The notes: generated by a model from the letters alone, not told the origin. A stretch of 64,000 nt of DNA from Fibrobacter sp. (GCA_017526585.1 JAFXRC010000073.1:1-64000), one strand, 5' to 3'. Positions 1 through 64,000 are shown, numbered from the stretch's first letter. Program-made: numbers and translations.

Positions 1-457
1 CCGTGTCCGGCCGCCATACGGTCACCTTCATCACGTCGCCGGCCTTGGTGCCTTCCAGCTGCGCCATCAGGTCCTCATTGGAGCCGATCACATTGCCGTT
101 GACCTCCACCAGGATGTCCCCGGGCTGCAGTCCGGCCTTGGCCGCCAGCACCAGGTTCCCGAGATGCGGATGCTTGAAAAATCCTACGGGATTTGACTTG
201 AACAGCACTGCGGCCTTGGTACTTTCTAGGGTGTCGCGGAACAGAAAATCCATTCGTTCCCGTGTACCGTAAAGGTTCGCTACGGAGGGAAATTTACTTC
301 CCTTCACCTTCTCGAATCATAGCGCTGGACCGCCCTTTTCAAAGGCAATTCGGGCCATCTCTGCCATTTCCAGGTTCGGATCCACCTCGCTGTGGATACG
401 CTTCAACAGACCCGCTTTTTCCAAATCAAGCAGGGCTTGTTCTAGACTCACGTACAT
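1..457 (-). pseudogene. UbiD-family decarboxylase N-terminus with in-frame stop and PDZ-like insert (partial at left edge)
   Basis: The minus-strand reading begins at ATG 457 (preceded by GGGGA) and gives 46 residues that match the UbiD N-terminus (VDPNLEMAEMARIAFEKGG). A TGA at 319-317 follows, where the family has a second hydrophobic residue in GPALLFE. The same frame then continues with typical UbiD sequence (FEKVKGSKFPSVANLYGTRE, then FLFRDTLEST) to the window edge. UbiD proteins are prenylated-FMN decarboxylases, in menaquinone or ubiquinone synthesis among other roles. After FFKHPHL the frame turns into a PDZ-like half domain (AAKAGLQPGDILVEVNGN), which I do not expect in UbiD. The gene lies 25 bases after the SRPBCC gene on the same strand. 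It may be a nonsense-mutated pseudogene, a sequencing error (TTA or TTG read as TGA), or a chimeric assembly. Confidence 0.6.
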
Positions 458-482
458 GGAATTCCCCAGGTTGTAGATACCC

Positions 483-977
483 CTAGCCTGCGGTGGCGCT
501 CTGGTCCAGGGCCTCGATGGACTGGGTTTTCTTCTGGGCCTCGTAGGCGAGCATCACGTCTCGCGTATCCTTGCGGGAATAAATGCCGTAGACGATATTG
601 GTCTTGTCGATGATCTCGGCGAAGGTCTCTTCGGGAATGTCGGTGAACCCCTGGAATCGCATTTCATCGTAGCAGGCGGTCATGTTCCCTTCATCTACAA
701 AGCTGTGCTTGGCAGTGAACCCGCGGAACGGGCCTTCGCTGAGCCGTACAGTAATGCTGTTGTCCTTGATGGAACTGACAATGCCGGTCCACTTCAGGGT
801 CTTGAACCCCCATTGCAGGTTGTAGCGGACCGTGGCGCCTGGAACCAGTTCTTTTGGGAAGGTATAGTGTAACTGGGGGTTCGGTCCGATCTGTAAATTC
901 ATCGGGGCGTATTGCAGCGTCTCCATAACGTTCTTCAAGGAGAACTCTTGCCACGATGTTTGACTCAGTTGGACCAT
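483..977 (-). CDS. SRPBCC (START-like) fold protein
   Basis: This 164-residue protein has no signal peptide. Its pattern is that of the SRPBCC helix-grip fold: a beta-rich N-terminal half (LHYTFPKELVPGATVRYNL), a central strand segment around VSSIKDNSITVRLSEGPF, then the family-like FVDEGNMTACYDEMRF, where many members carry T-x-x-x-D-x-x-x-F, and a C-terminal helix. Members bind lipids, polyketides or other hydrophobic ligands in the cytoplasm; no substrate can be read from the sequence. It is co-directional with the UbiD-like gene 25 bases downstream, so a common transcript is likely. The assignment rests on overall pattern rather than catalytic residues. Confidence 0.65.
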   Translation of the reverse strand: MVQLSQTSWQEFSLKNVMETLQYAPMNLQIGPNPQLHYTFPKELVPGATVRYNLQWGFKTLKWTGIVSSIKDNSITVRLSEGPFRGFTAKHSFVDEGNMTACYDEMRFQGFTDIPEETFAEIIDKTNIVYGIYSRKDTRDVMLAYEAQKKTQSIEALDQSATAG

Positions 978-1008
978 ACGTAAAAAATGTAGTAAAAAGG
1001 TGTTGTAC

Positions 1009-1326
1009 CTAGAATTCGAAGTCTACTGCACGGCGTTCCGTGACCACCTTTTTCACGAAGGCCACGATAGCCTGGTGTTCCGGATGTCCCTGATAAAAAT
1101 CCAGCGCTTCCTTGGTGCGGAAAGTGGTGTCCAGGGCGATGTCGTACTCCACGTCGCCATTCCCGAGTTCGGCCTTGCCGAAGTTCAGCCCGGATTCGAT
1201 GCTCACTAGGCCTGGAATTTTACCTTCCAGGGCGTGGAAGGCGTCCACCATCTTTTGGCCGTTCTCCTTGGCGGTAGCACCTTCGGCCTCAGTTTTCAGT
1301 TTCCAGAATACGATGTGTCTGATCAT
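1009..1326 (-). CDS. Dabb family (stress-responsive alpha/beta barrel) protein
   Basis: This 105-residue protein starts MIRHIVFWKLK, the characteristic N-terminus of the dimeric alpha/beta-barrel (Dabb) family. It also has the usual central GLVSIESGLNF and the YDIALDTTFRTKEALDFYQ segment, ending near HPEHQAIVAFVKKVV. Family members are small cytoplasmic ferredoxin-like-fold dimers of varied or unknown function. Length is normal for the family. Its start overlaps the stop of the upstream glycosyltransferase gene by four bases (ATGA at 1323-1326), so the two are translationally coupled. The catalytic role, if any, is unknown. Confidence 0.8.
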   Translation of the reverse strand: MIRHIVFWKLKTEAEGATAKENGQKMVDAFHALEGKIPGLVSIESGLNFGKAELGNGDVEYDIALDTTFRTKEALDFYQGHPEHQAIVAFVKKVVTERRAVDFEF

Positions 1327-2522
1327 GAATTCCTCTTTTCTTGATAAAGTTTGTGGTAAAGGGAAAGCTGCCTCTCGAAGCAGTCGTTCCAGCTGAATTT
1401 TTCGGCGTAGGCCCGGGCGTTTTGCTTCATGACCTGCATGTCGGAGCGGTAGAGTTCCACGATGGCGTCGGCCAGGGCGTGGGGCGTGCGCTCCCTCAGG
1501 ATGGTGCCCGCTTTTGATTCCGTTACATGTTCAAAGGCAGCCCCTGTTTTGGCCCCTATTTGAGCGTTCCCGCTGGCCATGCTCTCCAGAATAGAAAGCC
1601 CGAAGGTCTCCCAGCCCGAAAGAGCGAGCCCCATGTCTACACTGGCGTAATGCCGGGCCATCTCATCGATGGACTTGATAAAGCCTACATAGCGGATATG
1701 CTGGTACTTTTGAACGGCCTCTTTGACTTGAGGCAAATAAGGCCCTGTTCCCGCCAGTATAATTTCAGGCTCAATGCCTAGCCGCTCTGTCAGCTCATCG
1801 TAAGCGCTGAGCAAAAGCTCGATACCCTTCTCCTCGCAAAAACGGTGGGGAAAGAAGATGGTAAGTCGGTCGGGATTTCCGCCCTTGAAGTCGGCCACCA
1901 GGGCTTCGTCACGCTTGGTAGGCGCAAACATCTGGATGTCGCAACCCAGCGGAATCCAGTGACTATGGGGGAGGCGGCGCCTTTCCAGGCGTTCCATAAC
2001 TTCCTTACAGGACACCTGGATACCGTCGAACTTCTTGAATTCTTGACGGGCGTACCAGAAGGCAATTCTTTCGGCAAGCTTCCCGAACAAACTGCCTAGT
2101 TTGTTTGCAACAGGCCTGCCCACGTAAGTGACGGGGAAATCAGCATGCCAAAAGCTGAGAAGAATGGCTTCGGGACAAATTCTCTTGGCCGCTTTGCGCA
2201 CTACTGTTGGCAGAATGTAGGGAGAACCCACTTCGATTACCTGGGGTATGTACTTTTTCAGTATGGGGCGAATCTGTTTCTGCTTCCAGATAAAGCGGTA
2301 TTCCCAGTTGCCAGGAAATCGGTAAGCCTCGACATGCTCGATAATCAGGCCTGATCCCCGTTTTTCGGTAAAGGTTCTGCTGTCTGGCATCACGAAAACG
2401 CTCAGGACATCTTGACGGCCTTCATAAAAGGCCATCTTCTGCAGGTGGTAACGCCTAACACCCCCTCCGGAAGGGCTCCAGAAGTTGTTAAAATCAACGA
2501 TGGTAAATGGCGCTTGTGGCAT
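1323..2522 (-). CDS. Family 4 (GT-B) glycosyltransferase
   Basis: This 399-residue protein is a GT-B retaining glycosyltransferase. The N-terminal half has the acceptor-side glycine-rich loop (FWSPSGGGVRRY, about residues 13-24). The C-terminal half carries the donor-site signature: FFPHRFCEEKGIELLL, IILAGTGPY, then GWETFGLSILESMASG with the E-x7-E pair (about residues 310-325). Such enzymes transfer a sugar from a nucleotide-sugar donor to glycan or lipid acceptors at the cytoplasmic face. The acceptor cannot be inferred. The gene overlaps the downstream Dabb gene by four bases and starts 11 bases after the upstream primase-helicase-like gene, so it sits in the middle of a short minus-strand operon. 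Confidence 0.88.
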   Translation of the reverse strand: MPQAPFTIVDFNNFWSPSGGGVRRYHLQKMAFYEGRQDVLSVFVMPDSRTFTEKRGSGLIIEHVEAYRFPGNWEYRFIWKQKQIRPILKKYIPQVIEVGSPYILPTVVRKAAKRICPEAILLSFWHADFPVTYVGRPVANKLGSLFGKLAERIAFWYARQEFKKFDGIQVSCKEVMERLERRRLPHSHWIPLGCDIQMFAPTKRDEALVADFKGGNPDRLTIFFPHRFCEEKGIELLLSAYDELTERLGIEPEIILAGTGPYLPQVKEAVQKYQHIRYVGFIKSIDEMARHYASVDMGLALSGWETFGLSILESMASGNAQIGAKTGAAFEHVTESKAGTILRERTPHALADAIVELYRSDMQVMKQNARAYAEKFSWNDCFERQLSLYHKLYQEKRNS

Positions 2523-2533
2523 GAGGGCCAGGT

Positions 2534-4417
2534 CTACTCGGCTTCCTGCATCTTGTTGGATAGGGGGTCAATGTAGATGGGGCAGTTGTACTTATGGCTT
2601 ACGCCCAGTCGGTTGGAATTGACGGAAAGGGTAAGCGTCTTGTGCTGGGAGTCCAGCCAGTAGATGGCATCGGAGTCACGCAGGTAAGGCCTCGGCCCTT
2701 CAAATCCTTCTTCGGTAGGAATCAGCTCTCCACCAAGGAATAGCGGAATGTCCAGACTCTTGTACAGGTCCAGCATCACGAAGGACCTGCGTTCGTGAAT
2801 GTCATCCAGTTCAAGTCGGCCGTCTATTTTCAAGTGGTCCAGACCGTCAATCATCACGATCAAATCTGAATTCTGTTTCCGCTCCTCTTTCAAGATACTC
2901 ATCATCTCGTTATTGTCGAAGGTGGGGTAGTCTTCCCAGATTTCGAGGCGGTTGGTGCGGACTAGGTTCATGAGCTTTTTGGTGGCTTCGAGAATCTTGC
3001 CGTTAATCTGGTCATCTTCATTTTGCTTTCTAACCGTGAGGATGGACTCGCCGGTTTCCATGGCCACCATACGGTCGAAAATCTGCCGACGGGGTGTCTC
3101 CAGGGCGATGTAGATGATCTTCAAAATGGGGTTGCTGTCTATAAGGTCTAGGGCCAGGCTGGACAATAGTGAGGTCTTGAGTCCGAAAGGCTTAGAAGAA
3201 ACGAAGAAACACCCGGACTGGATGCCGTCAATCTCCTTGGTGAGTTTCGGGAAATTGTTTAGAGTGTAACCCACGCTGGTATCAGGAGGGCAGCCCATGG
3301 CGGCGTCGTAGTTTTCCTTGATGTCCTGGAGCAGCATGGAACGGCGGTGGGTATGCACCGTATCTTCTTCGGTCTTGTCGATAAGGTCGATAAGATAATC
3401 AGCACCCTTATCGCGGACCAGTATGTCAACCGTCTCATCCTTGGACAGCACGATGGACTTGAATCTCATATCCAGTTCCTCGGCCATCTTCAGGTAGCCC
3501 TGGATACGATATTCCTGCTCACGGCGGTTGTCTTCACGCCGGAGTATCACTGTCGCTGAATCTGCACCGCAGGCCTTGAGCTTGTAAAGGTGGCTCAGGG
3601 ACAGGTCCTGGTACATGGTGGAAACTACACCCGGGATACCTGCCAGATCCGCAGTTAAGGCGTCAAAGAAGCCTTCCACGATGATGGGGCTGGTGTTTTC
3701 GGGCTGGATGTTAAAAGGAATGTCGCTGGGGCCAGAGGCGAAGGATACGTACGGGTGAGGCTTGCCGTCATCTTCCATAAGGCGCCCATAGACGGAGTGT
3801 ATCAGCCCCTTGGAGTTGCGGGCAGGAATGGTTATTCGTGGCTCGTGGTAGGCCTCCAGGTTATCCAGGTAGAAACTTACATGGTGGCGCTCTAATCCCG
3901 AAAGCATGCAGTAGCTAAAGAAGGGTTCCGGGTCGCCACTATAGTAGCCTAGTCCGTAGAGCTGGGCCTGACCGATGCTCCAGCCTCTGGATTGCAGAAA
4001 TTCTTCGGAAGAAGGGCTTTTGCAGGCGGCCCAGTGGCAATACCGGACAAAGCATTCCAGAACTTTTGACTTTTCGCCACCGACTTCCTTTAGCCATAGG
4101 CGGTCATCTTGCTTGGAATCCTGTTCCTGTTCCAGCCCTCCTAGAAATTCAAGGGCTTCGGCTCTTGCGGCGGGTTCTTCCATGCCGTTGAAACGGCTCC
4201 GCATGACAAACTCGACCAGGTCGCCTTCGCTACCGCACTGGAGGCAACGGTACCGCCAGTAACCCAGGGCGTCATAAAAGAACAGGGAAGTCTCTTCGGG
4301 AGCGTGGAACGGACAGCTGGCAATAAGGTTTCTGCCCCATCGACTTAAAGGAATTCCCAACTGGCGGGGGTGTGTTTTTACATGAGCAAAACTTGTATTA
4401 TCCTGGTCGATAAGCAT
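2534..4417 (-). CDS. Primase-helicase-like protein (CHC2 zinc finger, Toprim, RecA-fold ATPase) with altered active sites
   Basis: This 627-residue protein is laid out like a fused DnaG-DnaB (phage T7 gp4-type) protein. A CHC2 zinc finger is present with C35, H38, C58 and C61 (CPFH then CLQCG). A Toprim-like segment carries the conserved acid in IIVEGFFDAL near residue 248. A C-terminal RecA-like domain has Walker B VMIDGLDHL near residue 522. Two sites look altered: the Walker A region reads SKPFGLKTS where G-x4-G-K-T is expected, and the Toprim D-x-D segment reads LRREDNRRE. It could be a nucleic-acid-binding relative that has lost primase or helicase activity, or a divergent active enzyme. 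It is divergent from ruvC (start 4497) and heads the operon with the glycosyltransferase. No phage genes surround it. Confidence 0.7.
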   Translation of the reverse strand: MLIDQDNTSFAHVKTHPRQLGIPLSRWGRNLIASCPFHAPEETSLFFYDALGYWRYRCLQCGSEGDLVEFVMRSRFNGMEEPAARAEALEFLGGLEQEQDSKQDDRLWLKEVGGEKSKVLECFVRYCHWAACKSPSSEEFLQSRGWSIGQAQLYGLGYYSGDPEPFFSYCMLSGLERHHVSFYLDNLEAYHEPRITIPARNSKGLIHSVYGRLMEDDGKPHPYVSFASGPSDIPFNIQPENTSPIIVEGFFDALTADLAGIPGVVSTMYQDLSLSHLYKLKACGADSATVILRREDNRREQEYRIQGYLKMAEELDMRFKSIVLSKDETVDILVRDKGADYLIDLIDKTEEDTVHTHRRSMLLQDIKENYDAAMGCPPDTSVGYTLNNFPKLTKEIDGIQSGCFFVSSKPFGLKTSLLSSLALDLIDSNPILKIIYIALETPRRQIFDRMVAMETGESILTVRKQNEDDQINGKILEATKKLMNLVRTNRLEIWEDYPTFDNNEMMSILKEERKQNSDLIVMIDGLDHLKIDGRLELDDIHERRSFVMLDLYKSLDIPLFLGGELIPTEEGFEGPRPYLRDSDAIYWLDSQHKTLTLSVNSNRLGVSHKYNCPIYIDPLSNKMQEAE

Positions 4418-4496
4418 AGGGAGCCTCCATATAGGAATCTAATAAAAAATACCTTGAATGGAACACTTTTTTGGACATTTTATCTACTTTTTGGCT

Positions 4497-5063
4497 ATGG
4501 TTATTCTCGGCATCGACCCGGGCTCTATTACGACGGGATATGCTTTCCTGGAAAAGACGGAAAGGTCTTTTCGGGTGTTGGAATATGGGACTCTCCATGC
4601 TCCCGCTACCAAGAATTTAGAAGATCGTCTGGTACATATTGTAGGCCGGCTGGAGGCCCTGCTGGACAATTACCGTCCCGAGGCCCTGGCCATGGAAGGG
4701 GTGTTCTTTGCAAAGAACGCCAAGAGTGCCCTGGTGCTCGGGCATATTCGCGGGGCAGTGCTTGTGGCTTGCCGCAAGCGAGGCATGACCTTTAACGAGT
4801 ACCCGCCCAAGGTAGTCAAGCAGTCCGTTACGGGAGACGGGTCGGCCTCCAAGGAACAGGTGGCCCGCATGGTCTTCGCTCAGCTAGGGATAGAGGGTGG
4901 CGACCTCCCTCTGGATGCGTCTGATGCCCTGGCTATCGCCTGGACTCACGGAAATCCGTCGCCCCTGACGGAGACCCTCAAGAAACGGGTGCCTACCCGT
5001 AAGAAGAAAGCCTCTGTTCAACAGTGGAAGGACCTGATAAAGAAGATGGGGGTAGAGGTTTAA
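4497..5063 (+). CDS. ruvC: Crossover junction endodeoxyribonuclease RuvC
   Basis: The product (188 residues) is the Holliday-junction resolvase that cuts four-way junctions left by recombination, working with RuvAB. The RNase H-like catalytic acids are visible: D in ILGIDPGS at residue 6, E in LAMEGVFFAKN, and the paired acids in LDASDALAIAW. I start at ATG 4497, which gives the family-standard MVILGIDPG; an ATG at 4458 would add 13 non-homologous residues. The stop overlaps the next start (TAATG at 5061-5065), so it is coupled to the M15 peptidase. ruvA and ruvB are not in the window. Confidence 0.95.
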   Translation: MVILGIDPGSITTGYAFLEKTERSFRVLEYGTLHAPATKNLEDRLVHIVGRLEALLDNYRPEALAMEGVFFAKNAKSALVLGHIRGAVLVACRKRGMTFNEYPPKVVKQSVTGDGSASKEQVARMVFAQLGIEGGDLPLDASDALAIAWTHGNPSPLTETLKKRVPTRKKKASVQQWKDLIKKMGVEV

Positions 5064-5743
5064 TGGAACGTACTGCTGAAGATTTGCTGCCTTATGGGCT
5101 TGGAAAGCCGAACCTCGTAGAAGCGGCGCCGGGCTATTTTGTGGATGCCGAAATTCTGCCTTTTTTGAACAAACTAAAGAATGAAGTTGCAGAGGAAGGC
5201 TTTGAGCTCCGCATAGAATCGGCTTACCGCCCCTTTGAACGGCAACTTTCCATCTGGAACCGCAAGGCTTGCGGGGAGTTGCCTCTGCTTTCGGCAGAAG
5301 GCGTGCCGATGGAGCGCCCCCAGGATGAAGAAGAACTGATGTACGCCATTCTTACCTGGTCGGCATTACCGGGGGCGAGCCGCCATCATTTGGGTACGGA
5401 CATTGACGTTGTGGATGGCAGGGCCTGTCCCGAAGGTTACGAAGTGCAACTCACGCCGGAAGAGTGCTCTGGAATGTTTGCTCGTTTCCACAAGTTTTTA
5501 GATGAGCGGTTTGCGGCCGGCAACGCCTTTGGTTTTGACCGTGTATTCGTTCCCGGCCGCGGAAAGATTCGGCCCGAAGGTTGGCATATTGCGCATCTGC
5601 CCACCTCCCGAAAACGTCTGGAACATTTCTCGCTGGATACCTTGCGGAAAATCTACGAAGGCTCGGATATGGCCTGCAAGAAGGTGGTCCTTGCGCGCCT
5701 CTCACAACTTGCTGAGGAGTACATCTATCCATATTTTATCTGA
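5063..5743 (+). CDS. M15-family D-alanyl-D-alanine carboxypeptidase (VanY-like)
   Basis: This 226-residue protein is a zinc peptidase of family M15 that trims the terminal D-Ala from peptidoglycan stem peptides. Key signatures are IESAYRPFERQ, then SRHHLGTDIDVVDG holding the zinc ligands His and Asp of S-x-H-x2-G-x2-x-D, and EGWHIAHL with the last zinc His. No signal peptide or lipobox is visible at the N-terminus, so secretion is uncertain; recycling in the cytoplasm is possible. I chose ATG 5063, which overlaps the ruvC stop, over an upstream in-frame ATG inside ruvC. The next gene encodes another peptidoglycan-peptide hydrolase, which supports a cell-wall recycling role. Confidence 0.85.
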   Translation: MERTAEDLLPYGLGKPNLVEAAPGYFVDAEILPFLNKLKNEVAEEGFELRIESAYRPFERQLSIWNRKACGELPLLSAEGVPMERPQDEEELMYAILTWSALPGASRHHLGTDIDVVDGRACPEGYEVQLTPEECSGMFARFHKFLDERFAAGNAFGFDRVFVPGRGKIRPEGWHIAHLPTSRKRLEHFSLDTLRKIYEGSDMACKKVVLARLSQLAEEYIYPYFI

Positions 5744-5768
5744 TGTGGAATGTGGAGTGAGTAATGCT

Positions 5769-6458
5769 ATGCTTTCTGGAACCTTACATCTAAAATCCAC
5801 CGCTTATGGTACTAGCGTTCTGGGCTCGCCGCTCCTTTATTTCCCTTGCAAGAGCCAGTGTGACCTTCTTGTTATGGCAGGAATCCACGGTGAGGAACCA
5901 GAGACTACGTTTCTCTTGAGTCGCGCATTGCGGGTATTTGACGGTAATCTTGAATCAACGGCTTTCGTTCTATGTGCCAATCCCGACGGAGTGACCCTTG
6001 GTACAAGGGGTAACGCAAATGGTGTAGACCTGAACCGCAATTTCCCGACGGAAAACTGGAACGCCGCCCCGGTACGGTCCCGCTCTATTCTGGAAGCGGA
6101 ACGGGATATGGAACTTTCGACGGGCTCTGCTCCCGCCAGTGAACCCGAGGTCAACGCTATAATAGGGTTAATAGAACAAATCCGCCCTCGGGCGGTAGTA
6201 TCGCTTCACAGTCCGATTGGCTGTATCGATGCCCCCGAAGAAACGGAACTTGTTAAGTCTCTCCAGGCGGTATTCAATGTTCCATACGTTAAGGACATCG
6301 GATACAAAACACCAGGCAGCTTTGGTACCTGGTGCAAAGAACGTAATCTGGAATGTGTTACGGTGGAACTTCCGAGGCTTGCTCCCGAGCTTTTGTACGA
6401 GCGTTACGGGAAAGGCCTGGTCGAGTTTCTAAAACTCAAGTCCCTTTCGAAGCCTTAG
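5769..6458 (+). CDS. mpaA: M14 zinc carboxypeptidase, MpaA-like murein peptide amidase
   Basis: This 229-residue protein resembles MpaA, which removes D-Glu-meso-diaminopimelate-type residues from murein tripeptides during wall recycling. The zinc site is visible as MAGIHGEEPET (H-x2-E) with the third ligand in VVSLHSPIG, and the substrate loop NANGVDLNRNFPT is typical of M14. The probable general-base Glu lies in CVTVELPR. ATG 5769 follows GGAG at 5753-5756; in-frame GTG codons at 5745 and 5757 are alternatives. It follows the M15 peptidase by 25 bases. Its last 23 bases overlap the convergent pssA gene on the other strand. Confidence 0.82.
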   Translation: MLSGTLHLKSTAYGTSVLGSPLLYFPCKSQCDLLVMAGIHGEEPETTFLLSRALRVFDGNLESTAFVLCANPDGVTLGTRGNANGVDLNRNFPTENWNAAPVRSRSILEAERDMELSTGSAPASEPEVNAIIGLIEQIRPRAVVSLHSPIGCIDAPEETELVKSLQAVFNVPYVKDIGYKTPGSFGTWCKERNLECVTVELPRLAPELLYERYGKGLVEFLKLKSLSKP

Positions 6459-7236
6459 CCTCTTCGATGATCTTGCTACGGTTGATCAGGCCCACGCTAA
6501 AGCCGATAACCAGATAGCAACCGCCAAGAACCAGCAAGTATTCCAAAACGTAGGGAACCTTTTCCGAAACGAACATGAAGCCGGCGATGTAGGTAAGGAC
6601 AATCAGCACGCCCTGAAAGATGTTGAAGGCCTTATTCTTGCGGGGCTGGAGCTTGGGCAAAAACAGCGGGCTCACCATCAGAATGCCCGTAGCGAGCATC
6701 ACAAGGACGGGAATAAAGACCAATGCTGAATCCGTCAAGGAGAGCACGCCCTTGGTTTTCAGGAATATGATCAAGGTGGCGTTAATGGCGCCTGCAAAGG
6801 TAGAGGGCAGTCCAGAAAAGTGATGGTGGTAGGTGTCGGAATCGCAGGCGTTGTACTTGGCTAGGCGCATGGCGGCACAGAGTACATAGATGGAGAACGT
6901 AACTACCAGCAGGGCGGTGTTCTGCTCAAAAAATTGGGGAGCGCAGTTCTTGTAGGCAAAGAACACGCAGAAGGCGGGAGCAAGTCCGAAGGCGATAAGA
7001 TCGGCGAGGCTGTCGAACTGTGCACCGAACTCGGAACTGGCGTTCACAAGGCGTGCTGCAAATCCGTCCAGCTTGTCCAGAAGCATGCTGAGCATCACGA
7101 AATAGGCCCCCATACGGAGAGTGTCCGTAGAGGTGAACGAATCAAAGGCTCCGGTAACCCAGCAGATGGCAAAAACGCCCAACAAAAAATTCATGCTCGT
7201 AAAGGCGTTTGGCAAAATAAAACGAGATTTTCCCAC
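6436..7236 (-). CDS. pssA: CDP-diacylglycerol--serine O-phosphatidyltransferase
   Basis: This 266-residue membrane enzyme makes phosphatidylserine from CDP-diacylglycerol and serine, the first step to phosphatidylethanolamine. It carries the full CDP-alcohol phosphatidyltransferase signature D-x2-D-G-x2-A-R-x8-G-x3-D-x3-D, beginning at DKLDGFAAR and ending at FDSLADL. About seven hydrophobic helices follow. I start at GTG 7236 because AAAGGAGT lies five bases upstream at 7249-7242; an in-frame ATG at 7263 would add nine residues and lacks a site. The 3' end overlaps the convergent mpaA gene by 23 bases. The decarboxylase psd is not in the window. Confidence 0.9.
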   Translation of the reverse strand: MGKSRFILPNAFTSMNFLLGVFAICWVTGAFDSFTSTDTLRMGAYFVMLSMLLDKLDGFAARLVNASSEFGAQFDSLADLIAFGLAPAFCVFFAYKNCAPQFFEQNTALLVVTFSIYVLCAAMRLAKYNACDSDTYHHHFSGLPSTFAGAINATLIIFLKTKGVLSLTDSALVFIPVLVMLATGILMVSPLFLPKLQPRKNKAFNIFQGVLIVLTYIAGFMFVSEKVPYVLEYLLVLGGCYLVIGFSVGLINRSKIIEEAKASKGT

Positions 7237-7241
7237 AATTG

Positions 7242-7249
7242 ACTCCTTT
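7242..7249 (-). promoter_or_regulatory. Ribosome-binding site deciding the pssA start
   Basis: AAAGGAGT on the minus strand lies five bases before GTG 7236. It favours the GTG start over the upstream in-frame ATG at 7263. Confidence 0.7.
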
Positions 7250-7288
7250 TTAATTCGAACCAAAGTTAATAAATGAGGCTGGCTAAGC

Positions 7289-9058
7289 TTACTTCACCGC
7301 CTTGATTTCCCATAGGGCCTTGACTCCAGCGGCTACAATCAGGTGCTGTGGGGGAGCGTAAGGATTTTCTTCGGTGGGGAAGTTGGTCCAGTGCTTGGTA
7401 GAGAACTGGTAGTACTGGGTGGGCCGGTACATTACCGGAAGCACCGGAACGGTCTCCATAAAAATCTTGTTCAATTCGCGATAAGCGAGCGCCAGTTCGT
7501 CCTCGTTGCGGATAGTGGGAATCTTGTCTAGGAGCTTGTTGGCGGCCTCGTTGCTAAAACGACCTTGGTTGGAGAAGGCGTCTTCGCCCACAGGTCTAAG
7601 ACCGATTGGGCCCATGACCTGGGAAAACCTGGTCCAGGGTGTGGCAGCAGAGAGTTCTGCCGTCTGGGTCTTCATAGCGAGGTCGAAGGTCCCATGACGC
7701 AGGTCCTTGTCCCACACGCCGTAGTCCACGAAGTATTCCTCGGCGGGAATGCCGATTTCCTTGAAGGTCCCGGCGATGACCTTGATGGCGTCTTCCCAGT
7801 CGGTCCAGCCCTGGGGGCATTCCAACTTGATGGTGCGGACGGGGTTTCCGTCGGGTTCCAAAAGGGCGCCGTCGGCATTCCAGGAATAACCGGCCTCTTT
7901 CAAGATGTTGCGGGCCTTGTCCAAATCGAACTCATAGCCGTATTTTTCGGCATCTTCTTTGTTGAAGTACTTACTTTCGATGCCGAAGGGGAGGATGAAA
8001 CCAGATTGCATGGCCGGCGTGTAGTTAGAAATGGCTCTGGCCTTGACCTTCTCAAAGTTGATGCTGTGAGCTAGGGCCCTGCGGAAGGCGACGTCGCTAA
8101 AGGGCTTTTCCTGGTGGGCTATCAACAGCGTGGTTATGGATCCCGGCTGGTGGTAGGGCTCGTTTCGGCTCCAGGCGCGGATACTGTCCTTGGCCTTGTC
8201 CCAAATGCGGGGAAGGAAGATAGAGGATACATCCAGGTTTCCCTTGACCATGGCGCTATTGAAATGGTTGTTTCCATTGTAAAGGGAATGGATTATGAAC
8301 TTTGGCGCCGGTTTTTTCCCGTCATGTTTAGCGTTGCCCCAGTAGTTGTCGTTTCTTTCGAGGACAATCTTGTCGGGAGAGAAGGTTTTCAGGTCGTAGG
8401 GGCCCGAAACTACGGGGTTGGCGTCGTTCTTGAAAGCCGTTACCTTTGAGAAATCGTATTCATTGCCGTCCTTGGCTCCTTCGATTACTGGCTGGAACAC
8501 GGACTTGGGCAAGATAGAGGTCTCTGCTATGGCGTTAAGAATGATAAGGGGATTGCGGTTGTTTGGGACAAAGGCGAACGTGATATTGTTGTTCTTGTCG
8601 GCCGTGATGCTCTTTAGGTATTTCCAGTTGCCATGCCGGGGCGTGGGCAGAATGGAGTCAATAAAGAAGGTGTATATGACATCATCTACGGTAACCGGTT
8701 GGCCGTTGTTCCACTTGGCCTGTTCATCAAGGTGGACCACGATAGCGTCGTTCGTCTGCTTAAAGCTGTCGGCAAGCATGGGTTCAAGTTCACCATTCAG
8801 CTGGTTGTAGGTCACCAAGGTCTCATACATGAGCCGTACGTTCCCGTCAATGGGGAAATTGGGGTCGTAGTCCAGGGGATTGAACGTGGCCGGTGGTGCC
8901 CAGTCAAAACCACCGATATAGAGCGTTTCACTCCTCGGGTATTCCTGCTGGTCTTGGGCCACTTCGGCCTTTTCGTCGGTCTTGCAGCCGGTGAAAGACA
9001 GGAGCGCCCCCGTGAAGGCGATAACGCTAAAAACACTAAAGTGAGTCAAAATTTTCAT
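7289..9058 (-). CDS. ABC transporter substrate-binding lipoprotein, family 5
   Basis: This 589-residue protein is an extracytoplasmic solute-binding protein of family 5 (oligopeptide/nickel/oligosaccharide class). A lipoprotein signal ends in LLSFTGC, placing the mature Cys near residue 25. Family marks include FDWAPPATFNPL, VRLMYETLVTYN, WNNGQPVTVDDVIYTF and FRRALAHSINFEKV. The ligand may be a peptide or a short oligosaccharide, since family 5 proteins also bind cellobiose-type sugars in some bacteria; sequence alone does not decide. No permease or ATPase genes are nearby, so it is an orphan binding protein that must share a transporter encoded elsewhere. Confidence 0.88.
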   Translation of the reverse strand: MKILTHFSVFSVIAFTGALLSFTGCKTDEKAEVAQDQQEYPRSETLYIGGFDWAPPATFNPLDYDPNFPIDGNVRLMYETLVTYNQLNGELEPMLADSFKQTNDAIVVHLDEQAKWNNGQPVTVDDVIYTFFIDSILPTPRHGNWKYLKSITADKNNNITFAFVPNNRNPLIILNAIAETSILPKSVFQPVIEGAKDGNEYDFSKVTAFKNDANPVVSGPYDLKTFSPDKIVLERNDNYWGNAKHDGKKPAPKFIIHSLYNGNNHFNSAMVKGNLDVSSIFLPRIWDKAKDSIRAWSRNEPYHQPGSITTLLIAHQEKPFSDVAFRRALAHSINFEKVKARAISNYTPAMQSGFILPFGIESKYFNKEDAEKYGYEFDLDKARNILKEAGYSWNADGALLEPDGNPVRTIKLECPQGWTDWEDAIKVIAGTFKEIGIPAEEYFVDYGVWDKDLRHGTFDLAMKTQTAELSAATPWTRFSQVMGPIGLRPVGEDAFSNQGRFSNEAANKLLDKIPTIRNEDELALAYRELNKIFMETVPVLPVMYRPTQYYQFSTKHWTNFPTEENPYAPPQHLIVAAGVKALWEIKAVK

Positions 9059-9172
9059 CCTTCCAAAATCCCAAATATATATATGAGAAATGTAACGTTT
9101 TTTCTAGGGAAAAACTACCGTTTTTTTCAAAAAATGGCCCCAAATGGAGCGTTTGAAGGAGAAAAAGGGGCT

Positions 9173-11698
9173 TTAAAGGGAAAACCCGTACAGGAGCCGT
9201 TTAGATGAGGCGCTAAAAAGGGTTTTGTTCAAGATGAAGGGGGTTCCTGCCCCTCCGGGAGTGCTGAACTGTTTCACCGGTTTCCCGTCTGAGAGGGAAA
9301 TGGCGATAACCTCATTTCCCTGGTCTAGCCAGGCTAGGCCGTCTTCAACGAAGGGTTTGGAGAATATGGAGTTCTTGCCCTGGAATTTCCATAGAGGGGT
9401 GCCCGCGATGGTGTACAATAGCAGATTCTGGTTCGCAAGACCCACTAGAACGCAGGTTTTTCCTTGGTAGGGGAACGCCTGTAATGACGCTATGGGAGAT
9501 TCCATTAGGATTTGCAGGGGCTCCTTGTCGGGGTGTCTGGAATCGTAGATGAGCACCCTGTTGTTTGTGGTGGCAAGGATCATCGTGGAGTCAGCCTGGG
9601 TCATCTGAGAGATACCGGTTTGTATCTTCAGGGTCTCTTGCTTGATTAGTCCGGAACCTTCCCAGAGGTGCGTGATGTTCCCCTCTAGGGAGGTTGTCAC
9701 AATTTGGGAGTCATCTCTCGCAAAAAGGAAAGGTAGATCGGAAATCTTTCGGGACCAGGCTAGTCTGCCCTCCGGCCTGGTAAGCTTCATTAAGAATCCG
9801 TTCCAAGTGGATATGTAAATGGATTCGTTTTCAAGGATGATGTTGAATGCCTTGCCAGGAAGCTGTACGGTGGTTCTTTTTCCGTCCTTGCTGAGTTCAT
9901 AGATGTTCAGGTTGAATCCCGATGCCAGTACTAAGGATTTTTCGTCGCTTCCGATAACGGGGCTGTTGTCCATTTTGGATAGAGTCTTTGTCCAACGCTG
10001 TTCACCTGTTTCGGCGTTGATGCAAATGAGACGGCTTGCTGCAGGGTCTATGGTATAGAGGTTTTTCTTGCTCCCGAAGAATTGAGGATACTTTGTTTTT
10101 GGGGATACGTTCAATAGGCTTACGAATTTTGCGCCAATAGCTTTGCTGTAGCGGTTAAGAATAAGGGATGTTATCTGGGGATTGCTGACAGAAAGCCGGA
10201 CCGCTTCTGACCAGGCCTTTTGACGATCCTGTTCCTTGCCCTGGGTATTCTCTAACTGTAGTGCCTTGAATAGCCATGCCTCGGCATTGCCTGGCTCTAG
10301 TTTTAACAGAGAGTCTAAAACGGCGGTGAGCTTTTCCCACTGGGACGTTTCTGCGAGAATCGCCGCCTGCTGGGAGAGAATGGTAGATGCGAGGGTTGTT
10401 TTCCCATAGTAATGAGGAGCGATACCTTGTAAAGTTTGCCCGTCAAAGCTTAGGTAGATGTTGCCGTCGGTATATAACGGTTCTGTAACAATGGGTTTTG
10501 CAAAATTGAAATTCCAGAGCGGGTGGAGCAGTGTGTCGACCACGATGAGGGCCCCTTCGCTGGTGAATAGGCCAAGAGTTCCCCTAGCCAGGGGGTGAAT
10601 TCGGTCTGCGTCGCTCCGGACGGAGGCAATAGTGTTTCCTGTTGATAATTCTACTAAGGTTATGCGACCAGAGGCTTCCAAGACGGCGATATTCTTGCCA
10701 AAGGGAATGACGCTTTCCACATTGTTGAAAGCCTCTTTCCAGCGAGGTTCTGTTATATTAGGTAGGGCGTAGCAAAATAGATTTCCGCCGGAGTAGAAAA
10801 TGAGATGGTTCTTGACAGAAGTTACCCGCTGAATGGCATCGAACTGGCTTAGTGTGTACGCCTCCGAAAGGTTATCATCAGATAAAAAATGCAGAGCGTT
10901 GTCTGGACAATTCATGATGAAATGCCCGGTAGGAGCAAAATACATTTCTAGCAGGCATTCGTTGTACTTGTCACTTGCCTGAATTTGTTCGCCCTTCTTG
11001 TTAACAAGAATAATGGCATAATCGCCCTGGACAAGGGCCCTATCTCCGCCAATGGCAATAGCCTTGGGGTTTTTGAGGGCGAAGGATTTTGATTTGCGAA
11101 TGTTGTTGAACGGCTTGAAATGAATGCTATCGGTTTCTGGGTGGGAGTACCAGATGCCGGTATTGTCAATTTTTAGAATATCCGGATTTCCAATAGAGCC
11201 CACGGAAATGTTGACAAGAGAGTCTCCTGTAATTTTAAGTATGCTGCCGTTCTGCAAGTGAACGTAAGTTGGAGTTCCTCCAAATATTTTTCGTATGGGA
11301 GATTTTAATCGAAGAGATTTTTTTTGTATGAATTCTGGTTCAATTGCGGTTGCGGCAATTCTTTCAGCAAGCCAATATGCTTTGTTCGGTTCATTGGTTA
11401 TTTGAAGGCTTTGCCTGTAGTACAGGTTTGCCGATTGTCTGTTTCCAGATAGTTCTTGGATTTTCCCGAGGTAAAAGCTGGCCTGCTCTTTGTCTTGAAC
11501 GTCTCCCTCGCTGACCACTTTTTCCAGAATGCCGATGGCCTTCTGGTATTCTCCCTTCATTTCAAAATAATAGAGGGCTTCTTGAATGGATGATTCCATC
11601 TTGCTTGCAAACGTAAAGGATATAAGCCCACATAGCCACACAAGCATCATTGCTGTGCGTATGGCTTTTTGTCTTATGTTTATTCTACGTTGCAACAT
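9173..11698 (-). CDS. Secreted TPR and beta-propeller (PQQ-like) repeat protein
   Basis: This 841-residue protein starts with a charged N-terminus and one hydrophobic helix (MMLVWLCGLISFTFA), a likely signal peptide. Residues about 30-110 look like tetratricopeptide helices (ALYYFEMKGEYQKAIGILE). A second TPR-like stretch near residue 450-520 (EWEKLTAVLD-type helices, LEPGNAEAWLFKALQLE) separates two blocks of blade-like repeats such as RWTKTLSKMDNSPVIGS, LAWSRKISDLPFLFA and PLWKFQGKNSIFSKPF. These are typical of PQQ/YncE-type propellers without enzyme motifs. I chose ATG 11698; TTG 11719 is an in-frame alternative. It is last in the LysM/kinase/regulator gene run, 71 bases after the regulator, so it may be a periplasmic partner of that signalling system. 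Confidence 0.7.
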   Translation of the reverse strand: MLQRRINIRQKAIRTAMMLVWLCGLISFTFASKMESSIQEALYYFEMKGEYQKAIGILEKVVSEGDVQDKEQASFYLGKIQELSGNRQSANLYYRQSLQITNEPNKAYWLAERIAATAIEPEFIQKKSLRLKSPIRKIFGGTPTYVHLQNGSILKITGDSLVNISVGSIGNPDILKIDNTGIWYSHPETDSIHFKPFNNIRKSKSFALKNPKAIAIGGDRALVQGDYAIILVNKKGEQIQASDKYNECLLEMYFAPTGHFIMNCPDNALHFLSDDNLSEAYTLSQFDAIQRVTSVKNHLIFYSGGNLFCYALPNITEPRWKEAFNNVESVIPFGKNIAVLEASGRITLVELSTGNTIASVRSDADRIHPLARGTLGLFTSEGALIVVDTLLHPLWNFNFAKPIVTEPLYTDGNIYLSFDGQTLQGIAPHYYGKTTLASTILSQQAAILAETSQWEKLTAVLDSLLKLEPGNAEAWLFKALQLENTQGKEQDRQKAWSEAVRLSVSNPQITSLILNRYSKAIGAKFVSLLNVSPKTKYPQFFGSKKNLYTIDPAASRLICINAETGEQRWTKTLSKMDNSPVIGSDEKSLVLASGFNLNIYELSKDGKRTTVQLPGKAFNIILENESIYISTWNGFLMKLTRPEGRLAWSRKISDLPFLFARDDSQIVTTSLEGNITHLWEGSGLIKQETLKIQTGISQMTQADSTMILATTNNRVLIYDSRHPDKEPLQILMESPIASLQAFPYQGKTCVLVGLANQNLLLYTIAGTPLWKFQGKNSIFSKPFVEDGLAWLDQGNEVIAISLSDGKPVKQFSTPGGAGTPFILNKTLFSASSKRLLYGFSL

Positions 11699-11769
11699 TT
11701 GTACTTTCGCTTCTCTCAATTACCAAATGCTTGGCTCGGTCATATCGCTCGCCCTATGCATTTGTCACA

Positions 11770-12477
11770 CTACACATCGAACTTGTATCCTGCCCCTCTG
11801 ATGGAAAGAATAATCTTGGGATTGGCTTGGTCATCTTCCAGTTTTTTACGAAGGTTCACAATGTGGTTGTCAATGGTTCGTGTGGAGGGCATGTTGTCTG
11901 TGGTGTAACCCCAGATATCTTGCAATAGGTCTTCGCGTAGCACCACTTCGCCCTTGTGCTGCCAGAAATACTTGAGAATTTGGAACTCCCTGGCGGACAT
12001 TTCTAAAGGAATTCCTCCCTTGGTGGCTTCGTATTTCTTGAAGTCCAGATGGATGTCTGCAAAATCAACCGCATCAGGGGACTGTGTTGTCGATGTCGGA
12101 ACGGCATCGGAATCGACTCTGCGTAAAAATGCCTTGACGCGGGCTAAGAGTTCCAGAATTGAAAAAGGCTTGGTTACATAGTCATCGGCTCCCATTTCCA
12201 GGCCGGCCACCTTGCTAGTCTCTTCGGTCTTGGCGGTGAGCATAATGATGAAGGTTTGGGGGTGTTTCTTGCGGATGACCCGACAAACCTCGAACCCGCT
12301 CTTCTTGGGTATCATGAGGTCGAGAACGACCAGGTGCGGCATAAAGGAATCCGCCTTGGCAATGGCCTCTTCGCCGTCGGCCGCCGTTTCTACGATGTAA
12401 TTTTCCAGTTCAAAGTTGTCCTGGAGACCGAGCCGGATAATTTCTTCGTCTTCTACGATGAGGATTTTGTGTTGCAT
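11770..12477 (-). CDS. OmpR/PhoB-family response regulator
   Basis: This 235-residue regulator has a receiver domain (residues 1-120) with acidic pocket VEDEE, phosphoacceptor Asp in LVVLDLMIP near residue 53 and the conserved Lys in DDYVTKPF. A winged-helix DNA-binding domain of the OmpR type follows (LEMSAREFQILKYFWQHKGE, then RTIDNHIVNLRKKLE). It lies one base after the histidine kinase gene on the same strand and is surely its partner. Targets are unknown. The downstream propeller protein and upstream LysM protein hint that the pair monitors the envelope. Confidence 0.94.
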   Translation of the reverse strand: MQHKILIVEDEEIIRLGLQDNFELENYIVETAADGEEAIAKADSFMPHLVVLDLMIPKKSGFEVCRVIRKKHPQTFIIMLTAKTEETSKVAGLEMGADDYVTKPFSILELLARVKAFLRRVDSDAVPTSTTQSPDAVDFADIHLDFKKYEATKGGIPLEMSAREFQILKYFWQHKGEVVLREDLLQDIWGYTTDNMPSTRTIDNHIVNLRKKLEDDQANPKIILSIRGAGYKFDV

Positions 12478-12478
12478 G

Positions 12479-14521
12479 TTAGTCCACCTTTCTAAATCGA
12501 ACCGTAAAGTTGGATCCTTTACCGGGTTTACTTGTCAGGGAAATGGTCGCCTTGTGGGTTTCTGCAACTCTCTTTACGATGGCGAGTCCAAGTCCAGACC
12601 CCTTTGTACTGCGGGTCATCTCGTCGCCGACCCTATAGAAATCATTAAATATATTTTTTTGCTCCGAAGAGGGAATGCCCACACCCGTATCTATCACTGA
12701 AAATACAGCGCGGTCATCTTCATTATAAACCTTGATTTCGATATCACCGGGGGCGTTGGTGTACTTGATGGCATTTTCAATGAGGTTCTGGGCAAGGCTG
12801 TAAAGTGCCGTATAGTCGCCCATAACATATACATTAGGGTCAAAGCGTGTTTTGAAGGACAGTCCCTTTTCTACTCCGATATCCTCCACTGCTTCGAAGA
12901 CCTTCTTGGCACATACGGAAAAATCCAACTTTTCCCATTTGAAGGCCCCTGTTCCGTGTTCCATACGGGTGTAGTTCAGAATGGCTCCAATCAGGTTTTC
13001 CAGGCGAGAAGCCTCTTTGTTGATGAGTCCGGAGTACTCCTGGACTTTTTCGACTTTCATAACGCGCCCCCGTGCCATCATTTCGGCGAACATTTTGATG
13101 GATGTTAGAGGGGTTTTCAATTCGTGGGAAACGCTGGAAAGAAAGTTTGCTTTCATTGCCAAAAGCTTATGCTCCTGGATGAAGAATCGTAACATAAAGA
13201 AGGAGCCGAAAATTACTGTAATGAGAGAGAAGAACAAAAGACCGTACATCAAGAACATCCGGTGTCTTGATTCCTGACGGATTTCGCTGACGTCTTTTTC
13301 GTATAGGCTTAACTGCCAGGGAAGTGCTGAACTGAGTGAAGTTTGGGTAAGAACTGTTGCGCTATCGGGGATAGAGCCAAGTAAAAGAGAATCCCTTGTG
13401 TCTGTGATGGAAAAGGGAACATTGTTCCATCGTTGAGCAACATTCTTTAGTTTGTCTAAAATTCTGTTGCGATAGGCCGTTTCATTCACTTTGGCTATGA
13501 CAACCTGATTTCCGGAAAGTAACGGGTACGACATCCTGAAGAGGGTTACGTCTCTTTCAGATTTAAAGAGAATTCCTGTTTTGGAAGCGCTTTCGCTATG
13601 TAGTGTGTTGTTGAAAAACTCTTGGTTCTGGATAAGAATATCGGTGTAGTCTAACTGACGGTTGAAGTTTCCACGAAGATTCCAGAAGGCCTCTCGTTTT
13701 TCTTGTTTGAGGTTTTCAAATGAAAGAATTTGTGTGAATGCAGTTTCAAAGAAAAACCTTGTTGAGGGAATGTCTTCAATATTTTTTTCTTGTAAAAAAT
13801 TGTTCAGGACAGTCAAACAGTAGTCTTCGGCGTCCTGGTGTTTTTTCATTTTTACCAAGATGTCAAAATGAAGCAGGTTAATCGACCGGGTGAGGTCAGA
13901 ATGAAGGTAGCCTTGGAGCTTGGGCCTGGCCTCAAGGATTTTCAACAGACGTAAGGCTTCGCTGTAGTCCTTTTCTCGGTACGCTATGCGAATAAGTCCA
14001 AGAATATTTTGAACCTGTTCTTTGGGCGTGAGTATTGGATTTCGGGCGAGCATTTCTCGAGAGAAAAGAACTTCATGTAATTTGTCCTTATCTTGCTCGC
14101 TTTGGTATAGGGCACTTTCTGCAAGGGATGGCTTTGTGTCGGGAAAGTGATTTGTGCTGGTAAGCCATTTTGTTGAGATGTCTGGATAAACCAGTGTCCC
14201 GTTATTGTACAGGAATATGGCTTCAATCCCGTTTACATCCTTGAAATTTGCCGCGTTGCCAAATTCCAGGAGGCTTTTGGGCAATTCGTATAGGAATAGG
14301 GAAGCCGTCTTGGTTTCCTGGAAGATTTTGTTCTGCTCTTTTTCAAGGGCTTCTTCCAATTCCTTTTGCAGAGAAATTCTGTTCTCATCGAAATTTTTCT
14401 GAGTGAGGTAGTTCTCGTTTTGAATGTTGCGAAAACTCAAATAAGAAAGAATCGCCATCGGAAGGACGATGGCTCCAGCGAAAAAGCCAAAGAACAGGAG
14501 GTTGTTGCGTGAGATTCTCAG
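12479..14521 (-). CDS. Sensor histidine kinase, proposed CTG start
   Basis: This is a membrane histidine kinase of about 680 residues. The first membrane helix (LLFFGFFAGAIVLPMAILSY) is present only if translation starts upstream of ATG 14458. The frame is open back to a TGA at 14527, and CTG 14521 sits six bases after a strong AGGAGG. A periplasmic sensor region of about 390 residues, largely helical, has no family I recognise. The second helix (MYGLLFFSLITVIFGSFFML) is near residues 420-445. HisKA (SVSHELKTPLTSIKMF, His near 466) and HATPase (NLIENAIKYTN, DTGVGIP, GSGLGLAIV) follow. It is one base from the regulator gene. Confidence 0.85.
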   Translation of the reverse strand: MRISRNNLLFFGFFAGAIVLPMAILSYLSFRNIQNENYLTQKNFDENRISLQKELEEALEKEQNKIFQETKTASLFLYELPKSLLEFGNAANFKDVNGIEAIFLYNNGTLVYPDISTKWLTSTNHFPDTKPSLAESALYQSEQDKDKLHEVLFSREMLARNPILTPKEQVQNILGLIRIAYREKDYSEALRLLKILEARPKLQGYLHSDLTRSINLLHFDILVKMKKHQDAEDYCLTVLNNFLQEKNIEDIPSTRFFFETAFTQILSFENLKQEKREAFWNLRGNFNRQLDYTDILIQNQEFFNNTLHSESASKTGILFKSERDVTLFRMSYPLLSGNQVVIAKVNETAYRNRILDKLKNVAQRWNNVPFSITDTRDSLLLGSIPDSATVLTQTSLSSALPWQLSLYEKDVSEIRQESRHRMFLMYGLLFFSLITVIFGSFFMLRFFIQEHKLLAMKANFLSSVSHELKTPLTSIKMFAEMMARGRVMKVEKVQEYSGLINKEASRLENLIGAILNYTRMEHGTGAFKWEKLDFSVCAKKVFEAVEDIGVEKGLSFKTRFDPNVYVMGDYTALYSLAQNLIENAIKYTNAPGDIEIKVYNEDDRAVFSVIDTGVGIPSSEQKNIFNDFYRVGDEMTRSTKGSGLGLAIVKRVAETHKATISLTSKPGKGSNFTVRFRKVD

Positions 14522-14524
14522 CCG

Positions 14525-14533
14525 TCACCTCCT
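14525..14533 (-). promoter_or_regulatory. Strong Shine-Dalgarno site before a non-ATG kinase start
   Basis: AGGAGGTGA reads on the minus strand with the TGA being the in-frame stop that closes the upstream frame. The only start-like codon at proper spacing in the kinase frame is CTG 14521. Confidence 0.6.
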
Positions 14534-14537
14534 CTAG

Positions 14538-14654
14538 CTAGAAGGGGAGGTGCGACGATATAGTAGGGAACAACAATATGAGAACGCTTGTCCCCATAAG
14601 CAGTGTGACCAGGGAAAAGGCCAGTGCGGTTATGGCTATTAGGGTCTTTGTCAC
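14538..14654 (-). CDS. Small membrane peptide (38 residues) between LysM protein and kinase
   Basis: A GTG at 14654 overlaps the stop of the LysM gene (GTGA) and opens a 38-codon frame ending TAG at 14538. The peptide is nearly all hydrophobic (TLIAITALAFSLVTLLMGTS, then VLILLFPTI), consistent with one long or two short membrane helices. The strong ribosome-binding site of the kinase begins five bases after its stop. I recognise no family. Placement inside the operon, with start-stop overlap, supports real translation. It could be a small regulator of the adjacent kinase or only a coupling leader. Confidence 0.5.
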   Translation of the reverse strand: MTKTLIAITALAFSLVTLLMGTSVLILLFPTISSHLPF

Positions 14655-15820
14655 TTGACTAATTGTACTCTATGGGTAACGGAAACCTTGTGGCCGATCT
14701 CTACTCGGCGGTTGTTGGAATAAATTTCGCGAATTAGCACGGCCGCTTCATGTTCGGTAGCCCGGGTAATAATTCCACGGCCTAATAGGCGCGGAGGGAT
14801 GCTCTCATCGGACTTGTCTTCTTCCCAGATGGCAATGGCGTCACCGGTGCGGAACTTGTCTTCCTTGCCCTTGTCGATCAGTACGTAGGAATAGGCTCCA
14901 ATAATCAGCATGGGGTCCATGGCGTAGCGGATGGAGGCCATCTCTTTAATATCGGACTTTTGTTCCTTGCCGTAGCCGCTGACATTCAGAATCTTCGGGT
15001 TCTTTTTCAGGCGAGCCTTGGATTGATTGATCTTTATCTCGCGGAAGCTTTGGACAATCTGTGCCCGAGACAGGGTGTCTCCAACGGCGGTGATCTTTGC
15101 ATATCCTGAAAGCCGGAGCATGGCGTAAGTGTCAAAGCTTTTCCCGCGGGTTCCAGGAACATCTATGGCCCGTGCGTCCAGAATTTCAACTAAGTCGCCC
15201 TTCTTCGCCTTGATGTCAGTCTTTTTACCGATTCCTACAACGACTTCCATCTCGGGAATGTGGAGGATGGGTTCCTTACGTTCACCAGAGCGGATGGAGA
15301 AGAAACTTTCATCTTTTTTCAAGTCTTCAACATCGTAAATCTCGGGAGCGAGAATTTGGTAATACCCGTTGAAAATTTTAGGAGCCGGGCGCTGCCTATA
15401 AAGGTACACATCTTCTTCTTTCTTGACTTTCTTGGGGCGCTTGTCACGATTACGAAGGTCGCCTAACATATTTTCAAAGTCGCCGTTCCTTGCGTCCTTG
15501 TCATCGCATCCTACGGCAGAAACACCCTTGGGTAGATTGGTATCGGCGATGGCACCACCGCAGGGGTAACGGTTTTGTGATGTTGGGATTACCGGTTGGT
15601 CTTCACGGGTGCTATCCCCAAAATAGATGGAGTCGCCGGGGTAAATCCAGTGGGGGTCCTGGATATGCCTGTTGTTTTCCCACAAATCGGGCCAGGCAAA
15701 GGGGTCGTTCAGGAATTCGTCACTCAGGTCCCAAAGGGTGTCGCCTTCCTTGACAATATAGGCAGACGCAACCAGCACTCCCAGACCGAGGCACAAAGTC
15801 GCAGTTTTCAAAAATCCCAT
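14651..15820 (-). CDS. Secreted LysM-domain protein
   Basis: This 389-residue protein has a signal peptide (FLKTATLCLGLGVLVASA) followed at once by a LysM domain (YIVKEGDTLWDLSDEFLNDP, then WIYPGDSIYF, about residues 21-68), which binds peptidoglycan. The remaining 300 residues show repeated beta-rich segments (GDLVEILDARAIDVPG, FRTGDAIAIWEED) with no catalytic motif I know. The layout resembles LysM proteins with FlgT/SH3-like tails in other Gram-negative bacteria. AAGGA precedes the ATG. It is first in a five-gene run with a kinase and regulator and so may be the envelope component sensed or controlled by them. Confidence 0.8.
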   Translation of the reverse strand: MGFLKTATLCLGLGVLVASAYIVKEGDTLWDLSDEFLNDPFAWPDLWENNRHIQDPHWIYPGDSIYFGDSTREDQPVIPTSQNRYPCGGAIADTNLPKGVSAVGCDDKDARNGDFENMLGDLRNRDKRPKKVKKEEDVYLYRQRPAPKIFNGYYQILAPEIYDVEDLKKDESFFSIRSGERKEPILHIPEMEVVVGIGKKTDIKAKKGDLVEILDARAIDVPGTRGKSFDTYAMLRLSGYAKITAVGDTLSRAQIVQSFREIKINQSKARLKKNPKILNVSGYGKEQKSDIKEMASIRYAMDPMLIIGAYSYVLIDKGKEDKFRTGDAIAIWEEDKSDESIPPRLLGRGIITRATEHEAAVLIREIYSNNRRVEIGHKVSVTHRVQLVK

Positions 15821-15865
15821 AGTAATCCTTGTAACTCTTTGAACGTGAACAAGTTATGTAATAAT

Positions 15866-17122
15866 TTAATCTTTTCTTTGCCTAAAAGTAGGGGATTTTT
15901 GAACAAAAAGTGTTTTATGGGCGGGTTTTACGGGATTTTGGGTGTTTTTTTGGCGTTTTGCACCGAGCAATCCGGCTCTATCCGGCACAAAAATGGACAG
16001 AATTTCAAAATTCCCCCTGCCAGGCTCCAGATAGAGGGGTATGGTCTTGCGGAGGACGTACCCCTGGTTCCGGAACTGCTTGATGAGTTTTTGGGCTAGC
16101 TCCAAATCTCCAATCTGGATTAGGATGCGCTCGGGTCTCACTCCGGCAACGGTCTCTACTGAGCCTGCCGGTAAGACTTCGCCCTGGGGTATATTGAAAT
16201 AGAAGGTCCATCGGCCTTCGTTGTCGGATTTGGAAAAGAACTTCGATAAAAAACTGGGCTCGAAAAATCCCCGATGGAACCTCATGTTTTCTTGCGGGGC
16301 GAAGCGGATGTTCTGGCGGCTGGATTCCATAGAGGTTTCCCTGCAGTCAAGGCTTTCTACCTGGTCGAACAGGGGAGAGAGGGACGCCGCCACAAAGCTT
16401 GAACCGGAATAGAATTCAAAGAACTTGTCCCCCTTGGAGGGGTGGATGGCACTTGCAATTTTTTCGGGAAGTTTGAGCCAGGCGTCCTTGATGCGGGGTG
16501 CCCAGTCCAGCACGTGCATACAGAAACCGGAGTCGCCTAGGGGCATAAAGTCTTTGCCAAAGTTACATCTGGATTCGATGCGGGTACTCTGGTGCACGGT
16601 GGGGTCAAAGGGAACAAAGGGCTGGCACTGTATCTGGTGGCAGCTGATGATCTCGGGGCAGGAGCGCTCCAAAAAATCCACGAAGATCTTACATTCGTGG
16701 GCGGAATTTTTGCCACGAAGGTTTGCCTGAACCACCAGTGCAAAAGTCCCGTTTCCGCAGGCCCTGAACCAAATGGTCCGGATGGCCTTGCGGAAGTTAT
16801 GCAGATGCTCTTTTCTAATTTGTTCAAAAATGCGGGAAACGACTTCGGGGGTGTTCATTCCCTTTGCGGGAGCGTCCAGGAGTAGGCTTTCGTGACCGTT
16901 TATAAGTTTACTGTGAATTTTCCAGTCTGAGTTTTCTGGGTTTGCATCGGCGGTAAACCAGGCTTGAACCTTTCCCGGGATACGCATATCGGTAATCCAA
17001 GCGCTGAGTTGCTTCTGGATTTCTTCAAAGTTTGTGGCTTTGCGGACAATGGGCCTTTCGACCTTGGAAGGTTCTTTTTTTACCCGACTTTTGACATCGG
17101 CCTTTCTAGAAAATGATTTCAT
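15866..17122 (-). CDS. TrmA/RlmD-type class I methyltransferase relative lacking the catalytic Cys
   Basis: This 418-residue protein has the overall plan of 5-methyluridine RNA methyltransferases: a divergent N-terminal half and a C-terminal Rossmann domain with FEFYSGSSFVAASL (SAM loop), VESLDCRETSMESSRQNI and MRFHRGFF. In place of the family motif D-P-P-R it has FNIPQGE, and in place of YVSCNP, which holds the catalytic Cys, it has ILIQIGDLE. A terminal NFEIL could correspond to the general-base region. It therefore looks like a catalytically altered relative, perhaps binding RNA. The N-terminus and C-terminus are Lys/Arg-rich. It is co-directional with the RepA-like gene upstream. Confidence 0.55.
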   Translation of the reverse strand: MKSFSRKADVKSRVKKEPSKVERPIVRKATNFEEIQKQLSAWITDMRIPGKVQAWFTADANPENSDWKIHSKLINGHESLLLDAPAKGMNTPEVVSRIFEQIRKEHLHNFRKAIRTIWFRACGNGTFALVVQANLRGKNSAHECKIFVDFLERSCPEIISCHQIQCQPFVPFDPTVHQSTRIESRCNFGKDFMPLGDSGFCMHVLDWAPRIKDAWLKLPEKIASAIHPSKGDKFFEFYSGSSFVAASLSPLFDQVESLDCRETSMESSRQNIRFAPQENMRFHRGFFEPSFLSKFFSKSDNEGRWTFYFNIPQGEVLPAGSVETVAGVRPERILIQIGDLELAQKLIKQFRNQGYVLRKTIPLYLEPGRGNFEILSIFVPDRAGLLGAKRQKNTQNPVKPAHKTLFVQKSPTFRQRKD

Positions 17123-17154
17123 GCTTTTTTTTGCTGTCTACTTGTTATTTCTTA

Positions 17155-18873
17155 CTAAACAAGGAATCTCGGATAGATCCAGGAGCAGTCTCTTGCCAGA
17201 AGCTTCGGGAATTCCCTGAAGGAACCGTTGATCTGGAACTGGTTCAGGCCTCCTTCTACAGGCGTAAGTTTCAGGACGCTGTCTGCACGGGATTCTAGGT
17301 AGGGGTATTCGTCATTGTTGCAGGCTGCTACCACGGCACAACCGGTAAGGGCGATAATGGTATCTACCATCTGCATAAGAATTTGGTGAGGAACGCCTGT
17401 AATTCTCATGGCTTTGGGATTGTGAAGAACTGCAGAGATAGGATCAATGACAATAGTGCGGTAGTTGTGGTTTTCCAGTTTCTTGGCTCCTTCCACGCGC
17501 TTAGCGATAAGCTGTGCCGTCTCCAGAGGGGAGAGTGCCACGCCACGTAGGTTCAAGAATCCGAAATTAGTAGTACTTGCGGGCAGACCACGCTTGTTCG
17601 CCAAAAGATACAAGCGGTTTAGGAATACGGACTTGGTAAGTTCAAAATTGATAAATAGGACATCACTCATGGTGGTGGGGTTTCCGAACCATTCCTCACC
17701 GTAGCAGAGGGATAGCCCGAGGTCCATAAGCGCCATGGATTTCCCGCATTTTGGAGGGGCGGTGAACAAGAAGAACTCACCTGCCTGAAGCATATTCTGT
17801 ATAAGGACTTCATCTTTCTTGGGAGCCTCTTCGCTGTCGCTAGCAAGTTCGATCAGGGGCTTGCCGTCTAGGGAGTATTCCACCCACTGTTGCCACTCGG
17901 TAAAGTTCTTTGCACCTTGTTCTAGGCTGATGAGGTATTGCTGCTTGCCGCCCCGGAGCACGCCCGGCATACGGACCATCATGTTTGGATTCCTGTTGCT
18001 GGAATCCACCTGGAAACCTTGGGAGGCGAGTGTCTTGAATAAGAAATCTACTCGCTCATCGTATTGTTCCTGGTTATCTGCACCTATCTTGACCCAGGCC
18101 TGCACGGAGTTTGCACCGGTGTTTACCAGGGCTGCACAGGGGAGGTTCAGGGCCTTGAAGTAGGCCAGCTGTTTCGCCAGTGTCATCTTTGGATTGTCCA
18201 CCATCACGTAGCGGAACTTCCAGCTTTCATCCGAGGCGTCTTCGCCGCCCTTGGTTGCGTTGATGCAGATAAGGGCACCTTCGGGACTATCCAGGCTTTT
18301 CATGATCTTCTTGATGGCGTCATCCTGGCCTACAATGTTGGAAACAAGTTCCGATGTGGCTGTGGGGGTGTCCGAAATCTTGAAGTCCACGGTTTCATCT
18401 TCTTCGAAGGTGGCTTCCAGAAGTTTGGCTAGGTCCTTACGCCAGTCGGCGGCAGGCCATGGAATGGAAAGGGCTTCCGGATCAATCTTGAAGTTCTGCA
18501 ACAGTTCTAGGGACTGGGTGTCCAGGCCCATGGCGAGCATCTGCTCCATAGGAATCATGCTGGTGGCAAGGGATGGCATGATTGTGGTCTGGGGCATTGC
18601 GGCTTGGGGGGCGTCCTTGTGTGCTTCTGACTTTGCCTCTTCGCGCTCGGAAGACCGCTTTTCGCTGGAGAAGGCTCGGCGCAGAATCTGTTCCACTTCG
18701 TCGTCGCCCAAGCCGCGTTCACGGGCGAGGCCGCCGATCTGGAAGGAGGTGTCCATAAAGGTCCAGCCGTCTTCCATGGCGGCTTCGGCGGCTTTATATA
18801 GCTCGCTCTTTAAGTCCTTGTCCTCGAATTTTCCCTTCAGGAACTGGTTGACGATTTTTCTTGCGCTTTCCAT
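17155..18873 (-). CDS. RepA/primase-type RecA-fold ATPase (chromosomal)
   Basis: This 572-residue protein has a helical N-terminal region (1-110), then a segment (about 200-320) resembling RepB-like archaeo-eukaryotic primase domains: YVMVDNPKM, ALVNTGANSVQAWVKI and RMPGVLRGGKQQYLI. A C-terminal RepA/AAA_25-type RecA ATPase follows, with Walker A FTAPPKCGKS (near 371-379) and Walker B RTIVIDPISAVL (near 475). The primase-like part has only one clear Asp in the D-x-D position. This plan is usual in plasmid or phage replication proteins, but the neighbours here are housekeeping RNA-modification genes. It has AAGGA before its ATG. Function is unknown; a replication or repair helicase is one possibility. 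Confidence 0.6.
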   Translation of the reverse strand: MESARKIVNQFLKGKFEDKDLKSELYKAAEAAMEDGWTFMDTSFQIGGLARERGLGDDEVEQILRRAFSSEKRSSEREEAKSEAHKDAPQAAMPQTTIMPSLATSMIPMEQMLAMGLDTQSLELLQNFKIDPEALSIPWPAADWRKDLAKLLEATFEEDETVDFKISDTPTATSELVSNIVGQDDAIKKIMKSLDSPEGALICINATKGGEDASDESWKFRYVMVDNPKMTLAKQLAYFKALNLPCAALVNTGANSVQAWVKIGADNQEQYDERVDFLFKTLASQGFQVDSSNRNPNMMVRMPGVLRGGKQQYLISLEQGAKNFTEWQQWVEYSLDGKPLIELASDSEEAPKKDEVLIQNMLQAGEFFLFTAPPKCGKSMALMDLGLSLCYGEEWFGNPTTMSDVLFINFELTKSVFLNRLYLLANKRGLPASTTNFGFLNLRGVALSPLETAQLIAKRVEGAKKLENHNYRTIVIDPISAVLHNPKAMRITGVPHQILMQMVDTIIALTGCAVVAACNNDEYPYLESRADSVLKLTPVEGGLNQFQINGSFREFPKLLARDCSWIYPRFLV

Positions 18874-18914
18874 ATGATGTCCTTCTTAGTTGCTAACTCT
18901 TCCAAAATAATTAA

Positions 18915-19793
18915 TTAATTCTTGATGCGGAGTCTGGCGTATTCGTACAGGCCTAAAGATAGGGCCACGGAGGCGTTGTAGGAATGAGCTTCGGGCATCA
19001 TGGGAATTCTGAGTACTGCATCGCACTGTTTTTTCACGAAGGGCGGGAGTCCTACGTCTTCGCCACCTACGGCTATGACTGCGTGGTCCGCAAATTCAAA
19101 ACCGGCAAGGTTTGTTTCGGTATCGGCGTCTAAGCCCAGAATCTGGTAACCTGCAAGTTTCAGTTCCCCGATGGCTCCTTCCAGGTTGTCGGGCCTGCAA
19201 ATCCTCATTTTCTGGAGGGCCCCGGCGGAGGTTCGTTCCACGCTGGGGGTGATACCGCACATTCCCTTGGCGGGAATCATGAACAGGTCTACGCCCAGGG
19301 CGAGGCAGCTACGGATACAGGCCCCCAGGTTTCTCGGGTCCTCGATGTTGGTGGCCACGGCGATTAGCTTTCTTTCGCCGGTATCCCTTGCATTGAAAAA
19401 TTCTTCGCGGACATCTTCCCAGGCCAAAAGTTCCTTTTCGTTCATCAGGGCTACCACGCCCTGATTTGGTCTGGCGTAGGAATCCAGAACGCGGCTGTCT
19501 ACCTGTTGGATATGTACATGGGCCTTCTTGGCCAGCTTTTGCAGGCTGTAGAGCTTGGGATTTCCGGATTGGTGCATAAAGAGCACACGGTGGACTTTCA
19601 GAGGCTCATTGGTAAGCAGGGCTTCTACCTCCTTGAGTCCGCCCACGGCCACCTGGGGGGCGGCATCCTTGTCGCCGATGGCCCGAATTACGTTCTCGGG
19701 GCGGGGGCGGTCAAAGCGGGGCCTTTCTGCACGGCGTTCATCGCCGAAGCCGCGACGTTCAAACTTTCTGTCCTTGTCGTTGCTAAAACTCAT
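18915..19793 (-). CDS. TrmH/SpoU-family RNA 2'-O-methyltransferase
   Basis: This 292-residue enzyme has the knotted SPOUT signatures in order: motif 1 NIEDPRNLGACIRSCLALG, motif 2 AVGGEDVGLPPFV and motif 3 LRIPMMPEAHSYNASVAL. It methylates the 2'-hydroxyl of ribose in rRNA or tRNA using SAM; the target (for example 23S G2251 as in RlmB) cannot be decided. An N-terminal substrate-binding domain (LKEVEALLTNEPLKVHRV) is present, preceded by a basic Arg/Asp-rich tail of about 30 residues that may bind RNA. It begins one base after the end of the upstream cyclo-ligase gene, indicating co-transcription. Confidence 0.9.
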   Translation of the reverse strand: MSFSNDKDRKFERRGFGDERRAERPRFDRPRPENVIRAIGDKDAAPQVAVGGLKEVEALLTNEPLKVHRVLFMHQSGNPKLYSLQKLAKKAHVHIQQVDSRVLDSYARPNQGVVALMNEKELLAWEDVREEFFNARDTGERKLIAVATNIEDPRNLGACIRSCLALGVDLFMIPAKGMCGITPSVERTSAGALQKMRICRPDNLEGAIGELKLAGYQILGLDADTETNLAGFEFADHAVIAVGGEDVGLPPFVKKQCDAVLRIPMMPEAHSYNASVALSLGLYEYARLRIKN

Positions 19794-19794
19794 A

Positions 19795-20379
19795 TCAATA
19801 CCTCTCTCTGCAGGCGATAACGGAATTCATCTGGATGTCCGTCGGTTTCTGTTCTAGGGGAGTGTCTGAAATCTGGGCAGGCGTTGCGATGCCAGCCTTG
19901 TAGGCGCTAGGGAACTTGGCTAGGTAACGGTCGTAGTAGCCCTTGCCGTGTCCCTGACGGCAACCATCCCAGTTAAACTTTGTTCCCGGAACCAGGAATA
20001 CGGTGATGGGGCCCTCCCAGTGGGTGATTCCTTCACGGGGCTCCATAATGCCGAAATGCCCCTGGATCAGGTCTTTCTTCAGGTTCTCGATGGGGTAAAA
20101 CTCCATAGTGGTCTCGCCAGTCACCTTGGGCAGTAGAAGCCGGCCTTCCATGGCCAGTTCCTGCACGATGGGCAAAATGTTGGGCTCTCCCTTGAGAGGG
20201 TAGAACGCAGCCACCTTTCGGGCATCCCTGTAACCTGGAATTTGGTGAATCTCTACCCAGGGTTCCTTGATGATGGAATCCCCAGCTTTGTCGTGGCGTT
20301 TGCGCTGAATCAGCTCCACGATGGCGCTGGAACTGAATACGAGAATGACAAGAATTGCGATAGCGATAGATGCGGCCAT
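19795..20379 (-). CDS. 5-formyltetrahydrofolate cyclo-ligase-like protein with N-terminal membrane helix
   Basis: The C-terminal 150 residues match 5-formyltetrahydrofolate cyclo-ligase, which converts 5-formyl-THF to methenyl-THF using ATP: VAAFYPLKGEPNI, then FLVPGTKFNWDGCRQGHG with KGYYDRYLAKFP as the nucleotide loop. The usual Arg/Lys-rich N-terminal helix is replaced by a membrane segment (ASIAIAILVILVFSSSAIVE, residues 2-21). The ATG at 20379 has GGTGG upstream, so the membrane start seems genuine. Length (194) is about normal. It overlaps neither neighbour but is one base from the TrmH gene and three from RNase D. Loss of N-terminal residues could alter activity. Confidence 0.72.
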   Translation of the reverse strand: MAASIAIAILVILVFSSSAIVELIQRKRHDKAGDSIIKEPWVEIHQIPGYRDARKVAAFYPLKGEPNILPIVQELAMEGRLLLPKVTGETTMEFYPIENLKKDLIQGHFGIMEPREGITHWEGPITVFLVPGTKFNWDGCRQGHGKGYYDRYLAKFPSAYKAGIATPAQISDTPLEQKPTDIQMNSVIACRERY

Positions 20380-20382
20380 AAG

Positions 20383-21537
20383 TTATCCACCTATCCTTTC
20401 TGCCTTGTCCAGATGCTCTTGCAGAATCTGGTTCCAGACCTTTTTTTGCCAGCCCAGCAGGTGGGCGTTTTCATAGCGGGTCTCCCAGGGCGTGTCGCCT
20501 GGCACGGCTAGCCAGACCAGCTGGTTCTTGTTGGCCACTAGGGAATTGTCCAGGTTCAGCTCTACGGCCTTTTCATCCCGCCAGAGCTTCAGGGCGGCTA
20601 AAAGTTCAGAATGAGGGACAACCGCAGGCGGTGCAGAACGAGGGAGCCTGGCCGGCCATTCGTTTTCAGGAGTAGCTATGGCTTCCTTGAGCATATCCAT
20701 AAAGGAGTCAAGCCGGCTCTCCCTGAAATTCCGGGGAAGCTTTGGCAGTCGTTCCAGCTTCAGTTCGGGAAAGTCGCGCATTACATGGCGGACAATGGAA
20801 AGCATGAGTTCGGCGGGCATGACCTTGTATGGCGGACGGTCCAGGGCCTCGGCCTCTTTTTCCCGCCATTCCCACAGGTACTTGAGAATATTGAGTCCCT
20901 GGGGTGGAAAAGCGTTGGAACCCGGGATCCTCCATGGGTCCTTCTTCATGTGGCCCTGTTCCCTAGAATGCTCAATCAGGGCGTCGCATTGTTCCATAAG
21001 CCATTGCAGACGGCCCGCGTTCTGGAGTTTTTCGGCCAGGATGGCACACAGCTCGTGCAGGTAAAAGGTATCGTGGATGGCGTATTCGCACATTTCCAGG
21101 GGGAGCGGGCGAAGTGACCAGTCTGCGCGTTGGTTTTCCTTTTTCAACTCATCACCGAAATACTTGCGGACAAGGTCTGCAAGGCCCAGGTGTTCCTCGC
21201 CCAAGAATTTGGAAGCGAGCATCGTGTCAAAGATTTTTTTTGGAGAAAAACCGAAGGTCTGCCACAAAAGCCGTAAATCGTAGTCCGCTCCGTGGAAAAT
21301 CAGGGTCTGCATGGCACGTGCCTTAAAAAGGGGAGAAATGTCCAACCCACAGAGCGGATCCACTATATAGTGGTGTTCGCCGATAGTAATCTGTATCAGA
21401 CAAAGTTTCGATATGTAGTGGTGCATGGAATCGGCCTCGGTATCCATGGCCGCCATGTCGTAAAGTTCCAGGTCCTGGAGTAGCCCTGCAAGGGATTCCT
21501 CGCTATCTACCAGGATGTATTTTTCATCTTTGAGCAT
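20383..21537 (-). CDS. rnd: Ribonuclease D
   Basis: This 384-residue exonuclease trims tRNA and other RNA 3' ends. The DEDD active site is visible: Asp and Glu in AAMDTEADSMHHY, Asp in FHGADYDLRLLW, and the final Asp in CEYAIHDTFYLHEL. A C-terminal region (residues 210-290) with WEWREKEAEALDRPPYKVMP is an HRDC domain. I start at ATG 21537 (MLKDEKYILVDSEE); an in-frame ATG at 21648 would overlap the divergent trpS start and add 37 non-homologous residues. It precedes the cyclo-ligase and TrmH genes in a tightly spaced minus-strand operon. Confidence 0.92.
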   Translation of the reverse strand: MLKDEKYILVDSEESLAGLLQDLELYDMAAMDTEADSMHHYISKLCLIQITIGEHHYIVDPLCGLDISPLFKARAMQTLIFHGADYDLRLLWQTFGFSPKKIFDTMLASKFLGEEHLGLADLVRKYFGDELKKENQRADWSLRPLPLEMCEYAIHDTFYLHELCAILAEKLQNAGRLQWLMEQCDALIEHSREQGHMKKDPWRIPGSNAFPPQGLNILKYLWEWREKEAEALDRPPYKVMPAELMLSIVRHVMRDFPELKLERLPKLPRNFRESRLDSFMDMLKEAIATPENEWPARLPRSAPPAVVPHSELLAALKLWRDEKAVELNLDNSLVANKNQLVWLAVPGDTPWETRYENAHLLGWQKKVWNQILQEHLDKAERIGG

Positions 21538-21600
21538 TGCAGGGTGAAATGTAATAAATAAAAGAATGTGCCCCAATAAAAAAATGCTACCTTTGCGCCC

Positions 21601-22596
21601 ATGAAGAAAATTTCCCTTACGGGCATCAAGCCCACCGGCACGCCGCATTTAGGCAATTACCTGGGCGCCATCCGCCCCGCCCTTGAACTTTCCAAGACCT
21701 ATGATACGGTCTACTTTATCGCTGACTACCACGCCCTTACCACTGTGCAGAACGGTGCCGAGATGCGTGCGAACATCTACAAGATTGCGGCAACCTGGCT
21801 TGCTCTTGGCCTGAACCCCGAAGAAGGCCTGTTCTACAAGCAGAGCGACATTCCCGAGATTTTTGAACTCAGTTGGGCCCTCAGCTGCTTTACGCCCAAG
21901 GGCTTCATGAACCGTGCCCACGCTTACAAGGACAAGGTGGCTAAGAATGAGGCGGCGGGCGAGGATCCAGATGCCAATGTGAACATGGGCCTCTACTGCT
22001 ACCCCTGCCTTATGGACGCCGACATCTTGATGTTCAGCGCCGATATCGTGCCCGTGGGCAAGGACCAAAAACAGCACGTTGAATTCGCTCGCGATATCGC
22101 CATCAAGTTCAATAAGCACTTCGGCGAAGACGTGTTCACCATCCCGGAACCGGTGTTCCAGGAAACTACAGGTATCATCCCCGGTCTTGACGGCCGCAAG
22201 ATGAGCAAGTCCTACGACAACGTCATCGACATCTTCCTCGAGAGCAAGGCCTTGAAGAAGAAGATTGGCAAGATTGTCACGAACTCCCAGGGCATCGAGG
22301 AACCCAAGGATCCCGATACTTGCAACGTGTTCAAGCTGTACAAGCTGTTTGCAACGCCGGAACAGACCGAGGCGCTCGCCGCCCGCTACCGCGCTGGCGG
22401 CATGGGCTGGGGCCACGCGAAGCAGGAACTCCAGAACGTGTTGGAAGAACACCTGGGTGCTGCCCGTGAAAAGTACTTCTACCTGCTTAGCCATACCGAA
22501 GAAATCGACAAGATCCTCGCGTACGGCAAGGAAAAGGCTAGAATTAAATCCAAAGCAATGATGGAGAAGGTGCGCGCCCTGCTTGGAACGTACTAA
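21601..22596 (+). CDS. trpS: Tryptophanyl-tRNA synthetase
   Basis: This 331-residue class I synthetase charges tRNA-Trp. The HIGH-type motif is GTPHLGNYLGA (residues 12-22) and the KMSKS motif is GRKMSKSYDN (near 200). Length is typical of bacterial TrpRS. It starts 63 bases from the divergent RNase D gene, so promoters face outward from 21538-21600. Codon usage is strongly biased to C/G third positions, as expected for a well-expressed gene. A perfect hairpin and flanking direct repeats lie just after the stop codon. Confidence 0.96.
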   Translation: MKKISLTGIKPTGTPHLGNYLGAIRPALELSKTYDTVYFIADYHALTTVQNGAEMRANIYKIAATWLALGLNPEEGLFYKQSDIPEIFELSWALSCFTPKGFMNRAHAYKDKVAKNEAAGEDPDANVNMGLYCYPCLMDADILMFSADIVPVGKDQKQHVEFARDIAIKFNKHFGEDVFTIPEPVFQETTGIIPGLDGRKMSKSYDNVIDIFLESKALKKKIGKIVTNSQGIEEPKDPDTCNVFKLYKLFATPEQTEALAARYRAGGMGWGHAKQELQNVLEEHLGAAREKYFYLLSHTEEIDKILAYGKEKARIKSKAMMEKVRALLGTY

Positions 22597-22599
22597 AAG

Positions 22600-22710
22600 A
22601 CCGTTCGCGCTAAATTCTGGGAAAGCTTCTCTGGTTTGCACTCACTTTCGCAACCGTCCCTAGTTAATACTAGGGACTTGTTGCTCACGGAGACAACCGC
22701 TCACGCTAAA
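22600..22710. repeat. Hairpin repeat element, copy 1 (between convergent genes)
   Basis: An 8-bp perfect stem (GTCCCTAG 22656-22663 with CTAGGGAC 22670-22677, six-base loop) is nested in an outer stem GCAAC 22650-22654 / GTTGC 22680-22684 and followed by TCACGGA. The same outer stem and flanks (TCGCAACCG and TTGTTGCTCACGGA) recur at 50927-50970 with a different inner stem, so the pairing is conserved while the sequence varies. The segment is bounded by 15-base direct repeats ACCG(T/C)TC(G/A)CGCTAAA at 22600-22614 and 22696-22710. It may act as a two-way terminator or be a small repetitive element. Confidence 0.6.
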
Positions 22711-23233
22711 ACACATTTACCATATACCCCATACGCCAGATGAGGCTAGGCTCATCGTGTTTGCGGAAGTGGTAGACGGGGTAGGCCACCTGGCTATAGA
22801 ACCCGTAAAGGTGAGCTCTGACTTCCAGAGAAATCTCGGCGGATTCTTTGTAGTTGTAAGGGTAGATGAGGATTTTCCCGTTGCTTTCGTTCAATGCCTG
22901 GTACATTTTGTTGGGTGCACGTGCATACTCGTAGCCTCCGCTGACTCCCAGGTCTAGATTGAAGGGCTGGTCCCAGAATAGTGTCCAGGATAGGTTTCCC
23001 CGTAGTCCACACCAGAAATCATTTTCCTTTTTATGGACTCCCAAACCTTCTACATACAGGATGGCATTCTTGTACCCAAGGCCCAAGGTAGCCATAAGGG
23101 GTGTCATCCTCCCGGCAGAGGCTCCTGCGGCCAAACGCCAAGGCGTATTTTCGGAGGAAAAGTCCCCGAAAGACAGCGATGTGAACAATGCCATTGCTAA
23201 AACAATTCGCTTTATGGGAGACCCGTACAGCAT
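22706..23233 (-). CDS. Putative outer-membrane protein, unknown family
   Basis: This 175-residue protein begins with a signal peptide (RIVLAMALFTSLSFG) and continues with alternating aromatic/polar strands (WCGLRGNLSWTLFWDQPF, LDLGVSGGYEYA, LEVRAHLYGFYSQVAY) ending in aromatic FxxVF-like MGYMVNVF. The pattern suggests an eight-strand outer-membrane beta-barrel. I recognise no named family. It is a single gene convergent to trpS and divergent from the DUF3078-like gene. Confidence 0.6.
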   Translation of the reverse strand: MLYGSPIKRIVLAMALFTSLSFGDFSSENTPWRLAAGASAGRMTPLMATLGLGYKNAILYVEGLGVHKKENDFWCGLRGNLSWTLFWDQPFNLDLGVSGGYEYARAPNKMYQALNESNGKILIYPYNYKESAEISLEVRAHLYGFYSQVAYPVYHFRKHDEPSLIWRMGYMVNVF

Positions 23234-23305
23234 ACCTTAAAAATAGCAAAGGCGTTGCAAAATAGTGCAAATGTTCTATCTTTAAAGGCATAGAGAGGAA
23301 AAATC

Positions 23306-24184
23306 ATGAAATTAAAAACATTGTTCCTGTTTGGTATCGCTGCCCTGGCATCTGTAACAACCGCTCATGCCGAGGGTGGTATGTTTGAGGGGGCCTTGCC
23401 CGAAAACTGGACTGCCGACGTGGTTGCCGGTGTCAAGTACACCCGTATGCAGTATTCCAACTGGCAAGAAGACGGAACGTCCATGTACACCTGGCTGGTG
23501 ACCTACTACGCCGATGTTCAGGGCAAGTGGTTGGTCGCCAACTGGCGAAACCTCATCGACCTGCAGCTCGGGCAGACTTGGACTGACGGTATGGGTAAGC
23601 GTAAGTCCGTGGACAAGATATTCTGGGAATCTACCCTGGATTTCAATATGACGGAGATGTTCAAGCCTTACCTTGGCGCCCGTTACGAGACCCAGTTCAT
23701 GAAGGGCTACAAGTACAGCGAGGATGAAGAGACTGGCGATGAAATCAAGACGGCGGTTTCTTGCTTCATGGATCCGGCCTACCTGACCCAGATGGTTGGT
23801 ATCGCCTTTATCCCCAACGACAACTTTAGCCAACGCGTTGCTTTTGCTAATCGTATGACAATTTCCCACGGTTACGGCTATGCTGATGACCCGGATACGG
23901 AAGATGAGATTGAGGAAGTCAAGGATGAACCCGGTATGGAAACCATTACGGAGTTCAAGTACGCCCTTTCCGACATCGTGAGCTTCAAGACCCGCTTGTG
24001 GACTTTTACCAACTTCAAGGGCAGGGATGAGATCGATGCCAAGTGGGAAAACATGCTGTCTGTAATTATTGCGCCTCTTATCGAACTCCAGGTTGGCTAC
24101 GACATGGTTTACGACAAGGACCAGGACGTGGACGTGCAGTACAAGAACATGGTGCTGTTTGGCATCAACTGGCGTTGGTTTTAA
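23306..24184 (+). CDS. DUF3078-like outer-membrane beta-barrel protein
   Basis: This 292-residue protein has a signal peptide ending THAEG (cleavage near residue 22). The mature part has the DUF3078-type opening YTRMQYSNWQEDGTSMYTW, then repeated amphipathic strands (YYADVQGKWLVANWRNLIDL, LDFNMTEMFKPYLGARYETQ) and a final strand ending in aromatic Trp-Phe (NWRWF), as needed for outer-membrane insertion. AGAGAGG precedes the ATG. Function is unknown. A strong terminator follows, so it is monocistronic. Confidence 0.72.
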   Translation: MKLKTLFLFGIAALASVTTAHAEGGMFEGALPENWTADVVAGVKYTRMQYSNWQEDGTSMYTWLVTYYADVQGKWLVANWRNLIDLQLGQTWTDGMGKRKSVDKIFWESTLDFNMTEMFKPYLGARYETQFMKGYKYSEDEETGDEIKTAVSCFMDPAYLTQMVGIAFIPNDNFSQRVAFANRMTISHGYGYADDPDTEDEIEEVKDEPGMETITEFKYALSDIVSFKTRLWTFTNFKGRDEIDAKWENMLSVIIAPLIELQVGYDMVYDKDQDVDVQYKNMVLFGINWRWF

Positions 24185-24210
24185 TAGTTAATAGAGAAAC
24201 CGTTTAGCTT

Positions 24211-24240
24211 GTCACCCTCGCGAAGGCGAGGGTCTTTTTT
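24211..24240 (+). terminator. Rho-independent terminator after DUF3078-like gene
   Basis: ACCCTCGC (24214-24221), loop GAAG, GCGAGGGT (24226-24233) and a T run. It ends inside the stop region of the convergent gene at 24239. Confidence 0.9.
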
Positions 24241-24862
24241 ATTCCGCTTTCTCTATTGTCAGCAGGTCCTCGACCCAGGCATCCCGCTGTTTACGGAGTT
24301 TTTCTAGAGACTTGTCGTCGGCCCCGCTTTCGGCACAGGTTTCTACGAGCTTCAGATAACTTAATAGCAAATCTTTAGCTTTGGGGTAGTCTGGCTCTAG
24401 CTGTTTCAGAGCGCTTTCGATAGCTGCGTCGGAATACAATCTGGAAATTCCTTCCAGGGAGCGGGTGACATAGGTCTCGATGTCTCCGGAACCCTTTGCT
24501 GCTATCGCTTCAGCGAATTCCAAAGGCTCGATCTGGTCTACCCAGTCGCTTTGTTCGACATAGAGTTTGTCCCATTCCGCGAGAGACTCCTTTTTATCCG
24601 CCAGTGCCAGTTGGCGTTCCATTAATGGCTTATAGGACTGGATATCCAGGTCCGACTCGATTTCCTTGAGAAAAACCGCTAGATTTTGAAGGTTTGTCTC
24701 TGTCGGGTTGTTTAAAAGGCATTCCTTTAAGACGGCTAGCTTGTCTTTTGGAGCCAATATTTTGAACGCCTGCGTGTTTGCGTTGTTGGCCTTGACGTGG
24801 GCCCAGAAGATTCTCGCAAAGAGTAGTACAAAGAGTAGGGTTACGATAAGAGTCCAGTTCAT
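24239..24862 (-). CDS. Membrane-anchored helical protein, unknown
   Basis: This 207-residue protein has one N-terminal membrane helix (WTLIVTLLFVLLFARIFW) and a long soluble, highly charged helical part with TPR-like spacing (NPTETNLQNLAVFLKEIESD, YPKAKDLLLSYLKLVE). I recognise no catalytic motif or family. It stands alone, convergent with the DUF3078-like gene and divergent from the fibro-slime gene. Confidence 0.6.
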   Translation of the reverse strand: MNWTLIVTLLFVLLFARIFWAHVKANNANTQAFKILAPKDKLAVLKECLLNNPTETNLQNLAVFLKEIESDLDIQSYKPLMERQLALADKKESLAEWDKLYVEQSDWVDQIEPLEFAEAIAAKGSGDIETYVTRSLEGISRLYSDAAIESALKQLEPDYPKAKDLLLSYLKLVETCAESGADDKSLEKLRKQRDAWVEDLLTIEKAE

Positions 24863-25099
24863 AGAATGAATTATAGGAATAGGGGCAAGGGGTTAGAAAT
24901 TATGGGTTAGAGACGCAACTAAAAATGTTACGATATCTTAACAAAAGAGCGCAAAAACAGTTTGTTTTGAGTCACGAAAAAACGGCAAAAGGGCATATTT
25001 CGGTAAAATTTCGAGGTAAACGATGGCAAAAGGTCGAAATAGGGATTATATTTAGCAGGGTCATATTGTACCTATTCACATAGGTGGAGATTGAGTTAT
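24863..25099. promoter_or_regulatory. Divergent intergenic region upstream of fibro-slime gene, with direct repeats
   Basis: This AT-rich stretch separates two divergent genes and must hold both promoters. GGCAAAAGG occurs twice (24984-24992 and 25025-25033, 41 bases apart, roughly four helical turns), with a related TTCGGTAAA / TCGAGGTAAA pair between them; these could be operator sites. GGTGGAG precedes the start at 25100. I could not assign -35/-10 boxes with confidence. Confidence 0.4.
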
Positions 25100-27661
25100 A
25101 TGAAAACAATGAAAAGGATTGCGGCTTGCGCTTGCTTTGCAAGTTCCGTTTTTGCTGCTGATGCCCAACTAGATATCGTGGTCCGAGATTTCCCGGTGTC
25201 TCACGATGACTTTGAAAACTTTTCAGAAGAGTCAATGCAGCACCAGGCGCAGATTTTGAATTATGCGAGGACTGGTTATGATGCCAACTGGTCTGCTCGT
25301 GCCGATTTGCACAGAACATGCGGAAATGGTGCTTCGGGGTATGGTGTTAAGATTGGCGCCGATGGTTATCCCATGATGGCAAATACGGCCATTCCGGGGT
25401 ATTTGCAGAAAACGAGTACCGGTCCTGCATTGACTTACGGAGAGTGTGGCGATAAAACTCGCGGTTATGCTAACGCAAACTCTACCTTCGCCTCCATGAA
25501 CGAACCTGGTGCGAAGTGCCCTACTCCGGGTGCCTGGGCCAACGAGGTCTATTACACGCCTGGAATGGTCCAGTCGTACTTGGAATTCGATAAACCTGTT
25601 AACGGGGAATACGATATGTACGATGGCGTGCATATCAAGAAGCTTGCTGACTTGTGCGATAATGGCCACTTCGATGAGTGGTATGAGGATACGGACAACA
25701 ATCGCCGTATTAACAAGACTCTGGATTTGCCTTCGGTTGGTCATAACCTTTATCAGGTGAACTACAACTACAACAACGGTGGCTATGCCCCCCTGGATTC
25801 TGTAGATGCTGCGGGAAACTATGTTAGTGCACCTGCCTGTAATTCTGCGGTTCAGGTCAAGGGTGTGAACAATACTCCTATAAATCCTAATTGCGAACAG
25901 TTTGGCCCTCAGTCTTTATCCATATTCTGCCCTCCATACGACTACGAATGGGCAACTACGCAAGAAGACAAGGATCATCAGAACACCTATGGTCTTTGCT
26001 CATCTTGGTTGGCTAATGGAGGCCCTAAGGAGGGGGGCGCGGCACAAGCGGCTGCTAATGCAAATGGCGCTTTGGGATCGAAACATCTCCGCAACTACGG
26101 CTTTACTATGATGGGTTACGCCAAATTCAAGTACAGGGCTGCCAACCAGGAAAATGGCGGCGAAGTTTTCGAATTCGTGGGTGATGACGATATGTGGATT
26201 TTCGTGGATGGCGTGTTGGTGGTGGACCTTGGTGGTACCCACCTTGCCGCTCCTGGTGCGGTGAACATCAAGACTCTTGCTGATAACAACCATGGTTGTC
26301 ATGATGGTGAACCCCTTAAGGATTACACGAACTGTGAGGGTTCGACTGGAACATCCTGGGGCGAAGGTTCCTGGCACCATCTGCACTTCTTCTATGCTGA
26401 CCGTCAGACCGATGGTTCCAATATGCTGATTCGTACGTCCCTTTCGGAACTGGCTCCCTCCAAGTATGGCCAGCCCACCATTACTGAAGCCATTGCCCAT
26501 ATCGATAATGGTCAGTCTTCCGTGTCGGTGACGATGAATACAAAACTGGATGATGCGACTATGGCCGCTCTCAAGGCCCAGGCTAGTGCGAACGCCAATG
26601 TTAAGGCAGATGGTAAATCTAAGGTCGATGCGGCTTCGACAAACTATGCTGTGCTGGTAAAGCGCAAGGACGCTGAGGGCAAAGAACATGTCTATGGACT
26701 CCTCCTTACGGGTGTGTCCGAAACTCAGGGCAATGGGGATGAAGTCTCTTACGAATTCAAGGGTGTCCTTGTTGATGAGAACGGAAATGTTGTCGGTAAC
26801 ATTCGTAATGGTGACGGTATAGCGTTTAACTATACGGGTACTGAAGGCTCCGAGAACATGGTCTATGAGTATTGGAATACTCACGCTATTGATATCGTGT
26901 CCGTCTCGGGCAAGAAGGTGGAGGGCTTCCCTGAAGAGTGGGCTAGGGTTATGCTTACGATTCAGTATGAAGAAAGCGTTGTCCAGCAGGATAAGTCTAT
27001 CAACCGTCCCGATTTCACTGCTCAGTCTCAGCAGCTGACTAAAATTGCAGGAAGCGATGGGTTGCCGAAAGACGCTACCGGTGAATTAAAGTTAATTCCG
27101 ATTACGCTGGATATGGTGAATGGCGGCGACCCCAACACTATTACGGCCGACAAGCAGAGAGATCTTGTGGATGATCCGGCGGTGGGTACTTATGCCACCT
27201 ATGCTAGTAAGAACTCCAAGGAAGGGCTGTGCGCCCACAACAAGGGTGAAACGGATCCCTGTATATCGTTTAATTTCCTTGTGATGCAGCCTTTCCGTGT
27301 GAACGTACGTGTGTTTGACCATATGGGACATTTCGTGAGCCAGTATAGCCAGGGAATGGATGCTCAGGAGTTGTTCGCTGCCTTGGACGGCGGAACAATT
27401 AAGAAACCGGATCCGACCAATACGTGCTCTGCAGATGTTCCTCTGCATGGCACCGGAGCTATGCTTGTGGCTATGAAGATGTACCCTGTTGCCCAGTCCG
27501 GAAGAAAGCTTGCGACTGGCCCGTACATCTATCAGGTGACCATTGTACGTATGGATGGTAAGTATTGCGCTATCCAGGGTGGTGAACCGACGGAAGTGGA
27601 GTTCATCTATACCCGTACATCTGAGTCTTCTACTCGTGGTTACCATAGGGTAAAGAAGTAA
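25100..27661 (+). CDS. Fibro-slime domain surface protein
   Basis: This 853-residue secreted protein has a signal peptide (RIAACACFASSVFAA). Around residues 329-450 it carries the fibro-slime/PA14-like domain: NYGFTMMGYAKFKY, then FEFVGDDDMWIFVDG with the calcium-binding D-D-D-type turn, VVDLGGTHLAAPG and WHHLHFFYADRQTDGSN. Fibro-slime proteins are found in Fibrobacter and slime moulds and are linked with adhesion to plant fibre. The C-terminal 300 residues are beta-rich and finish near YIYQVTIVRMDGKYCAIQGG, suggestive of an Ig-like or sorting tail. Start is ATG 25100 after GGTGGAG; a TTG at 25091 is in frame. It is followed by a strong terminator. Confidence 0.9.
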   Translation: MKTMKRIAACACFASSVFAADAQLDIVVRDFPVSHDDFENFSEESMQHQAQILNYARTGYDANWSARADLHRTCGNGASGYGVKIGADGYPMMANTAIPGYLQKTSTGPALTYGECGDKTRGYANANSTFASMNEPGAKCPTPGAWANEVYYTPGMVQSYLEFDKPVNGEYDMYDGVHIKKLADLCDNGHFDEWYEDTDNNRRINKTLDLPSVGHNLYQVNYNYNNGGYAPLDSVDAAGNYVSAPACNSAVQVKGVNNTPINPNCEQFGPQSLSIFCPPYDYEWATTQEDKDHQNTYGLCSSWLANGGPKEGGAAQAAANANGALGSKHLRNYGFTMMGYAKFKYRAANQENGGEVFEFVGDDDMWIFVDGVLVVDLGGTHLAAPGAVNIKTLADNNHGCHDGEPLKDYTNCEGSTGTSWGEGSWHHLHFFYADRQTDGSNMLIRTSLSELAPSKYGQPTITEAIAHIDNGQSSVSVTMNTKLDDATMAALKAQASANANVKADGKSKVDAASTNYAVLVKRKDAEGKEHVYGLLLTGVSETQGNGDEVSYEFKGVLVDENGNVVGNIRNGDGIAFNYTGTEGSENMVYEYWNTHAIDIVSVSGKKVEGFPEEWARVMLTIQYEESVVQQDKSINRPDFTAQSQQLTKIAGSDGLPKDATGELKLIPITLDMVNGGDPNTITADKQRDLVDDPAVGTYATYASKNSKEGLCAHNKGETDPCISFNFLVMQPFRVNVRVFDHMGHFVSQYSQGMDAQELFAALDGGTIKKPDPTNTCSADVPLHGTGAMLVAMKMYPVAQSGRKLATGPYIYQVTIVRMDGKYCAIQGGEPTEVEFIYTRTSESSTRGYHRVKK

Positions 27662-27682
27662 TTCTGGTTTAAATACTTTGAG

Positions 27683-27709
27683 AAAGGCCCCGCAAAAGCG
27701 GGGTCTTTT
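27683..27709 (+). terminator. Rho-independent terminator after fibro-slime gene
   Basis: CCCCGC (27688-27693), loop AAAA, GCGGGG (27698-27703), then TCTTTT. Confidence 0.92.
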
Positions 27710-27765
27710 CGCTATATGCCATTAACCATTTTCTATATTTGCCCTCGTAAAATCAAGAGGACATT

Positions 27766-29106
27766 ATGGCCCAATTCAATGCGCACTTTAGGAACATCAA
27801 CGGCGATGACACCTACCCGCTGACCGACGTCATTTACAGGAGTAAGGTGGACGGCAGCCTGCTCGAAGTCGAGCACGACCGTGCAGCTCTCGCCAGCAAG
27901 AGCCCCGACGAATGGAAAAAGCTCTTTGCCGAACGCCGCATGAGCTTTGAACCCGCCGACATGAGCGGCATCTGGAGCAAGCGCGAAATGGTGCTCCCCG
28001 ACATGCCCATCGAAGACATCGTAACCATGCGCGAAGGCTGGAGCCCGCTGTTTGACGCCGCCCCGCTCGCCAAGGAAATGGGCATCAAGAGTCTCAAGGT
28101 CAAGCTTTGCGGCAACTCTCACACCGGTTCTTTCAAGGACCTGGGTATGACGGTTCTTGTAAGCCAGGTGAACCACATCATCAAGAAGAAGATTCACGAA
28201 ATCGACGCCGTGGCCTGCGCCTCTACCGGCGATACCTCCGCAGCCCTGAGCGCCTACTGTGCCAAGGCCGGCATCCCGAGCATTGTGTTCTTGCCCGCCG
28301 GCAAGACCAGCGTGGCCCAGCTGATCCAGCCGATTTCTAACGGTAGCATCGTGCTCGCCCTCGACACCGACTTTGACGGTTGCATGAAGATTGTCCAGCA
28401 GGTCACCGCCGACAACCGCATCTACCTCGCCAACTCCATGAACAGCCTCCGCGTGGAAGGCCAGAAGACGATTTCTCCGGAAATCTGCCAGGAAATGGGC
28501 TGGAAAGTACCCGATACCGTGATTATTCCGGGCGGCAACCTCGGCAACGTGAGTGCACTCGCCAAGGGTTTCGAAGACTGCAAGGCCATGGGCCTTATCG
28601 ACCGCATTCCTCGCATTATCGTGGCTCAGGCCGAAAACGCCAACCCGTTCTACCAGGCATACGAACGCGGCTTCGACAAGCTCGTTCCGATGCAAGCCAA
28701 GAAGACTCTCGCCTCTGCCATCCAGATCGGTAACCCGGTCAGCTATCCGAAGGCCGTGCGCGCCATCCAGAAGACGAACGGCATGGTCGTGAGCGTTACC
28801 GAAGAAGAACTCGCTAACGCCGCCCACCGCGGTGACCGTATCGGTCTCTACTGCTGCCCGCATACGGGTGTCGCCCTCGGCGCGCTTGAAAAGCTCGTAG
28901 CCGCAGGCAAGATCGACAAGGAAGAAAACGTGGTCGTCATCAGCACGGCACACGGCCTCAAGTTCACCGAATTCAAGGTGGGCTACCACGAGAAAAAGCT
29001 CGAAAACATAGCCTCCAAGTTCGCGAACCCCGTGTTCAAGGCTCCGGCAGACCTCGGCGCTGTCATGGACATTTTGAAGAAGGAGATGGCAGAAAGACGT
29101 CGCTAA
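27766..29106 (+). CDS. thrC: Threonine synthase
   Basis: This 446-residue PLP enzyme converts O-phosphohomoserine to threonine. The PLP Lys lies in NSHTGSFKDLGMT (near residue 124) and the phosphate-binding loop in VIIPGGNLGNVS. The N-terminal part and AHGLKFTEFK tail fit the class found in anaerobes and plants. Codon use is strongly biased, indicating high expression. It is monocistronic with a terminator after it. ThrH, a homoserine-phosphorylating HAD protein, is encoded 5 kb away at 34112. Confidence 0.94.
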   Translation: MAQFNAHFRNINGDDTYPLTDVIYRSKVDGSLLEVEHDRAALASKSPDEWKKLFAERRMSFEPADMSGIWSKREMVLPDMPIEDIVTMREGWSPLFDAAPLAKEMGIKSLKVKLCGNSHTGSFKDLGMTVLVSQVNHIIKKKIHEIDAVACASTGDTSAALSAYCAKAGIPSIVFLPAGKTSVAQLIQPISNGSIVLALDTDFDGCMKIVQQVTADNRIYLANSMNSLRVEGQKTISPEICQEMGWKVPDTVIIPGGNLGNVSALAKGFEDCKAMGLIDRIPRIIVAQAENANPFYQAYERGFDKLVPMQAKKTLASAIQIGNPVSYPKAVRAIQKTNGMVVSVTEEELANAAHRGDRIGLYCCPHTGVALGALEKLVAAGKIDKEENVVVISTAHGLKFTEFKVGYHEKKLENIASKFANPVFKAPADLGAVMDILKKEMAERRR

Positions 29107-29143
29107 TTTGACAAGCCGTCATTCCAACCATTGAAGATTTAAA

Positions 29144-29170
29144 ACTCCGCAGAGATGCGGAGTTTTTTTT
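29144..29170 (+). terminator. Rho-independent terminator after thrC
   Basis: CTCCGCA (29145-29151), loop GAGA, TGCGGAG (29156-29162) and an eight-base T run. Confidence 0.92.
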
Positions 29171-29172
29171 GT

Positions 29173-29352
29173 TTAAGAATTCTGTGCAGAATCCAGGCGT
29201 TCCCCGATGACTAGGCTCAAATAGGCGACTGCGGCCGATACCGACGCGACAACGCTACCCGAACCGTAGAACATGACTCCAAACACAGCCGGAGCCAAGA
29301 GCAGGAGTGCGGAAAATAGGACTTTGTTATTTGCAATGCTAAAACGATTCAT
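29173..29352 (-). CDS. Small membrane protein (59 residues)
   Basis: ATG 29352 follows a good GAGAGG and opens a 59-codon frame ending TAA at 29173. The peptide starts MNRFSIANNK and has two hydrophobic stretches (LFSALLLLAPAVFGVMFYG and VVASVSAAVAYLSLVI), so it is a likely two-helix inner-membrane protein. I know no family. It sits between the thrC terminator and the terminator of the NSS transporter gene, so it is probably transcribed on its own. Confidence 0.68.
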   Translation of the reverse strand: MNRFSIANNKVLFSALLLLAPAVFGVMFYGSGSVVASVSAAVAYLSLVIGERLDSAQNS

Positions 29353-29419
29353 AATTTACCTCTCTTTTACGCACACAAATATACCTAATAAATAGTGACA
29401 AAAACTGTCATTATTCAAA

Positions 29420-29444
29420 ACAAAAAAAGCGGGACTCGCCCGCT
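29420..29444 (-). terminator. Rho-independent terminator after NSS transporter gene
   Basis: Minus-strand GCGGG (29443-29439), loop CGAGT, CCCGC (29433-29429) then seven Ts. Confidence 0.88.
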
Positions 29445-29467
29445 ACGCAATTAAGTAATCTTTTGAT

Positions 29468-30874
29468 TTAACCGAATATCTTATTGTACAATTCCGGTGC
29501 AAACTTCTGGAAATACCCCTGAAGCCAGATGATCGCAATCACAACGGGGATCACCCACTTAACATAAAAGCGGACAAACTTGTAGGTCGGAATTTTGAAT
29601 CCCTTGCCCGTGTTGATTTCGGCGTAGAATTTTTCTTCGCCCCAGCCACGCTTATAGGTGCAGAACACGATAAACAGGAGCGAGCCCAGCGGAAGGAGCG
29701 TATTGGATACGAGGAAGTCCTCAAGGTCCAGCACGCAGCTGCCTTCGCCAAAGGGCTGGAAACCCGAAAGCAGGTTGAATCCGAGTGCGCACGGGAGCGA
29801 CAGCAGCACGATGAGCACAGCATTCACGCGAACCACTTCCTTGCGGTCAAAGCGACGGGCATCGCGCCAGTAGGTTGTAATATTTTCAAACACCGCCACC
29901 ACGGTCGAAAGAGCCGCAAACGAAAGGAATAGGAAGAATGCCGCGCCACAAAGCCTACCGGCAGGCATCTGCGAGAACACGTTCGGAAGGGTCACAAAGA
30001 TAAGACCCGGACCTGCATTGGGTTCAAAACCAAACGCAAAGCAGCTCGGAATAATGATGAGCCCTGCAAGCAAGGCAACCCCCGTATCCAGGGCGCAAAT
30101 GTTTGCCGCTTCTTTCGCAATCGAATGATTTTTCTTGATATAACTACCAAAAATGGTCATGGCACCGATACCCAGGCTCAGCGTAAAGAAACTCTGACCA
30201 AGAGCAGCAAAGAGAGATTCCCCAATGCCATTTTTCACCAGATTATCAAAATTGGGCAACAGGTAAAAACGCAGGCCTTCTTCAGCACCGGGAAGCGTCA
30301 CGGCACGGATCGCAAGCACAATCATAATGACAAATAAGAACGACATCATCCATTTGGTAATGCGTTCCACGCCCTTCTGGAGACCCAGCGACACAATGCC
30401 AAAACCAATAACCGTCGTCGCCACCATCCAGCCCACCTGAATGGCCGGGCTAGAGAGAGTTTCCCCGAACATGGCACCCACCTGCGCAGGCGTCACATTC
30501 TGAAAATCACCCACCACCATGCGGTAGAAGTAGTAGAGCATCCAGCCGCAAACAGTCGTGTAGAACATCATGAGCAGATAGTTGCCCGCAATCATAGGCC
30601 ACTTGGCAAGATGCCATTTAGTGCCCTTGGGTTCCAAACGTTCAAAGGATCGACCCACGCTACGCTGCGTGGCACGACCCACCGCAAATTCCGCCATCAG
30701 AATCGGAAGTCCGAACACCAGCAAGAAGAACAGATAGATGAGCACGAAGGCGGCACCACCATACTGACCGGTAATAAACGGGAATCGCCATACATTACCA
30801 AGGCCGATGGCGCAGCCTGCAGAAATAAGGATGAAGCCCAAACGGGACGCAAAAGATTCTCTATTGCTATTCAT
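29468..30874 (-). CDS. Sodium-dependent transporter, NSS (SNF) family
   Basis: This 468-residue inner-membrane protein has about eleven to twelve helices and the NSS sodium/substrate site AIGLGNVWRFPF (residues 18-29), followed by FAVGRATQRSVG. Family members import amino acids or related amines with sodium (LeuT, TnaT, MhsT). The substrate cannot be inferred. It lies alone, divergent from sufB, with its own terminator. Its ATG lacks a clear Shine-Dalgarno site. Confidence 0.92.
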   Translation of the reverse strand: MNSNRESFASRLGFILISAGCAIGLGNVWRFPFITGQYGGAAFVLIYLFFLLVFGLPILMAEFAVGRATQRSVGRSFERLEPKGTKWHLAKWPMIAGNYLLMMFYTTVCGWMLYYFYRMVVGDFQNVTPAQVGAMFGETLSSPAIQVGWMVATTVIGFGIVSLGLQKGVERITKWMMSFLFVIMIVLAIRAVTLPGAEEGLRFYLLPNFDNLVKNGIGESLFAALGQSFFTLSLGIGAMTIFGSYIKKNHSIAKEAANICALDTGVALLAGLIIIPSCFAFGFEPNAGPGLIFVTLPNVFSQMPAGRLCGAAFFLFLSFAALSTVVAVFENITTYWRDARRFDRKEVVRVNAVLIVLLSLPCALGFNLLSGFQPFGEGSCVLDLEDFLVSNTLLPLGSLLFIVFCTYKRGWGEEKFYAEINTGKGFKIPTYKFVRFYVKWVIPVVIAIIWLQGYFQKFAPELYNKIFG

Positions 30875-30958
30875 GGCTAAAAATATAGATAGGTATCGCG
30901 TATCAAGCAGTGGAACTCAGCAAAAAATTCTATCTTTGTGCGCGCAAAAAGGTGTAAA

Positions 30959-32374
30959 ATGAGCGAAAACTACAAATATGGGTTTGTGACGGACATCGAG
31001 AACGAGGCCTTCGAGAAAGGTCTGAACGAAGATGTTATCCGCAGGGCATCCAAGCTCCGCGGCGAACCGCAATTTATGCTCGATTTCCGACTAAAAGCCT
31101 ATGAAAAGCTCCAGACGATGGAGCAGCCGAACTGGGGCGAATTGAACTTTGCGCCGGTGGACCTGCAGGACATCGTCTACTACTCCGCCCCGAAGACCAA
31201 GAAGAGCCACGAAAAGATTGAAGACGTGGACCCGGAGTTGCTGGCCACCTTTGAAAAGCTGGGCATTCCGCTGGACGAACAGAAGCGCCTGGCCAACGTG
31301 GCCGTGGACGCGGTCTTTGACTCGGTCAGCATTTACACCAGCCACAAGCGCAAGCTCATGGAAATGGGCATTTTGTTCTGCAGCATTAGCGACGCCATCA
31401 AGGAATATCCCGAACTCATCGAGGAGTACCTGGGCTCTGTGGTTCCTGCAGGCGACAACTACTTTGCGGCTTTGAACAGCGCGGTATTCGGCGACGGAAG
31501 CTTCGTCTATATTCCACCCGGAGTCAAGTGCCCCATGGACCTTTCCACCTACTTCCGTATCAACAACAAGGAAGCTGGCCAGTTCGAACGCACCTTGATT
31601 ATCGCTGATGAAGGAGCGAGCGTGAGCTACCTGGAAGGCTGCACCGCGCCGGAATACAGCAGCAAGCAGTTGCACAGCGCCATCGTGGAACTTGTGGCGA
31701 AAGATAACGCCAGCATCAAGTATTCCACCGTGCAGAACTGGTACGCGGGCGACCGCGAAACGGGAGCCGGCGGCGTGTACAACTTCGTCACGAAGCGCGG
31801 AAAGTGCGCCGGCAAGAACAGCCGCATCAGCTGGACGCAGGTTGAAACCGGCTCCGCCATCACGTGGAAGTATCCGAGCTGCGTGCTTCTGGGCGACAAC
31901 TCCGTCGGAGAATTCTACAGCGTTGCCCTAACCAACGGGCACATGCAGGCCGACACTGGCACCAAGATGATCCACATCGGCAAGAACACCAAGAGCACTA
32001 TCATTTCGAAGGGCATCAGCGCCGACTACTCCAGCAACGCCTACCGCGGCGAAGTGAGCATCCGCAAGTCGGCCGCGGGAGCCCGCAACTACACCCAGTG
32101 CGACAGCATGCTCGTGGGCGACAAGAGTGCAGCTCACACCTTCCCCTACATCACGGTCGCAAACGCCAGTTCCACCACCGAACACGAGGCGACCACCAGC
32201 CGCATCAGCGAAGACCAGCTCTTCTATTTCGAAAGCCGCGGCATCAAGCGCGAAGACGCCATTCAGGCGATGGTGGGCGGATTCTGCAAAGATGTATTTA
32301 AAGAGCTCCCGGGCGAATTCGCCACGGAAGCCCGTCAGTTACTGACACTCAAGCTCGAACATTCTGTAGGTTAG
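30959..32374 (+). CDS. sufB: Fe-S cluster assembly protein SufB
   Basis: This 471-residue protein is the SufB scaffold subunit that builds Fe-S clusters with SufC and SufD. Hallmarks include [56 protein letters not shown] and [12 protein letters not shown] start at ATG 30959 after AAAGGTG rather than at the upstream in-frame ATG 30938. It is solitary: the next gene is convergent seven bases away and no sufC, sufD or sufS is in the window, unlike the usual suf operon. Confidence 0.94.
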
Positions 32375-32381
32375 CGGCAAT

Positions 32382-32927
32382 CTAACGCGCCACGACCTGC
32401 TTGCGGATTTTTTCCGTAAGTTCGCGGCCGCCAAGCTGCGCAATGCATTCAAAAGCAAATTCTTCGGCAGAGCCTGCGCCACGGCTCGTGACGATGTTCC
32501 CGTCTACGACCACGCGGTCTTCGACGAACTTTTTACAGACAAGTTCACTTTCGCAGCCCGGGAAACAGGTCGCAGTCTTATCGGCAAGGATTCCCGCCTT
32601 GCTGAGCACCAGCGGAGCCGCGCAAATCGCAAAAATCCACTTGCCTTTGTCGTTGAATTCGTAAATAACTTTTTCCACTTCGGCAGAAGCCTTCAGATTC
32701 TTGACGCCAATGCCGCCACCGGGCAAAAGAATGCCGTCAAAAGCGGCTGTATCGGCACCCGAAAGAGCAAAATCCGTCTGAATTCTAAGGCCGCGCAACC
32801 CAATCACTTCGGCCCTGCCAGAAACGCTTGCGAGAGCGACCTCAAAACCCGCCCGCTGCAAATAGTCAAACGGGGTCACAAACTCGGTTTCTTCGAAACC
32901 ATCAGCCAACAAAAATAAAATCTGCAT
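32382..32927 (-). CDS. DJ-1/PfpI family protein (YajL-like)
   Basis: This 181-residue protein has the DJ-1 layout: ADGFEETEFVTPFDYLQRAG with the conserved Glu near 13, LLPGGGIGVKNL, and the nucleophile elbow FAICAAPLVLSKAGIL with Cys near residue 100. Family roles include deglycation or chaperone-like protection against oxidative and carbonyl stress. A GAGG site precedes the ATG. It is a single gene, convergent with sufB. Confidence 0.88.
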   Translation of the reverse strand: MQILFLLADGFEETEFVTPFDYLQRAGFEVALASVSGRAEVIGLRGLRIQTDFALSGADTAAFDGILLPGGGIGVKNLKASAEVEKVIYEFNDKGKWIFAICAAPLVLSKAGILADKTATCFPGCESELVCKKFVEDRVVVDGNIVTSRGAGSAEEFAFECIAQLGGRELTEKIRKQVVAR

Positions 32928-33011
32928 TGTTTACCTCTTTTTTTAAAAGAAATTTAAATAAAATTTTTAAAAATCACATTCCAAGCTAAAGTTTTACGGT
33001 TTATTCAGATT

Positions 33012-33046
33012 TAATACTGTCTACCGTCTACCGCCTACTGCCTACT
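33012..33046. repeat. Degenerate 7-bp tandem repeat (GYCTACY) upstream of Hsp33 gene
   Basis: GTCTACC, GTCTACC, GCCTACT, GCCTACT run in perfect 7-base phase (33019-33046), preceded by a degenerate TAATACT unit. The array ends 19 bases before the hslO ATG. Confidence 0.7.
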
Positions 33047-33065
33047 ATTTTTCTACATTTGGGCC

Positions 33066-33962
33066 ATGAATTTCAAGGACCGCATTATCCGCGCTACGGG
33101 CAAGAAGACGCCCTTCCGCCTGATTGTCGTCGACTTGACCGCGACGATGAACGAAATCGGCAAGAAGCATAACGCACAGGGTTTCGCCCTCAAGCTCCTC
33201 GCCGAAAACTCCATCGCAAGCATTTTCTTGAGCGCCTCGCTCAAGTTCCCGGGCACCGTGAGCTTTACCACCCGATTCTCGGGCGAAATCACGCTGGTGC
33301 AGTCGGACTCCACGCCGCAGGGCCTGGTGCGCGCCATGATTCCGCAGCCGGAACTCCAGGCTGTTGGCGGTAACGAGCCCGTCCTCATTCCGCAGAGTGT
33401 CCGCGTCATCAAGCTGAACGAACAGGGCAAGCGCGTCCATGAAAGCATCATCGAAGCGCCCGCCGTATCCATGGGCCAGAACCTCGCCACCTACCTTTTG
33501 CAGTCCGAACAGATCCGCTCGGCCGTAGGTATCGAAGCCGCCTTCAACAAAGAAGACCCGAGCAAGCTCGACTACGCCGCCGGATTCTACATCGAAGCCT
33601 TCCCCGACCTCGAAGACAGGGACATCAACCTGATCGAAGTCATCATCCAGAACTTGCCAAAGTTCTGCGACATGAACACGCCCGAAGGCTTTGACCTGGA
33701 CGAGCTCCTGGACCAGCTGCGCGGCCCCTACGAAATCGATATCGTGAAAGAAATCGACCCCAAGGCCTACTGCCCCTGCAGCCGCGAACGCACCGCGGCA
33801 ACGCTTGCCACGCTCCCGCTCAAGGATTTGCAAGATCTTGAAAAAGAAGGCAAGGACCTCGAGGTTGTTTGCGACTTCTGCCGCACCCCGTACCAGATTA
33901 CGATTGCGGATTTGCAAAGCATCATAGACGAGAGACGAAAGACGAAAGACGAGAGAAAATAA
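33066..33962 (+). CDS. hslO: Hsp33 redox-regulated chaperone
   Basis: This 298-residue protein is Hsp33, a holdase activated when oxidation releases zinc from four C-terminal cysteines. The zinc site is present as YCPCSRE (C-x-C) and VCDFCRTPY (C-x2-C). The N-terminal domain has the family VVDLTATMNEIGKKH and MGQNLATYLLQSEQ. The final ten residues (DERRKTKDERK) are encoded by a 7-bp tandem repeat, an unusual tail beyond the normal end of the family. For an anaerobe it suggests a need to survive oxygen or hypochlorite bursts. Confidence 0.9.
   Translation: MNFKDRIIRATGKKTPFRLIVVDLTATMNEIGKKHNAQGFALKLLAENSIASIFLSASLKFPGTVSFTTRFSGEITLVQSDSTPQGLVRAMIPQPELQAVGGNEPVLIPQSVRVIKLNEQGKRVHESIIEAPAVSMGQNLATYLLQSEQIRSAVGIEAAFNKEDPSKLDYAAGFYIEAFPDLEDRDINLIEVIIQNLPKFCDMNTPEGFDLDELLDQLRGPYEIDIVKEIDPKAYCPCSRERTAATLATLPLKDLQDLEKEGKDLEVVCDFCRTPYQITIADLQSIIDERRKTKDERK
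33923..33957. repeat. Degenerate 7-bp tandem repeat (GARAGAC) inside the 3' end of hslO
   Basis: CATAGAC, GAGAGAC, GAAAGAC, GAAAGAC, GAGAGAA follow each other in 7-base phase. They encode the Lys/Arg/Asp-rich C-terminal tail of Hsp33. The same units occur before nuoA at 40665-40692. Confidence 0.75.
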
Positions 33963-33972
33963 ACAAGCGTTT

Positions 33973-34071
33973 GTCATTCCCGCGAAGGCGGGAATCTCCT
34001 CTCCTCTATTTAAGTCATAAGCATTTCTTACTTAAGTAGAAAAGGAGATGCCCGAACAAGTCGGGCATGAC
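33973..34071. repeat. MITE-like palindromic element (99 bp)
   Basis: Two hairpins face each other as inverted ends: ATTCCCGC/GCGGGAAT (33976-33995, GAAG loop) and ATGCCCGA/TCGGGCAT (34048-34068). With flanks they read GTCATTCCCG...CGGGAATCTCC and GGAGATGCCCG...CGGGCATGAC, a terminal inverted repeat of about 27 bases with mismatches. The centre is AT-rich and non-coding. No transposase gene is present. Similar paired palindromes are common dispersed repeats in bacteria. Confidence 0.65.
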
Positions 34072-34111
34072 ATTCCTCTAGGACTTTAAACACAAACAAA
34101 AGCAACTAACT

Positions 34112-34729
34112 ATGTTTACGAAGCAATGTGTCGTTACCCTGGACCTTGAAGGTGTCCTCGCCCCTGAAATCTGGATCGCCGTCGCCGAGAAGACCGGCAT
34201 CAAGGACCTGCGCCTGACTACACGCGACATTCCCGACTACGACGTGCTCATGAAGGGCCGCATCAAGATTCTCGAACGCGAAAACATCAAGCTTTCGGAC
34301 ATCCAGAACGTGATCGCAAACCTCGGACTTCTCGACGGTGCCCGCGCTTTTATGGACCAGCTCCGCGACGAAGCCCAGGTGATTATTCTTTCGGACACGT
34401 TCCAGGAATTCGCCTACCCCATCATGAAGAACCTCGGATTCCCGACCATCTTCTGCCATAACCTGGAAGTCGAAAACGACATGATCAAGGGTTACCACCT
34501 GCGCCTCACCGACCAGAAGACGAAGGTCGTGAAGCACCTGCAGGAACTCAACTTCAAGGTGTTCGCTTCGGGTGACTCCTTCAACGACACGGGCATGCTC
34601 AAGCAGGCCGACAAGGGCTGCTTCTTCTGCGCGCCGGATTCCATCGTGGCCCAGTTCCCGCAGCTCGAAGCCACCAAGACCTACGACGAACTCCTGGAAA
34701 AATTCCACCAGTTCCAGGCAACGCTGTAA
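34112..34729 (+). CDS. thrH: ThrH, phosphoserine phosphatase / homoserine phosphotransferase
   Basis: This 205-residue HAD-superfamily protein closely matches ThrH. The nucleophile loop is VTLDLEGVLAPEIWIAVAE, the Thr/Ser motif is VIILSDTFQEF, and the acidic motif is ASGDSFNDTGML. In Pseudomonas ThrH moves phosphate from phosphoserine to homoserine, giving the substrate of ThrC without a classical ThrB kinase. With thrC in the same window, this route to threonine is plausible here. It is flanked by a MITE-like element upstream and a terminator downstream. Confidence 0.9.
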   Translation: MFTKQCVVTLDLEGVLAPEIWIAVAEKTGIKDLRLTTRDIPDYDVLMKGRIKILERENIKLSDIQNVIANLGLLDGARAFMDQLRDEAQVIILSDTFQEFAYPIMKNLGFPTIFCHNLEVENDMIKGYHLRLTDQKTKVVKHLQELNFKVFASGDSFNDTGMLKQADKGCFFCAPDSIVAQFPQLEATKTYDELLEKFHQFQATL

Positions 34730-34767
34730 TTAAATACAATTACGACCAACGCCTTATTTAGGCAGAC

Positions 34768-34799
34768 AAAATGCACCCATTTTCGGGTGCATTGTTTTA
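34768..34799 (+). terminator. Rho-independent terminator after thrH
   Basis: ATGCACCC (34771-34778), six-base loop, GGGTGCAT (34785-34792) then TGTTTTAT. Confidence 0.88.
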
Positions 34800-34827
34800 T
34801 ATTTAGAACAAACAAAAAGGAGAACAT

Positions 34828-35142
34828 ATGAAACTCTACACAACTGACTTTATCACCGGCAAGGAAATCGAAACGCTTCAGATGGTACGCGGGAGCGTGG
34901 TCTTTAGCAAGAATGTGGCTCGCGACTTTTTCGCAGCAGTCAAGACGCTTGTGGGTGGCGAAATCGCCGGTTACACCGAAATGCTGAATGACGCCCGTAA
35001 CATCGCGGTCGAACGTATGGAAAATCAGGCCGGGATCATCGGCGCTGACGCTATTGTGAACGTGCGCTTCGCAACTGCCTCGGTGATGGCAGGCTCCGCA
35101 GAAATCATTGCCTACGGAACCGCCGTCAAGTTCAAGAAATAG
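34828..35142 (+). CDS. YbjQ/UPF0145 family protein
   Basis: This 104-residue protein matches the YbjQ (UPF0145) family: it has the V-R-G-S-V segment (LQMVRGSVVFSKNVARDF), ARNIAVERMENQA and the G-A-D-A-I-V-N-V-R-F core (GADAIVNVRFATASVM). Members form pentameric rings and are sometimes labelled heavy-metal-binding, without firm function. An AAGGAG site precedes the ATG. It is a single gene between two terminators. Confidence 0.9.
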   Translation: MKLYTTDFITGKEIETLQMVRGSVVFSKNVARDFFAAVKTLVGGEIAGYTEMLNDARNIAVERMENQAGIIGADAIVNVRFATASVMAGSAEIIAYGTAVKFKK

Positions 35143-35183
35143 CCCGAATCGGCAAATTTCAGCCCCCTTTATCACACAAATTT

Positions 35184-35211
35184 GCCCCTGTATTGCAGGG
35201 ACTTTCTGTTT
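35184..35211 (+). terminator. Probable terminator after ybjQ-like gene
   Basis: CCCTG (35186-35190), loop TATTG, CAGGG (35196-35200) followed by ACTTTCTGTTTT. Confidence 0.6.
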
Positions 35212-35261
35212 TGTATATATTTAAAGCGTTATAGACCTATTCTATGTGATAAGGAGTCTTT

Positions 35262-36065
35262 ATGTTCTACAAACATTGGAAGAAACTAGCGCTGGCTTTA
35301 ACCGGATTCTTTTGGGTTAGCTGCGACAGCGATAGCACCTCTGCAAACGGAGCAGAAGAACCGACCAGCTCTAGCAATATAACACCGACTAGCAGCGTCT
35401 CGAATCAAGAATCTAGTTCCAGCGAAGCGACCAGTAGCGAAACGAGTTCCAGTTCCGAGGCAGCCAAGCCAGAAAGTTCCAGCAGCGACTTTGGAATGTC
35501 AATGCCACTATATGGCGTTATCATGGACAAAACTGTATGCACCCAGGCTGAGGGCGATTCCACGATGACATGCGGTGACGGTGTAAACTGCACGCTAAGA
35601 AGCCAGGAGAGTTGGGAAAGTCTTCCCTGCATCGAAGATATTTGTCCCGATTACGGCGTAGTCCGAATTTCCGAAAACACCTACGAATGCGACGGCAAGA
35701 TTTACAGCGAGGCCGAATTCAGGTCCCGTTACAACCAAGTCATCATTCCCAAAGATTCCAGCGAAGCGACCGGTAGCGAAACGCTTTGCTTTAACGATAG
35801 CGTGCAAAATACTGAAGGCAGGGTGTTCAAGATTATCGACTGCATTGACGGAAACAAATACCTGAGGGACCCCTCCGCTGCAGGTGTGGAAGGCGTTGAG
35901 CTCCCCGAAGGTGTCCAGGTGTTCGCCCCGAAGGCGGGTAGTGAACAGGCCCCGAACTGCACCGAAACCGGAGACATCTGCATCGAACGGAACCCAAATC
36001 TAACGGTCGAAGAAGATTCCCTTGCCGGTTGCCACCAAGTTATCGATTGTCCTCCCAAACCGTAA
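35262..36065 (+). CDS. Cysteine-rich lipoprotein A of a radical SAM/lipoprotein cluster
   Basis: This 267-residue protein has a lipoprotein signal with the lipid-bearing Cys at residue 21 (TGFFWVSC). A Ser/Glu/Thr-rich linker spans residues 23-78, as in many Fibrobacter surface proteins. The mature part holds about twelve cysteines and two YG motifs, MPLYGV (near 84) and CPDYGV (near 128), followed by YECDGKIYSEAEFRSRY. The N-terminus MFYKHWKK is shared with the next gene's product. An AAGGAG lies before the ATG, the only good ribosome site in the cluster. It is probably a substrate or partner of the radical SAM enzyme at 36529. No other domain is recognised. Confidence 0.72.
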   Translation: MFYKHWKKLALALTGFFWVSCDSDSTSANGAEEPTSSSNITPTSSVSNQESSSSEATSSETSSSSEAAKPESSSSDFGMSMPLYGVIMDKTVCTQAEGDSTMTCGDGVNCTLRSQESWESLPCIEDICPDYGVVRISENTYECDGKIYSEAEFRSRYNQVIIPKDSSEATGSETLCFNDSVQNTEGRVFKIIDCIDGNKYLRDPSAAGVEGVELPEGVQVFAPKAGSEQAPNCTETGDICIERNPNLTVEEDSLAGCHQVIDCPPKP

Positions 36066-36071
36066 AAAAAC

Positions 36072-36100
36072 ATTTCACACTCCACATTTCACACTACACC
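36072..36100. repeat. Degenerate 7-bp tandem repeat (AYTYCAC) before lipoprotein B
   Basis: ATTTCAC, ACTCCAC, ATTTCAC, ACTACAC occupy 36072-36099 in 7-base phase, one base before the ATG at 36101. They fill the space where a Shine-Dalgarno site would be. Confidence 0.75.
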
Positions 36101-36472
36101 ATGTTCTATAAACATTGGAAAAAATTTCTATTAAGCCTGTGCGCTCTTTTCTGGAGCGGCTGCAGCGACGACTCCTCTAGCGACAGCAAGGAACTGATCG
36201 CCTGCGATCTTGAACAGATGTGCCCCGAATACGGCATTATGTACGATTGCGAAAACGAAGAGGACGAAATTTCCGGGAACTTCGAGAACTGCACCATGTC
36301 GTACCCCGCGTGTACGGATACTTATTATTGTGAAGACGACGTCACCTGTTTCCAATCGACCGACGACGAAACGAAAACTTTCGACTGTCGCGATGAAAAG
36401 GATAAAAAGACGCTCTATAGCGAAGACGAATTCAAGTCAAAATACTACGTCGAAAGTGAGCGCATCCATTAA
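36101..36472 (+). CDS. Cysteine-rich lipoprotein B of a radical SAM/lipoprotein cluster
   Basis: This 123-residue paralogue of the preceding lipoprotein shares the start MFYKHWKK, lipid Cys at residue 21 (ALFWSGC), the motif CPEYGI (Cys 41), and an ending like that of lipoprotein A's central part (LYSEDEFKSKYYVE versus IYSEAEFRSRY). It lacks the Ser-rich linker and is very acidic. Around nine cysteines occur in the mature part. I take ATG 36101, since upstream in-frame codons lie in the previous gene and the repeat. It has no Shine-Dalgarno site; the heptamer array abuts the start. It is 56 bases from the radical SAM gene. Confidence 0.72.
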   Translation: MFYKHWKKFLLSLCALFWSGCSDDSSSDSKELIACDLEQMCPEYGIMYDCENEEDEISGNFENCTMSYPACTDTYYCEDDVTCFQSTDDETKTFDCRDEKDKKTLYSEDEFKSKYYVESERIH

Positions 36473-36528
36473 ATTTCACATTTCACACCTCACACTTCAC
36501 ACCTCACATTTTACACTCCACACTTTTT
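36473..36528. repeat. Eight-unit degenerate 7-bp tandem repeat abutting the radical SAM start codon
   Basis: Units in exact phase are ATTTCAC, ATTTCAC, ACCTCAC, ACTTCAC, ACCTCAC, ATTTTAC, ACTCCAC, ACTTTTT, and the ATG begins at the next base (36529). The whole lipoprotein B to radical SAM spacer consists of the array. It matches the units before lipoprotein B. No Shine-Dalgarno motif is present. Confidence 0.85.
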
Positions 36529-37605
36529 ATGCAACTTTCTCTTAAAAAGAAACTCGCTCTCGAGGCATATCGCCTTTACCGCCACAACGAAATCAAGGCA
36601 CACCCGCTCACGTACTTTTTCTGGGAATGCACGCTGCGCTGCAATTTGCACTGTCTGCATTGCGGTAGCGACTGCGTGAAAGATGCCATCCCCGACATGC
36701 CTCGCGAAGATTTCATGAACGTGCTGGATAAGCTTGCCCCGCATATTGACCCGAAACACTTCATCGTGGTGATTACCGGCGGCGAACCCCTGATGCGCCC
36801 GGACCTCGAAGAATGCGGGCAAGAAATCAAAAAGCGCGGCTACCCCTGGGGCATGGTCAGCAACGGCCTTGCCATGACGCCCGAACGCTACACCAAGCTG
36901 CTGAATGCCGGGCTGCGCTCGCTCACGATTAGCCTCGACGGCCTCAAGGAAAGCCACAACCATTTCCGCGGCGCCCCCACGAGTTTCGACAACGCACTCC
37001 GCGCCATCGACATGGCCGCCCACACGCAAGGCCTCACCTTCGACGTGATGACCTGCGTGAACCGCCAGAATCTCAAGGAACTCCCGAAGATTCTCGACAT
37101 CCTCCTGAAAATCGGCGTAAAGCGCTGGCGTATCGCGACGGTGTTCCCAAAGGGCCGCGCGAAGGACAATCCGCTGTTCCAGCTCACCAACCAGGAATTC
37201 CGCCAGGTGTTCGACTTTATCCGCGAAGTCAAGAAACTGAACGTCATCAACGTGAACTACGGCTGCGAAGGGTTCCTCGGCAGCTACGAGAAGGACGCGC
37301 GCAACTACCCGTTCTTCTGCCGTGCCGGCGTGAACGTCTCTTCTGTGCTTTGCGACGGCAGCATTTCGGCTTGCCCGAGCCTCCGCGGCGACTACATACA
37401 AGGCAACATCTACAAGGACGACCTCTGGGACGTATGGCAGAACCGCTACCAGGTAATGCGCGACCGCAGCTGGGCAAAAATCGGCGACTGCAAGACCTGC
37501 AAGTACTGGCGCTACTGCGAAGGCTCCAGCCTGCACTTACGTGATGAAAAGACCAAAGAGCTTGCATACTGCCACGTAGCGAGACTCGAAGCCGCTGGTG
37601 CATAG
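36529..37605 (+). CDS. Radical SAM/SPASM enzyme of a lipoprotein-associated system
   Basis: This 358-residue enzyme has the radical SAM [4Fe-4S] motif C-x3-C-x2-C in FWECTLRCNLHCLHCGSDC (residues 27-45), then VITGGEPLMRPDLEE and SLDGLKESHNHFRG. The C-terminal SPASM region carries further cysteines (FFCRAGVNVSSVLCDGSISA, CKTCKYWRYCEG) for auxiliary clusters. SPASM enzymes modify peptides or proteins. The opening motif is very close to the family I remember as rSAM/lipoprotein system (TIGR04133), paired in Bacteroidetes with small lipoproteins. The two lipoproteins just upstream fit that pairing. The reaction is unknown. A strong terminator ends the cluster. Confidence 0.85.
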   Translation: MQLSLKKKLALEAYRLYRHNEIKAHPLTYFFWECTLRCNLHCLHCGSDCVKDAIPDMPREDFMNVLDKLAPHIDPKHFIVVITGGEPLMRPDLEECGQEIKKRGYPWGMVSNGLAMTPERYTKLLNAGLRSLTISLDGLKESHNHFRGAPTSFDNALRAIDMAAHTQGLTFDVMTCVNRQNLKELPKILDILLKIGVKRWRIATVFPKGRAKDNPLFQLTNQEFRQVFDFIREVKKLNVINVNYGCEGFLGSYEKDARNYPFFCRAGVNVSSVLCDGSISACPSLRGDYIQGNIYKDDLWDVWQNRYQVMRDRSWAKIGDCKTCKYWRYCEGSSLHLRDEKTKELAYCHVARLEAAGA

Positions 37606-37624
37606 CATTTCTAAATTATCCCAC

Positions 37625-37660
37625 AAAAAAGCCGTGTCCCGCAAGTCGGACACGGCTTTT
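37625..37660 (+). terminator. Rho-independent terminator after radical SAM gene
   Basis: AGCCGTGTCC (37630-37639) pairs with GGACACGGCT (37648-37657) around an eight-base loop; A and T runs flank it, so it can work in both directions. Confidence 0.92.
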
Positions 37661-37769
37661 CCCGACCTAAGTCGGGGCTAGGGTCTTAATCGCTGTTGTA
37701 CCCAACCCCCTGACAACTCCTTACGATTAAGATTTTCCAAACCACTCCCTAGCCTTAGGCTTTTGCCTA
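37661..37769. ncRNA. Candidate structured RNA or DNA element with nested inverted repeats
   Basis: No protein frame is evident here. Five pairings nest or stack: CCCGAC/GTCGGG (37661-37676), GCTAGGG 37677-37683 with CCCTAGC 37747-37753, TCTTAATCG 37684-37692 with CGATTAAGA 37724-37732, GTTGT 37695-37699 with ACAAC 37713-37717 (C-rich loop), and TAGGC/GCCTA (37756-37769). The long middle arm has a one-sided bulge of 14 bases (37733-37746). This is far more pairing than chance gives in 109 bases. I recognise no known RNA family. It might be a small RNA, a leader for rel, or a mobile-element end. Orientation is not known. Confidence 0.45.
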
Positions 37770-37924
37770 CAAGTAAAATAATTTTTTTCAGATAAAAACC
37801 GGATACTTAGGAAAAACAAAGTGTTGTTCAAGAAAACAACAACCAAACTATAAAAAAGCCTTATTTTTCGCTTATTTCGCAAAAATAAGCACTCCAGCTA
37901 TCGAATTTTTAGATATTATTTATA
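37770..37924 (+). promoter_or_regulatory. AT-rich upstream region of rel
   Basis: This is the rest of the only gene-free stretch longer than 300 bases. It includes GTTGTT/AACAAC (near 37822-37843) and CTTATTTTT/AAAAATAAG (near 37861-37892) inverted repeats. It probably holds the rel promoter, though I cannot fix -35/-10 boxes. No clear Shine-Dalgarno lies before ATG 37925. Confidence 0.4.
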
Positions 37925-40072
37925 ATGATGGAACCAGTAAGCCTGACATCGAATCAAGAGCATATCGTTGATTCGCTTTTAAAGAAGAATCCCAAGCTGG
38001 ATCGAGGGGTTCTTTCTCAGGCTGTTACCTTTATCGCAGAGGCTCACGAAGGTCAGTACCGCAAGAGTGGCATGCCCTACACCGAGCACCCCTACGAAGT
38101 CGCCAAAATCCTCGCTGACCTTAAGCAAGACCAGCCGACCGTGCTTGCCGGGTTATTGCACGATGTCGTCGAAGATACCGACCACTCGCTCGAAGAAATT
38201 GCCCAGAAGTTTGGTGAAGACACGGCCTTCATGGTCGATGCCGTCACAAAGATTACTGCCGCCCAGGAATCAAGCAAGACCGCCCAGAAGGCGGAAACCT
38301 ACCGTAAGTTGATTACGGCCATGGCAAAAGACCCTCGGGTCATCATGATCAAAATCGCAGACCGCATCCACAACATGCGCACCATGCGGTACATGAAACC
38401 CGAAAAAAGGCAAGCCATTGCGCAGGAAACACTCGACATTTACATTCCTCTCACGCACCGCTTTGGTCTCTACAAGCTGAAAAACGAGCTCGAAGACCTG
38501 AGCTTTAAGTACGTGAACCCCGACGAGTACCAAAAGCTGGTGGACCTCCTCATCGAAAACAAGGAGTCCCGCGAAAAGTACATCCAGTCGGTGATAGGAC
38601 CTTTGCAGATCAAGATGGCGCTCGAAGATTTCGACTGCACCATCCAGGGACGCACCAAGAACATTTACAGCATCTACAACAAGATGATCAGCCGTGGGTG
38701 CCAGTTCGAAGACATTTTCGATATCTTCGCCATCCGCATCATCGTAGAGACCATTCCCGAATGCTACCTGGCGCTGGGTTATGTCCACAACCTGTGGACT
38801 CCGCTGCAGAGCCGCTTCAAGGACTACATCGCGACCCCTAAGCCGAACCTTTACCAGAGCATCCACACCACGGTCATCGGCCCCGAAAACAAGATGGTCG
38901 AAATCCAGATCCGCACCAAGGACATGGACCTGACCGCCGAAAAGGGATTCGCCGCCCACTGGGCATACAAGCTTGAAACTCAGCACGAGGGCGAAGAACT
39001 CGCCTGGCTGAACCACATGGTCAAGCTCCAGTCCGAAATTTCGGACTCCAAGGAATACCTGGACTTCTTGAAGGTGGACCTGAAGCCGTCGGGCATGACG
39101 GTTTTCACCCCCAAGGGCACCTCCATCGAACTTCCGCAGGGTTCCATCGTCTTGGACTTCGCCTTTGCCGTCCACACCGAGCTGGGCCTGCACTGCATTG
39201 GCGCCCGCATCAACGACGAGGTGGTGAACCTCGATACGGTCGTAGAGCATGGGGCCACTATTCAGGTGCTCAAGAGCCCGAACCAGGAACCGAGCCCCGA
39301 ATGGCTCGACATGGTCAAGACAGTCAAGGCCAAGCAGGAACTGCGCCGTTGGATGAAAAGCAGCATCATGAAGCAGTCGCTCAGCCTTGGCAAGGAAATC
39401 TGGGACCGCGAACTGCGCCTGCAAAAAATCGAAAAGGACAAGCGGCCGACCGAAGAATCCATTTGCAAATACTTTGGCACCCCCACCATCGACGATTTCT
39501 ACGAACGCATTGGCCAGGGCGAACTGCCCCTGGCAGACATCCAGCGGTTCCTGAACGGTGGCGAAACCACGCAAAAAGAATCGACGACACTCAGGTTCTT
39601 CCCGAAGTTCAACAAGGACCTGAAGGCGGACCGCCGCGACGAAATGCCACTGCAGATTGGCCAGGAAACCAGTCTCGTGGTGCAATTCGCCAAGTGCTGT
39701 GCACCGATTCCTGGCGACCCGATTGTGGGAATCCTCCGCCCAAAGATTGGCATCGAGGTCCACACGACGGACTGCCCGCAACTGAAGAACCTTCCGGAAG
39801 ACCAGCATATCGCAGTCGAATGGAGCGAAGACATCAAGCACTCCTTCGAAGCGCACCTCACCATCGAGACCGAGAACCGCAAGAACATCACCTTCGATGT
39901 GCTGCAAGAACTCAAGCGTGCAAACGTATTCCTGGAAAGGGTCACCTCGGCTAGCAAGCATTATTCCGGACGAATCCGCCTGGTGTTCAAGGCGTTCCGC
40001 AAGGAACAGGTCGACACCATCATCAATGCGATCAAGAACATTCCCGGCGTAAAACAGGTGGTTAAATCATGA
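37925..40072 (+). CDS. rel: Bifunctional (p)ppGpp synthetase/hydrolase, Rel/SpoT
   Basis: This 715-residue protein makes and degrades the stringent-response alarmone (p)ppGpp. The HD hydrolase site is intact (YTEHPYEVAKIL, GLLHDVVEDTDHS, KIADRIHNMRTMRYM). The synthetase domain shows SRFKDYIATPKPNLYQSIHT and VEIQIRTKDMD with AAHWAYK. A TGS domain (MTVFTPKGTSIELPQGS) follows, then the conserved-Cys segment FAKCCAPIPGDPIVG and a terminal ACT domain. Length fits a full-size Rel. The gene overlaps the next one by four bases (ATGA at 40069-40072). Confidence 0.95.
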   Translation: MMEPVSLTSNQEHIVDSLLKKNPKLDRGVLSQAVTFIAEAHEGQYRKSGMPYTEHPYEVAKILADLKQDQPTVLAGLLHDVVEDTDHSLEEIAQKFGEDTAFMVDAVTKITAAQESSKTAQKAETYRKLITAMAKDPRVIMIKIADRIHNMRTMRYMKPEKRQAIAQETLDIYIPLTHRFGLYKLKNELEDLSFKYVNPDEYQKLVDLLIENKESREKYIQSVIGPLQIKMALEDFDCTIQGRTKNIYSIYNKMISRGCQFEDIFDIFAIRIIVETIPECYLALGYVHNLWTPLQSRFKDYIATPKPNLYQSIHTTVIGPENKMVEIQIRTKDMDLTAEKGFAAHWAYKLETQHEGEELAWLNHMVKLQSEISDSKEYLDFLKVDLKPSGMTVFTPKGTSIELPQGSIVLDFAFAVHTELGLHCIGARINDEVVNLDTVVEHGATIQVLKSPNQEPSPEWLDMVKTVKAKQELRRWMKSSIMKQSLSLGKEIWDRELRLQKIEKDKRPTEESICKYFGTPTIDDFYERIGQGELPLADIQRFLNGGETTQKESTTLRFFPKFNKDLKADRRDEMPLQIGQETSLVVQFAKCCAPIPGDPIVGILRPKIGIEVHTTDCPQLKNLPEDQHIAVEWSEDIKHSFEAHLTIETENRKNITFDVLQELKRANVFLERVTSASKHYSGRIRLVFKAFRKEQVDTIINAIKNIPGVKQVVKS

Positions 40073-40662
40073 TTTCTAAGCTCCACCACAGCGACTACAC
40101 CCTGAAGAACCGCGCATTCAACTGCCGCATGCGCAACCGTTACTACGAAGAGGTGTATTACGCTTTCAGGGCCATTTTCCCAAACGATGTCGCCGAACGC
40201 CGCGAGCACAACCCGGCCGCCGACACCATCTGGTTCCAGAACCTGAGCAAGGAAATCAAGCGCTACGAAAGGCTAATCATGACCTGCCTGGAATACGCGC
40301 AGGCCGCCATCTTTTACGGCAAGGCCGAAAACAAGGCCATGTATTCCAAGGACAAGCGCTGGGGTATATTGCAAGAAGAAATCTTCTTGGTTCACTTTTT
40401 GCAAGAGCTACTATCTACCACCCACTACGTCATCGCTCGAATCGAAACCGACCAGATGCTACAGGAATGGGCTGGTGAAATGCAAGACCTGAAGACCAAG
40501 CCGGTCGCTTCGGGCTACGTGAACACCATTCAGGAAAAACTGAACGAAATGAATGCGGCAACGCTCGACGAATTCAAGGATTTGCTCAAACACGTGCTTG
40601 ACCGATTCCAAATCGGAAACAACCTTTTCGGAACAGTTCAAGAGCTACAGAACTTCTACTAA
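40069..40662 (+). CDS. Unknown protein translationally coupled to rel
   Basis: This 197-residue protein starts inside the rel stop codon. It is soluble, mainly helical and rich in aromatic and charged residues (YYEEVYYAFRAIFPNDVAER, then IWFQNLSKEIKRYERLIMTC), with one helical segment LEYAQAAIFYGKAENKAMY. I see no signal peptide, membrane segment or catalytic motif, and recognise no family. Coupling to rel suggests a linked role, but its next neighbour, 30 bases on, is nuoA, so it may only bridge two transcription units. Codon bias matches the flanking well-expressed genes. Confidence 0.65.
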   Translation: MISKLHHSDYTLKNRAFNCRMRNRYYEEVYYAFRAIFPNDVAERREHNPAADTIWFQNLSKEIKRYERLIMTCLEYAQAAIFYGKAENKAMYSKDKRWGILQEEIFLVHFLQELLSTTHYVIARIETDQMLQEWAGEMQDLKTKPVASGYVNTIQEKLNEMNAATLDEFKDLLKHVLDRFQIGNNLFGTVQELQNFY

Positions 40663-40664
40663 AC

Positions 40665-40692
40665 GAGAGACGAAAGACAAGAGACACAAGAA
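40665..40692. repeat. Degenerate 7-bp tandem repeat (GARAGAC) abutting the nuoA start codon
   Basis: GAGAGAC, GAAAGAC, AAGAGAC, ACAAGAA run in phase and end exactly at the base before ATG 40693. The first two units equal those in the tail of hslO (33930-33943). Confidence 0.8.
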
Positions 40693-41073
40693 ATGTCAGA
40701 ATACATTATACTTTCAATCTTCCTTTTCCTGGGCGCGTTCATCGCGGCAGCGGCCACCGTCACGGGGCTCCTGCTCGGCTACCGCACCAAGAATTCCAAG
40801 AACAAGATGGCGCCGTACGAATGCGGCATGGAAACCATCGGCAACGCGCGAATCCAGTTCAAGGTGGGCTACTACCTGTTCGCGCTTTTGTTCTTAGTGT
40901 TTGACATCGAAGCCCTGTTCCTGTTCCCCGTCATGGCGAACTTCAAGGAAATCATGGCCGGGAATTCTCCGCTCTCGCCTTCGATTGTCGTTATCGACTT
41001 AGTGATCTTCATGGCAATTCTGGTTTCTGGTCTTGCCTACGCCTGGAAGAAAGGAATCCTTAAGTGGGAATAA
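40693..41073 (+). CDS. nuoA: Complex I subunit NuoA
   Basis: This 126-residue inner-membrane subunit lies at the junction of the peripheral and membrane arms. It has three helices ([56 protein letters not shown]) and the family segment [18 protein letters not shown] with [10 protein letters not shown]. It is the first gene of a ten-gene complex I operon. There is no ordinary Shine-Dalgarno; a purine-rich heptamer array (GAAAGAC type) precedes the ATG and may substitute for it. Confidence 0.95.
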
Positions 41074-41077
41074 CCCT

Positions 41078-42337
41078 ATGGGAATTATAAACCTAGCTCC
41101 GAAAATTTTAGACCCGATACCCGGTGGAAAGTACGTCGTCAACGCGATTGACTACGTTGTCAACTGGGCTCGCGCCAACTCCATTTGGCCCCTTACTTAC
41201 GGCACCAGCTGCTGCGCCATCGAAATGATGAGCAGCTCCATGGCCCGCTACGATATCGCCCGCTTTGGCTCCGAAGTGTTCCGCGCTTCGCCCCGCCAGG
41301 CGGACCTTTTCATTATTGCCGGCACCATTACCCGCCGTATGGCGCCCGCACTGCAGATGCTCTGGGAACAGATGCCTGGTCCCAAGTACGTGCTTGCGAT
41401 GGGCGCCTGCACCATCAGCGGTGGCCCCTTCATTTACGACAACTACGCTGTGGTGCGCGGGGCGCAGAACCTGATTCCGGTGGACGTTTTCGTTCCCGGC
41501 TGCCCTCCTCGCCCAGAAGCACTGTTCCACGGACTCCTGACGCTCCGCGAAAAGATTCTCAAGGAAACCTGCCGCGATCCCTGGCACGAAGGCGAACCGA
41601 AGGATGTGTCCACCATGGACCGCTACCGCGAAGCCGCAAAGACCTGGGCCGCCCTTGAACGCATCAAGGACGAGGAAATGGCCGAGGCCCGCGCGAAGTT
41701 CAAGGAAGAAAATCCCGATTACAAGAGCAGCTTCAAGCCTGTGCGCGTGAAAAAGGAAGACTTCCCCGAAGTCGAGCGTGTCGCCTGCAAGCGCTTTGGT
41801 TTAAGCCAGCTCGACATTTACAAGAAACTCAAGGCCAAGTTCCCGGGCATTACCGTGCATACACACAGCGAAGACCCCATCGAAGATGTGGTGGCCGCCA
41901 TGCCCGCCGACCGTCCGCTCGAAGTGATGATTAGCGTCGAAGACTACTTGCCTGCCGTAGAATACGTGAAGAACGATCCCGAGTTCAAGATGAACTACCT
42001 GATCGACGTAACCGCAATCGACTACGACGATCACTTCGACATGGTGACGATGCTCCGCAGCACCGAAATCGGGCACAAGGTTTTCTTCTGCGTGCAAATC
42101 AAGAAAAACTTCGACATCCCCGAAGAAGAACGCCCCACAGCGCTGCTCGGAAGCGTTCCGACCATCAGCCACCTGTACCCGGGCGCCGAAGTCAAGGAAC
42201 GCGAAGTCTACGACATGTTCGGCATCAACTTTGAAGGTCACCCCGACCTGCGCCGCATTTTCCTGGACAAGGACTTTGTGGGCTACCCGCTGCGCAAGGA
42301 CTTTACCCACCCGCAAATGATCAAGAGGCCCGTATGA
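41078..42337 (+). CDS. nuoBC: Fused complex I subunit NuoB-NuoC
   Basis: This 419-residue protein joins NuoB (residues about 1-170) and NuoC (about 235-419). NuoB binds the terminal [4Fe-4S] cluster N2; its ligands appear in [24 protein letters not shown] and [12 protein letters not shown] charged linker of about 60 residues ([20 protein letters not shown]) follows. NuoC shows [56 protein letters not shown] and GYPLRKDF. I start at ATG 41078. Its end overlaps nuoD by four bases. Fusion of B with C differs from the common NuoCD fusion. It is part of the ion-pumping complex. Confidence 0.94.
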
Positions 42338-43476
42338 GTATGACAAGACTCCCGCCGGGATTCAAGATTACCCGCGATACCAATACCGAAGAATTTTTCA
42401 TCAACATGGGTCCGCAGCACCCGAGTACCCACGGCGCCCTCCGCCTGGCGCTGCGCATGGACGGTGAAACGATTGTAGAAATCGTACCGCATTTCGGCTA
42501 CATCCACCGTGGCATGGAAAAGCAGGCGGAATCCATGAGCTACCTGCAGTACATCGCGATGTCCGACCGCCAGGATTACCTGACGGCCATCCAGAACAAC
42601 CTGGGGGTCGTGATAGCCCTTGAAAAAGGCATGAACATCGGCGTTACCGAAAAGGCCGAATACATCCGCGTGATGCTTTCGGAGCTGGGCAGAATCGCTT
42701 CTCACCTGGTGTTCTTCGGCTGCTTCGGCGGCGACTTGGGCGGCCAGACCTGCTTGCTGTTCGGCTTCAAGGAACGCGAAATGATCCACGACATTCTGGA
42801 AGAAGTCACTGGATCGCGCCTGACGACCAACTTCTTTAGACCGGGTGGAAGCCGCTTTGACGTTCCCGAAAACTTTATCGACCGCGTGAAGGCGTTCCTC
42901 AAGCACCTCGAAGGCGCCATGAAGGACTACGAAAGGTTCCTTTCGAAAAACATCATCGTGCTCGAACGTAGCAAAGGAATCGGCATTCTTTCCGCCGAAG
43001 ACGCCATCGCTTACGGATGCTCCGGCCCGGTGCTCCGCGCAAGCGGCGTCGACTTCGACGTCCGTAAGGCGAACCCCTACAGCATTTACGACCAGCTGCA
43101 GTTCGACGTGCCCGTGACCTACACCGGCGACTGCTACGACCGTTACACGGTACGTATCGCCGAAATTCACGAATCCATGCGAATCCTGTACCAGTGCATC
43201 GAAAAGTTCCCTAAAGAAGGACCGTGGAGAGCCAAGGAAAAGCCCGTGCGCCTTCCGGTCGGCCGCTACTACAGCGAAATCGAAACCGCGAAGGGACTGT
43301 ACGCCACTTACGTGGTTGCAGCAACCACCGGCGAAAAGCCTTACCGTATTCACACGCGGGGCCCAAGCTTCCCGCACATTGCCGCCCTTAACAAGATGGC
43401 GCAGGGCCACAAGATTTCGGACCTTGTGACCATCATGGCAACGCTTGACCCGGTGATTCCAGAGATTGACAGGTAA
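42334..43476 (+). CDS. nuoD: Complex I subunit NuoD
   Basis: This 380-residue 49-kDa-type subunit helps form the quinone site. It has the signature [20 protein letters not shown] (residues 22-41), [20 protein letters not shown], and ends with [10 protein letters not shown] as usual for the family. The quinone-site His and Tyr regions (HPSTHG) are intact. The start overlaps nuoBC by four bases (ATGA), so subunits are made in step. It is a separate gene, not fused to nuoC. Confidence 0.96.
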
Positions 43477-43479
43477 TAT

Positions 43480-44601
43480 ATGTTTGTACCTTCTATTACA
43501 CATCCTGTAGGCGACTTTATTCGCGAATGGGTTCCGAAGCTTTCGGCTTACTTGCCCGAACAGCTGCAGTCCCAGACGCTCGATAGCATTGCCGCCTTCT
43601 TGATTAACGCGCTCCTCTGCATTATCGCAGTCTGCGCCGTGAACATCGGTTCTGCCCCGATTCTGATTTACATGGAACGCAAGGTTTGCGCCCACGTGCA
43701 ATGCCGCTTGGGCCCCATGCGTCTCGGTTGGCACGGTACTCTGCAGACCATCGCCGATGTGATCAAGATGCTCTTCAAGGAAGTCTATTCCCCGAGCGGC
43801 GCCGACAAGCTGATGTTCTACGTGGCACCGATGATTGTGCTGATTGCCCCGTTCATTATCGCAGCGCTCATTCCGTTCGACCACAACCTGATTGTCGCTG
43901 ACATCGACATGGGCATTCCGATGATTATCGCGGTAAACGGCTTTGGCGTGCTGGGCATTTTGCTTGGCGGCTGGAGCAGCAACAACAAGTATTCCTTGCT
44001 CGGTGCTCTCCGTAGCGGCGCCCAGATGATCAGCTACGAAATCTCCTTTGCAATGATTCTCCTGTTCGTCGTGATGATTTCGGGATCTACGAGCCTGATG
44101 GATATCGCGCAGGCCCAGGACGGTACGGTTCTTGACTGGTTTATCTTCAAAATTCCGGTGCTTGGCTTTATCGCCTTTATTCTCTTCTTTATTTCTAGTA
44201 CCGCCGAAATGAACCGCGCCCCCTTCGACATTGCCGAAGCGGAACAGGAACTGACCGGTGGTTACCACACGGAATACAACGGCACACCGTTTGCCATGTT
44301 CTACCTCGCCGAATACATCGCCTTGGTCACGAACTCGGCACTTGCCGCCACCTGCTTCTTGGGTGGATTCCATGCGCCCTGCATCGGCGTCGCCGCTATT
44401 GACGGTTACCTGCAGATGGTGCCCGGAGTCGTGTGGCTCTTCGCGAAAATTTACTTTATGATTTGGTGCTACATGATGGTGCGCTGGACTTTTGTGCGTC
44501 CGCGTGTGGACCAGCTCATGGACTTTGAATGGAAATTCCTTTTGCCGGTGAACCTGGTACTCCTCGCCGCCGGCGCCGTGTGGATGATTTTTGTAGGATA
44601 A
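43480..44601 (+). CDS. nuoH: Complex I subunit NuoH
   Basis: This 373-residue membrane subunit connects the quinone site to the proton channel. It has about eight helices and the classic segments IYMERKVCAHVQCRLGPMR, LKEVYSPSGADKLMFYVAP, AEMNRAPFDIAEAEQELTGG and FVRPRVDQLMDFEWKFLLP. Conserved acids in FDIAEAEQEL are present. It starts three bases after nuoD, and nuoI begins one base after its stop. Confidence 0.96.
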   Translation: MFVPSITHPVGDFIREWVPKLSAYLPEQLQSQTLDSIAAFLINALLCIIAVCAVNIGSAPILIYMERKVCAHVQCRLGPMRLGWHGTLQTIADVIKMLFKEVYSPSGADKLMFYVAPMIVLIAPFIIAALIPFDHNLIVADIDMGIPMIIAVNGFGVLGILLGGWSSNNKYSLLGALRSGAQMISYEISFAMILLFVVMISGSTSLMDIAQAQDGTVLDWFIFKIPVLGFIAFILFFISSTAEMNRAPFDIAEAEQELTGGYHTEYNGTPFAMFYLAEYIALVTNSALAATCFLGGFHAPCIGVAAIDGYLQMVPGVVWLFAKIYFMIWCYMMVRWTFVRPRVDQLMDFEWKFLLPVNLVLLAAGAVWMIFVG

Positions 44602-44602
44602 T

Positions 44603-45076
44603 ATGCAAGAAAGAATTTCAACACGCCGATACATCAAGCGTTACCTGAAACGCTGCATTACGGGCCCGTGGAGCCTGATTTGCGGTTTGTCTGTTTCGCT
44701 CAAGTATTTCTTTGACCCCAGACGCATCGTAACCGAGCAGTATCCTGAAAATAGGAAGACGCTCAAGATGCACGAACGCTACCGTGGCCGCCTCGAAATG
44801 ATCGAGGACGCCGACGGAAACAACCACTGCACCGCTTGCGGCATGTGCGAACGCGCTTGCCCGAACGCCTCGATTAACGTGCTTTCGACCAAGAACATCG
44901 CGGGCAAGAAAGTGCTCGGCCGCTATGTTTACCACTTTGCGAGCTGCACCCAGTGCGGGCTCTGCGTGGAAGCCTGTCCGTTTGGCGCTATCCGCATGAG
45001 CCAGGAATTCGAAGTCGCCACTACCGACCCGAACACTCTCGAAATGATTCTTAATAAAAAGGAGGGCCAAGGCTAA
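44603..45076 (+). CDS. nuoI: Complex I Fe-S subunit NuoI
   Basis: This 157-residue subunit carries clusters N6a and N6b in two ferredoxin motifs, CTACGMCERACPNASI and CTQCGLCVEACPFGAI, each C-x2-C-x2-C-x3-C-P. In complexes without NuoEFG, this subunit is close to where a ferredoxin-like donor could enter. The N-terminus is basic and membrane-facing (YIKRYLKRC). Its stop overlaps the nuoJ start by one base. Confidence 0.96.
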   Translation: MQERISTRRYIKRYLKRCITGPWSLICGLSVSLKYFFDPRRIVTEQYPENRKTLKMHERYRGRLEMIEDADGNNHCTACGMCERACPNASINVLSTKNIAGKKVLGRYVYHFASCTQCGLCVEACPFGAIRMSQEFEVATTDPNTLEMILNKKEGQG

Positions 45077-45657
45077 TGATCCAGAATCTGTTAGCAGGGC
45101 TTATTCCGCAGAATGTCGCCTTCCCGATGGGTGGAATGGACTTGGCGTTCTATCTGGTAGCCTTTATTATCCTTGTAACCGCCGTCTGCACGGTCGCCGT
45201 CAAGAACATCTTGCAGAGCGCCGTGTTCCTGATTTTCTCCTTTGTAGGCACCGCCATCCTATACCTGCTCCTGCATGCGGAATTCACCGCACTCGCCCAG
45301 GTGATGGTCTATGTGGGCGGCGTCGTGATTTTCGTGGTGTTTACGATTCTCTTGACCAGCCGACTCGGCGAAGACGCCTTCTCGGTCAAGATGCCCCGAA
45401 TTTTCGCAGCGTTTGCACTGTCCATCATTTTTGCACTTGTCATGATCAAGTGCCTGTTGCCCATCGAAGGGCTTTCGAGTGGTACAGCAGTCGCCCCCGA
45501 AGGTTACGCATCGCTCAAGGCGTTCGCCCTTAGGCTTCTGGGTTACGGTCCCGACGGATTCGTGATTCCGTTCGAAGTGGTTAGTATCCTTCTCCTGATG
45601 ACGCTGATTTGCGCCATCACCATCGCCCGCAAAGGCAAGGAGGACGAAGAAAAATGA
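45076..45657 (+). CDS. nuoJ: Complex I subunit NuoJ
   Basis: This 193-residue membrane subunit has five helices and the conserved loop QSAVFLIFSFVGTAILYLLL, HAEFTALAQVMVYVGGVVIF. It helps transmit conformational change in the membrane arm. Its stop overlaps nuoK by four bases (ATGA at 45654-45657). Confidence 0.94.
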   Translation: MIQNLLAGLIPQNVAFPMGGMDLAFYLVAFIILVTAVCTVAVKNILQSAVFLIFSFVGTAILYLLLHAEFTALAQVMVYVGGVVIFVVFTILLTSRLGEDAFSVKMPRIFAAFALSIIFALVMIKCLLPIEGLSSGTAVAPEGYASLKAFALRLLGYGPDGFVIPFEVVSILLLMTLICAITIARKGKEDEEK

Positions 45658-45959
45658 CTCTGATGAATTGCCTGATTCTCGCATTTTTGCTGTTCGGCAT
45701 CGGTGTGTGGGGCCTGATGCGCCGCCGTCACCTGATTGGCATGCTGATTTCAATCGAACTCATGCTGAACGCCGCCAACATCAACTTTATTTCTTTCGCC
45801 TACTTTAGCGCCAGTGACTCTACCGCCGGTGCGCTCTTCAGCATTTTCGTGATTGCGGTGACCGCTTGCGAAATGGCAATCGCCCTTGCGATTATCGTTT
45901 CGATGTACCGCCGCTATAAGAGCCTGGATGTAGAACAGTTGAGGGACCTCCATGATTAA
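45654..45959 (+). CDS. nuoK: Complex I subunit NuoK
   Basis: This 101-residue subunit has three helices with the conserved Glu residues in ISIELMLNAANINF and TACEMAIALAIIV that line the proton path. I take ATG 45654, overlapping the nuoJ stop; upstream in-frame codons lie inside nuoJ. Its 3' end overlaps nuoL by eight bases. Confidence 0.95.
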   Translation: MTLMNCLILAFLLFGIGVWGLMRRRHLIGMLISIELMLNAANINFISFAYFSASDSTAGALFSIFVIAVTACEMAIALAIIVSMYRRYKSLDVEQLRDLHD

Positions 45960-47907
45960 CGACGTTTCCATCAGCTACCTAATTTTCTTGATGCCGCTTC
46001 TCGTGTTCGCGGTAAACGGTCTCTTTCTGGGACGCAAGTCCGACAAGGCTGCAGCCGCGTTCGCCGTTATCGGCAACGGAATCGCCATGGTGTCTGCGCT
46101 GATTGTCGCGGTACACTACTTCAGTTCCTCATTCGCCCCGCAGAAGGCGATACTCTTCAACTTCCCGTTCCTTGAATTCGCCGACAACTTTGTCGCAAGA
46201 ATCGGTCTCCTGATCGACCCGCTTTCGATGATGATGCTCGTCGTGGTCACGGTGATATCTTTCCTCGTGAACATCTACAGTGTGGGCTACATGAAGGGCG
46301 ACCGATCTGCCGGCAGGTTCTTCTCGCTCCTTTCGCTGTTCAGCTTCAGCATGCTCGGTCTCGTCGCCGCCACGAACATTTTCCAGATGTTCATCTTCTG
46401 GGAACTCGTGGGTGTCTCCAGTTACCTGCTCATCGGTTTTTGGTACCATAAGCCGTCTGCGGTGAGTGCGTCCAAGCAGGCGTTTATCCTTACGCGCTTC
46501 GCCGACAGCTTCTTCCTGCTCGGCATCGTGATCGTGAGCTACGTGGTGCAAAGCTTTGATTTCTTCACGCTGAACGGTCTCACCCTTTCCGCATTCAAGA
46601 AAGAAACGATTGACCTCGGCCTCATGGTTGTTTCCAAGGCGGAGGCACTCATCATCGGCTCCATCCTCATCTTTACCGGTGGTTGGGGCAAGTCCGCCAT
46701 GTTCCCGATGCACATCTGGCTTCCGAACGCCATGGAAGGTCCGACCCCCGTTTCGTCTATCATCCACAGTGCAACGATGGTGGTCGCAGGCGTTTACCTT
46801 GCCGCAAGACTCTTCCCGTTCTTCGCCGCTTGCGGCGAGACGCTCGACATCATTCTCGTAGTAGGCGCATTCACGATGGTCTTTGCGGCGGTCATCGCCT
46901 GCACGCAAAAGGACATCAAGCGCATTCTCGCCTATTCGACGCTTTCGCAGCTGGGCTACATGATGTTTGCACTTGGCGCCTGCAAGATTGGCGACGCGGT
47001 CATCACCACCGGCTGGACCGCTTCTACATTCCACATTTTCACCCACGCATTCTTCAAGTGCGCCCTATTCCTGATTGCGGGTAGCCTCATTCACCAGGTT
47101 CACACCAACGACCTGGACGCCATGGGTGGGCTCCGCAAGAAGATGCCGCTTACTTACTGGAGCGCTCTCATTTGCGTGCTCGCGATTTCGGGCATTCCGC
47201 CGTTCTCCGGATTCTTCTCGAAGGACGAAATCATCCTTGCCGCCTTCCAGGGACACCACTACATCGTATTCGGTCTCGCCCTCCTCACGAGTGGTCTTAC
47301 GACCTTCTACATGTTCCGTCTATTCTTCCTCGCCTTCCACGGTGCACCGCGCTGCAAGTCCGTGGAACAGGGACATGTCCACGAAGACTTCTTCATGACG
47401 CTCCCGATTGTAATCCTTGCCGTTCCGGCTCTCCTGAGTGGTCTCCTCAGCAAGGGAATCTTCGAGCACTACTTTGTGCCTGGCAAGCTTCGCGTACCGC
47501 AGCTCGTACACCTTGCGCACGCGGAATGGATTCCCTATGTCGCTGTCGCCGTCGCAGTCGTTGCACTGCTGATTGCCTGGTTCTTCTACGCAAGTCCCAA
47601 GGCAAAAGTGGAACGAGTACTCGATGAATCGAACCGCAGCAGCCTTTACAAGGTGGTCTACCACAAGTTCTATTTCGATGAAATGTACTACGCCGTGGTG
47701 CGCCAGTTCGTCATTGGCGGAATCGCTCGCGTAGCAAGATTCATTCAAGACTACATTATCGAAGGCATCCTCGCGTTCTGCGTCTGGTTTGTCCACAAGC
47801 TGGGCGACCTGGTGCGCTATGCGCAGGGTGGAAACCTCACCTTCTATTTGGGCACACTCCTCGTAGGCGTTCTGCTTTGGCGTTTCCTGGGGCAACTTCC
47901 CTTCTAA
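45952..47907 (+). CDS. nuoL: Complex I antiporter-like subunit NuoL
   Basis: This 651-residue subunit is the distal proton-pumping channel with about sixteen helices, including the lateral helix at the C-terminus. The family core includes VGVSSYLLIGFWYHKPSAV, GGWGKSAMFPMHIWLPNAME with the key Lys, GPTPVSSIIHSATMV and KDIKRILAYSTLSQLGYMM. Length fits NuoL rather than NuoM or NuoN. It overlaps nuoK by eight bases and is 19 bases from nuoM. Confidence 0.95.
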   Translation: MINDVSISYLIFLMPLLVFAVNGLFLGRKSDKAAAAFAVIGNGIAMVSALIVAVHYFSSSFAPQKAILFNFPFLEFADNFVARIGLLIDPLSMMMLVVVTVISFLVNIYSVGYMKGDRSAGRFFSLLSLFSFSMLGLVAATNIFQMFIFWELVGVSSYLLIGFWYHKPSAVSASKQAFILTRFADSFFLLGIVIVSYVVQSFDFFTLNGLTLSAFKKETIDLGLMVVSKAEALIIGSILIFTGGWGKSAMFPMHIWLPNAMEGPTPVSSIIHSATMVVAGVYLAARLFPFFAACGETLDIILVVGAFTMVFAAVIACTQKDIKRILAYSTLSQLGYMMFALGACKIGDAVITTGWTASTFHIFTHAFFKCALFLIAGSLIHQVHTNDLDAMGGLRKKMPLTYWSALICVLAISGIPPFSGFFSKDEIILAAFQGHHYIVFGLALLTSGLTTFYMFRLFFLAFHGAPRCKSVEQGHVHEDFFMTLPIVILAVPALLSGLLSKGIFEHYFVPGKLRVPQLVHLAHAEWIPYVAVAVAVVALLIAWFFYASPKAKVERVLDESNRSSLYKVVYHKFYFDEMYYAVVRQFVIGGIARVARFIQDYIIEGILAFCVWFVHKLGDLVRYAQGGNLTFYLGTLLVGVLLWRFLGQLPF

Positions 47908-47926
47908 TTCTTGAGGCATTTTGATT

Positions 47927-49438
47927 ATGGATACTTTGCTTTTCAACTTAATCTGGGTTATCCCGCTTATCACGGTGCTGGTTTGTGCGCCCATCGACGG
48001 GAAACGCCAATCGCTTCTCAAGACCATCCACGCGGCATCGGGCACCTTGGTGCTGTTGCTCGTCGGATTCCTCACCTACCGACTCTACTCGCTCGGCATC
48101 GAGAACGCCGCCAAGGAATCGGCGCCTCTGCTACTCCACTATTACATGGACATTCCCTGGCTCCACATGTTCAACGCCCACTACGCCGTCGGTGCCGATG
48201 GGCTCAACATGTTCCTCTTGTTCCTTACCGCAGTCATCGTCTGGGGCGGCATTTTGGTCAGCTGGAACATCAAAGGGAACCAGAAGGTATTCTTCGCGCT
48301 CATCCAGCTCTTGGCCACGAGCGTCTACGGCGTGTTCATGAGCATGGACCTGGTGCTGTTCTTCGTGTTCTACGAAATGGAAGCGCTCTGCATGTACCTG
48401 ATGATTGCGGGCTACGGTTCCGGTCGCAAGGACTACGGTGGTAAGAAACTCACCTTGACACTCGCCTTCGGATCCTCAATGATTCTCGCCACACTTTTTG
48501 GTCTCTACTTCGAAAGCGGAATCAACAGCTGGAGTCTCGTAGAACTTTCCAAGATTACGCTCCCGATGGATTTCCAGATGTGGGCATTCCCGCTGATGTT
48601 CATGGGATTTGCTGTTTCGAGTTCCTTGTTCCCGTTCCACTTCTGGAGTCCCGATGGTCACTCCGCCGCACCGACCGCTGTTTCAATGCTTGCCGCCGGT
48701 GTGATGATGAAGATGGGCGCCTATGGATGCCTTCGCGTCGCCATGTTCTTGATGCCCGAAGCCGCCAAGATTTGGCTTCCCTATGTAGTAGCGCTCCTGA
48801 TTTTCAACGTGGTGCTCGGCCCGTTCATCGCGCTACGCCACAAGGACCTCAAGTATATTACCGCGTACAGTTCCATTAGCCATTTGGGTCTCATCTTCTT
48901 GGGTCTTGCGGCAATGACTCCGGTGGGTCTCCGCGGAGCATCGCTCCAGATGATTTCCCACGGATTCCTCACAGGACTCTTCTTTGCAACCATCGGCATG
49001 ATTTATGAACGCACGCATACCCGCGACATCACCGAGATGGGCGGCATCATGCGAAAGCTCCCGTTCCTGGGCGTAGGCTTTGTGATCGCAGGCTTCGCTG
49101 GTCTCGGACTTCCGGGCTTCAGCGGATTCATCGCCGAAAGCAACATCTTCATCGGAGCGTTCCAGCAAGAATCCACACTCACGCGCATCGTCACCGTGCT
49201 TGCAATTCTTTCGATTACGACGACAGCCGTTTACATTCTGCAGACGGCAAACCGCATGCTGCATGGCAACATGCCAGCCAAATACGAAACACTCACCGAC
49301 GCCTGCTTCCGCGAAAAGCTCGTGGTCGTAGTACTCGTCCTCTGCCTCCTCTTGATTGGTGTGTTCCCCGGATGGATTGCCGACATGCTCGACCAGAGTA
49401 TTGCTCCGATTTTTGCAAAAATTAATTCAGCCCTGTAA
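47927..49438 (+). CDS. nuoM: Complex I antiporter-like subunit NuoM
   Basis: This 503-residue subunit is the middle antiporter-type channel with about fourteen helices. Signatures include HYAVGADGLNMFLLFLTAV, FFVFYEMEALCMYLMIAGYG with the essential Glu, FHFWSPDGHSAAPTAVSML and KDLKYITAYSSISHLGLIF. I start at ATG 47927, with GAGG at 47913-47916; a TTG at 47921 is in frame. It is five bases from nuoN. Confidence 0.95.
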   Translation: MDTLLFNLIWVIPLITVLVCAPIDGKRQSLLKTIHAASGTLVLLLVGFLTYRLYSLGIENAAKESAPLLLHYYMDIPWLHMFNAHYAVGADGLNMFLLFLTAVIVWGGILVSWNIKGNQKVFFALIQLLATSVYGVFMSMDLVLFFVFYEMEALCMYLMIAGYGSGRKDYGGKKLTLTLAFGSSMILATLFGLYFESGINSWSLVELSKITLPMDFQMWAFPLMFMGFAVSSSLFPFHFWSPDGHSAAPTAVSMLAAGVMMKMGAYGCLRVAMFLMPEAAKIWLPYVVALLIFNVVLGPFIALRHKDLKYITAYSSISHLGLIFLGLAAMTPVGLRGASLQMISHGFLTGLFFATIGMIYERTHTRDITEMGGIMRKLPFLGVGFVIAGFAGLGLPGFSGFIAESNIFIGAFQQESTLTRIVTVLAILSITTTAVYILQTANRMLHGNMPAKYETLTDACFREKLVVVVLVLCLLLIGVFPGWIADMLDQSIAPIFAKINSAL

Positions 49439-49443
49439 CGACT

Positions 49444-50877
49444 ATGTATTTACCCAACTTTATTTTCCCTGACCTGCTCCTACTCCTTTTCCCGTTTATT
49501 GTCATCGGGAGCAGACTCTTTTGCACCGACCGTTCCAAGGCGCCCTGGCGCATCGCAAACATCGGATTCATCCTGATATTTGTGTTGCTCAACTTCATTC
49601 CACTCGCCAGCGGCACGGGTCGATTCTTCATTAGCAACTGGCACATCGACGACTTCGGCGTGCTGATGCGCGAAGTGCTGATGGTTTCCGCCATTCTGGG
49701 AATTTGGCTCGCCAAGGACTACTTCGAACACGGCGGCGGCGGCAAGCCCGCCATGCACCAGATTGCAGAGTTCATCGGCGCCATTGCCTTCGCGACCTTC
49801 GGCGGCTTTACCGTCGTCTCGGCCTGCGACCTGCTCACCTTCTTCCTCGGGCTCGAAATTGCAACCATTCCGATGTACGCACTCGCGGCATGGAATAAGC
49901 AGGACCAGTACGGTTCCGAAGCGGCTACCAAGTACATTCTAATGGGTTCTGTCGCAACGGCATTCGAGCTCTTCGGATTCAGCTACCTGTACGGTTTTGC
50001 AGGCTCCATCCACTTTGACACCATCTATTCCGCTGTCGCGAACGGCACAAGTCCACTGCTCTGGATTGCAGTCCTCTTCCTGTTCGCAGGCATCGGCTTC
50101 AAGCTCACGCTGTTCCCGTTCTACACCTGGGCACCCGATGTCTACGAAGGCGCCCCCACGCCCGTGACGGCCGTGCTCTCGGTAACCTCGAAGGCTACTG
50201 CCATCGCGTTCCTCGTGGTTCTCGTCTTTGGCCCCCTGGCCCCGATTCAAGAACAAGTGGCGCCCTTCATCGCCCTGCTGGCTGGCACCACCCTCTTTGT
50301 CGGCAACCTAGGCGCCTTGAAGCAGAGCAGGCTCCGCCGTTTCATGGCCTACAGTTCCATTGCGCAGGCGGGCTACATCATGATTGCGCTCCTTGGCCCT
50401 GCAACCATCGCAAAGACAGCTATCATCTACTATCTGTTCGTTTACGCCGTCTCGAACTACCTGGCATTCTTCGTGTTCGGCATCATCGGGCATCACCGCG
50501 AAGAGACCTTTGATTCCCTGCGCGGGCTTTCGAAGCAGAAGCCGTCTTTGGCAATAGCCCTCGCCGTTGCCATGTTCAGCCTGGCGGGCATTCCGCCCCT
50601 TGCAGGATTCTTCGGTAAGTTCCACTTGTTCTTCAGTGGTGCTTCTACCGGACATTACGGCATCGTGGCGTTTGCAGTCCTCAACAACGTGCTTGCGCTG
50701 TTCTACTACCTGCAGCTCATCAAGAGCGCCTGGATCGACGATGCGGACGACCACCTGAATCCGCTGCGCATGACGAAGCGTCAACGCAACGTCATCATTC
50801 TCCTGACAGTCGCGGTGATTGCGTTGGGTGTGATTCCGTTCCTCAGCGACAACATCTTCGCGGGATTTACTTTTTAG
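49444..50877 (+). CDS. nuoN: Complex I antiporter-like subunit NuoN
   Basis: This 477-residue membrane subunit is the proximal antiporter-type channel. It shows FFLGLEIATIPMYALAAWNK, FKLTLFPFYTWAPDVYEGAP with the conserved Lys, TPVTAVLSVTSKATA and RLRRFMAYSSIAQAGYIM. It is the last gene of the operon; no nuoE, nuoF or nuoG follows. A hairpin repeat and a short terminator lie between its stop and the convergent FISUMP gene. Confidence 0.95.
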   Translation: MYLPNFIFPDLLLLLFPFIVIGSRLFCTDRSKAPWRIANIGFILIFVLLNFIPLASGTGRFFISNWHIDDFGVLMREVLMVSAILGIWLAKDYFEHGGGGKPAMHQIAEFIGAIAFATFGGFTVVSACDLLTFFLGLEIATIPMYALAAWNKQDQYGSEAATKYILMGSVATAFELFGFSYLYGFAGSIHFDTIYSAVANGTSPLLWIAVLFLFAGIGFKLTLFPFYTWAPDVYEGAPTPVTAVLSVTSKATAIAFLVVLVFGPLAPIQEQVAPFIALLAGTTLFVGNLGALKQSRLRRFMAYSSIAQAGYIMIALLGPATIAKTAIIYYLFVYAVSNYLAFFVFGIIGHHREETFDSLRGLSKQKPSLAIALAVAMFSLAGIPPLAGFFGKFHLFFSGASTGHYGIVAFAVLNNVLALFYYLQLIKSAWIDDADDHLNPLRMTKRQRNVIILLTVAVIALGVIPFLSDNIFAGFTF

Positions 50878-50881
50878 ACCG

Positions 50882-50970
50882 AATCGGCTAAGCTCAACAG
50901 AATCCTTACCCTGAAGCCGATTCTCTCGCAACCGCCCCAGCTTAACGCCTGGGGCTTTGTTGCTCACGGA
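50882..50970. repeat. Hairpin repeat element, copy 2 (between convergent genes)
   Basis: AATCGGCT 50882-50889 pairs with AGCCGATT 50915-50922. Next, GCAAC 50928-50932 pairs with GTTGC 50959-50963 enclosing GCCCCAG 50934-50940 / CTGGGGC 50949-50955. Flanking TCGCAACCG and TTGTTGCTCACGGA are shared with copy 1 at 22600-22710, but inner stem bases differ, so structure is kept by compensating change. Both copies sit between convergent genes. Confidence 0.6.
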
Positions 50971-50982
50971 ATGTTTAATGGA

Positions 50983-51003
50983 GGGCTAAAGCCCGCTTTT
51001 TAT
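50983..51003 (+). terminator. Short terminator after nuoN
   Basis: GGGC, loop TAAA, GCCC (50983-50994) followed by GCTTTTTATT. The stem is short, so it may rely on the preceding repeat hairpin. Confidence 0.55.
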
Positions 51004-52286
51004 TCCTTTACGCAGCGGACGGCGTAAGCGTAGTTCTTGGTCGATGGCGTATGGAAGTTATAGTCGGAATAACGGAGACCCAGAGCAGAGTTTTCACTAG
51101 TGGAGCCATTGGAGTTTGTCGTCCAGAAATAAGCGGAATAGCCCGCATCAAAGAAAGCTTCGCTTGCGATGTCGTATCCGCCTGCTGGCTGCAGGTTGAA
51201 TCCAGAAAGATTGCTTCCAGGGGACTTAACCCAGCCTTTCTCCGACTTGATTTCCTCGGCATAGTATTCAGCGAGTATATACGCAGACTCCCTAGGGATA
51301 AGTTTCTTACCGGTAAACTCGACGCCACTATCAAAGAGTTTCCAGCCTTCGGGACAAGCCGTTAGCGCAGTCTCTAGGTCATAAAGACGACCATACTTTT
51401 TGCAAGAATCCGCACTGTTGTTGTAGCACCAGCTGTTTCCTGTTTCATAATTCAGGTTTTCAGCCATATAGGTCTTTCCCCAAATTTCAACCGTCTTGTA
51501 TGTCTGTCCCTTATATTCCAGCTTACCCTCATGCATCGGGATTTCATCTACGTACGATGAATCAAAACTTCCTTCGATATGAATTTCCGAGCTATAGTTG
51601 TTTTCAACCACGCAGCGCACCGACATACCGTGGTCCTTGTAATAAACGCCATAGTTCAAGGCGTCCGTCTCGTGCGTCAACTGCCAACCATAGGCAAGTT
51701 CCGAGGTGGAATCCGAGCTCGTCCAGAAATAGGCGAACTTGCCCGTCGGAAGCCAGCCCCCCTCGGCATTCTTTCTGCCCGCAGGCAATCCATAAAAACC
51801 AAAGCGGTTCGTTCCCTGAAGGACACCATCCGAATTCTGCCAGTGATCGATTGTCTTGAGTTTTGTACCCGCAGGTTCAATTCTGTCGCTCACAACGCTG
51901 TAAAGAGAATTCCAATCCTCTTGAGTCGGCAAGCGCCAGCCCTCAGGGCAAGCCTTCTTCGCCGCTTCCCAGGTATAGAGTCTTCCATAGACTTTGCAGC
52001 TATCCTTGTTATCATTATAGCACCAGGAACCGTCCTCCAGCGTCGAATCCACATAGTCCAGGTTTTCAGCAAACCACAGGTTCATTACATTCGAATAAGG
52101 CGGAAGCCAGATTTCCATAATACGGTATTCACGATTGTTTCGCGTGTCCGTATAGTAACCATCTTTGATGGTGATTCCGTTCAGTTCATAATCGGAAAAG
52201 CTCTTGACCACTTCTTCTTCGCCATCAGAACAAGCCGAGGCAAATAAAGCGGCAGAGGCAAGCAGGAGACTCCATACAGACTTCAT
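51000..52286 (-). CDS. FISUMP-domain lipoprotein with two domain copies
   Basis: This 428-residue lipoprotein (signal ending AALFASAC) has two Fibrobacter major paralogous domains. The first (about residues 45-225) is complete: YRIMEIWLPP, WFAENLDYVD, CPEGWRLPTQEDWNSL, FGFYGLPAGRK, YFWTSSDS and MSVRCVVE. The second (about 240-428) begins well (YKTVEIWGKTYMAENLNY, CPEGWKLF) but lacks the RLP-x2-E-W module and resumes at GFNLQPAGG and YFWTTNSN. FISUMP proteins are abundant secreted proteins of unknown function in this genus. I take ATG 52286 after GGAG; ATG 52301 is in frame. It is last in a three-gene operon. Confidence 0.88.
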   Translation of the reverse strand: MKSVWSLLLASAALFASACSDGEEEVVKSFSDYELNGITIKDGYYTDTRNNREYRIMEIWLPPYSNVMNLWFAENLDYVDSTLEDGSWCYNDNKDSCKVYGRLYTWEAAKKACPEGWRLPTQEDWNSLYSVVSDRIEPAGTKLKTIDHWQNSDGVLQGTNRFGFYGLPAGRKNAEGGWLPTGKFAYFWTSSDSTSELAYGWQLTHETDALNYGVYYKDHGMSVRCVVENNYSSEIHIEGSFDSSYVDEIPMHEGKLEYKGQTYKTVEIWGKTYMAENLNYETGNSWCYNNSADSCKKYGRLYDLETALTACPEGWKLFDSGVEFTGKKLIPRESAYILAEYYAEEIKSEKGWVKSPGSNLSGFNLQPAGGYDIASEAFFDAGYSAYFWTTNSNGSTSENSALGLRYSDYNFHTPSTKNYAYAVRCVKE

Positions 52287-52297
52287 CGTAAGCTCCA

Positions 52298-52762
52298 TCA
52301 ATAAATAGGTTTATCCCAGACGCTTCCGCCAGTCGTATTCGTTGTTTGCGATGCAGCCGAAGGGACCGGAGCCGATTTTGCACCCCAGGCATCACCAGTC
52401 ATTGGCGCCATACTCGGATCAACCGGAATGACGATTTCATCGGGGTACGCCTGATAGAGAAAAAGCGACAGGAAATAGGTAAAAGGCATCCAAAGGACGC
52501 TTGCAGCCGTTATTTCACGAGGCACGATATCCTGCCCCACCACCGTCTCGCCCTTCTGGGCTTCGAACAAGGTCTTTCCCATGGCGCCACGGGTCGTTAT
52601 GGAGCATACCTCGTCAGTGGAACAAAGGTAACGGCCATCCGCATAGATATCGTAGACGCCTTCATCTGTAGTCCTAATCGTGGTGCGGCCAAAATAGCAG
52701 CCCGAAAGCAACGCCGTCACAAGAGCGAGCGTCGCTACACGGTAGATTCGCAAGGCGAACAT
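52298..52762 (-). CDS. Small lipoprotein, unknown
   Basis: This 154-residue protein has a lipoprotein signal (LVTALLSGC, Cys near 22). The mature part starts with a short beta-rich piece (TTIRTTDEGVYDIYADGRYL) containing two cysteines, then a hydrophobic segment ASVLWMPFTYFLSLFLYQ that could be a membrane helix, and a Ser/Thr-rich tail. I recognise no family. It is two bases from the upstream barrel gene and 11 from the downstream FISUMP gene, so the three are one operon. Confidence 0.68.
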   Translation of the reverse strand: MFALRIYRVATLALVTALLSGCYFGRTTIRTTDEGVYDIYADGRYLCSTDEVCSITTRGAMGKTLFEAQKGETVVGQDIVPREITAASVLWMPFTYFLSLFLYQAYPDEIVIPVDPSMAPMTGDAWGAKSAPVPSAASQTTNTTGGSVWDKPIY

Positions 52763-52763
52763 A

Positions 52764-53798
52764 TTAGAACCCGTAGCCGATACCTACGTTGAATACCAGT
52801 CCCTGGATAGCATGATGCTTGGAAATGACATCGACATAACCATCGTCTTTCTTCTTGGTTTCAAAGATGTCGTTCCTGTAGAAGTTCAGCATGTACTTCA
52901 CCTGGGCAATGAACATCACGCGGCTGGAACGGTTAAACATCACGCCGCCGCCGATAAAGCCCGTCAAGCCGGAGCTTTCGTCATCGTATTCATCATCGTC
53001 ATAGTAGTAGTAGGAATTGTAACCGCTGCGGTATTCCTTCGGAATGTCACTGGAGTATTCCGTCTTGCTGAAAGCGAGACCACCGCCAACGAACGGGGTG
53101 ATGGCCTTCGTTCCAAACGGATAATAGGCCGAAATAGCGAAATCCATGTAGTCGACAGGAGCGTCATCACCCAAGCCGTACATATCCCAGTCGATACCGA
53201 ACAAGATGACCTGAGCGTCGTAGAGCAAGAAGAAATCTAGCCCTGCGTAGACCTCGACATCGGGCTGCGTTGCCATCAAGCCGCCCACGGCCATGCCGAT
53301 GTAGGCGTTGACTCCCTTGCGCTTCGGAGTCTTCGTTTCCTGTTCGGTCACGCTGTAAATATCGGAATCATCAACAGCCTTGTGCTTTGTACCGATATTG
53401 CGCGCCACACGCTGGATAATCGGGTCGAAGTCATCGGGATTGCGAGCCTTGAGGCGGTCATCCCAAATCGGGGCTTCGGAACCGACATTATAAAGTTTGA
53501 AGGACATGATTACATTTTCACCGAGACGGGTAAATTCAGCAATGATGTACTTGGAGCAACCCTTTTCAGCAGCCTTCTGACTAACGGCAACCTGATTGTC
53601 GGCTTTAACACCATCTTCGGCTGTACCCACCACCAGAATAAAGCGACCGTCATCTTCGATATATGCCTTCATAAGTTTGGACGATGCAACGGCATAGTCT
53701 TCGTGCATTCCCGTCAGTCCCACTGGGGCAAGGTAAACCTTTTCGGCAGCAAACAGAGTCAGCGCTGCAGCCATAATGAAAATGAGAACGTTCTTCAT
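52764..53798 (-). CDS. Outer-membrane barrel protein with N-terminal CsgG/TolB-like domain
   Basis: This 344-residue protein has a signal peptide (NVLIFIMAAALTLFAA). Residues 20-140 look like the N-terminal fold used to sense or bind partners in CsgG/TolB-like proteins (KVYLAPVGLTGMHEDYAVAS, KYIIAEFTRLGENVIMSFKL); this is tentative. The C-terminal half is a beta-barrel (AYIGMAVGGLMATQP, AISAYYPFGTKAITPFVGGG, VFNVGIGYGF at the end), with a Tyr/Asp-rich extracellular loop (SYYYYDDDEYDDESSG). GGAGGT lies before ATG 53798. It leads the operon with a small lipoprotein and a FISUMP lipoprotein, and may help place them at the cell surface. Confidence 0.7.
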   Translation of the reverse strand: MKNVLIFIMAAALTLFAAEKVYLAPVGLTGMHEDYAVASSKLMKAYIEDDGRFILVVGTAEDGVKADNQVAVSQKAAEKGCSKYIIAEFTRLGENVIMSFKLYNVGSEAPIWDDRLKARNPDDFDPIIQRVARNIGTKHKAVDDSDIYSVTEQETKTPKRKGVNAYIGMAVGGLMATQPDVEVYAGLDFFLLYDAQVILFGIDWDMYGLGDDAPVDYMDFAISAYYPFGTKAITPFVGGGLAFSKTEYSSDIPKEYRSGYNSYYYYDDDEYDDESSGLTGFIGGGVMFNRSSRVMFIAQVKYMLNFYRNDIFETKKKDDGYVDVISKHHAIQGLVFNVGIGYGF

Positions 53799-54007
53799 AT
53801 AAACCTCCATTTGCCAAAAATATACTTTATTCAAATTTAACTGCCAACTTTTTGATACACGCCATTTCGCATTTCGTCGCCCTTTTTTGCCATTTTAGGA
53901 CTGGAATCCATTTTGTGTACACATTTTCATTGTCAGAACGAACTTTTGCCCCGTTTAATTTTTAATTTTTAGCACGGAAATTTAACCCTATATCACGGAT
54001 ATATAAT

Positions 54008-57000
54008 ATGAGCATCAAAGATTACCTCGCCGGCGCAAAACAGGCCGGATCCGTCCAGAAGCTGATGACCCCGGGCCTCGCCGTGGAATTTATCCAGCCC
54101 TGGTACACCCCGCTTTCTACGACCCCTTCTACCACGGGTATTGCTGTCGGCGGTATCGGTTCTACTTTCACCGCAACGCCTGCTGGCACCACCCCCGTGA
54201 TGAACGTAATGCCGGGCGTGCAGGTCCGCACCGAAAAGCCCTCTGACCTCCGCTTCAACAACTTCTTCTTCCGTGAATCCGTGGTTGACGCAAAGGCCGC
54301 TCTCGAAATCGTCGACTTCGCGGGCTTCACGCAGATGCTCGCCAAGTACCCGCTGGTGGACGCGAAGGGCGAAGCCCTCTTCAGCGCCGCTGAACTTGCA
54401 AACCAGAAGAAGGCCGAGGCGAAGCTCAACAAGGCCATCGCCGAGAAGGACTTCTTCAAGAACAACGCCGCCGCGTTTGAACGCTGGCACATCGAATGGA
54501 GCGACCGCACCGCCGCCCTCCTGAACAAGGCCGGTGCCGAACTCAACCGCAGCGCCGTCATCGACTTCTTCAATGGCGTCGTCGGCGAAAAGGCCGTGCG
54601 CCAGGGCGCCCTCACCGCCGCCTGGGCAAACGACAATGAATTCTTGGGACAGGCCGGTTACGACGCCGCCAAGATGCAGTACGCCGCCCTCTATCCGGTG
54701 TGCGAAACCAAGTACGAAGGCAAGGGCGTGCAGATTACCAAGACCCAGTCCAGCTACGTGACTCCGGGTGACGAACGCCTCTCCAGCCTCCCGGTGAACG
54801 CCACCGTGTTCACTCTCGAAAACACCACCAAGGAAACCCGCGAAATCACGATCGTGCAGGTTCAGGACTGCATCGCCGGTTACATGGCTAAGAAGGACCG
54901 CCAAGGCGTTCAGGATTCGAGCTTTGTGCTCGTACCCGCCGCACGTTTCCCGAAGGGTGTCAAGTTCAGCAAGCAGGCCAAGGACGGCCGCGAAGTCCGC
55001 GGTCTCGAATTCTACAACGAAAAGCCGCTCGTCGAAAGCGACTTCAACGGCTGCATGGGCGTATCTGTCGCTTGGAACAAGAAGGACAACCTGAACGTTT
55101 CCGTGAAGCCGATGTTCTATCAGGATGACGCAGCCTCCGTGCTGAAGGGCGCTCTCCGCAGCGGTCGCGTTTGCGAAGCCTGGGTCAAGAACGTTTACAG
55201 CGGCCGCGAAACCATGGCCGGCGCTGTTGCTGTTACCGCCGTTTTGAAGCCGAAGCAGAAAGTCAGCTTCCAGTTCAACCTGGTGCTCGACTTCCCCGAA
55301 ATCAAACTGAACAAGCTTACTTCCGCCAAGAAGTACACCGCCTTCTTCCCCGAAGCTTATGGCCGCGTGGGCGCTATCCTCGAAGAAGCCCTCGCCGCAG
55401 ACAAGAACTTGGACGCTCGCCTCAAGGCATTCGAAGCGCTCGTTCCGAAGAAGGCCGTGGCAAAGCTCTACAAGACTGCCGCCAAGCAGGATGAATTCAA
55501 GAGCCTCGCCCTCAACACGCTCAGCTTCCTCGCCGAAGCCACTGTGTGGGACAAGGACGACCGTTTCCTGGTTCGCGAATGCGCCGACTATCCGTTCTTC
55601 AACTCCCTCGACGTTTACTTCTACGGCAGCTTCAGCCTGATGGCCCTGATGCCGCGCCTCGACGGTGTGGTGATGAAGCGTTTCGGTGATGCGATTCTCG
55701 CCGTGAACAACAACCGTCGCCGTCACCACGAATACGTGAACCACCCGTTCGCCGACCTGCCGGACCCGAAGCTTGAAGGCCCCCGCGCCGTGCGTGGCGC
55801 CGTGATTCACGACCTCGGAAGCCCCTTCGATGCCGAACCCGATGCCTACGACTGGCACAACGTGAAGGAATGGAAGGATCTCGCTCCGAAGTATGTGCTG
55901 ATGGTTCTCCGTCATTACGTGAAGACGCAGGACAAGCAGAACTTGCAGGATTGCAAGGAAGCTGTCTATGCCGCCATGCAGTACCTCGAAAAGATGGTGA
56001 ACGAAGGCGAAAACTTCCCGCTCACCCATGGTACCGACGACACGTTCGACAACCTCTCCAGCCACGGCATTTCCGTGTACTGCGGTAGCCTCTGGATTGC
56101 AGGCCTCCGCGCCGCCGCCAAGATTGCCGAAATCCTCGGCGACAAGGCACAGGCCGACACTTGGAACGCCAAGGCCGACGCCGCCAACAAGGAATTCGAC
56201 GAAGCCTTGTGGGACGAAGCCGAAGGCTACTACCACTTCTTCGTGACTCCGATGGAAGCAAAGGACGTTGTGGCTGACAAGCTCCCGCAACTCGCCGACG
56301 CCATCAAGGATACTCTCGCCATCGACGGCAAGAACGTGAAGGCCGCCCTCAAGACCATCAACGAATGGCTGAACTCTGGCGAAATTCCGAGCGACGTGGA
56401 ACTTTCCAAGAACGAACTCCGCGGCCTCAAGAAGGCATGGCTCACCGCCCAGTGCAAGGACGCCTTTACCGCCAGCTGGAACGCAAAGATTGCAAACGAC
56501 TGCGACGACGTATTCGCCGACACGATGCTCGCCGACACTTACCTGCGCCTGCTGGGTCTCAAGCCCATCAGCGACGAGAAGAAGGCGAAGGCCAACCTGC
56601 TCCGCGTCTACAACACGAACTACAAGGCCAATAGCCCGCTCATCGGTGCCGCCAACCTTGTTCGTAAGGACGGCTCTCCGCTGGATGAATTCAACTTCCA
56701 GGCTCACGACGTGTGGATCGGCATCCAGTACAGCATCATGTGCGCCATGATGCACCACGGCCTCGAAAAGCAGGCTGCCGACATGGGCGATTCCATGATC
56801 CGCAACCTCTACGAGGAAGCTCGCATCCCGTTCGCCGCACCGGAAGGATTCAACGGTTCTTGCCGCCTGCACCCGGAAGCGCTCGTGAAGGCATTCGGCC
56901 TCAGCGCCACCGCCGCCGAGAAGATGCATAAGGAACTCCTGAAGAAGGGCGCCCTGCTTGCAGACTCCCGCATCAGCCCGAAGCTCCCCCGCAACCTGCC

Positions 57001-57145
57001 CGCCTTTATGAAGGCATTCGGCAGCATCGCGAAGGCCAACAAGGTTGAAGCAAGCGCGCTGTTCATGCTGCTCCACAGCACGGCACTTAAGTACACCGCC
57101 GGCAAGTACTTCCGCCCGGGCATGGTGTTCGCTTTGCTTTACTAG
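54008..57145 (+). CDS. GH116-family beta-glucosidase-like glycoside hydrolase
   Basis: This 1045-residue protein resembles GH116 enzymes (GBA2-type glucosylceramidase/beta-glucosidase). The N-terminal beta domain has GIAVGGIGSTF and DLRFNNFFFRES. The (alpha/alpha)6 catalytic domain shows ADYPFFNSLDVYFYGS near residue 525, HDLGSPFDAEPDAYDWHN, THGTDDTFDNLSSHG near 675 (matching the acid/base region D-x-T-x-D) and CDDVFADTMLADTYLRLLGL near 832. Insertions relative to characterised members are likely. No signal peptide is visible, so it acts in the cytoplasm, perhaps on imported cello-oligosaccharides; substrate is not proven. Codon bias is extreme, suggesting strong expression. Confidence 0.8.
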   Translation: MSIKDYLAGAKQAGSVQKLMTPGLAVEFIQPWYTPLSTTPSTTGIAVGGIGSTFTATPAGTTPVMNVMPGVQVRTEKPSDLRFNNFFFRESVVDAKAALEIVDFAGFTQMLAKYPLVDAKGEALFSAAELANQKKAEAKLNKAIAEKDFFKNNAAAFERWHIEWSDRTAALLNKAGAELNRSAVIDFFNGVVGEKAVRQGALTAAWANDNEFLGQAGYDAAKMQYAALYPVCETKYEGKGVQITKTQSSYVTPGDERLSSLPVNATVFTLENTTKETREITIVQVQDCIAGYMAKKDRQGVQDSSFVLVPAARFPKGVKFSKQAKDGREVRGLEFYNEKPLVESDFNGCMGVSVAWNKKDNLNVSVKPMFYQDDAASVLKGALRSGRVCEAWVKNVYSGRETMAGAVAVTAVLKPKQKVSFQFNLVLDFPEIKLNKLTSAKKYTAFFPEAYGRVGAILEEALAADKNLDARLKAFEALVPKKAVAKLYKTAAKQDEFKSLALNTLSFLAEATVWDKDDRFLVRECADYPFFNSLDVYFYGSFSLMALMPRLDGVVMKRFGDAILAVNNNRRRHHEYVNHPFADLPDPKLEGPRAVRGAVIHDLGSPFDAEPDAYDWHNVKEWKDLAPKYVLMVLRHYVKTQDKQNLQDCKEAVYAAMQYLEKMVNEGENFPLTHGTDDTFDNLSSHGISVYCGSLWIAGLRAAAKIAEILGDKAQADTWNAKADAANKEFDEALWDEAEGYYHFFVTPMEAKDVVADKLPQLADAIKDTLAIDGKNVKAALKTINEWLNSGEIPSDVELSKNELRGLKKAWLTAQCKDAFTASWNAKIANDCDDVFADTMLADTYLRLLGLKPISDEKKAKANLLRVYNTNYKANSPLIGAANLVRKDGSPLDEFNFQAHDVWIGIQYSIMCAMMHHGLEKQAADMGDSMIRNLYEEARIPFAAPEGFNGSCRLHPEALVKAFGLSATAAEKMHKELLKKGALLADSRISPKLPRNLPAFMKAFGSIAKANKVEASALFMLLHSTALKYTAGKYFRPGMVFALLY

Positions 57146-57244
57146 TGTTTAGCTTCAGAAACAACACCACACGCAAACAAGGGCTCGGTTTTCGACCTCG
57201 ATTGTTTGTTCAGTGGTTTGTCTCTTCCACATTATTACACTAGT

Positions 57245-57270
57245 AAACCCCGCTTTTGCGGGGTCTTTTT
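57245..57270 (+). terminator. Rho-independent terminator after GH116 gene
   Basis: ACCCCGC (57247-57253), loop TTTT, GCGGGGT (57258-57264), then CTTTTTATAT. Confidence 0.9.
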
Positions 57271-57283
57271 ATATTTGTTCATT

Positions 57284-57883
57284 ATGTTCAAGAAGCCTAA
57301 ACTTAAGACGGTAATTTTCCTGGCCATCATGGCACCCATAATGGTGCAAATCCTTGAAGAACGCTACAACCTAGATTACAGAAAGCATAAGCCTACCATA
57401 TACAAGATTGACGACTCTACCACGGCATTGATTCACGAAGCGTTGGATGCGGATTCCACATATCCATTGAGAGCCCTGCTGCAAGATTCGCAAGACACGC
57501 TATCTGTCACAAAAAATGACTGCCGTTTCGAAACAGCGGGAAGCTATGGTCCAAAATACAAGCCTCTCGCATTCATCCTGTGCAAAATCGACGGTCGTGA
57601 AAAACAATTTTCCGCTACGTTCCGTCAATATCCCGACTATCAAAAAGTAACCTTCAATCTTTTTATCGAAATACCTGAGCCTCGGTACAAACTCCCCCTC
57701 GGCAAAAGAATCCTTTACTCCTTCGGCATATTCGTTCTCTTGACGTTGTTGTCATTCGTGCAAACAAAACGAAGATTCAGGAATCCGCTTGATACGCGCA
57801 GCGCAATGGATAAAGAAATCTGGGAAACCGAAGAATTCGATCGGATACTAGCAGAAGGCAAAGCAAAAAGAAAAAAGGATTAA
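57284..57883 (+). CDS. Small membrane protein, unknown
   Basis: This 199-residue protein has a hydrophobic N-terminal helix (TVIFLAIMAPIMVQILE) and a second helix near residue 145-165 (ILYSFGIFVLLTLLSFVQ), leaving a polar region of about 110 residues between, likely periplasmic. The C-terminal tail is charged. I recognise no family. I take ATG 57284 because the upstream in-frame codons run through a terminator. Codon usage is less biased than in the GH116 gene. It stands alone and converges on the next lipoprotein gene. Confidence 0.6.
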   Translation: MFKKPKLKTVIFLAIMAPIMVQILEERYNLDYRKHKPTIYKIDDSTTALIHEALDADSTYPLRALLQDSQDTLSVTKNDCRFETAGSYGPKYKPLAFILCKIDGREKQFSATFRQYPDYQKVTFNLFIEIPEPRYKLPLGKRILYSFGIFVLLTLLSFVQTKRRFRNPLDTRSAMDKEIWETEEFDRILAEGKAKRKKD

Positions 57884-57930
57884 GCCCTTACTTGAAAAAG
57901 CTCCGTTTTTTCGTGAGTAGCAAGGAGTAA

Positions 57931-59103
57931 TTACCCATTCCAATTAGGGTCAACTTCGTACATAATCACATTGACCCAGTACAGAACATCCTTGAACTTG
58001 ACATATTTGGCAGTTGCGTTTTCCGGTTCAATCAGGAATTCGATTTTATCAAAGTTGCAAATGCAATTGGTCACACCGGTTTCATCGTAATAGTCAAGCA
58101 TCAAGGTATCGCCGACCATCTTCTGAGAAACCTTCGCGTCTATTCCGCAATAGTCCATCACATTTTCCAAGGTCAAGACTGTCATACCGTTCATGTAAGT
58201 AATCTGCCTTGCTTCGGGAAGGTCAGAGACTGCACTTTTTGTAACAGGCTTTACGGCAAGGTCATTATCCATGCATTTGCCTCGCGCATAGCCGTTCAAC
58301 TCCAAATCCGTCGGGGTCGATTCAGGAATGCTATCTTGTTCCTGGGTAACCGAATCTCCAACAACCGGAGACTGATCCTTTACAATCTCCATCCTGTTAC
58401 CCATGTCATCACCATTGACGAAAACTAAGAGCGTTGCGTTTGTAAACGCGGGGGTCGCCGCGATTTTGAAGATCACTCGAGACTGACAGCGGCATTCGTT
58501 TTCGACAGCAGATGAGTCGAGAGCCAGATTCATATAGAGAGTATCACCGGATGCGGTAATTTCTGCGCTGCTGACGGGCGTTTGCCAAACCATGCTCTTC
58601 GTGCCGCTAATAGCCATGCACGACAGGGACACGTTTTCCACGATAATTGCCGCCGAATCGGAAGTTTCATTCAGAGTCATATAGGCAACCGGCGGGAGTG
58701 CCCCATCGGAAACCGGGCGCTGACAGGAAGCGCCCTCAGGACATTCGCCACCATCGAGAAACTCACTTGAACCGGTTTTGAGACAGGTACCAAAAACATC
58801 GTCAGCTACCTGGACATTTTTTTCCGTCTGCGATGAGGAAGACACCGGAGCATCCCCAGAAGAGCTCAATTCGTGAACATCCGCAGAAGAACTAGATTCA
58901 GGGGTTTCTACTGCAGAAGACTTTCCGCTTGCCACGCTGGACGAATAGATATTCACCTTGCAGCATGTGGTATCTGGCGGCAACTCATTTTCCAGGTTCG
59001 TTGGTTCATCACCGGAGGTGTTCTCCGGAGCAGACGAAGAATCATCGCCACAAGCCCAAAGCATCAGCGAAAGTATCGCGCTACCGACAAGGAATTTCTT
59101 CAT
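57931..59103 (-). CDS. Lipoprotein with Ser-rich linker and duplicated domain
   Basis: This 390-residue protein has a lipoprotein signal (AILSLMLWAC, Cys 18) and a Ser/Asp-rich linker (residues 20-95). Two similar beta-rich domains follow: one with SAAIIVENVSLSCMAISG and ENECRCQSRVIFKIA, the other with VLTLENVMDYCGIDAKVS and VTNCICNFDKIEFLIE. The matching cysteines (one in each N-V-x3-C and a C-x-C pair) suggest an internal duplication with conserved disulfides. I know no family. The layout is that of a Fibrobacter surface lipoprotein. It is a single gene. Confidence 0.68.
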   Translation of the reverse strand: MKKFLVGSAILSLMLWACGDDSSSAPENTSGDEPTNLENELPPDTTCCKVNIYSSSVASGKSSAVETPESSSSADVHELSSSGDAPVSSSSQTEKNVQVADDVFGTCLKTGSSEFLDGGECPEGASCQRPVSDGALPPVAYMTLNETSDSAAIIVENVSLSCMAISGTKSMVWQTPVSSAEITASGDTLYMNLALDSSAVENECRCQSRVIFKIAATPAFTNATLLVFVNGDDMGNRMEIVKDQSPVVGDSVTQEQDSIPESTPTDLELNGYARGKCMDNDLAVKPVTKSAVSDLPEARQITYMNGMTVLTLENVMDYCGIDAKVSQKMVGDTLMLDYYDETGVTNCICNFDKIEFLIEPENATAKYVKFKDVLYWVNVIMYEVDPNWNG

Positions 59104-59221
59104 AACAGTCTCCTTTATTCTCTTTAAATATAAACAAAAACGTCCCGACTATGACAGGCGGGGCGAAAATCTACGCAAATGCGCATTTTCAGGTGTTTTT
59201 CGTCACGAACTAACGCAGTAT

Positions 59222-59962
59222 CTAGTCTATAGACAGTATCGCCCTAGCATTGGCGACCCTCTCCGGCGTAGGCGACTTGGTATCCTTAAGGGCGTAGTCA
59301 ATCCCCATCTGGTTGTACTTGGCAACTGCGAGAGAATGGTACGGCAACACATCCACCCTCTTGACATTGTGAAGCGTATCGATAAACTCGCGGGCGCGAT
59401 GCAGGTATTCATCGTTATCGCTAATACCCGGTACGAGCACATGGCGAATCCAGATAGGCTTTTCAATTTCGTCAAGGTAGCGGAACATGTCCAGGTTATG
59501 TTCGATACCGTAACCCGTCAGCTTCTTATGCTCTTCGGGATCGATAATTTTGAGATCTACCAACAGCAAGTCAGTACTTGCCATTAAGCGCTGAAACTTG
59601 CCGAAATAGGGGTCTGTCCGCACAAAGTTTACGCCAGAGGTGTCAATGCAGGTATTTACCCCGGCAGCCTTCGCGAGCTCAAAAAACTCGATCAGGAAAT
59701 CCATCTGCATCAATGGTTCGCCACCGCTTACGGTAATGCCACCGTCTTTGCCCCAGTAGCTCTTGTAGCGGAGCGCCTTCTTGAGAAGGTCCTCGGCGGA
59801 AATATCAAACGCACCCTCCTTATCACCCTTAAAATCCCAGGTTTCGGGATTGTGGCAGAACAGGCAACGCATGGGGCAACCTTGCGTGAACACGACGAAG
59901 CGCACGCCCGGTCCATCGACCGAGCCAAATGTTTCGATTTTATTGATGCGTCCTAGAGTCAT
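59222..59962 (-). CDS. pflA: Pyruvate formate-lyase activating enzyme
   Basis: This 246-residue radical SAM enzyme installs the glycyl radical on pyruvate formate-lyase. The [4Fe-4S] motif is C-x3-C-x2-C in FTQGCPMRCLFCHNPETW (near residues 28-45), followed by GGITVSGGEPLMQ and CIDTSGV. Length matches PflA. It is alone: no pflB lies adjacent, although class III NrdG, a related activase, is encoded 3 kb away. It points to mixed-acid fermentation under anaerobic conditions. Confidence 0.92.
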   Translation of the reverse strand: MTLGRINKIETFGSVDGPGVRFVVFTQGCPMRCLFCHNPETWDFKGDKEGAFDISAEDLLKKALRYKSYWGKDGGITVSGGEPLMQMDFLIEFFELAKAAGVNTCIDTSGVNFVRTDPYFGKFQRLMASTDLLLVDLKIIDPEEHKKLTGYGIEHNLDMFRYLDEIEKPIWIRHVLVPGISDNDEYLHRAREFIDTLHNVKRVDVLPYHSLAVAKYNQMGIDYALKDTKSPTPERVANARAILSID

Positions 59963-60047
59963 ACATGCGCAAATATAACCATTCGAACTATTAAAAATTT
60001 ACACTATAACCCATCACATAGCCCCAAAAAAACATATATTGTGTCGA

Positions 60048-61367
60048 GTGAAAAAGTTTTCTGTAAAATTGGTTTGTGCGGCCATCCTTGTCGTTGGGGT
60101 AACGCTGTCGCATGCGATTACATCCATTCCCATCAACGGCATCAAGGCATCGGCGACCTTACCTGATGTAGGCCAGAACAATTTCCGCCCAGAAAACATG
60201 GTCATGAAGAACTATGTGCACCCCTTCTACCAAGTCTGGGGCGCAAAGTATAACGACAAGCCCATCACCTTGGAATTCCTGGTAGAAGCCCAGCGGCTCG
60301 ACCAGATAACCCTGTTCAACGGGTTCATGCGGGACTCGGCATCTTATGTGAACAACAGTCTCGCCAAGACCATCAAGATCTACCTGAACACCTCGGACAA
60401 CCTGGTCAAGGTGGCAACGCTTGCAAAGCCGAAATGGCACGGCTACAAGAAGCCCCACGCCGACATCATCCTTTTTGAAAAGCCGCTCAAGAACGTCTTC
60501 AAGATTATCATCGAGATCGACGACATTTACCCGGGAAAGCTTTACCCGAACGTATGCGTCGCCCTGGTCAAGTTCTGGGGATTCCCCAAGCTGCCGCGCA
60601 AGCCGAGAATTGGCCAGGTCACAGACGAACGCGATGGACAAAAGTACAGGACCGTCGACGTGGGTGACGACATCTGGATGGCTCAAGATTTGCGTTACAA
60701 AACTCCGGGCAGTAGGACCTTTACGGACCCTGCCGCAAAGAATCTAAAGATTCCATCGGATGCTGGTCTCGAATACCCCGAATCGGATCTCGACAAAATT
60801 TGTCCCGACGGCTGGCGACTTCCGAAGGCAGCCGAAATCGAGAAGCTGAAGACGGAACTTCCGAAGGACGCTTCCTACGACGACCTGTTCTCTACCGCCT
60901 ACCGCAGGCCCCTTTATTCCATACAGACCATCGGCAAGCTGAGTGGTTCCAAGGACTACTCCACCGATACGGAAGTGTTCTTCTACCCCACCAACGCAAC
61001 GGGGCTAAACATTTCCACCTTGACGCGCCGCTACTATGGCGGCGAATGCACCGAGGAGACCGGCGAAACCTTCGCTTTCGGTTCCTACTGGACCAAAGAC
61101 ACCAAGGACATCCCGCTTTGGCCGGACGAAGAGGGCAACGTGGAAATCAAGCACCTAAGGCATTACCGCTTTGGTGGTACCGACTACTGCGAAGCGATGC
61201 TGTGCCGTGAAGACTACCATTTCGTCCGCTGCATCATGGGCCGAGACGAAGAGCCCGAACCCGTAAACGCCGACAGCACCGACGTAGTCCCTGCAGACAG
61301 CGCCGCAACTGACAGCGCAGTTGCACCTGCCAACCAGGCGGAAGCAGATTCAGTAACCAGCCGCTAG
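60048..61367 (+). CDS. Secreted protein with discoidin-like N-terminal domain and FISUMP domain
   Basis: This 439-residue protein has a signal peptide (LVCAAILVVGVTLSHA). Residues about 25-175 look like the discoidin-type glycan-binding domain seen in NADase-type binding modules (ITLFNGFMRDSASYVNNSLA, TIKIYLNTSDNLVKVA, FKIIIEIDDIYPG). A FISUMP domain follows (RDGQKYRTVDVGDDIWMA, CPDGWRLPKAAEIEKL, SYWTKDTKD, FVRCIMG). The tail is Ala/Asp/Ser-rich. Start is uncertain: GTG 60048 gives MKKFSVKL, TTG 60039 is in frame, and neither has a clear ribosome site. The next gene follows after 12 bases. A surface carbohydrate-binding role is likely. Confidence 0.78.
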   Translation: MKKFSVKLVCAAILVVGVTLSHAITSIPINGIKASATLPDVGQNNFRPENMVMKNYVHPFYQVWGAKYNDKPITLEFLVEAQRLDQITLFNGFMRDSASYVNNSLAKTIKIYLNTSDNLVKVATLAKPKWHGYKKPHADIILFEKPLKNVFKIIIEIDDIYPGKLYPNVCVALVKFWGFPKLPRKPRIGQVTDERDGQKYRTVDVGDDIWMAQDLRYKTPGSRTFTDPAAKNLKIPSDAGLEYPESDLDKICPDGWRLPKAAEIEKLKTELPKDASYDDLFSTAYRRPLYSIQTIGKLSGSKDYSTDTEVFFYPTNATGLNISTLTRRYYGGECTEETGETFAFGSYWTKDTKDIPLWPDEEGNVEIKHLRHYRFGGTDYCEAMLCREDYHFVRCIMGRDEEPEPVNADSTDVVPADSAATDSAVAPANQAEADSVTSR

Positions 61368-61379
61368 CCCGATTTCCCT

Positions 61380-62357
61380 ATGGAAACCGCAACGACATTT
61401 CGCCATTTCCCGAAACTACTCGTTTTGGTTCTATTCTGCGCACCACTCGTTTTTGCCGAAACACCTGCAAGTGACACGCTTGTCTACGAACACGAAAACA
61501 CGCTTTCCATTGTAGGTCTGATCCTTCCGCACAATTCCCTAAAGAACTCAAAGACCCTGCACAACTGGCCGTTCTTTGCATTTGCGGCACCTTCGTGGAA
61601 TTCTATCTACAAGTGGCAAAAGCCTAGCGGCAAGTTAGCGACATTCAAGGGCTCTGCCGCCGGGGACGCCAACTTCGCCGGGCTCGGGGTAAAACTCGAT
61701 GTCGCCATAGAGCTGATTCACCTACTCGAGCTGGGACTTCAAGCAAATGGCGGGACCGCGCTCAACTACGGCGAAACATCTACCTTCATGGGCGTCTACG
61801 ACATCGAGAAAAAGGATTACCGCCAAGACATCATCTTTACGGAATACGCCTACGGCTTCACCTACAAGGGAGCCCTAACGCTCCCCCTTTTGGCTCTGCT
61901 CCCCAAGAGCGACTGGACCAAAGTCATCTTGAAGCTAACGGGAGAATACGCCTACTCCGGCTACACGGGCGCCAACGACGGCGAAGTCTGGAAAGCCGGC
62001 AACGGCAACATGGTCAACGGATTCCACTACAAGTGCGGCGGTACGCTCATCTACATGATGCCCTTCAAGCGCGTCCCCATGGCAATGCTTGCGGCTAACG
62101 TGAGCGGATTCAAGCACGCCTACGACTTCGACCCCGCCTACAAGGACTACAACCCCGGATTCAAGACTGTAAACATCGTCCCGATGCTCTCGTTCAAGGT
62201 AAACGATGTCTGGAACGGAATGCTCATGGCGGCCATTTCCAGAGACCGCCGTTTCAAAAACGACCGTTACAAATCAAGCGAAGAACTCCTACAAAAACAA
62301 GTAGGTGCGGAGTGGGACCTCCGCACCATCATGTGCATTTTCTCGAGAAAGTTCTAG
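61380..62357 (+). CDS. Putative outer-membrane or periplasmic protein, unknown
   Basis: This 325-residue protein has a signal peptide (LLVLVLFCAPLVFA). The mature sequence alternates aromatic and small residues in strand-like stretches (LDVAIELIHLLELGLQANGG, IFTEYAYGFTYKGALTLPLL, VILKLTGEYAYSGYTG, VNIVPMLSFKVNDVWNGMLM), fitting a beta-barrel. I recognise no family. It begins 12 bases after the discoidin/FISUMP gene, so the two are likely co-transcribed and may work together at the surface. Confidence 0.62.
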   Translation: METATTFRHFPKLLVLVLFCAPLVFAETPASDTLVYEHENTLSIVGLILPHNSLKNSKTLHNWPFFAFAAPSWNSIYKWQKPSGKLATFKGSAAGDANFAGLGVKLDVAIELIHLLELGLQANGGTALNYGETSTFMGVYDIEKKDYRQDIIFTEYAYGFTYKGALTLPLLALLPKSDWTKVILKLTGEYAYSGYTGANDGEVWKAGNGNMVNGFHYKCGGTLIYMMPFKRVPMAMLAANVSGFKHAYDFDPAYKDYNPGFKTVNIVPMLSFKVNDVWNGMLMAAISRDRRFKNDRYKSSEELLQKQVGAEWDLRTIMCIFSRKF

Positions 62358-62367
62358 TTTTTCCTGA

Positions 62368-62931
62368 CTATGCCAACGCAAGGTCCGGGCGAGCCTTCAT
62401 TTCGTCCAGCTGAATCTGATGAAGCACCACATGGCCTTCGACAAGGCTCTGCTGCACATCGATGATGCGCTGGTTCGTAGAACCCCTGAACTTGATCTCG
62501 AGCGACTTTTTGGCCATAATGAAAGGGCCGTCGATCAGGATATCCGCGAACGTCAAGAGTTCGAACAGCTCCGGACGTTCAGGCGAGAGTTCCATGAGGC
62601 GTTCATAGGTGTAGCCAGTAAAGATTACCAGGTTAAGTCCGCGTTCCTTGATTTCACGAGCCAAGGGAATCAAGGCTGCCGCCTGATCCATCGGGTCTCC
62701 ACCGCTGAAAGTGATACCGTCCAGCAGGGGGTTTTCCTCGATCATGTCGAGGATTTCGTCAATTTCAATAAAATGGCCCCCGTTGAAATCGTGGGTCTGC
62801 GGGTTCTGGCAGCCAGGGCAATGGTGATTGCAGCCCTGCGTAAAAATCGTCATGCGAATGCCGGGGCCATCGACAAAGGATTCGGGCTCAATTCCCGCAA
62901 TGCGAAGCCTCGGCTTTTCTTCTTCTTCCAT
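62368..62931 (-). CDS. nrdG: Anaerobic ribonucleoside-triphosphate reductase activase NrdG
   Basis: This 187-residue radical SAM enzyme generates the glycyl radical on NrdD. The cluster motif C-x3-C-x2-C is in FTQGCNHHCPGCQNPQTHDF (near residues 30-49), and SGGDPMDQAAAL and ESFVDGPGIRMTIF are typical. It lies six bases downstream of the 48-residue NrdD-tail gene, and its neighbours on the same strand are that gene and nrdD, the natural operon. Confidence 0.93.
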   Translation of the reverse strand: MEEEEKPRLRIAGIEPESFVDGPGIRMTIFTQGCNHHCPGCQNPQTHDFNGGHFIEIDEILDMIEENPLLDGITFSGGDPMDQAAALIPLAREIKERGLNLVIFTGYTYERLMELSPERPELFELLTFADILIDGPFIMAKKSLEIKFRGSTNQRIIDVQQSLVEGHVVLHQIQLDEMKARPDLALA

Positions 62932-62937
62932 AACGAC

Positions 62938-63084
62938 TTACACACCGTGCTTCACGCGATCGTTCACTTCGGCACGCTTGGCGTTGTTGAAGCGATCGAT
63001 GGTACCGACGAGGTAGCCCGTGATGCGGCGGATGCGTTCGAATCCGATTCCTTCACCATACTTGTGCAGTTCTTTTTCAGACAT
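62938..63084 (-). CDS. Small NrdD C-terminal (glycyl-radical) segment encoded as a separate gene
   Basis: ATG 63084, with AAGGAGA at 63098-63092, opens a 48-residue frame ending at TAA 62938. The peptide reads ERIRRITGYLVGTIDRFNNA, then KRAEVNDRVKH, which resembles the extreme C-terminus of class III reductases, where the radical Gly sits in an R-x2-G-Y-L segment. The main NrdD frame stops 25 bases upstream, after its cysteine cluster and before this part. A separate gene with its own ribosome site lies here, so the glycyl-radical segment seems to be a distinct polypeptide. It could also be a paralogous small protein. Confidence 0.7.
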   Translation of the reverse strand: MSEKELHKYGEGIGFERIRRITGYLVGTIDRFNNAKRAEVNDRVKHGV

Positions 63085-63109
63085 TGTTGATTCTCCTTAC
63101 TAGAAATTT

Positions 63110-64000
63110 TTAACGGATGCCCTTGAAGGCGGGCATACCCGGATAAAGTTTACGCAGTTCAGCCAGTTTTTCTTCGGAAATGGCGTGTCCATCGGTGCGT
63201 CCGCAGCGGGGGCAGCAGTCACCAATCACACCGACGAATCCGCAAACCGGGTCGCGGTCCACCGGATGGTTGATGGAACCGTAGCCGATTCCCACCTTCG
63301 CCATGTGGTGCACAATCTTTTCGAAGGCGTCCAGGTTCTGCGTCGGATCGCCATCGAGTTCGACGTAGCTGATGTGGCCAGCGTTGGTAAGCGCATGGTA
63401 TGGGGCTTCCAGAGAAAGCTTCTTGAAAGCGGAAATCTTGTAGTACACCGGCACGTGGAACGAGTTGGTGTAGTAGTCGCGGTCGGTCACGCCCGGAATG
63501 ATGCCGAACTTCTTCTTGTCCATACGCACGAAGCGACCGGAAAGGCCTTCGGCAGGTGTTGCAAGCAAGCTGAAGTTGAGGCCTAGGCGCTTGGATTCCT
63601 TGTCGCAGAATTCGCGCATGTGGCCGATAATCTTGAGACCCAGTTCCTGGGAAGCTTCGGATTCACCGTGGTGCTTGCCCGTAAGCATCACCAAGGTTTC
63701 TGCAAGGCCGATAAAGCCAATGGAAAGGGTACCGTGCTTGATGACTTCGCCCACGGTGTCTTCCCAGCCGAGCTTGTCGGAATCGATCCACACGCCCTGT
63801 CCCATGAGGAACGGGAAGTTCTTCACCTTGCGCTTGCTCTGCACCGCAAAGCGTTCCATGAGTTGGTCGCTCACAAGCTGCAGCATGCGGTCAAGTTCCT
63901 TGAAGAACAGGTCCACCGACTTCATCTTGATGGCAATGCGCGGAAGGTTGATGGAAGTGAAGCTCAGGTTGCCGCGACCATAAGAGATTTCGCGGGTCGG
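63110..64000 (-). CDS. nrdD: Anaerobic ribonucleoside-triphosphate reductase NrdD, C-terminal part (truncated by window edge)
   Basis: The frame enters from the right edge and runs 296 residues to TAA at 63110. Class III reductase marks include SYGRGNLSFTSINLPRIAIK, FIGLAETLVMLTGKHHGESE, LATPAEGLSGRFVRMDKKKF, YYTNSFHVPVYY and GHISYVELDG. The end carries a cysteine cluster (DPVCGFVGVIGDCCPRCGRT), the usual zinc site, then stops at AFKGIR without the G-Y-L glycyl-radical tail. That tail is encoded in the next frame at 62938-63084. The enzyme makes deoxyribonucleotides without oxygen. Its start lies outside the window. Confidence 0.9.
   Translation of the reverse strand, partial: PTREISYGRGNLSFTSINLPRIAIKMKSVDLFFKELDRMLQLVSDQLMERFAVQSKRKVKNFPFLMGQGVWIDSDKLGWEDTVGEVIKHGTLSIGFIGLAETLVMLTGKHHGESEASQELGLKIIGHMREFCDKESKRLGLNFSLLATPAEGLSGRFVRMDKKKFGIIPGVTDRDYYTNSFHVPVYYKISAFKKLSLEAPYHALTNAGHISYVELDGDPTQNLDAFEKIVHHMAKVGIGYGSINHPVDRDPVCGFVGVIGDCCPRCGRTDGHAISEEKLAELRKLYPGMPAFKGIR

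Follow-up and report, generated by a model that had tools for sequence, protein, structure and literature searches.

The stretch of DNA analysed here, hereafter the window, is 64,000 nt long and belongs to a genome of the genus Fibrobacter (75 contigs, 81% complete). It contains three genes on the same strand, coding in this order for lipoprotein A, lipoprotein B and a radical SAM/SPASM enzyme, and flanked by a ybjQ-like gene and a relA/spoT-like gene. Precisely, the features of this region are the following:

34828-35142: ybjQ-like gene, 5′ flank of the unit
35262..36065, + strand: lipoprotein A, 267 aa, with signal peptide, lipid-attachment Cys21, Ser-rich linker, Cys-rich region (13 Cys in total) and two XYG sites
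35271..35285, + strand: KHWKK in the signal peptide n-region of A, conserved, proposed as enzyme recognition element
35322..35324, + strand: lipid-attachment Cys21 of A, in the lipobox WVSC
35508..35516, + strand: XYG site 1 of A, Leu83-Tyr84-Gly85, in the context MPLYGVI, which resembles the published PlpXY tag PIRPLYGLPI
35649..35657, + strand: XYG site 2 of A, Asp130-Tyr131-Gly132, in the context CPDYGVV
36066..36100, + strand: A-B spacer, with a CACATTTCACAC-type repeat
36101..36472, + strand: lipoprotein B, 123 aa, with signal peptide, lipid-attachment Cys21, a Cys-rich (10 Cys), mostly beta domain and one XYG site
36110..36124, + strand: KHWKK in the signal peptide of B
36161..36163, + strand: lipid-attachment Cys21 of B
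36227..36235, + strand: XYG site of B, Glu43-Tyr44-Gly45, in the context CPEYGIM, placed by the model in a loop between strands 33-40 and 47-49
36473..36528, + strand: B-enzyme spacer, with the TTTCACACYTCACA repeat, the same as in the A-B spacer
36529..37605, + strand: radical SAM/SPASM enzyme of family TIGR04133, 358 aa, proposed XYG splicease
36640..36663, + strand: radical SAM [4Fe-4S] motif C38-x3-C42-x2-C45, flanked by two more invariant Cys, C34 and C49
37264..37572, + strand: SPASM region, with invariant C246, C264, C282, C321, C324, C330 and C348
37631..37656 (to about 37660), + strand: hairpin with a 9-bp stem and an 8-nt loop followed by TTTT, just 3′ of the enzyme, a probable terminator as read from the sequence
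37925-40072: relA/spoT-like gene, recognised from its sequence, 3′ flank of the unit

The open reading frames, their coordinates, Cys21 and the motifs of A, B and the enzyme had all been given correctly in an earlier reading of the same DNA made without database searches, hereafter the sequence-only reading. We considered the ATG at 36101 as the start of lipoprotein B, since it gives the signal peptide seen in the relatives of B; a longer ORF starting with TTG at 36029 is unlikely. The unit most likely ends just after the enzyme, given the hairpin and its short T tail, and this hairpin was not among the results of a consensus terminator scan, which requires at least five T. A sigma-70 promoter scan of the unit was uninformative, and no RNA element was found in it with Rfam. 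Within the window the CACATTTCACAC/TTTCACACYTCACA repeats are confined to the two spacers, which they make up (4 matches against 0.06 expected); they are also present directly upstream of the enzyme in four other loci (L024, L027, L039 and L040).

The enzyme was searched against TIGR04133 (rSAM_w_lipo), the family that the sequence-only reading had named for it, and this proved right: the score was 620.9 bits against a cut-off of 425, over model positions 1-350 of 350. Pfam gave PF04055 (Radical_SAM, 75.1 bits) and PF13186 (SPASM, 32.8 bits), and membership of both groups is met, the CX3CX2C motif and the auxiliary-cluster Cys being present. C34, C38, C42, C45, C49, C246, C264, C282, C321, C324, C330 and C348 are invariant in 20 diverse TIGR04133 members. 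The fourth Cys of the usual CX2CX5CX3C SPASM run is absent, and C246 is extra relative to TIGR04103, which we take to be the family IPR026482 that holds PlpX. As far as the Cys pattern alone allows us to infer, auxiliary cluster I may have three Cys ligands and possibly an open site. In the AlphaFold2 model (pLDDT 86.3, pTM 0.88) only an N-terminal helix precedes the core, so that no separate peptide-recognition domain is present. Among solved structures, those closest to the model are of the peptide maturases SuiB, SkfB and PqqE.

Against TIGR04103 the enzyme scored 140.1 bits, far under the cut-off of 725, hence membership is not met. Models of heme enzymes such as AhbD gave about the same score (137 bits), as did NirJ2 approximately, so homology alone does not fix the reaction. 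In the tree TIGR04133 groups with TIGR04103 and TIGR03913, apart from PqqE, MftC, NirJ and TIGR04053 (UFBoot 94); this tree contained few splicease representatives and neither AhbD nor NirJ2, and support is 64-75% at the nodes immediately above the TIGR04133 clade. The blocks HCGS, GxAxxN, YxGxYE and CPSL...GNI are common to TIGR04133 and TIGR04103, and a TIGR04103 enzyme on a Nostoc plasmid had the best E-value among the plasmid proteins outside TIGR04133 (1e-35, 93% coverage). A function in anti-phage defence was considered and rejected: the PADLOC matches of the enzyme were to viperin, itself a radical SAM protein, over the common core, and there were none for A and B.

Lipoproteins A and B both open with MFYKHWKK, carry the lipid Cys at residue 21 and have in common a C-P-(D/E)-Y-G-(V/I) site, which reads C-P-D-Y131-G132-V in A and C-P-E-Y44-G45-I in B. 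A second site, M-P-L-Y84-G85-V, is found in A only. Their alignment is confined to the signal peptide (13 of 21 residues identical) and to the CPxYG site; the paralogy claimed by the sequence-only reading holds for these two parts and fails over the whole length, where no alignment was obtained. Neither protein had a family match in NCBIfam, Pfam or PADLOC. TIGR04133 and TIGR04134 are a named radical SAM-lipoprotein pair in NCBIfam, of unknown function. Membership of A and B in TIGR04134 (cut-off 39.8 bits) was rejected, with no match at E<=1 for either protein and with all the positive controls (L106, L225 and L226) matched; that the lipoproteins differ in sequence from this family had been expected from the sequence-only reading. 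The best TIGR04134 score in the same genome was 16.5 bits, at another place than A and B. No Nif11 or NHLP leader was matched above the Pfam cut-off on A or B, which have signal peptides in their place. The model of B is of modest quality (pLDDT 74, pTM 0.52) and its fold had no PDB match at E<0.001. Among the 15 members of the B family, one has a weak match (E 7.6e-4) to NF008475, the model of C-type lysozyme inhibitors.

The TIGR04133 enzyme was above cut-off in 71 of 80 Fibrobacter genomes and in 89 of the 168 genomes of the phylum Fibrobacterota. Many of the Fibrobacter genomes have another copy of it, at about 600 bits. In several genomes (G052:C51, G061:C327, G067:C23 and others) two TIGR04133 genes lie about 1-5 kb apart. 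Conserved co-occurrence across Fibrobacter genomes, the absence of which the sequence-only reading had set as a refutation of the pairing, was thus checked and the pairing survived it. An XYG lipoprotein lies beside nearly every enzyme having enough upstream sequence, no other conserved neighbour was seen in the loci surveyed, and the pairing recurs in Fibrobacterota, Bacteroidota, Neomarinimicrobiota and Spirochaetota. The enzyme varies little between loci, whereas the lipoproteins differ both in their sequence and in how many there are; in one locus (L049), for instance, the enzyme is 96% identical and the B-type protein 53%.

We considered as adjacent the lipoproteins ending at most 250 nt upstream of the enzyme, which gave 43 Fibrobacter loci. 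YG was present in 42 of these 43 lipoproteins, with 104 YG observed against 23 expected, and in all 15 adjacent lipoproteins of the Bacteroidales group. The control set consisted of 11 Ser-rich Fibrobacter lipoproteins away from the enzyme, and not of the whole-genome lipoprotein set. These controls had 10 YG against 9.7 expected and no instance of [PA]xYG[VIPTA]; for YG given Y, adjacent versus control lipoproteins, the Fisher p was 3e-6. Since the controls are Ser-rich and yet have YG at the level of chance, the Ser-rich surface linker, pointed out by the sequence-only reading in one lipoprotein and indeed present in A, is ordinary in Fibrobacter, and the YG motif is not. Two exceptions were found, namely an adjacent Fibrobacter lipoprotein without YG (L066) and a 71% complete genome (G060) in which no enzyme was detected and a KHWKK lipoprotein with XYG is nevertheless present.

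Within the motif only Tyr and Gly are fixed. Of the 191 sites of the form [PA][LAKEDM].G[VIPTA], 187 have Y in the middle, and of the 208 sites of the form [PA][LAKEDM]Y.[VIPTAC], 190 have G after Y; by contrast the preceding X varies among L, E, A, K, D, M and V (117 partner proteins, all lineages). Partner proteins have from 1 to 7 sites, and YG is frequently followed by V, I, P or T. Fibrobacter sites read [PAC]-X-Y-G-[VIPAC]-(P), where X is most often L, followed by K, E, D, A and V.

The signal peptides of the Fibrobacter partners are also conserved, with the consensus [FL]YKHWKKxxLxLTxFFWxxC. In 114 partners the stretch that precedes the lipid Cys has K (77%), H (76%), W (76%), K (74%) and K (75%), followed further on by F (75%) and W (87%) and then by x-x-C. 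This position-by-position conservation is far above what a signal peptide needs. The KHWKK DNA pattern occurs twice in the genome under study, at A and at B. Genus-wide, 113 of the 150 sites listed are at most 8 kb away from an enzyme gene; 112 of them share its strand and 105 lie upstream of it. The distant sites examined either have a lipobox, and then XYG too, or are short chance frames or one unrelated protein. KHWKK lipoprotein signal peptides are restricted to XYG lipoproteins. The pattern is present in 61 of 71 genomes with the enzyme against 3 of 9 without it (Fisher p = 0.0015), although these three include chance frames and the nine genomes include several incomplete ones. In the Bacteroidales partners the signal peptide is conserved in a different version, with aromatic-x-K in 28 of 31. 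We infer, without any experimental test, that the enzyme reads the signal peptide n-region like a RiPP leader.

Outside Fibrobacter the partners are built on other scaffolds. In Bacteroidales and on a Treponema plasmid the enzyme is paired with TIGR04134 lipoproteins, which have for example EYGVPHADY soon after the lipid Cys. The partners in Neomarinimicrobiota are lipoproteins of 75-83 aa made mostly of just XYG sites (PPAEYGPEPLYGTVEPLYGV; PPPAEYGPEPLYGTVEPLYGV), and in both Bacteroidales and Neomarinimicrobiota they have mostly one or two Cys. As only the enzyme and the YG site are common across the scaffolds, the YG site is arguably where the enzyme acts.

Further arrangements were observed in other loci. 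On the Treponema saccharophilum plasmid (L225 2306-4598) the TIGR04133 gene and its TIGR04134 lipoprotein adjoin an invertase-type recombinase; the pair thus reaches Spirochaetota and may be mobile. In a distant Fibrobacterota family (L135-L146) the partners are exported proteins and not lipoproteins, with DYGI, EYGV or WYGI and a long conserved N-terminus, MGKxxxxxSxWSxRSLxxLYSKxxTLxFALFCxxSGQ; a T9SS sorting tail was confirmed in one of them (L145). A divergent TIGR04133-like clade (about 275 bits) occurs in 8 Fibrobacter genomes, and in the 6 loci read (L148-L153) its partner, lying about 1.07 kb from where the enzyme begins and after it, is a cytoplasmic-looking zinc-ribbon protein with conserved (I/L)YGPP, possibly a non-exported substrate. 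DUF1843 'GDL motif' peptides beside TIGR03913-type enzymes (L227 2656-3369, L229 2028-2743) start with PMYMA, PMYAA or KPYGVA, starts that, by their residues, suggest a related Tyr-centred site.

The partners meet the rule given for splicease substrates, namely XYG with Gly right after Tyr and X free (PMC10533398; PMC10373908). The natural sites of PlpX are MYG and LYG, and the published PlpXY tags read PIRPLYGLPI (PMC10533398). The Fibrobacter consensus P-L-Y-G-V-P is close to the RPLYGLPI of these tags and to the ALYGLPPELF of the Nif11 precursor, ending in GSIALYGLPPELF, that adjoins the TIGR04103 (PlpX-type) enzyme of the Nostoc plasmid. No PlpY counterpart was found in TIGR04133 loci when the small protein beside the Nostoc enzyme was compared by phmmer with the locus ORFs; it matched only itself. 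The PlpXY spliceases and their spliceotides were reportedly treated by Morinaka et al. in 2018.

The enzyme family, the gene pairing and the motif conservation are established by these observations, and the enzyme-substrate relation, the role of the signal peptide, the type of reaction and the biological role are our inferences. In the absence of direct evidence of modification, we hold that the lipoproteins are very probably substrates of the enzyme. We think it probable, with the chemistry inferred and open to revision, that the three genes are one modification unit whose enzyme works on the XYG sites prior to export, with tyramine splicing as the most likely reaction. Precisely, the enzyme would bind the lipoprotein precursors in the cytoplasm through the conserved signal peptide, which would double as a RiPP-like leader, and would then act at the X-Tyr-Gly sites ahead of Sec export and lipidation. 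A modification near YG preceding export had been inferred by the sequence-only reading, which named no chemistry; it is the XYG motif that points to tyramine splicing. The putative reaction is the one of PlpX, in which C8H9NO is excised from XYG and most of the Tyr leaves the backbone. The expected products would be alpha-keto-beta-amino acids in surface lipoproteins, with X residues Leu83 and Asp130 in A and Glu43 in B, and the mature lipoproteins would expose electrophilic ketoamides on the cell envelope. In ketoamide inhibitors X occupies P1, and the proteases targeted would accordingly differ between partners with L, A, K, D, E and M sites. The site of B sits, in its model, in a loop of a disulfide-rich beta domain. 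Spliceotide products have been described as protease inhibitors (PMC11117315), and the lipoproteins might plausibly be such inhibitors, with P1 = X, in variable multi-gene arrays; a bank of surface-anchored protease inhibitors is the role we favour, as a speculation.

Another radical SAM reaction at the YG sites, such as a Tyr crosslink (a three-residue Tyr-Gly-X cyclophane or a Tyr-Cys thioether), an epimerisation or a side-chain oxidation, is a less likely explanation that still has to be kept in mind. SPASM peptide maturases perform many such reactions, and among the nearest structures SuiB makes a crosslink and SkfB a thioether, besides PqqE; V, I, P or T frequently come next after YG, and Cys-rich partners are numerous. 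A crosslink, however, should constrain the partner residue, and only Tyr and Gly are fixed. Nor is Cys needed, judging from the few Cys of the Bacteroidales and Neomarinimicrobiota partners, and the splicease rule asks for just this, a Gly directly following Tyr and no constraint on X (PMC10533398; PMC10373908).

We give little credit to the possibility that the lipoproteins are not substrates, that YG is a docking or sorting signal and that the enzyme acts on another encoded product or on a small molecule. No product is known, and the similar scores of the tetrapyrrole enzyme models AhbD and NirJ2 leave room for it; but the YG motif tracks the enzyme over unrelated scaffolds, non-lipoproteins included, ordinary lipoproteins from the same genomes do not have it, no other conserved neighbour offers itself, and sequence and structure place the enzyme among peptide maturases. 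Chance neighbourhood of a generic lipoprotein pair and an unrelated radical SAM gene is in practice excluded: Ser-rich lipoproteins are certainly numerous in Fibrobacter, but the pairing recurs in four phyla, the motif enrichment is far over the controls and the co-occurrence survey came out opposite to what chance would predict.

Compared with the TIGR04133/TIGR04134 pair, the unit has the same full-length TIGR04133 enzyme with a YG-containing exported lipoprotein directly upstream, in the gene order of Paludibacter, Parabacteroides and Treponema. The Fibrobacter partners differ in lacking the carboxypeptidase-regulatory-like domain, in being Cys-rich with mostly Ser-rich linkers, and in forming arrays of varying number with their own conserved signal peptide. 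With the PlpXY spliceases it has in common a SPASM radical SAM enzyme, XYG in a P-L-Y-G-x-P context, multiple sites per precursor and the sequence blocks; in contrast, its enzyme is well under the TIGR04103 cut-off, there is no PlpY and no Nif11/NHLP leader, and the substrates would be exported lipoproteins of about 100-450 aa and not cleaved peptides. The TIGR03913 maturase with DUF1843 peptides has a related enzyme in the same tree group and short precursors that have a motif centred on Y close to their start (KPYGVAI, RPMYMAT), but its small peptides have no signal peptide, several have no G after Y, and the enzyme has a C-terminal extension.

A literature search found no paper naming TIGR04133 or TIGR04134; its coverage did not include Scott et al. 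2022, said to be on widespread splicing, or Richter et al. 2024. As far as can be told, the Fibrobacter partner families, the YG rule that holds across several kinds of scaffold, the leader-like KHWKK signal peptide and the proposal that TIGR04133 enzymes are spliceases are new, although Scott et al. 2022 may cover part of this.

Reading YG as a splicease site would give a specific reaction, with a fixed mass change, to a pair that has had no function, in gut Bacteroidales and in a genus that plays a central part in the digestion of cellulose in the rumen. As a tentative proposal, which could well turn out to be wrong, TIGR04133 enzymes would be a PlpY-independent class of spliceases using secretion signal peptides as leaders and placing ketoamide beta-residues in entire proteins of the cell surface, both lipoproteins and T9SS cargo, in several phyla, with a bank of surface-anchored electrophilic inhibitors in Fibrobacter. 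Small one-enzyme spliceases without PlpY would suit protein labelling. If the proposal is true, the signal peptide also serves as a modification leader, and backbone-edited beta-residues would be ordinary in long surface-anchored bacterial proteins and not only in small peptide natural products.
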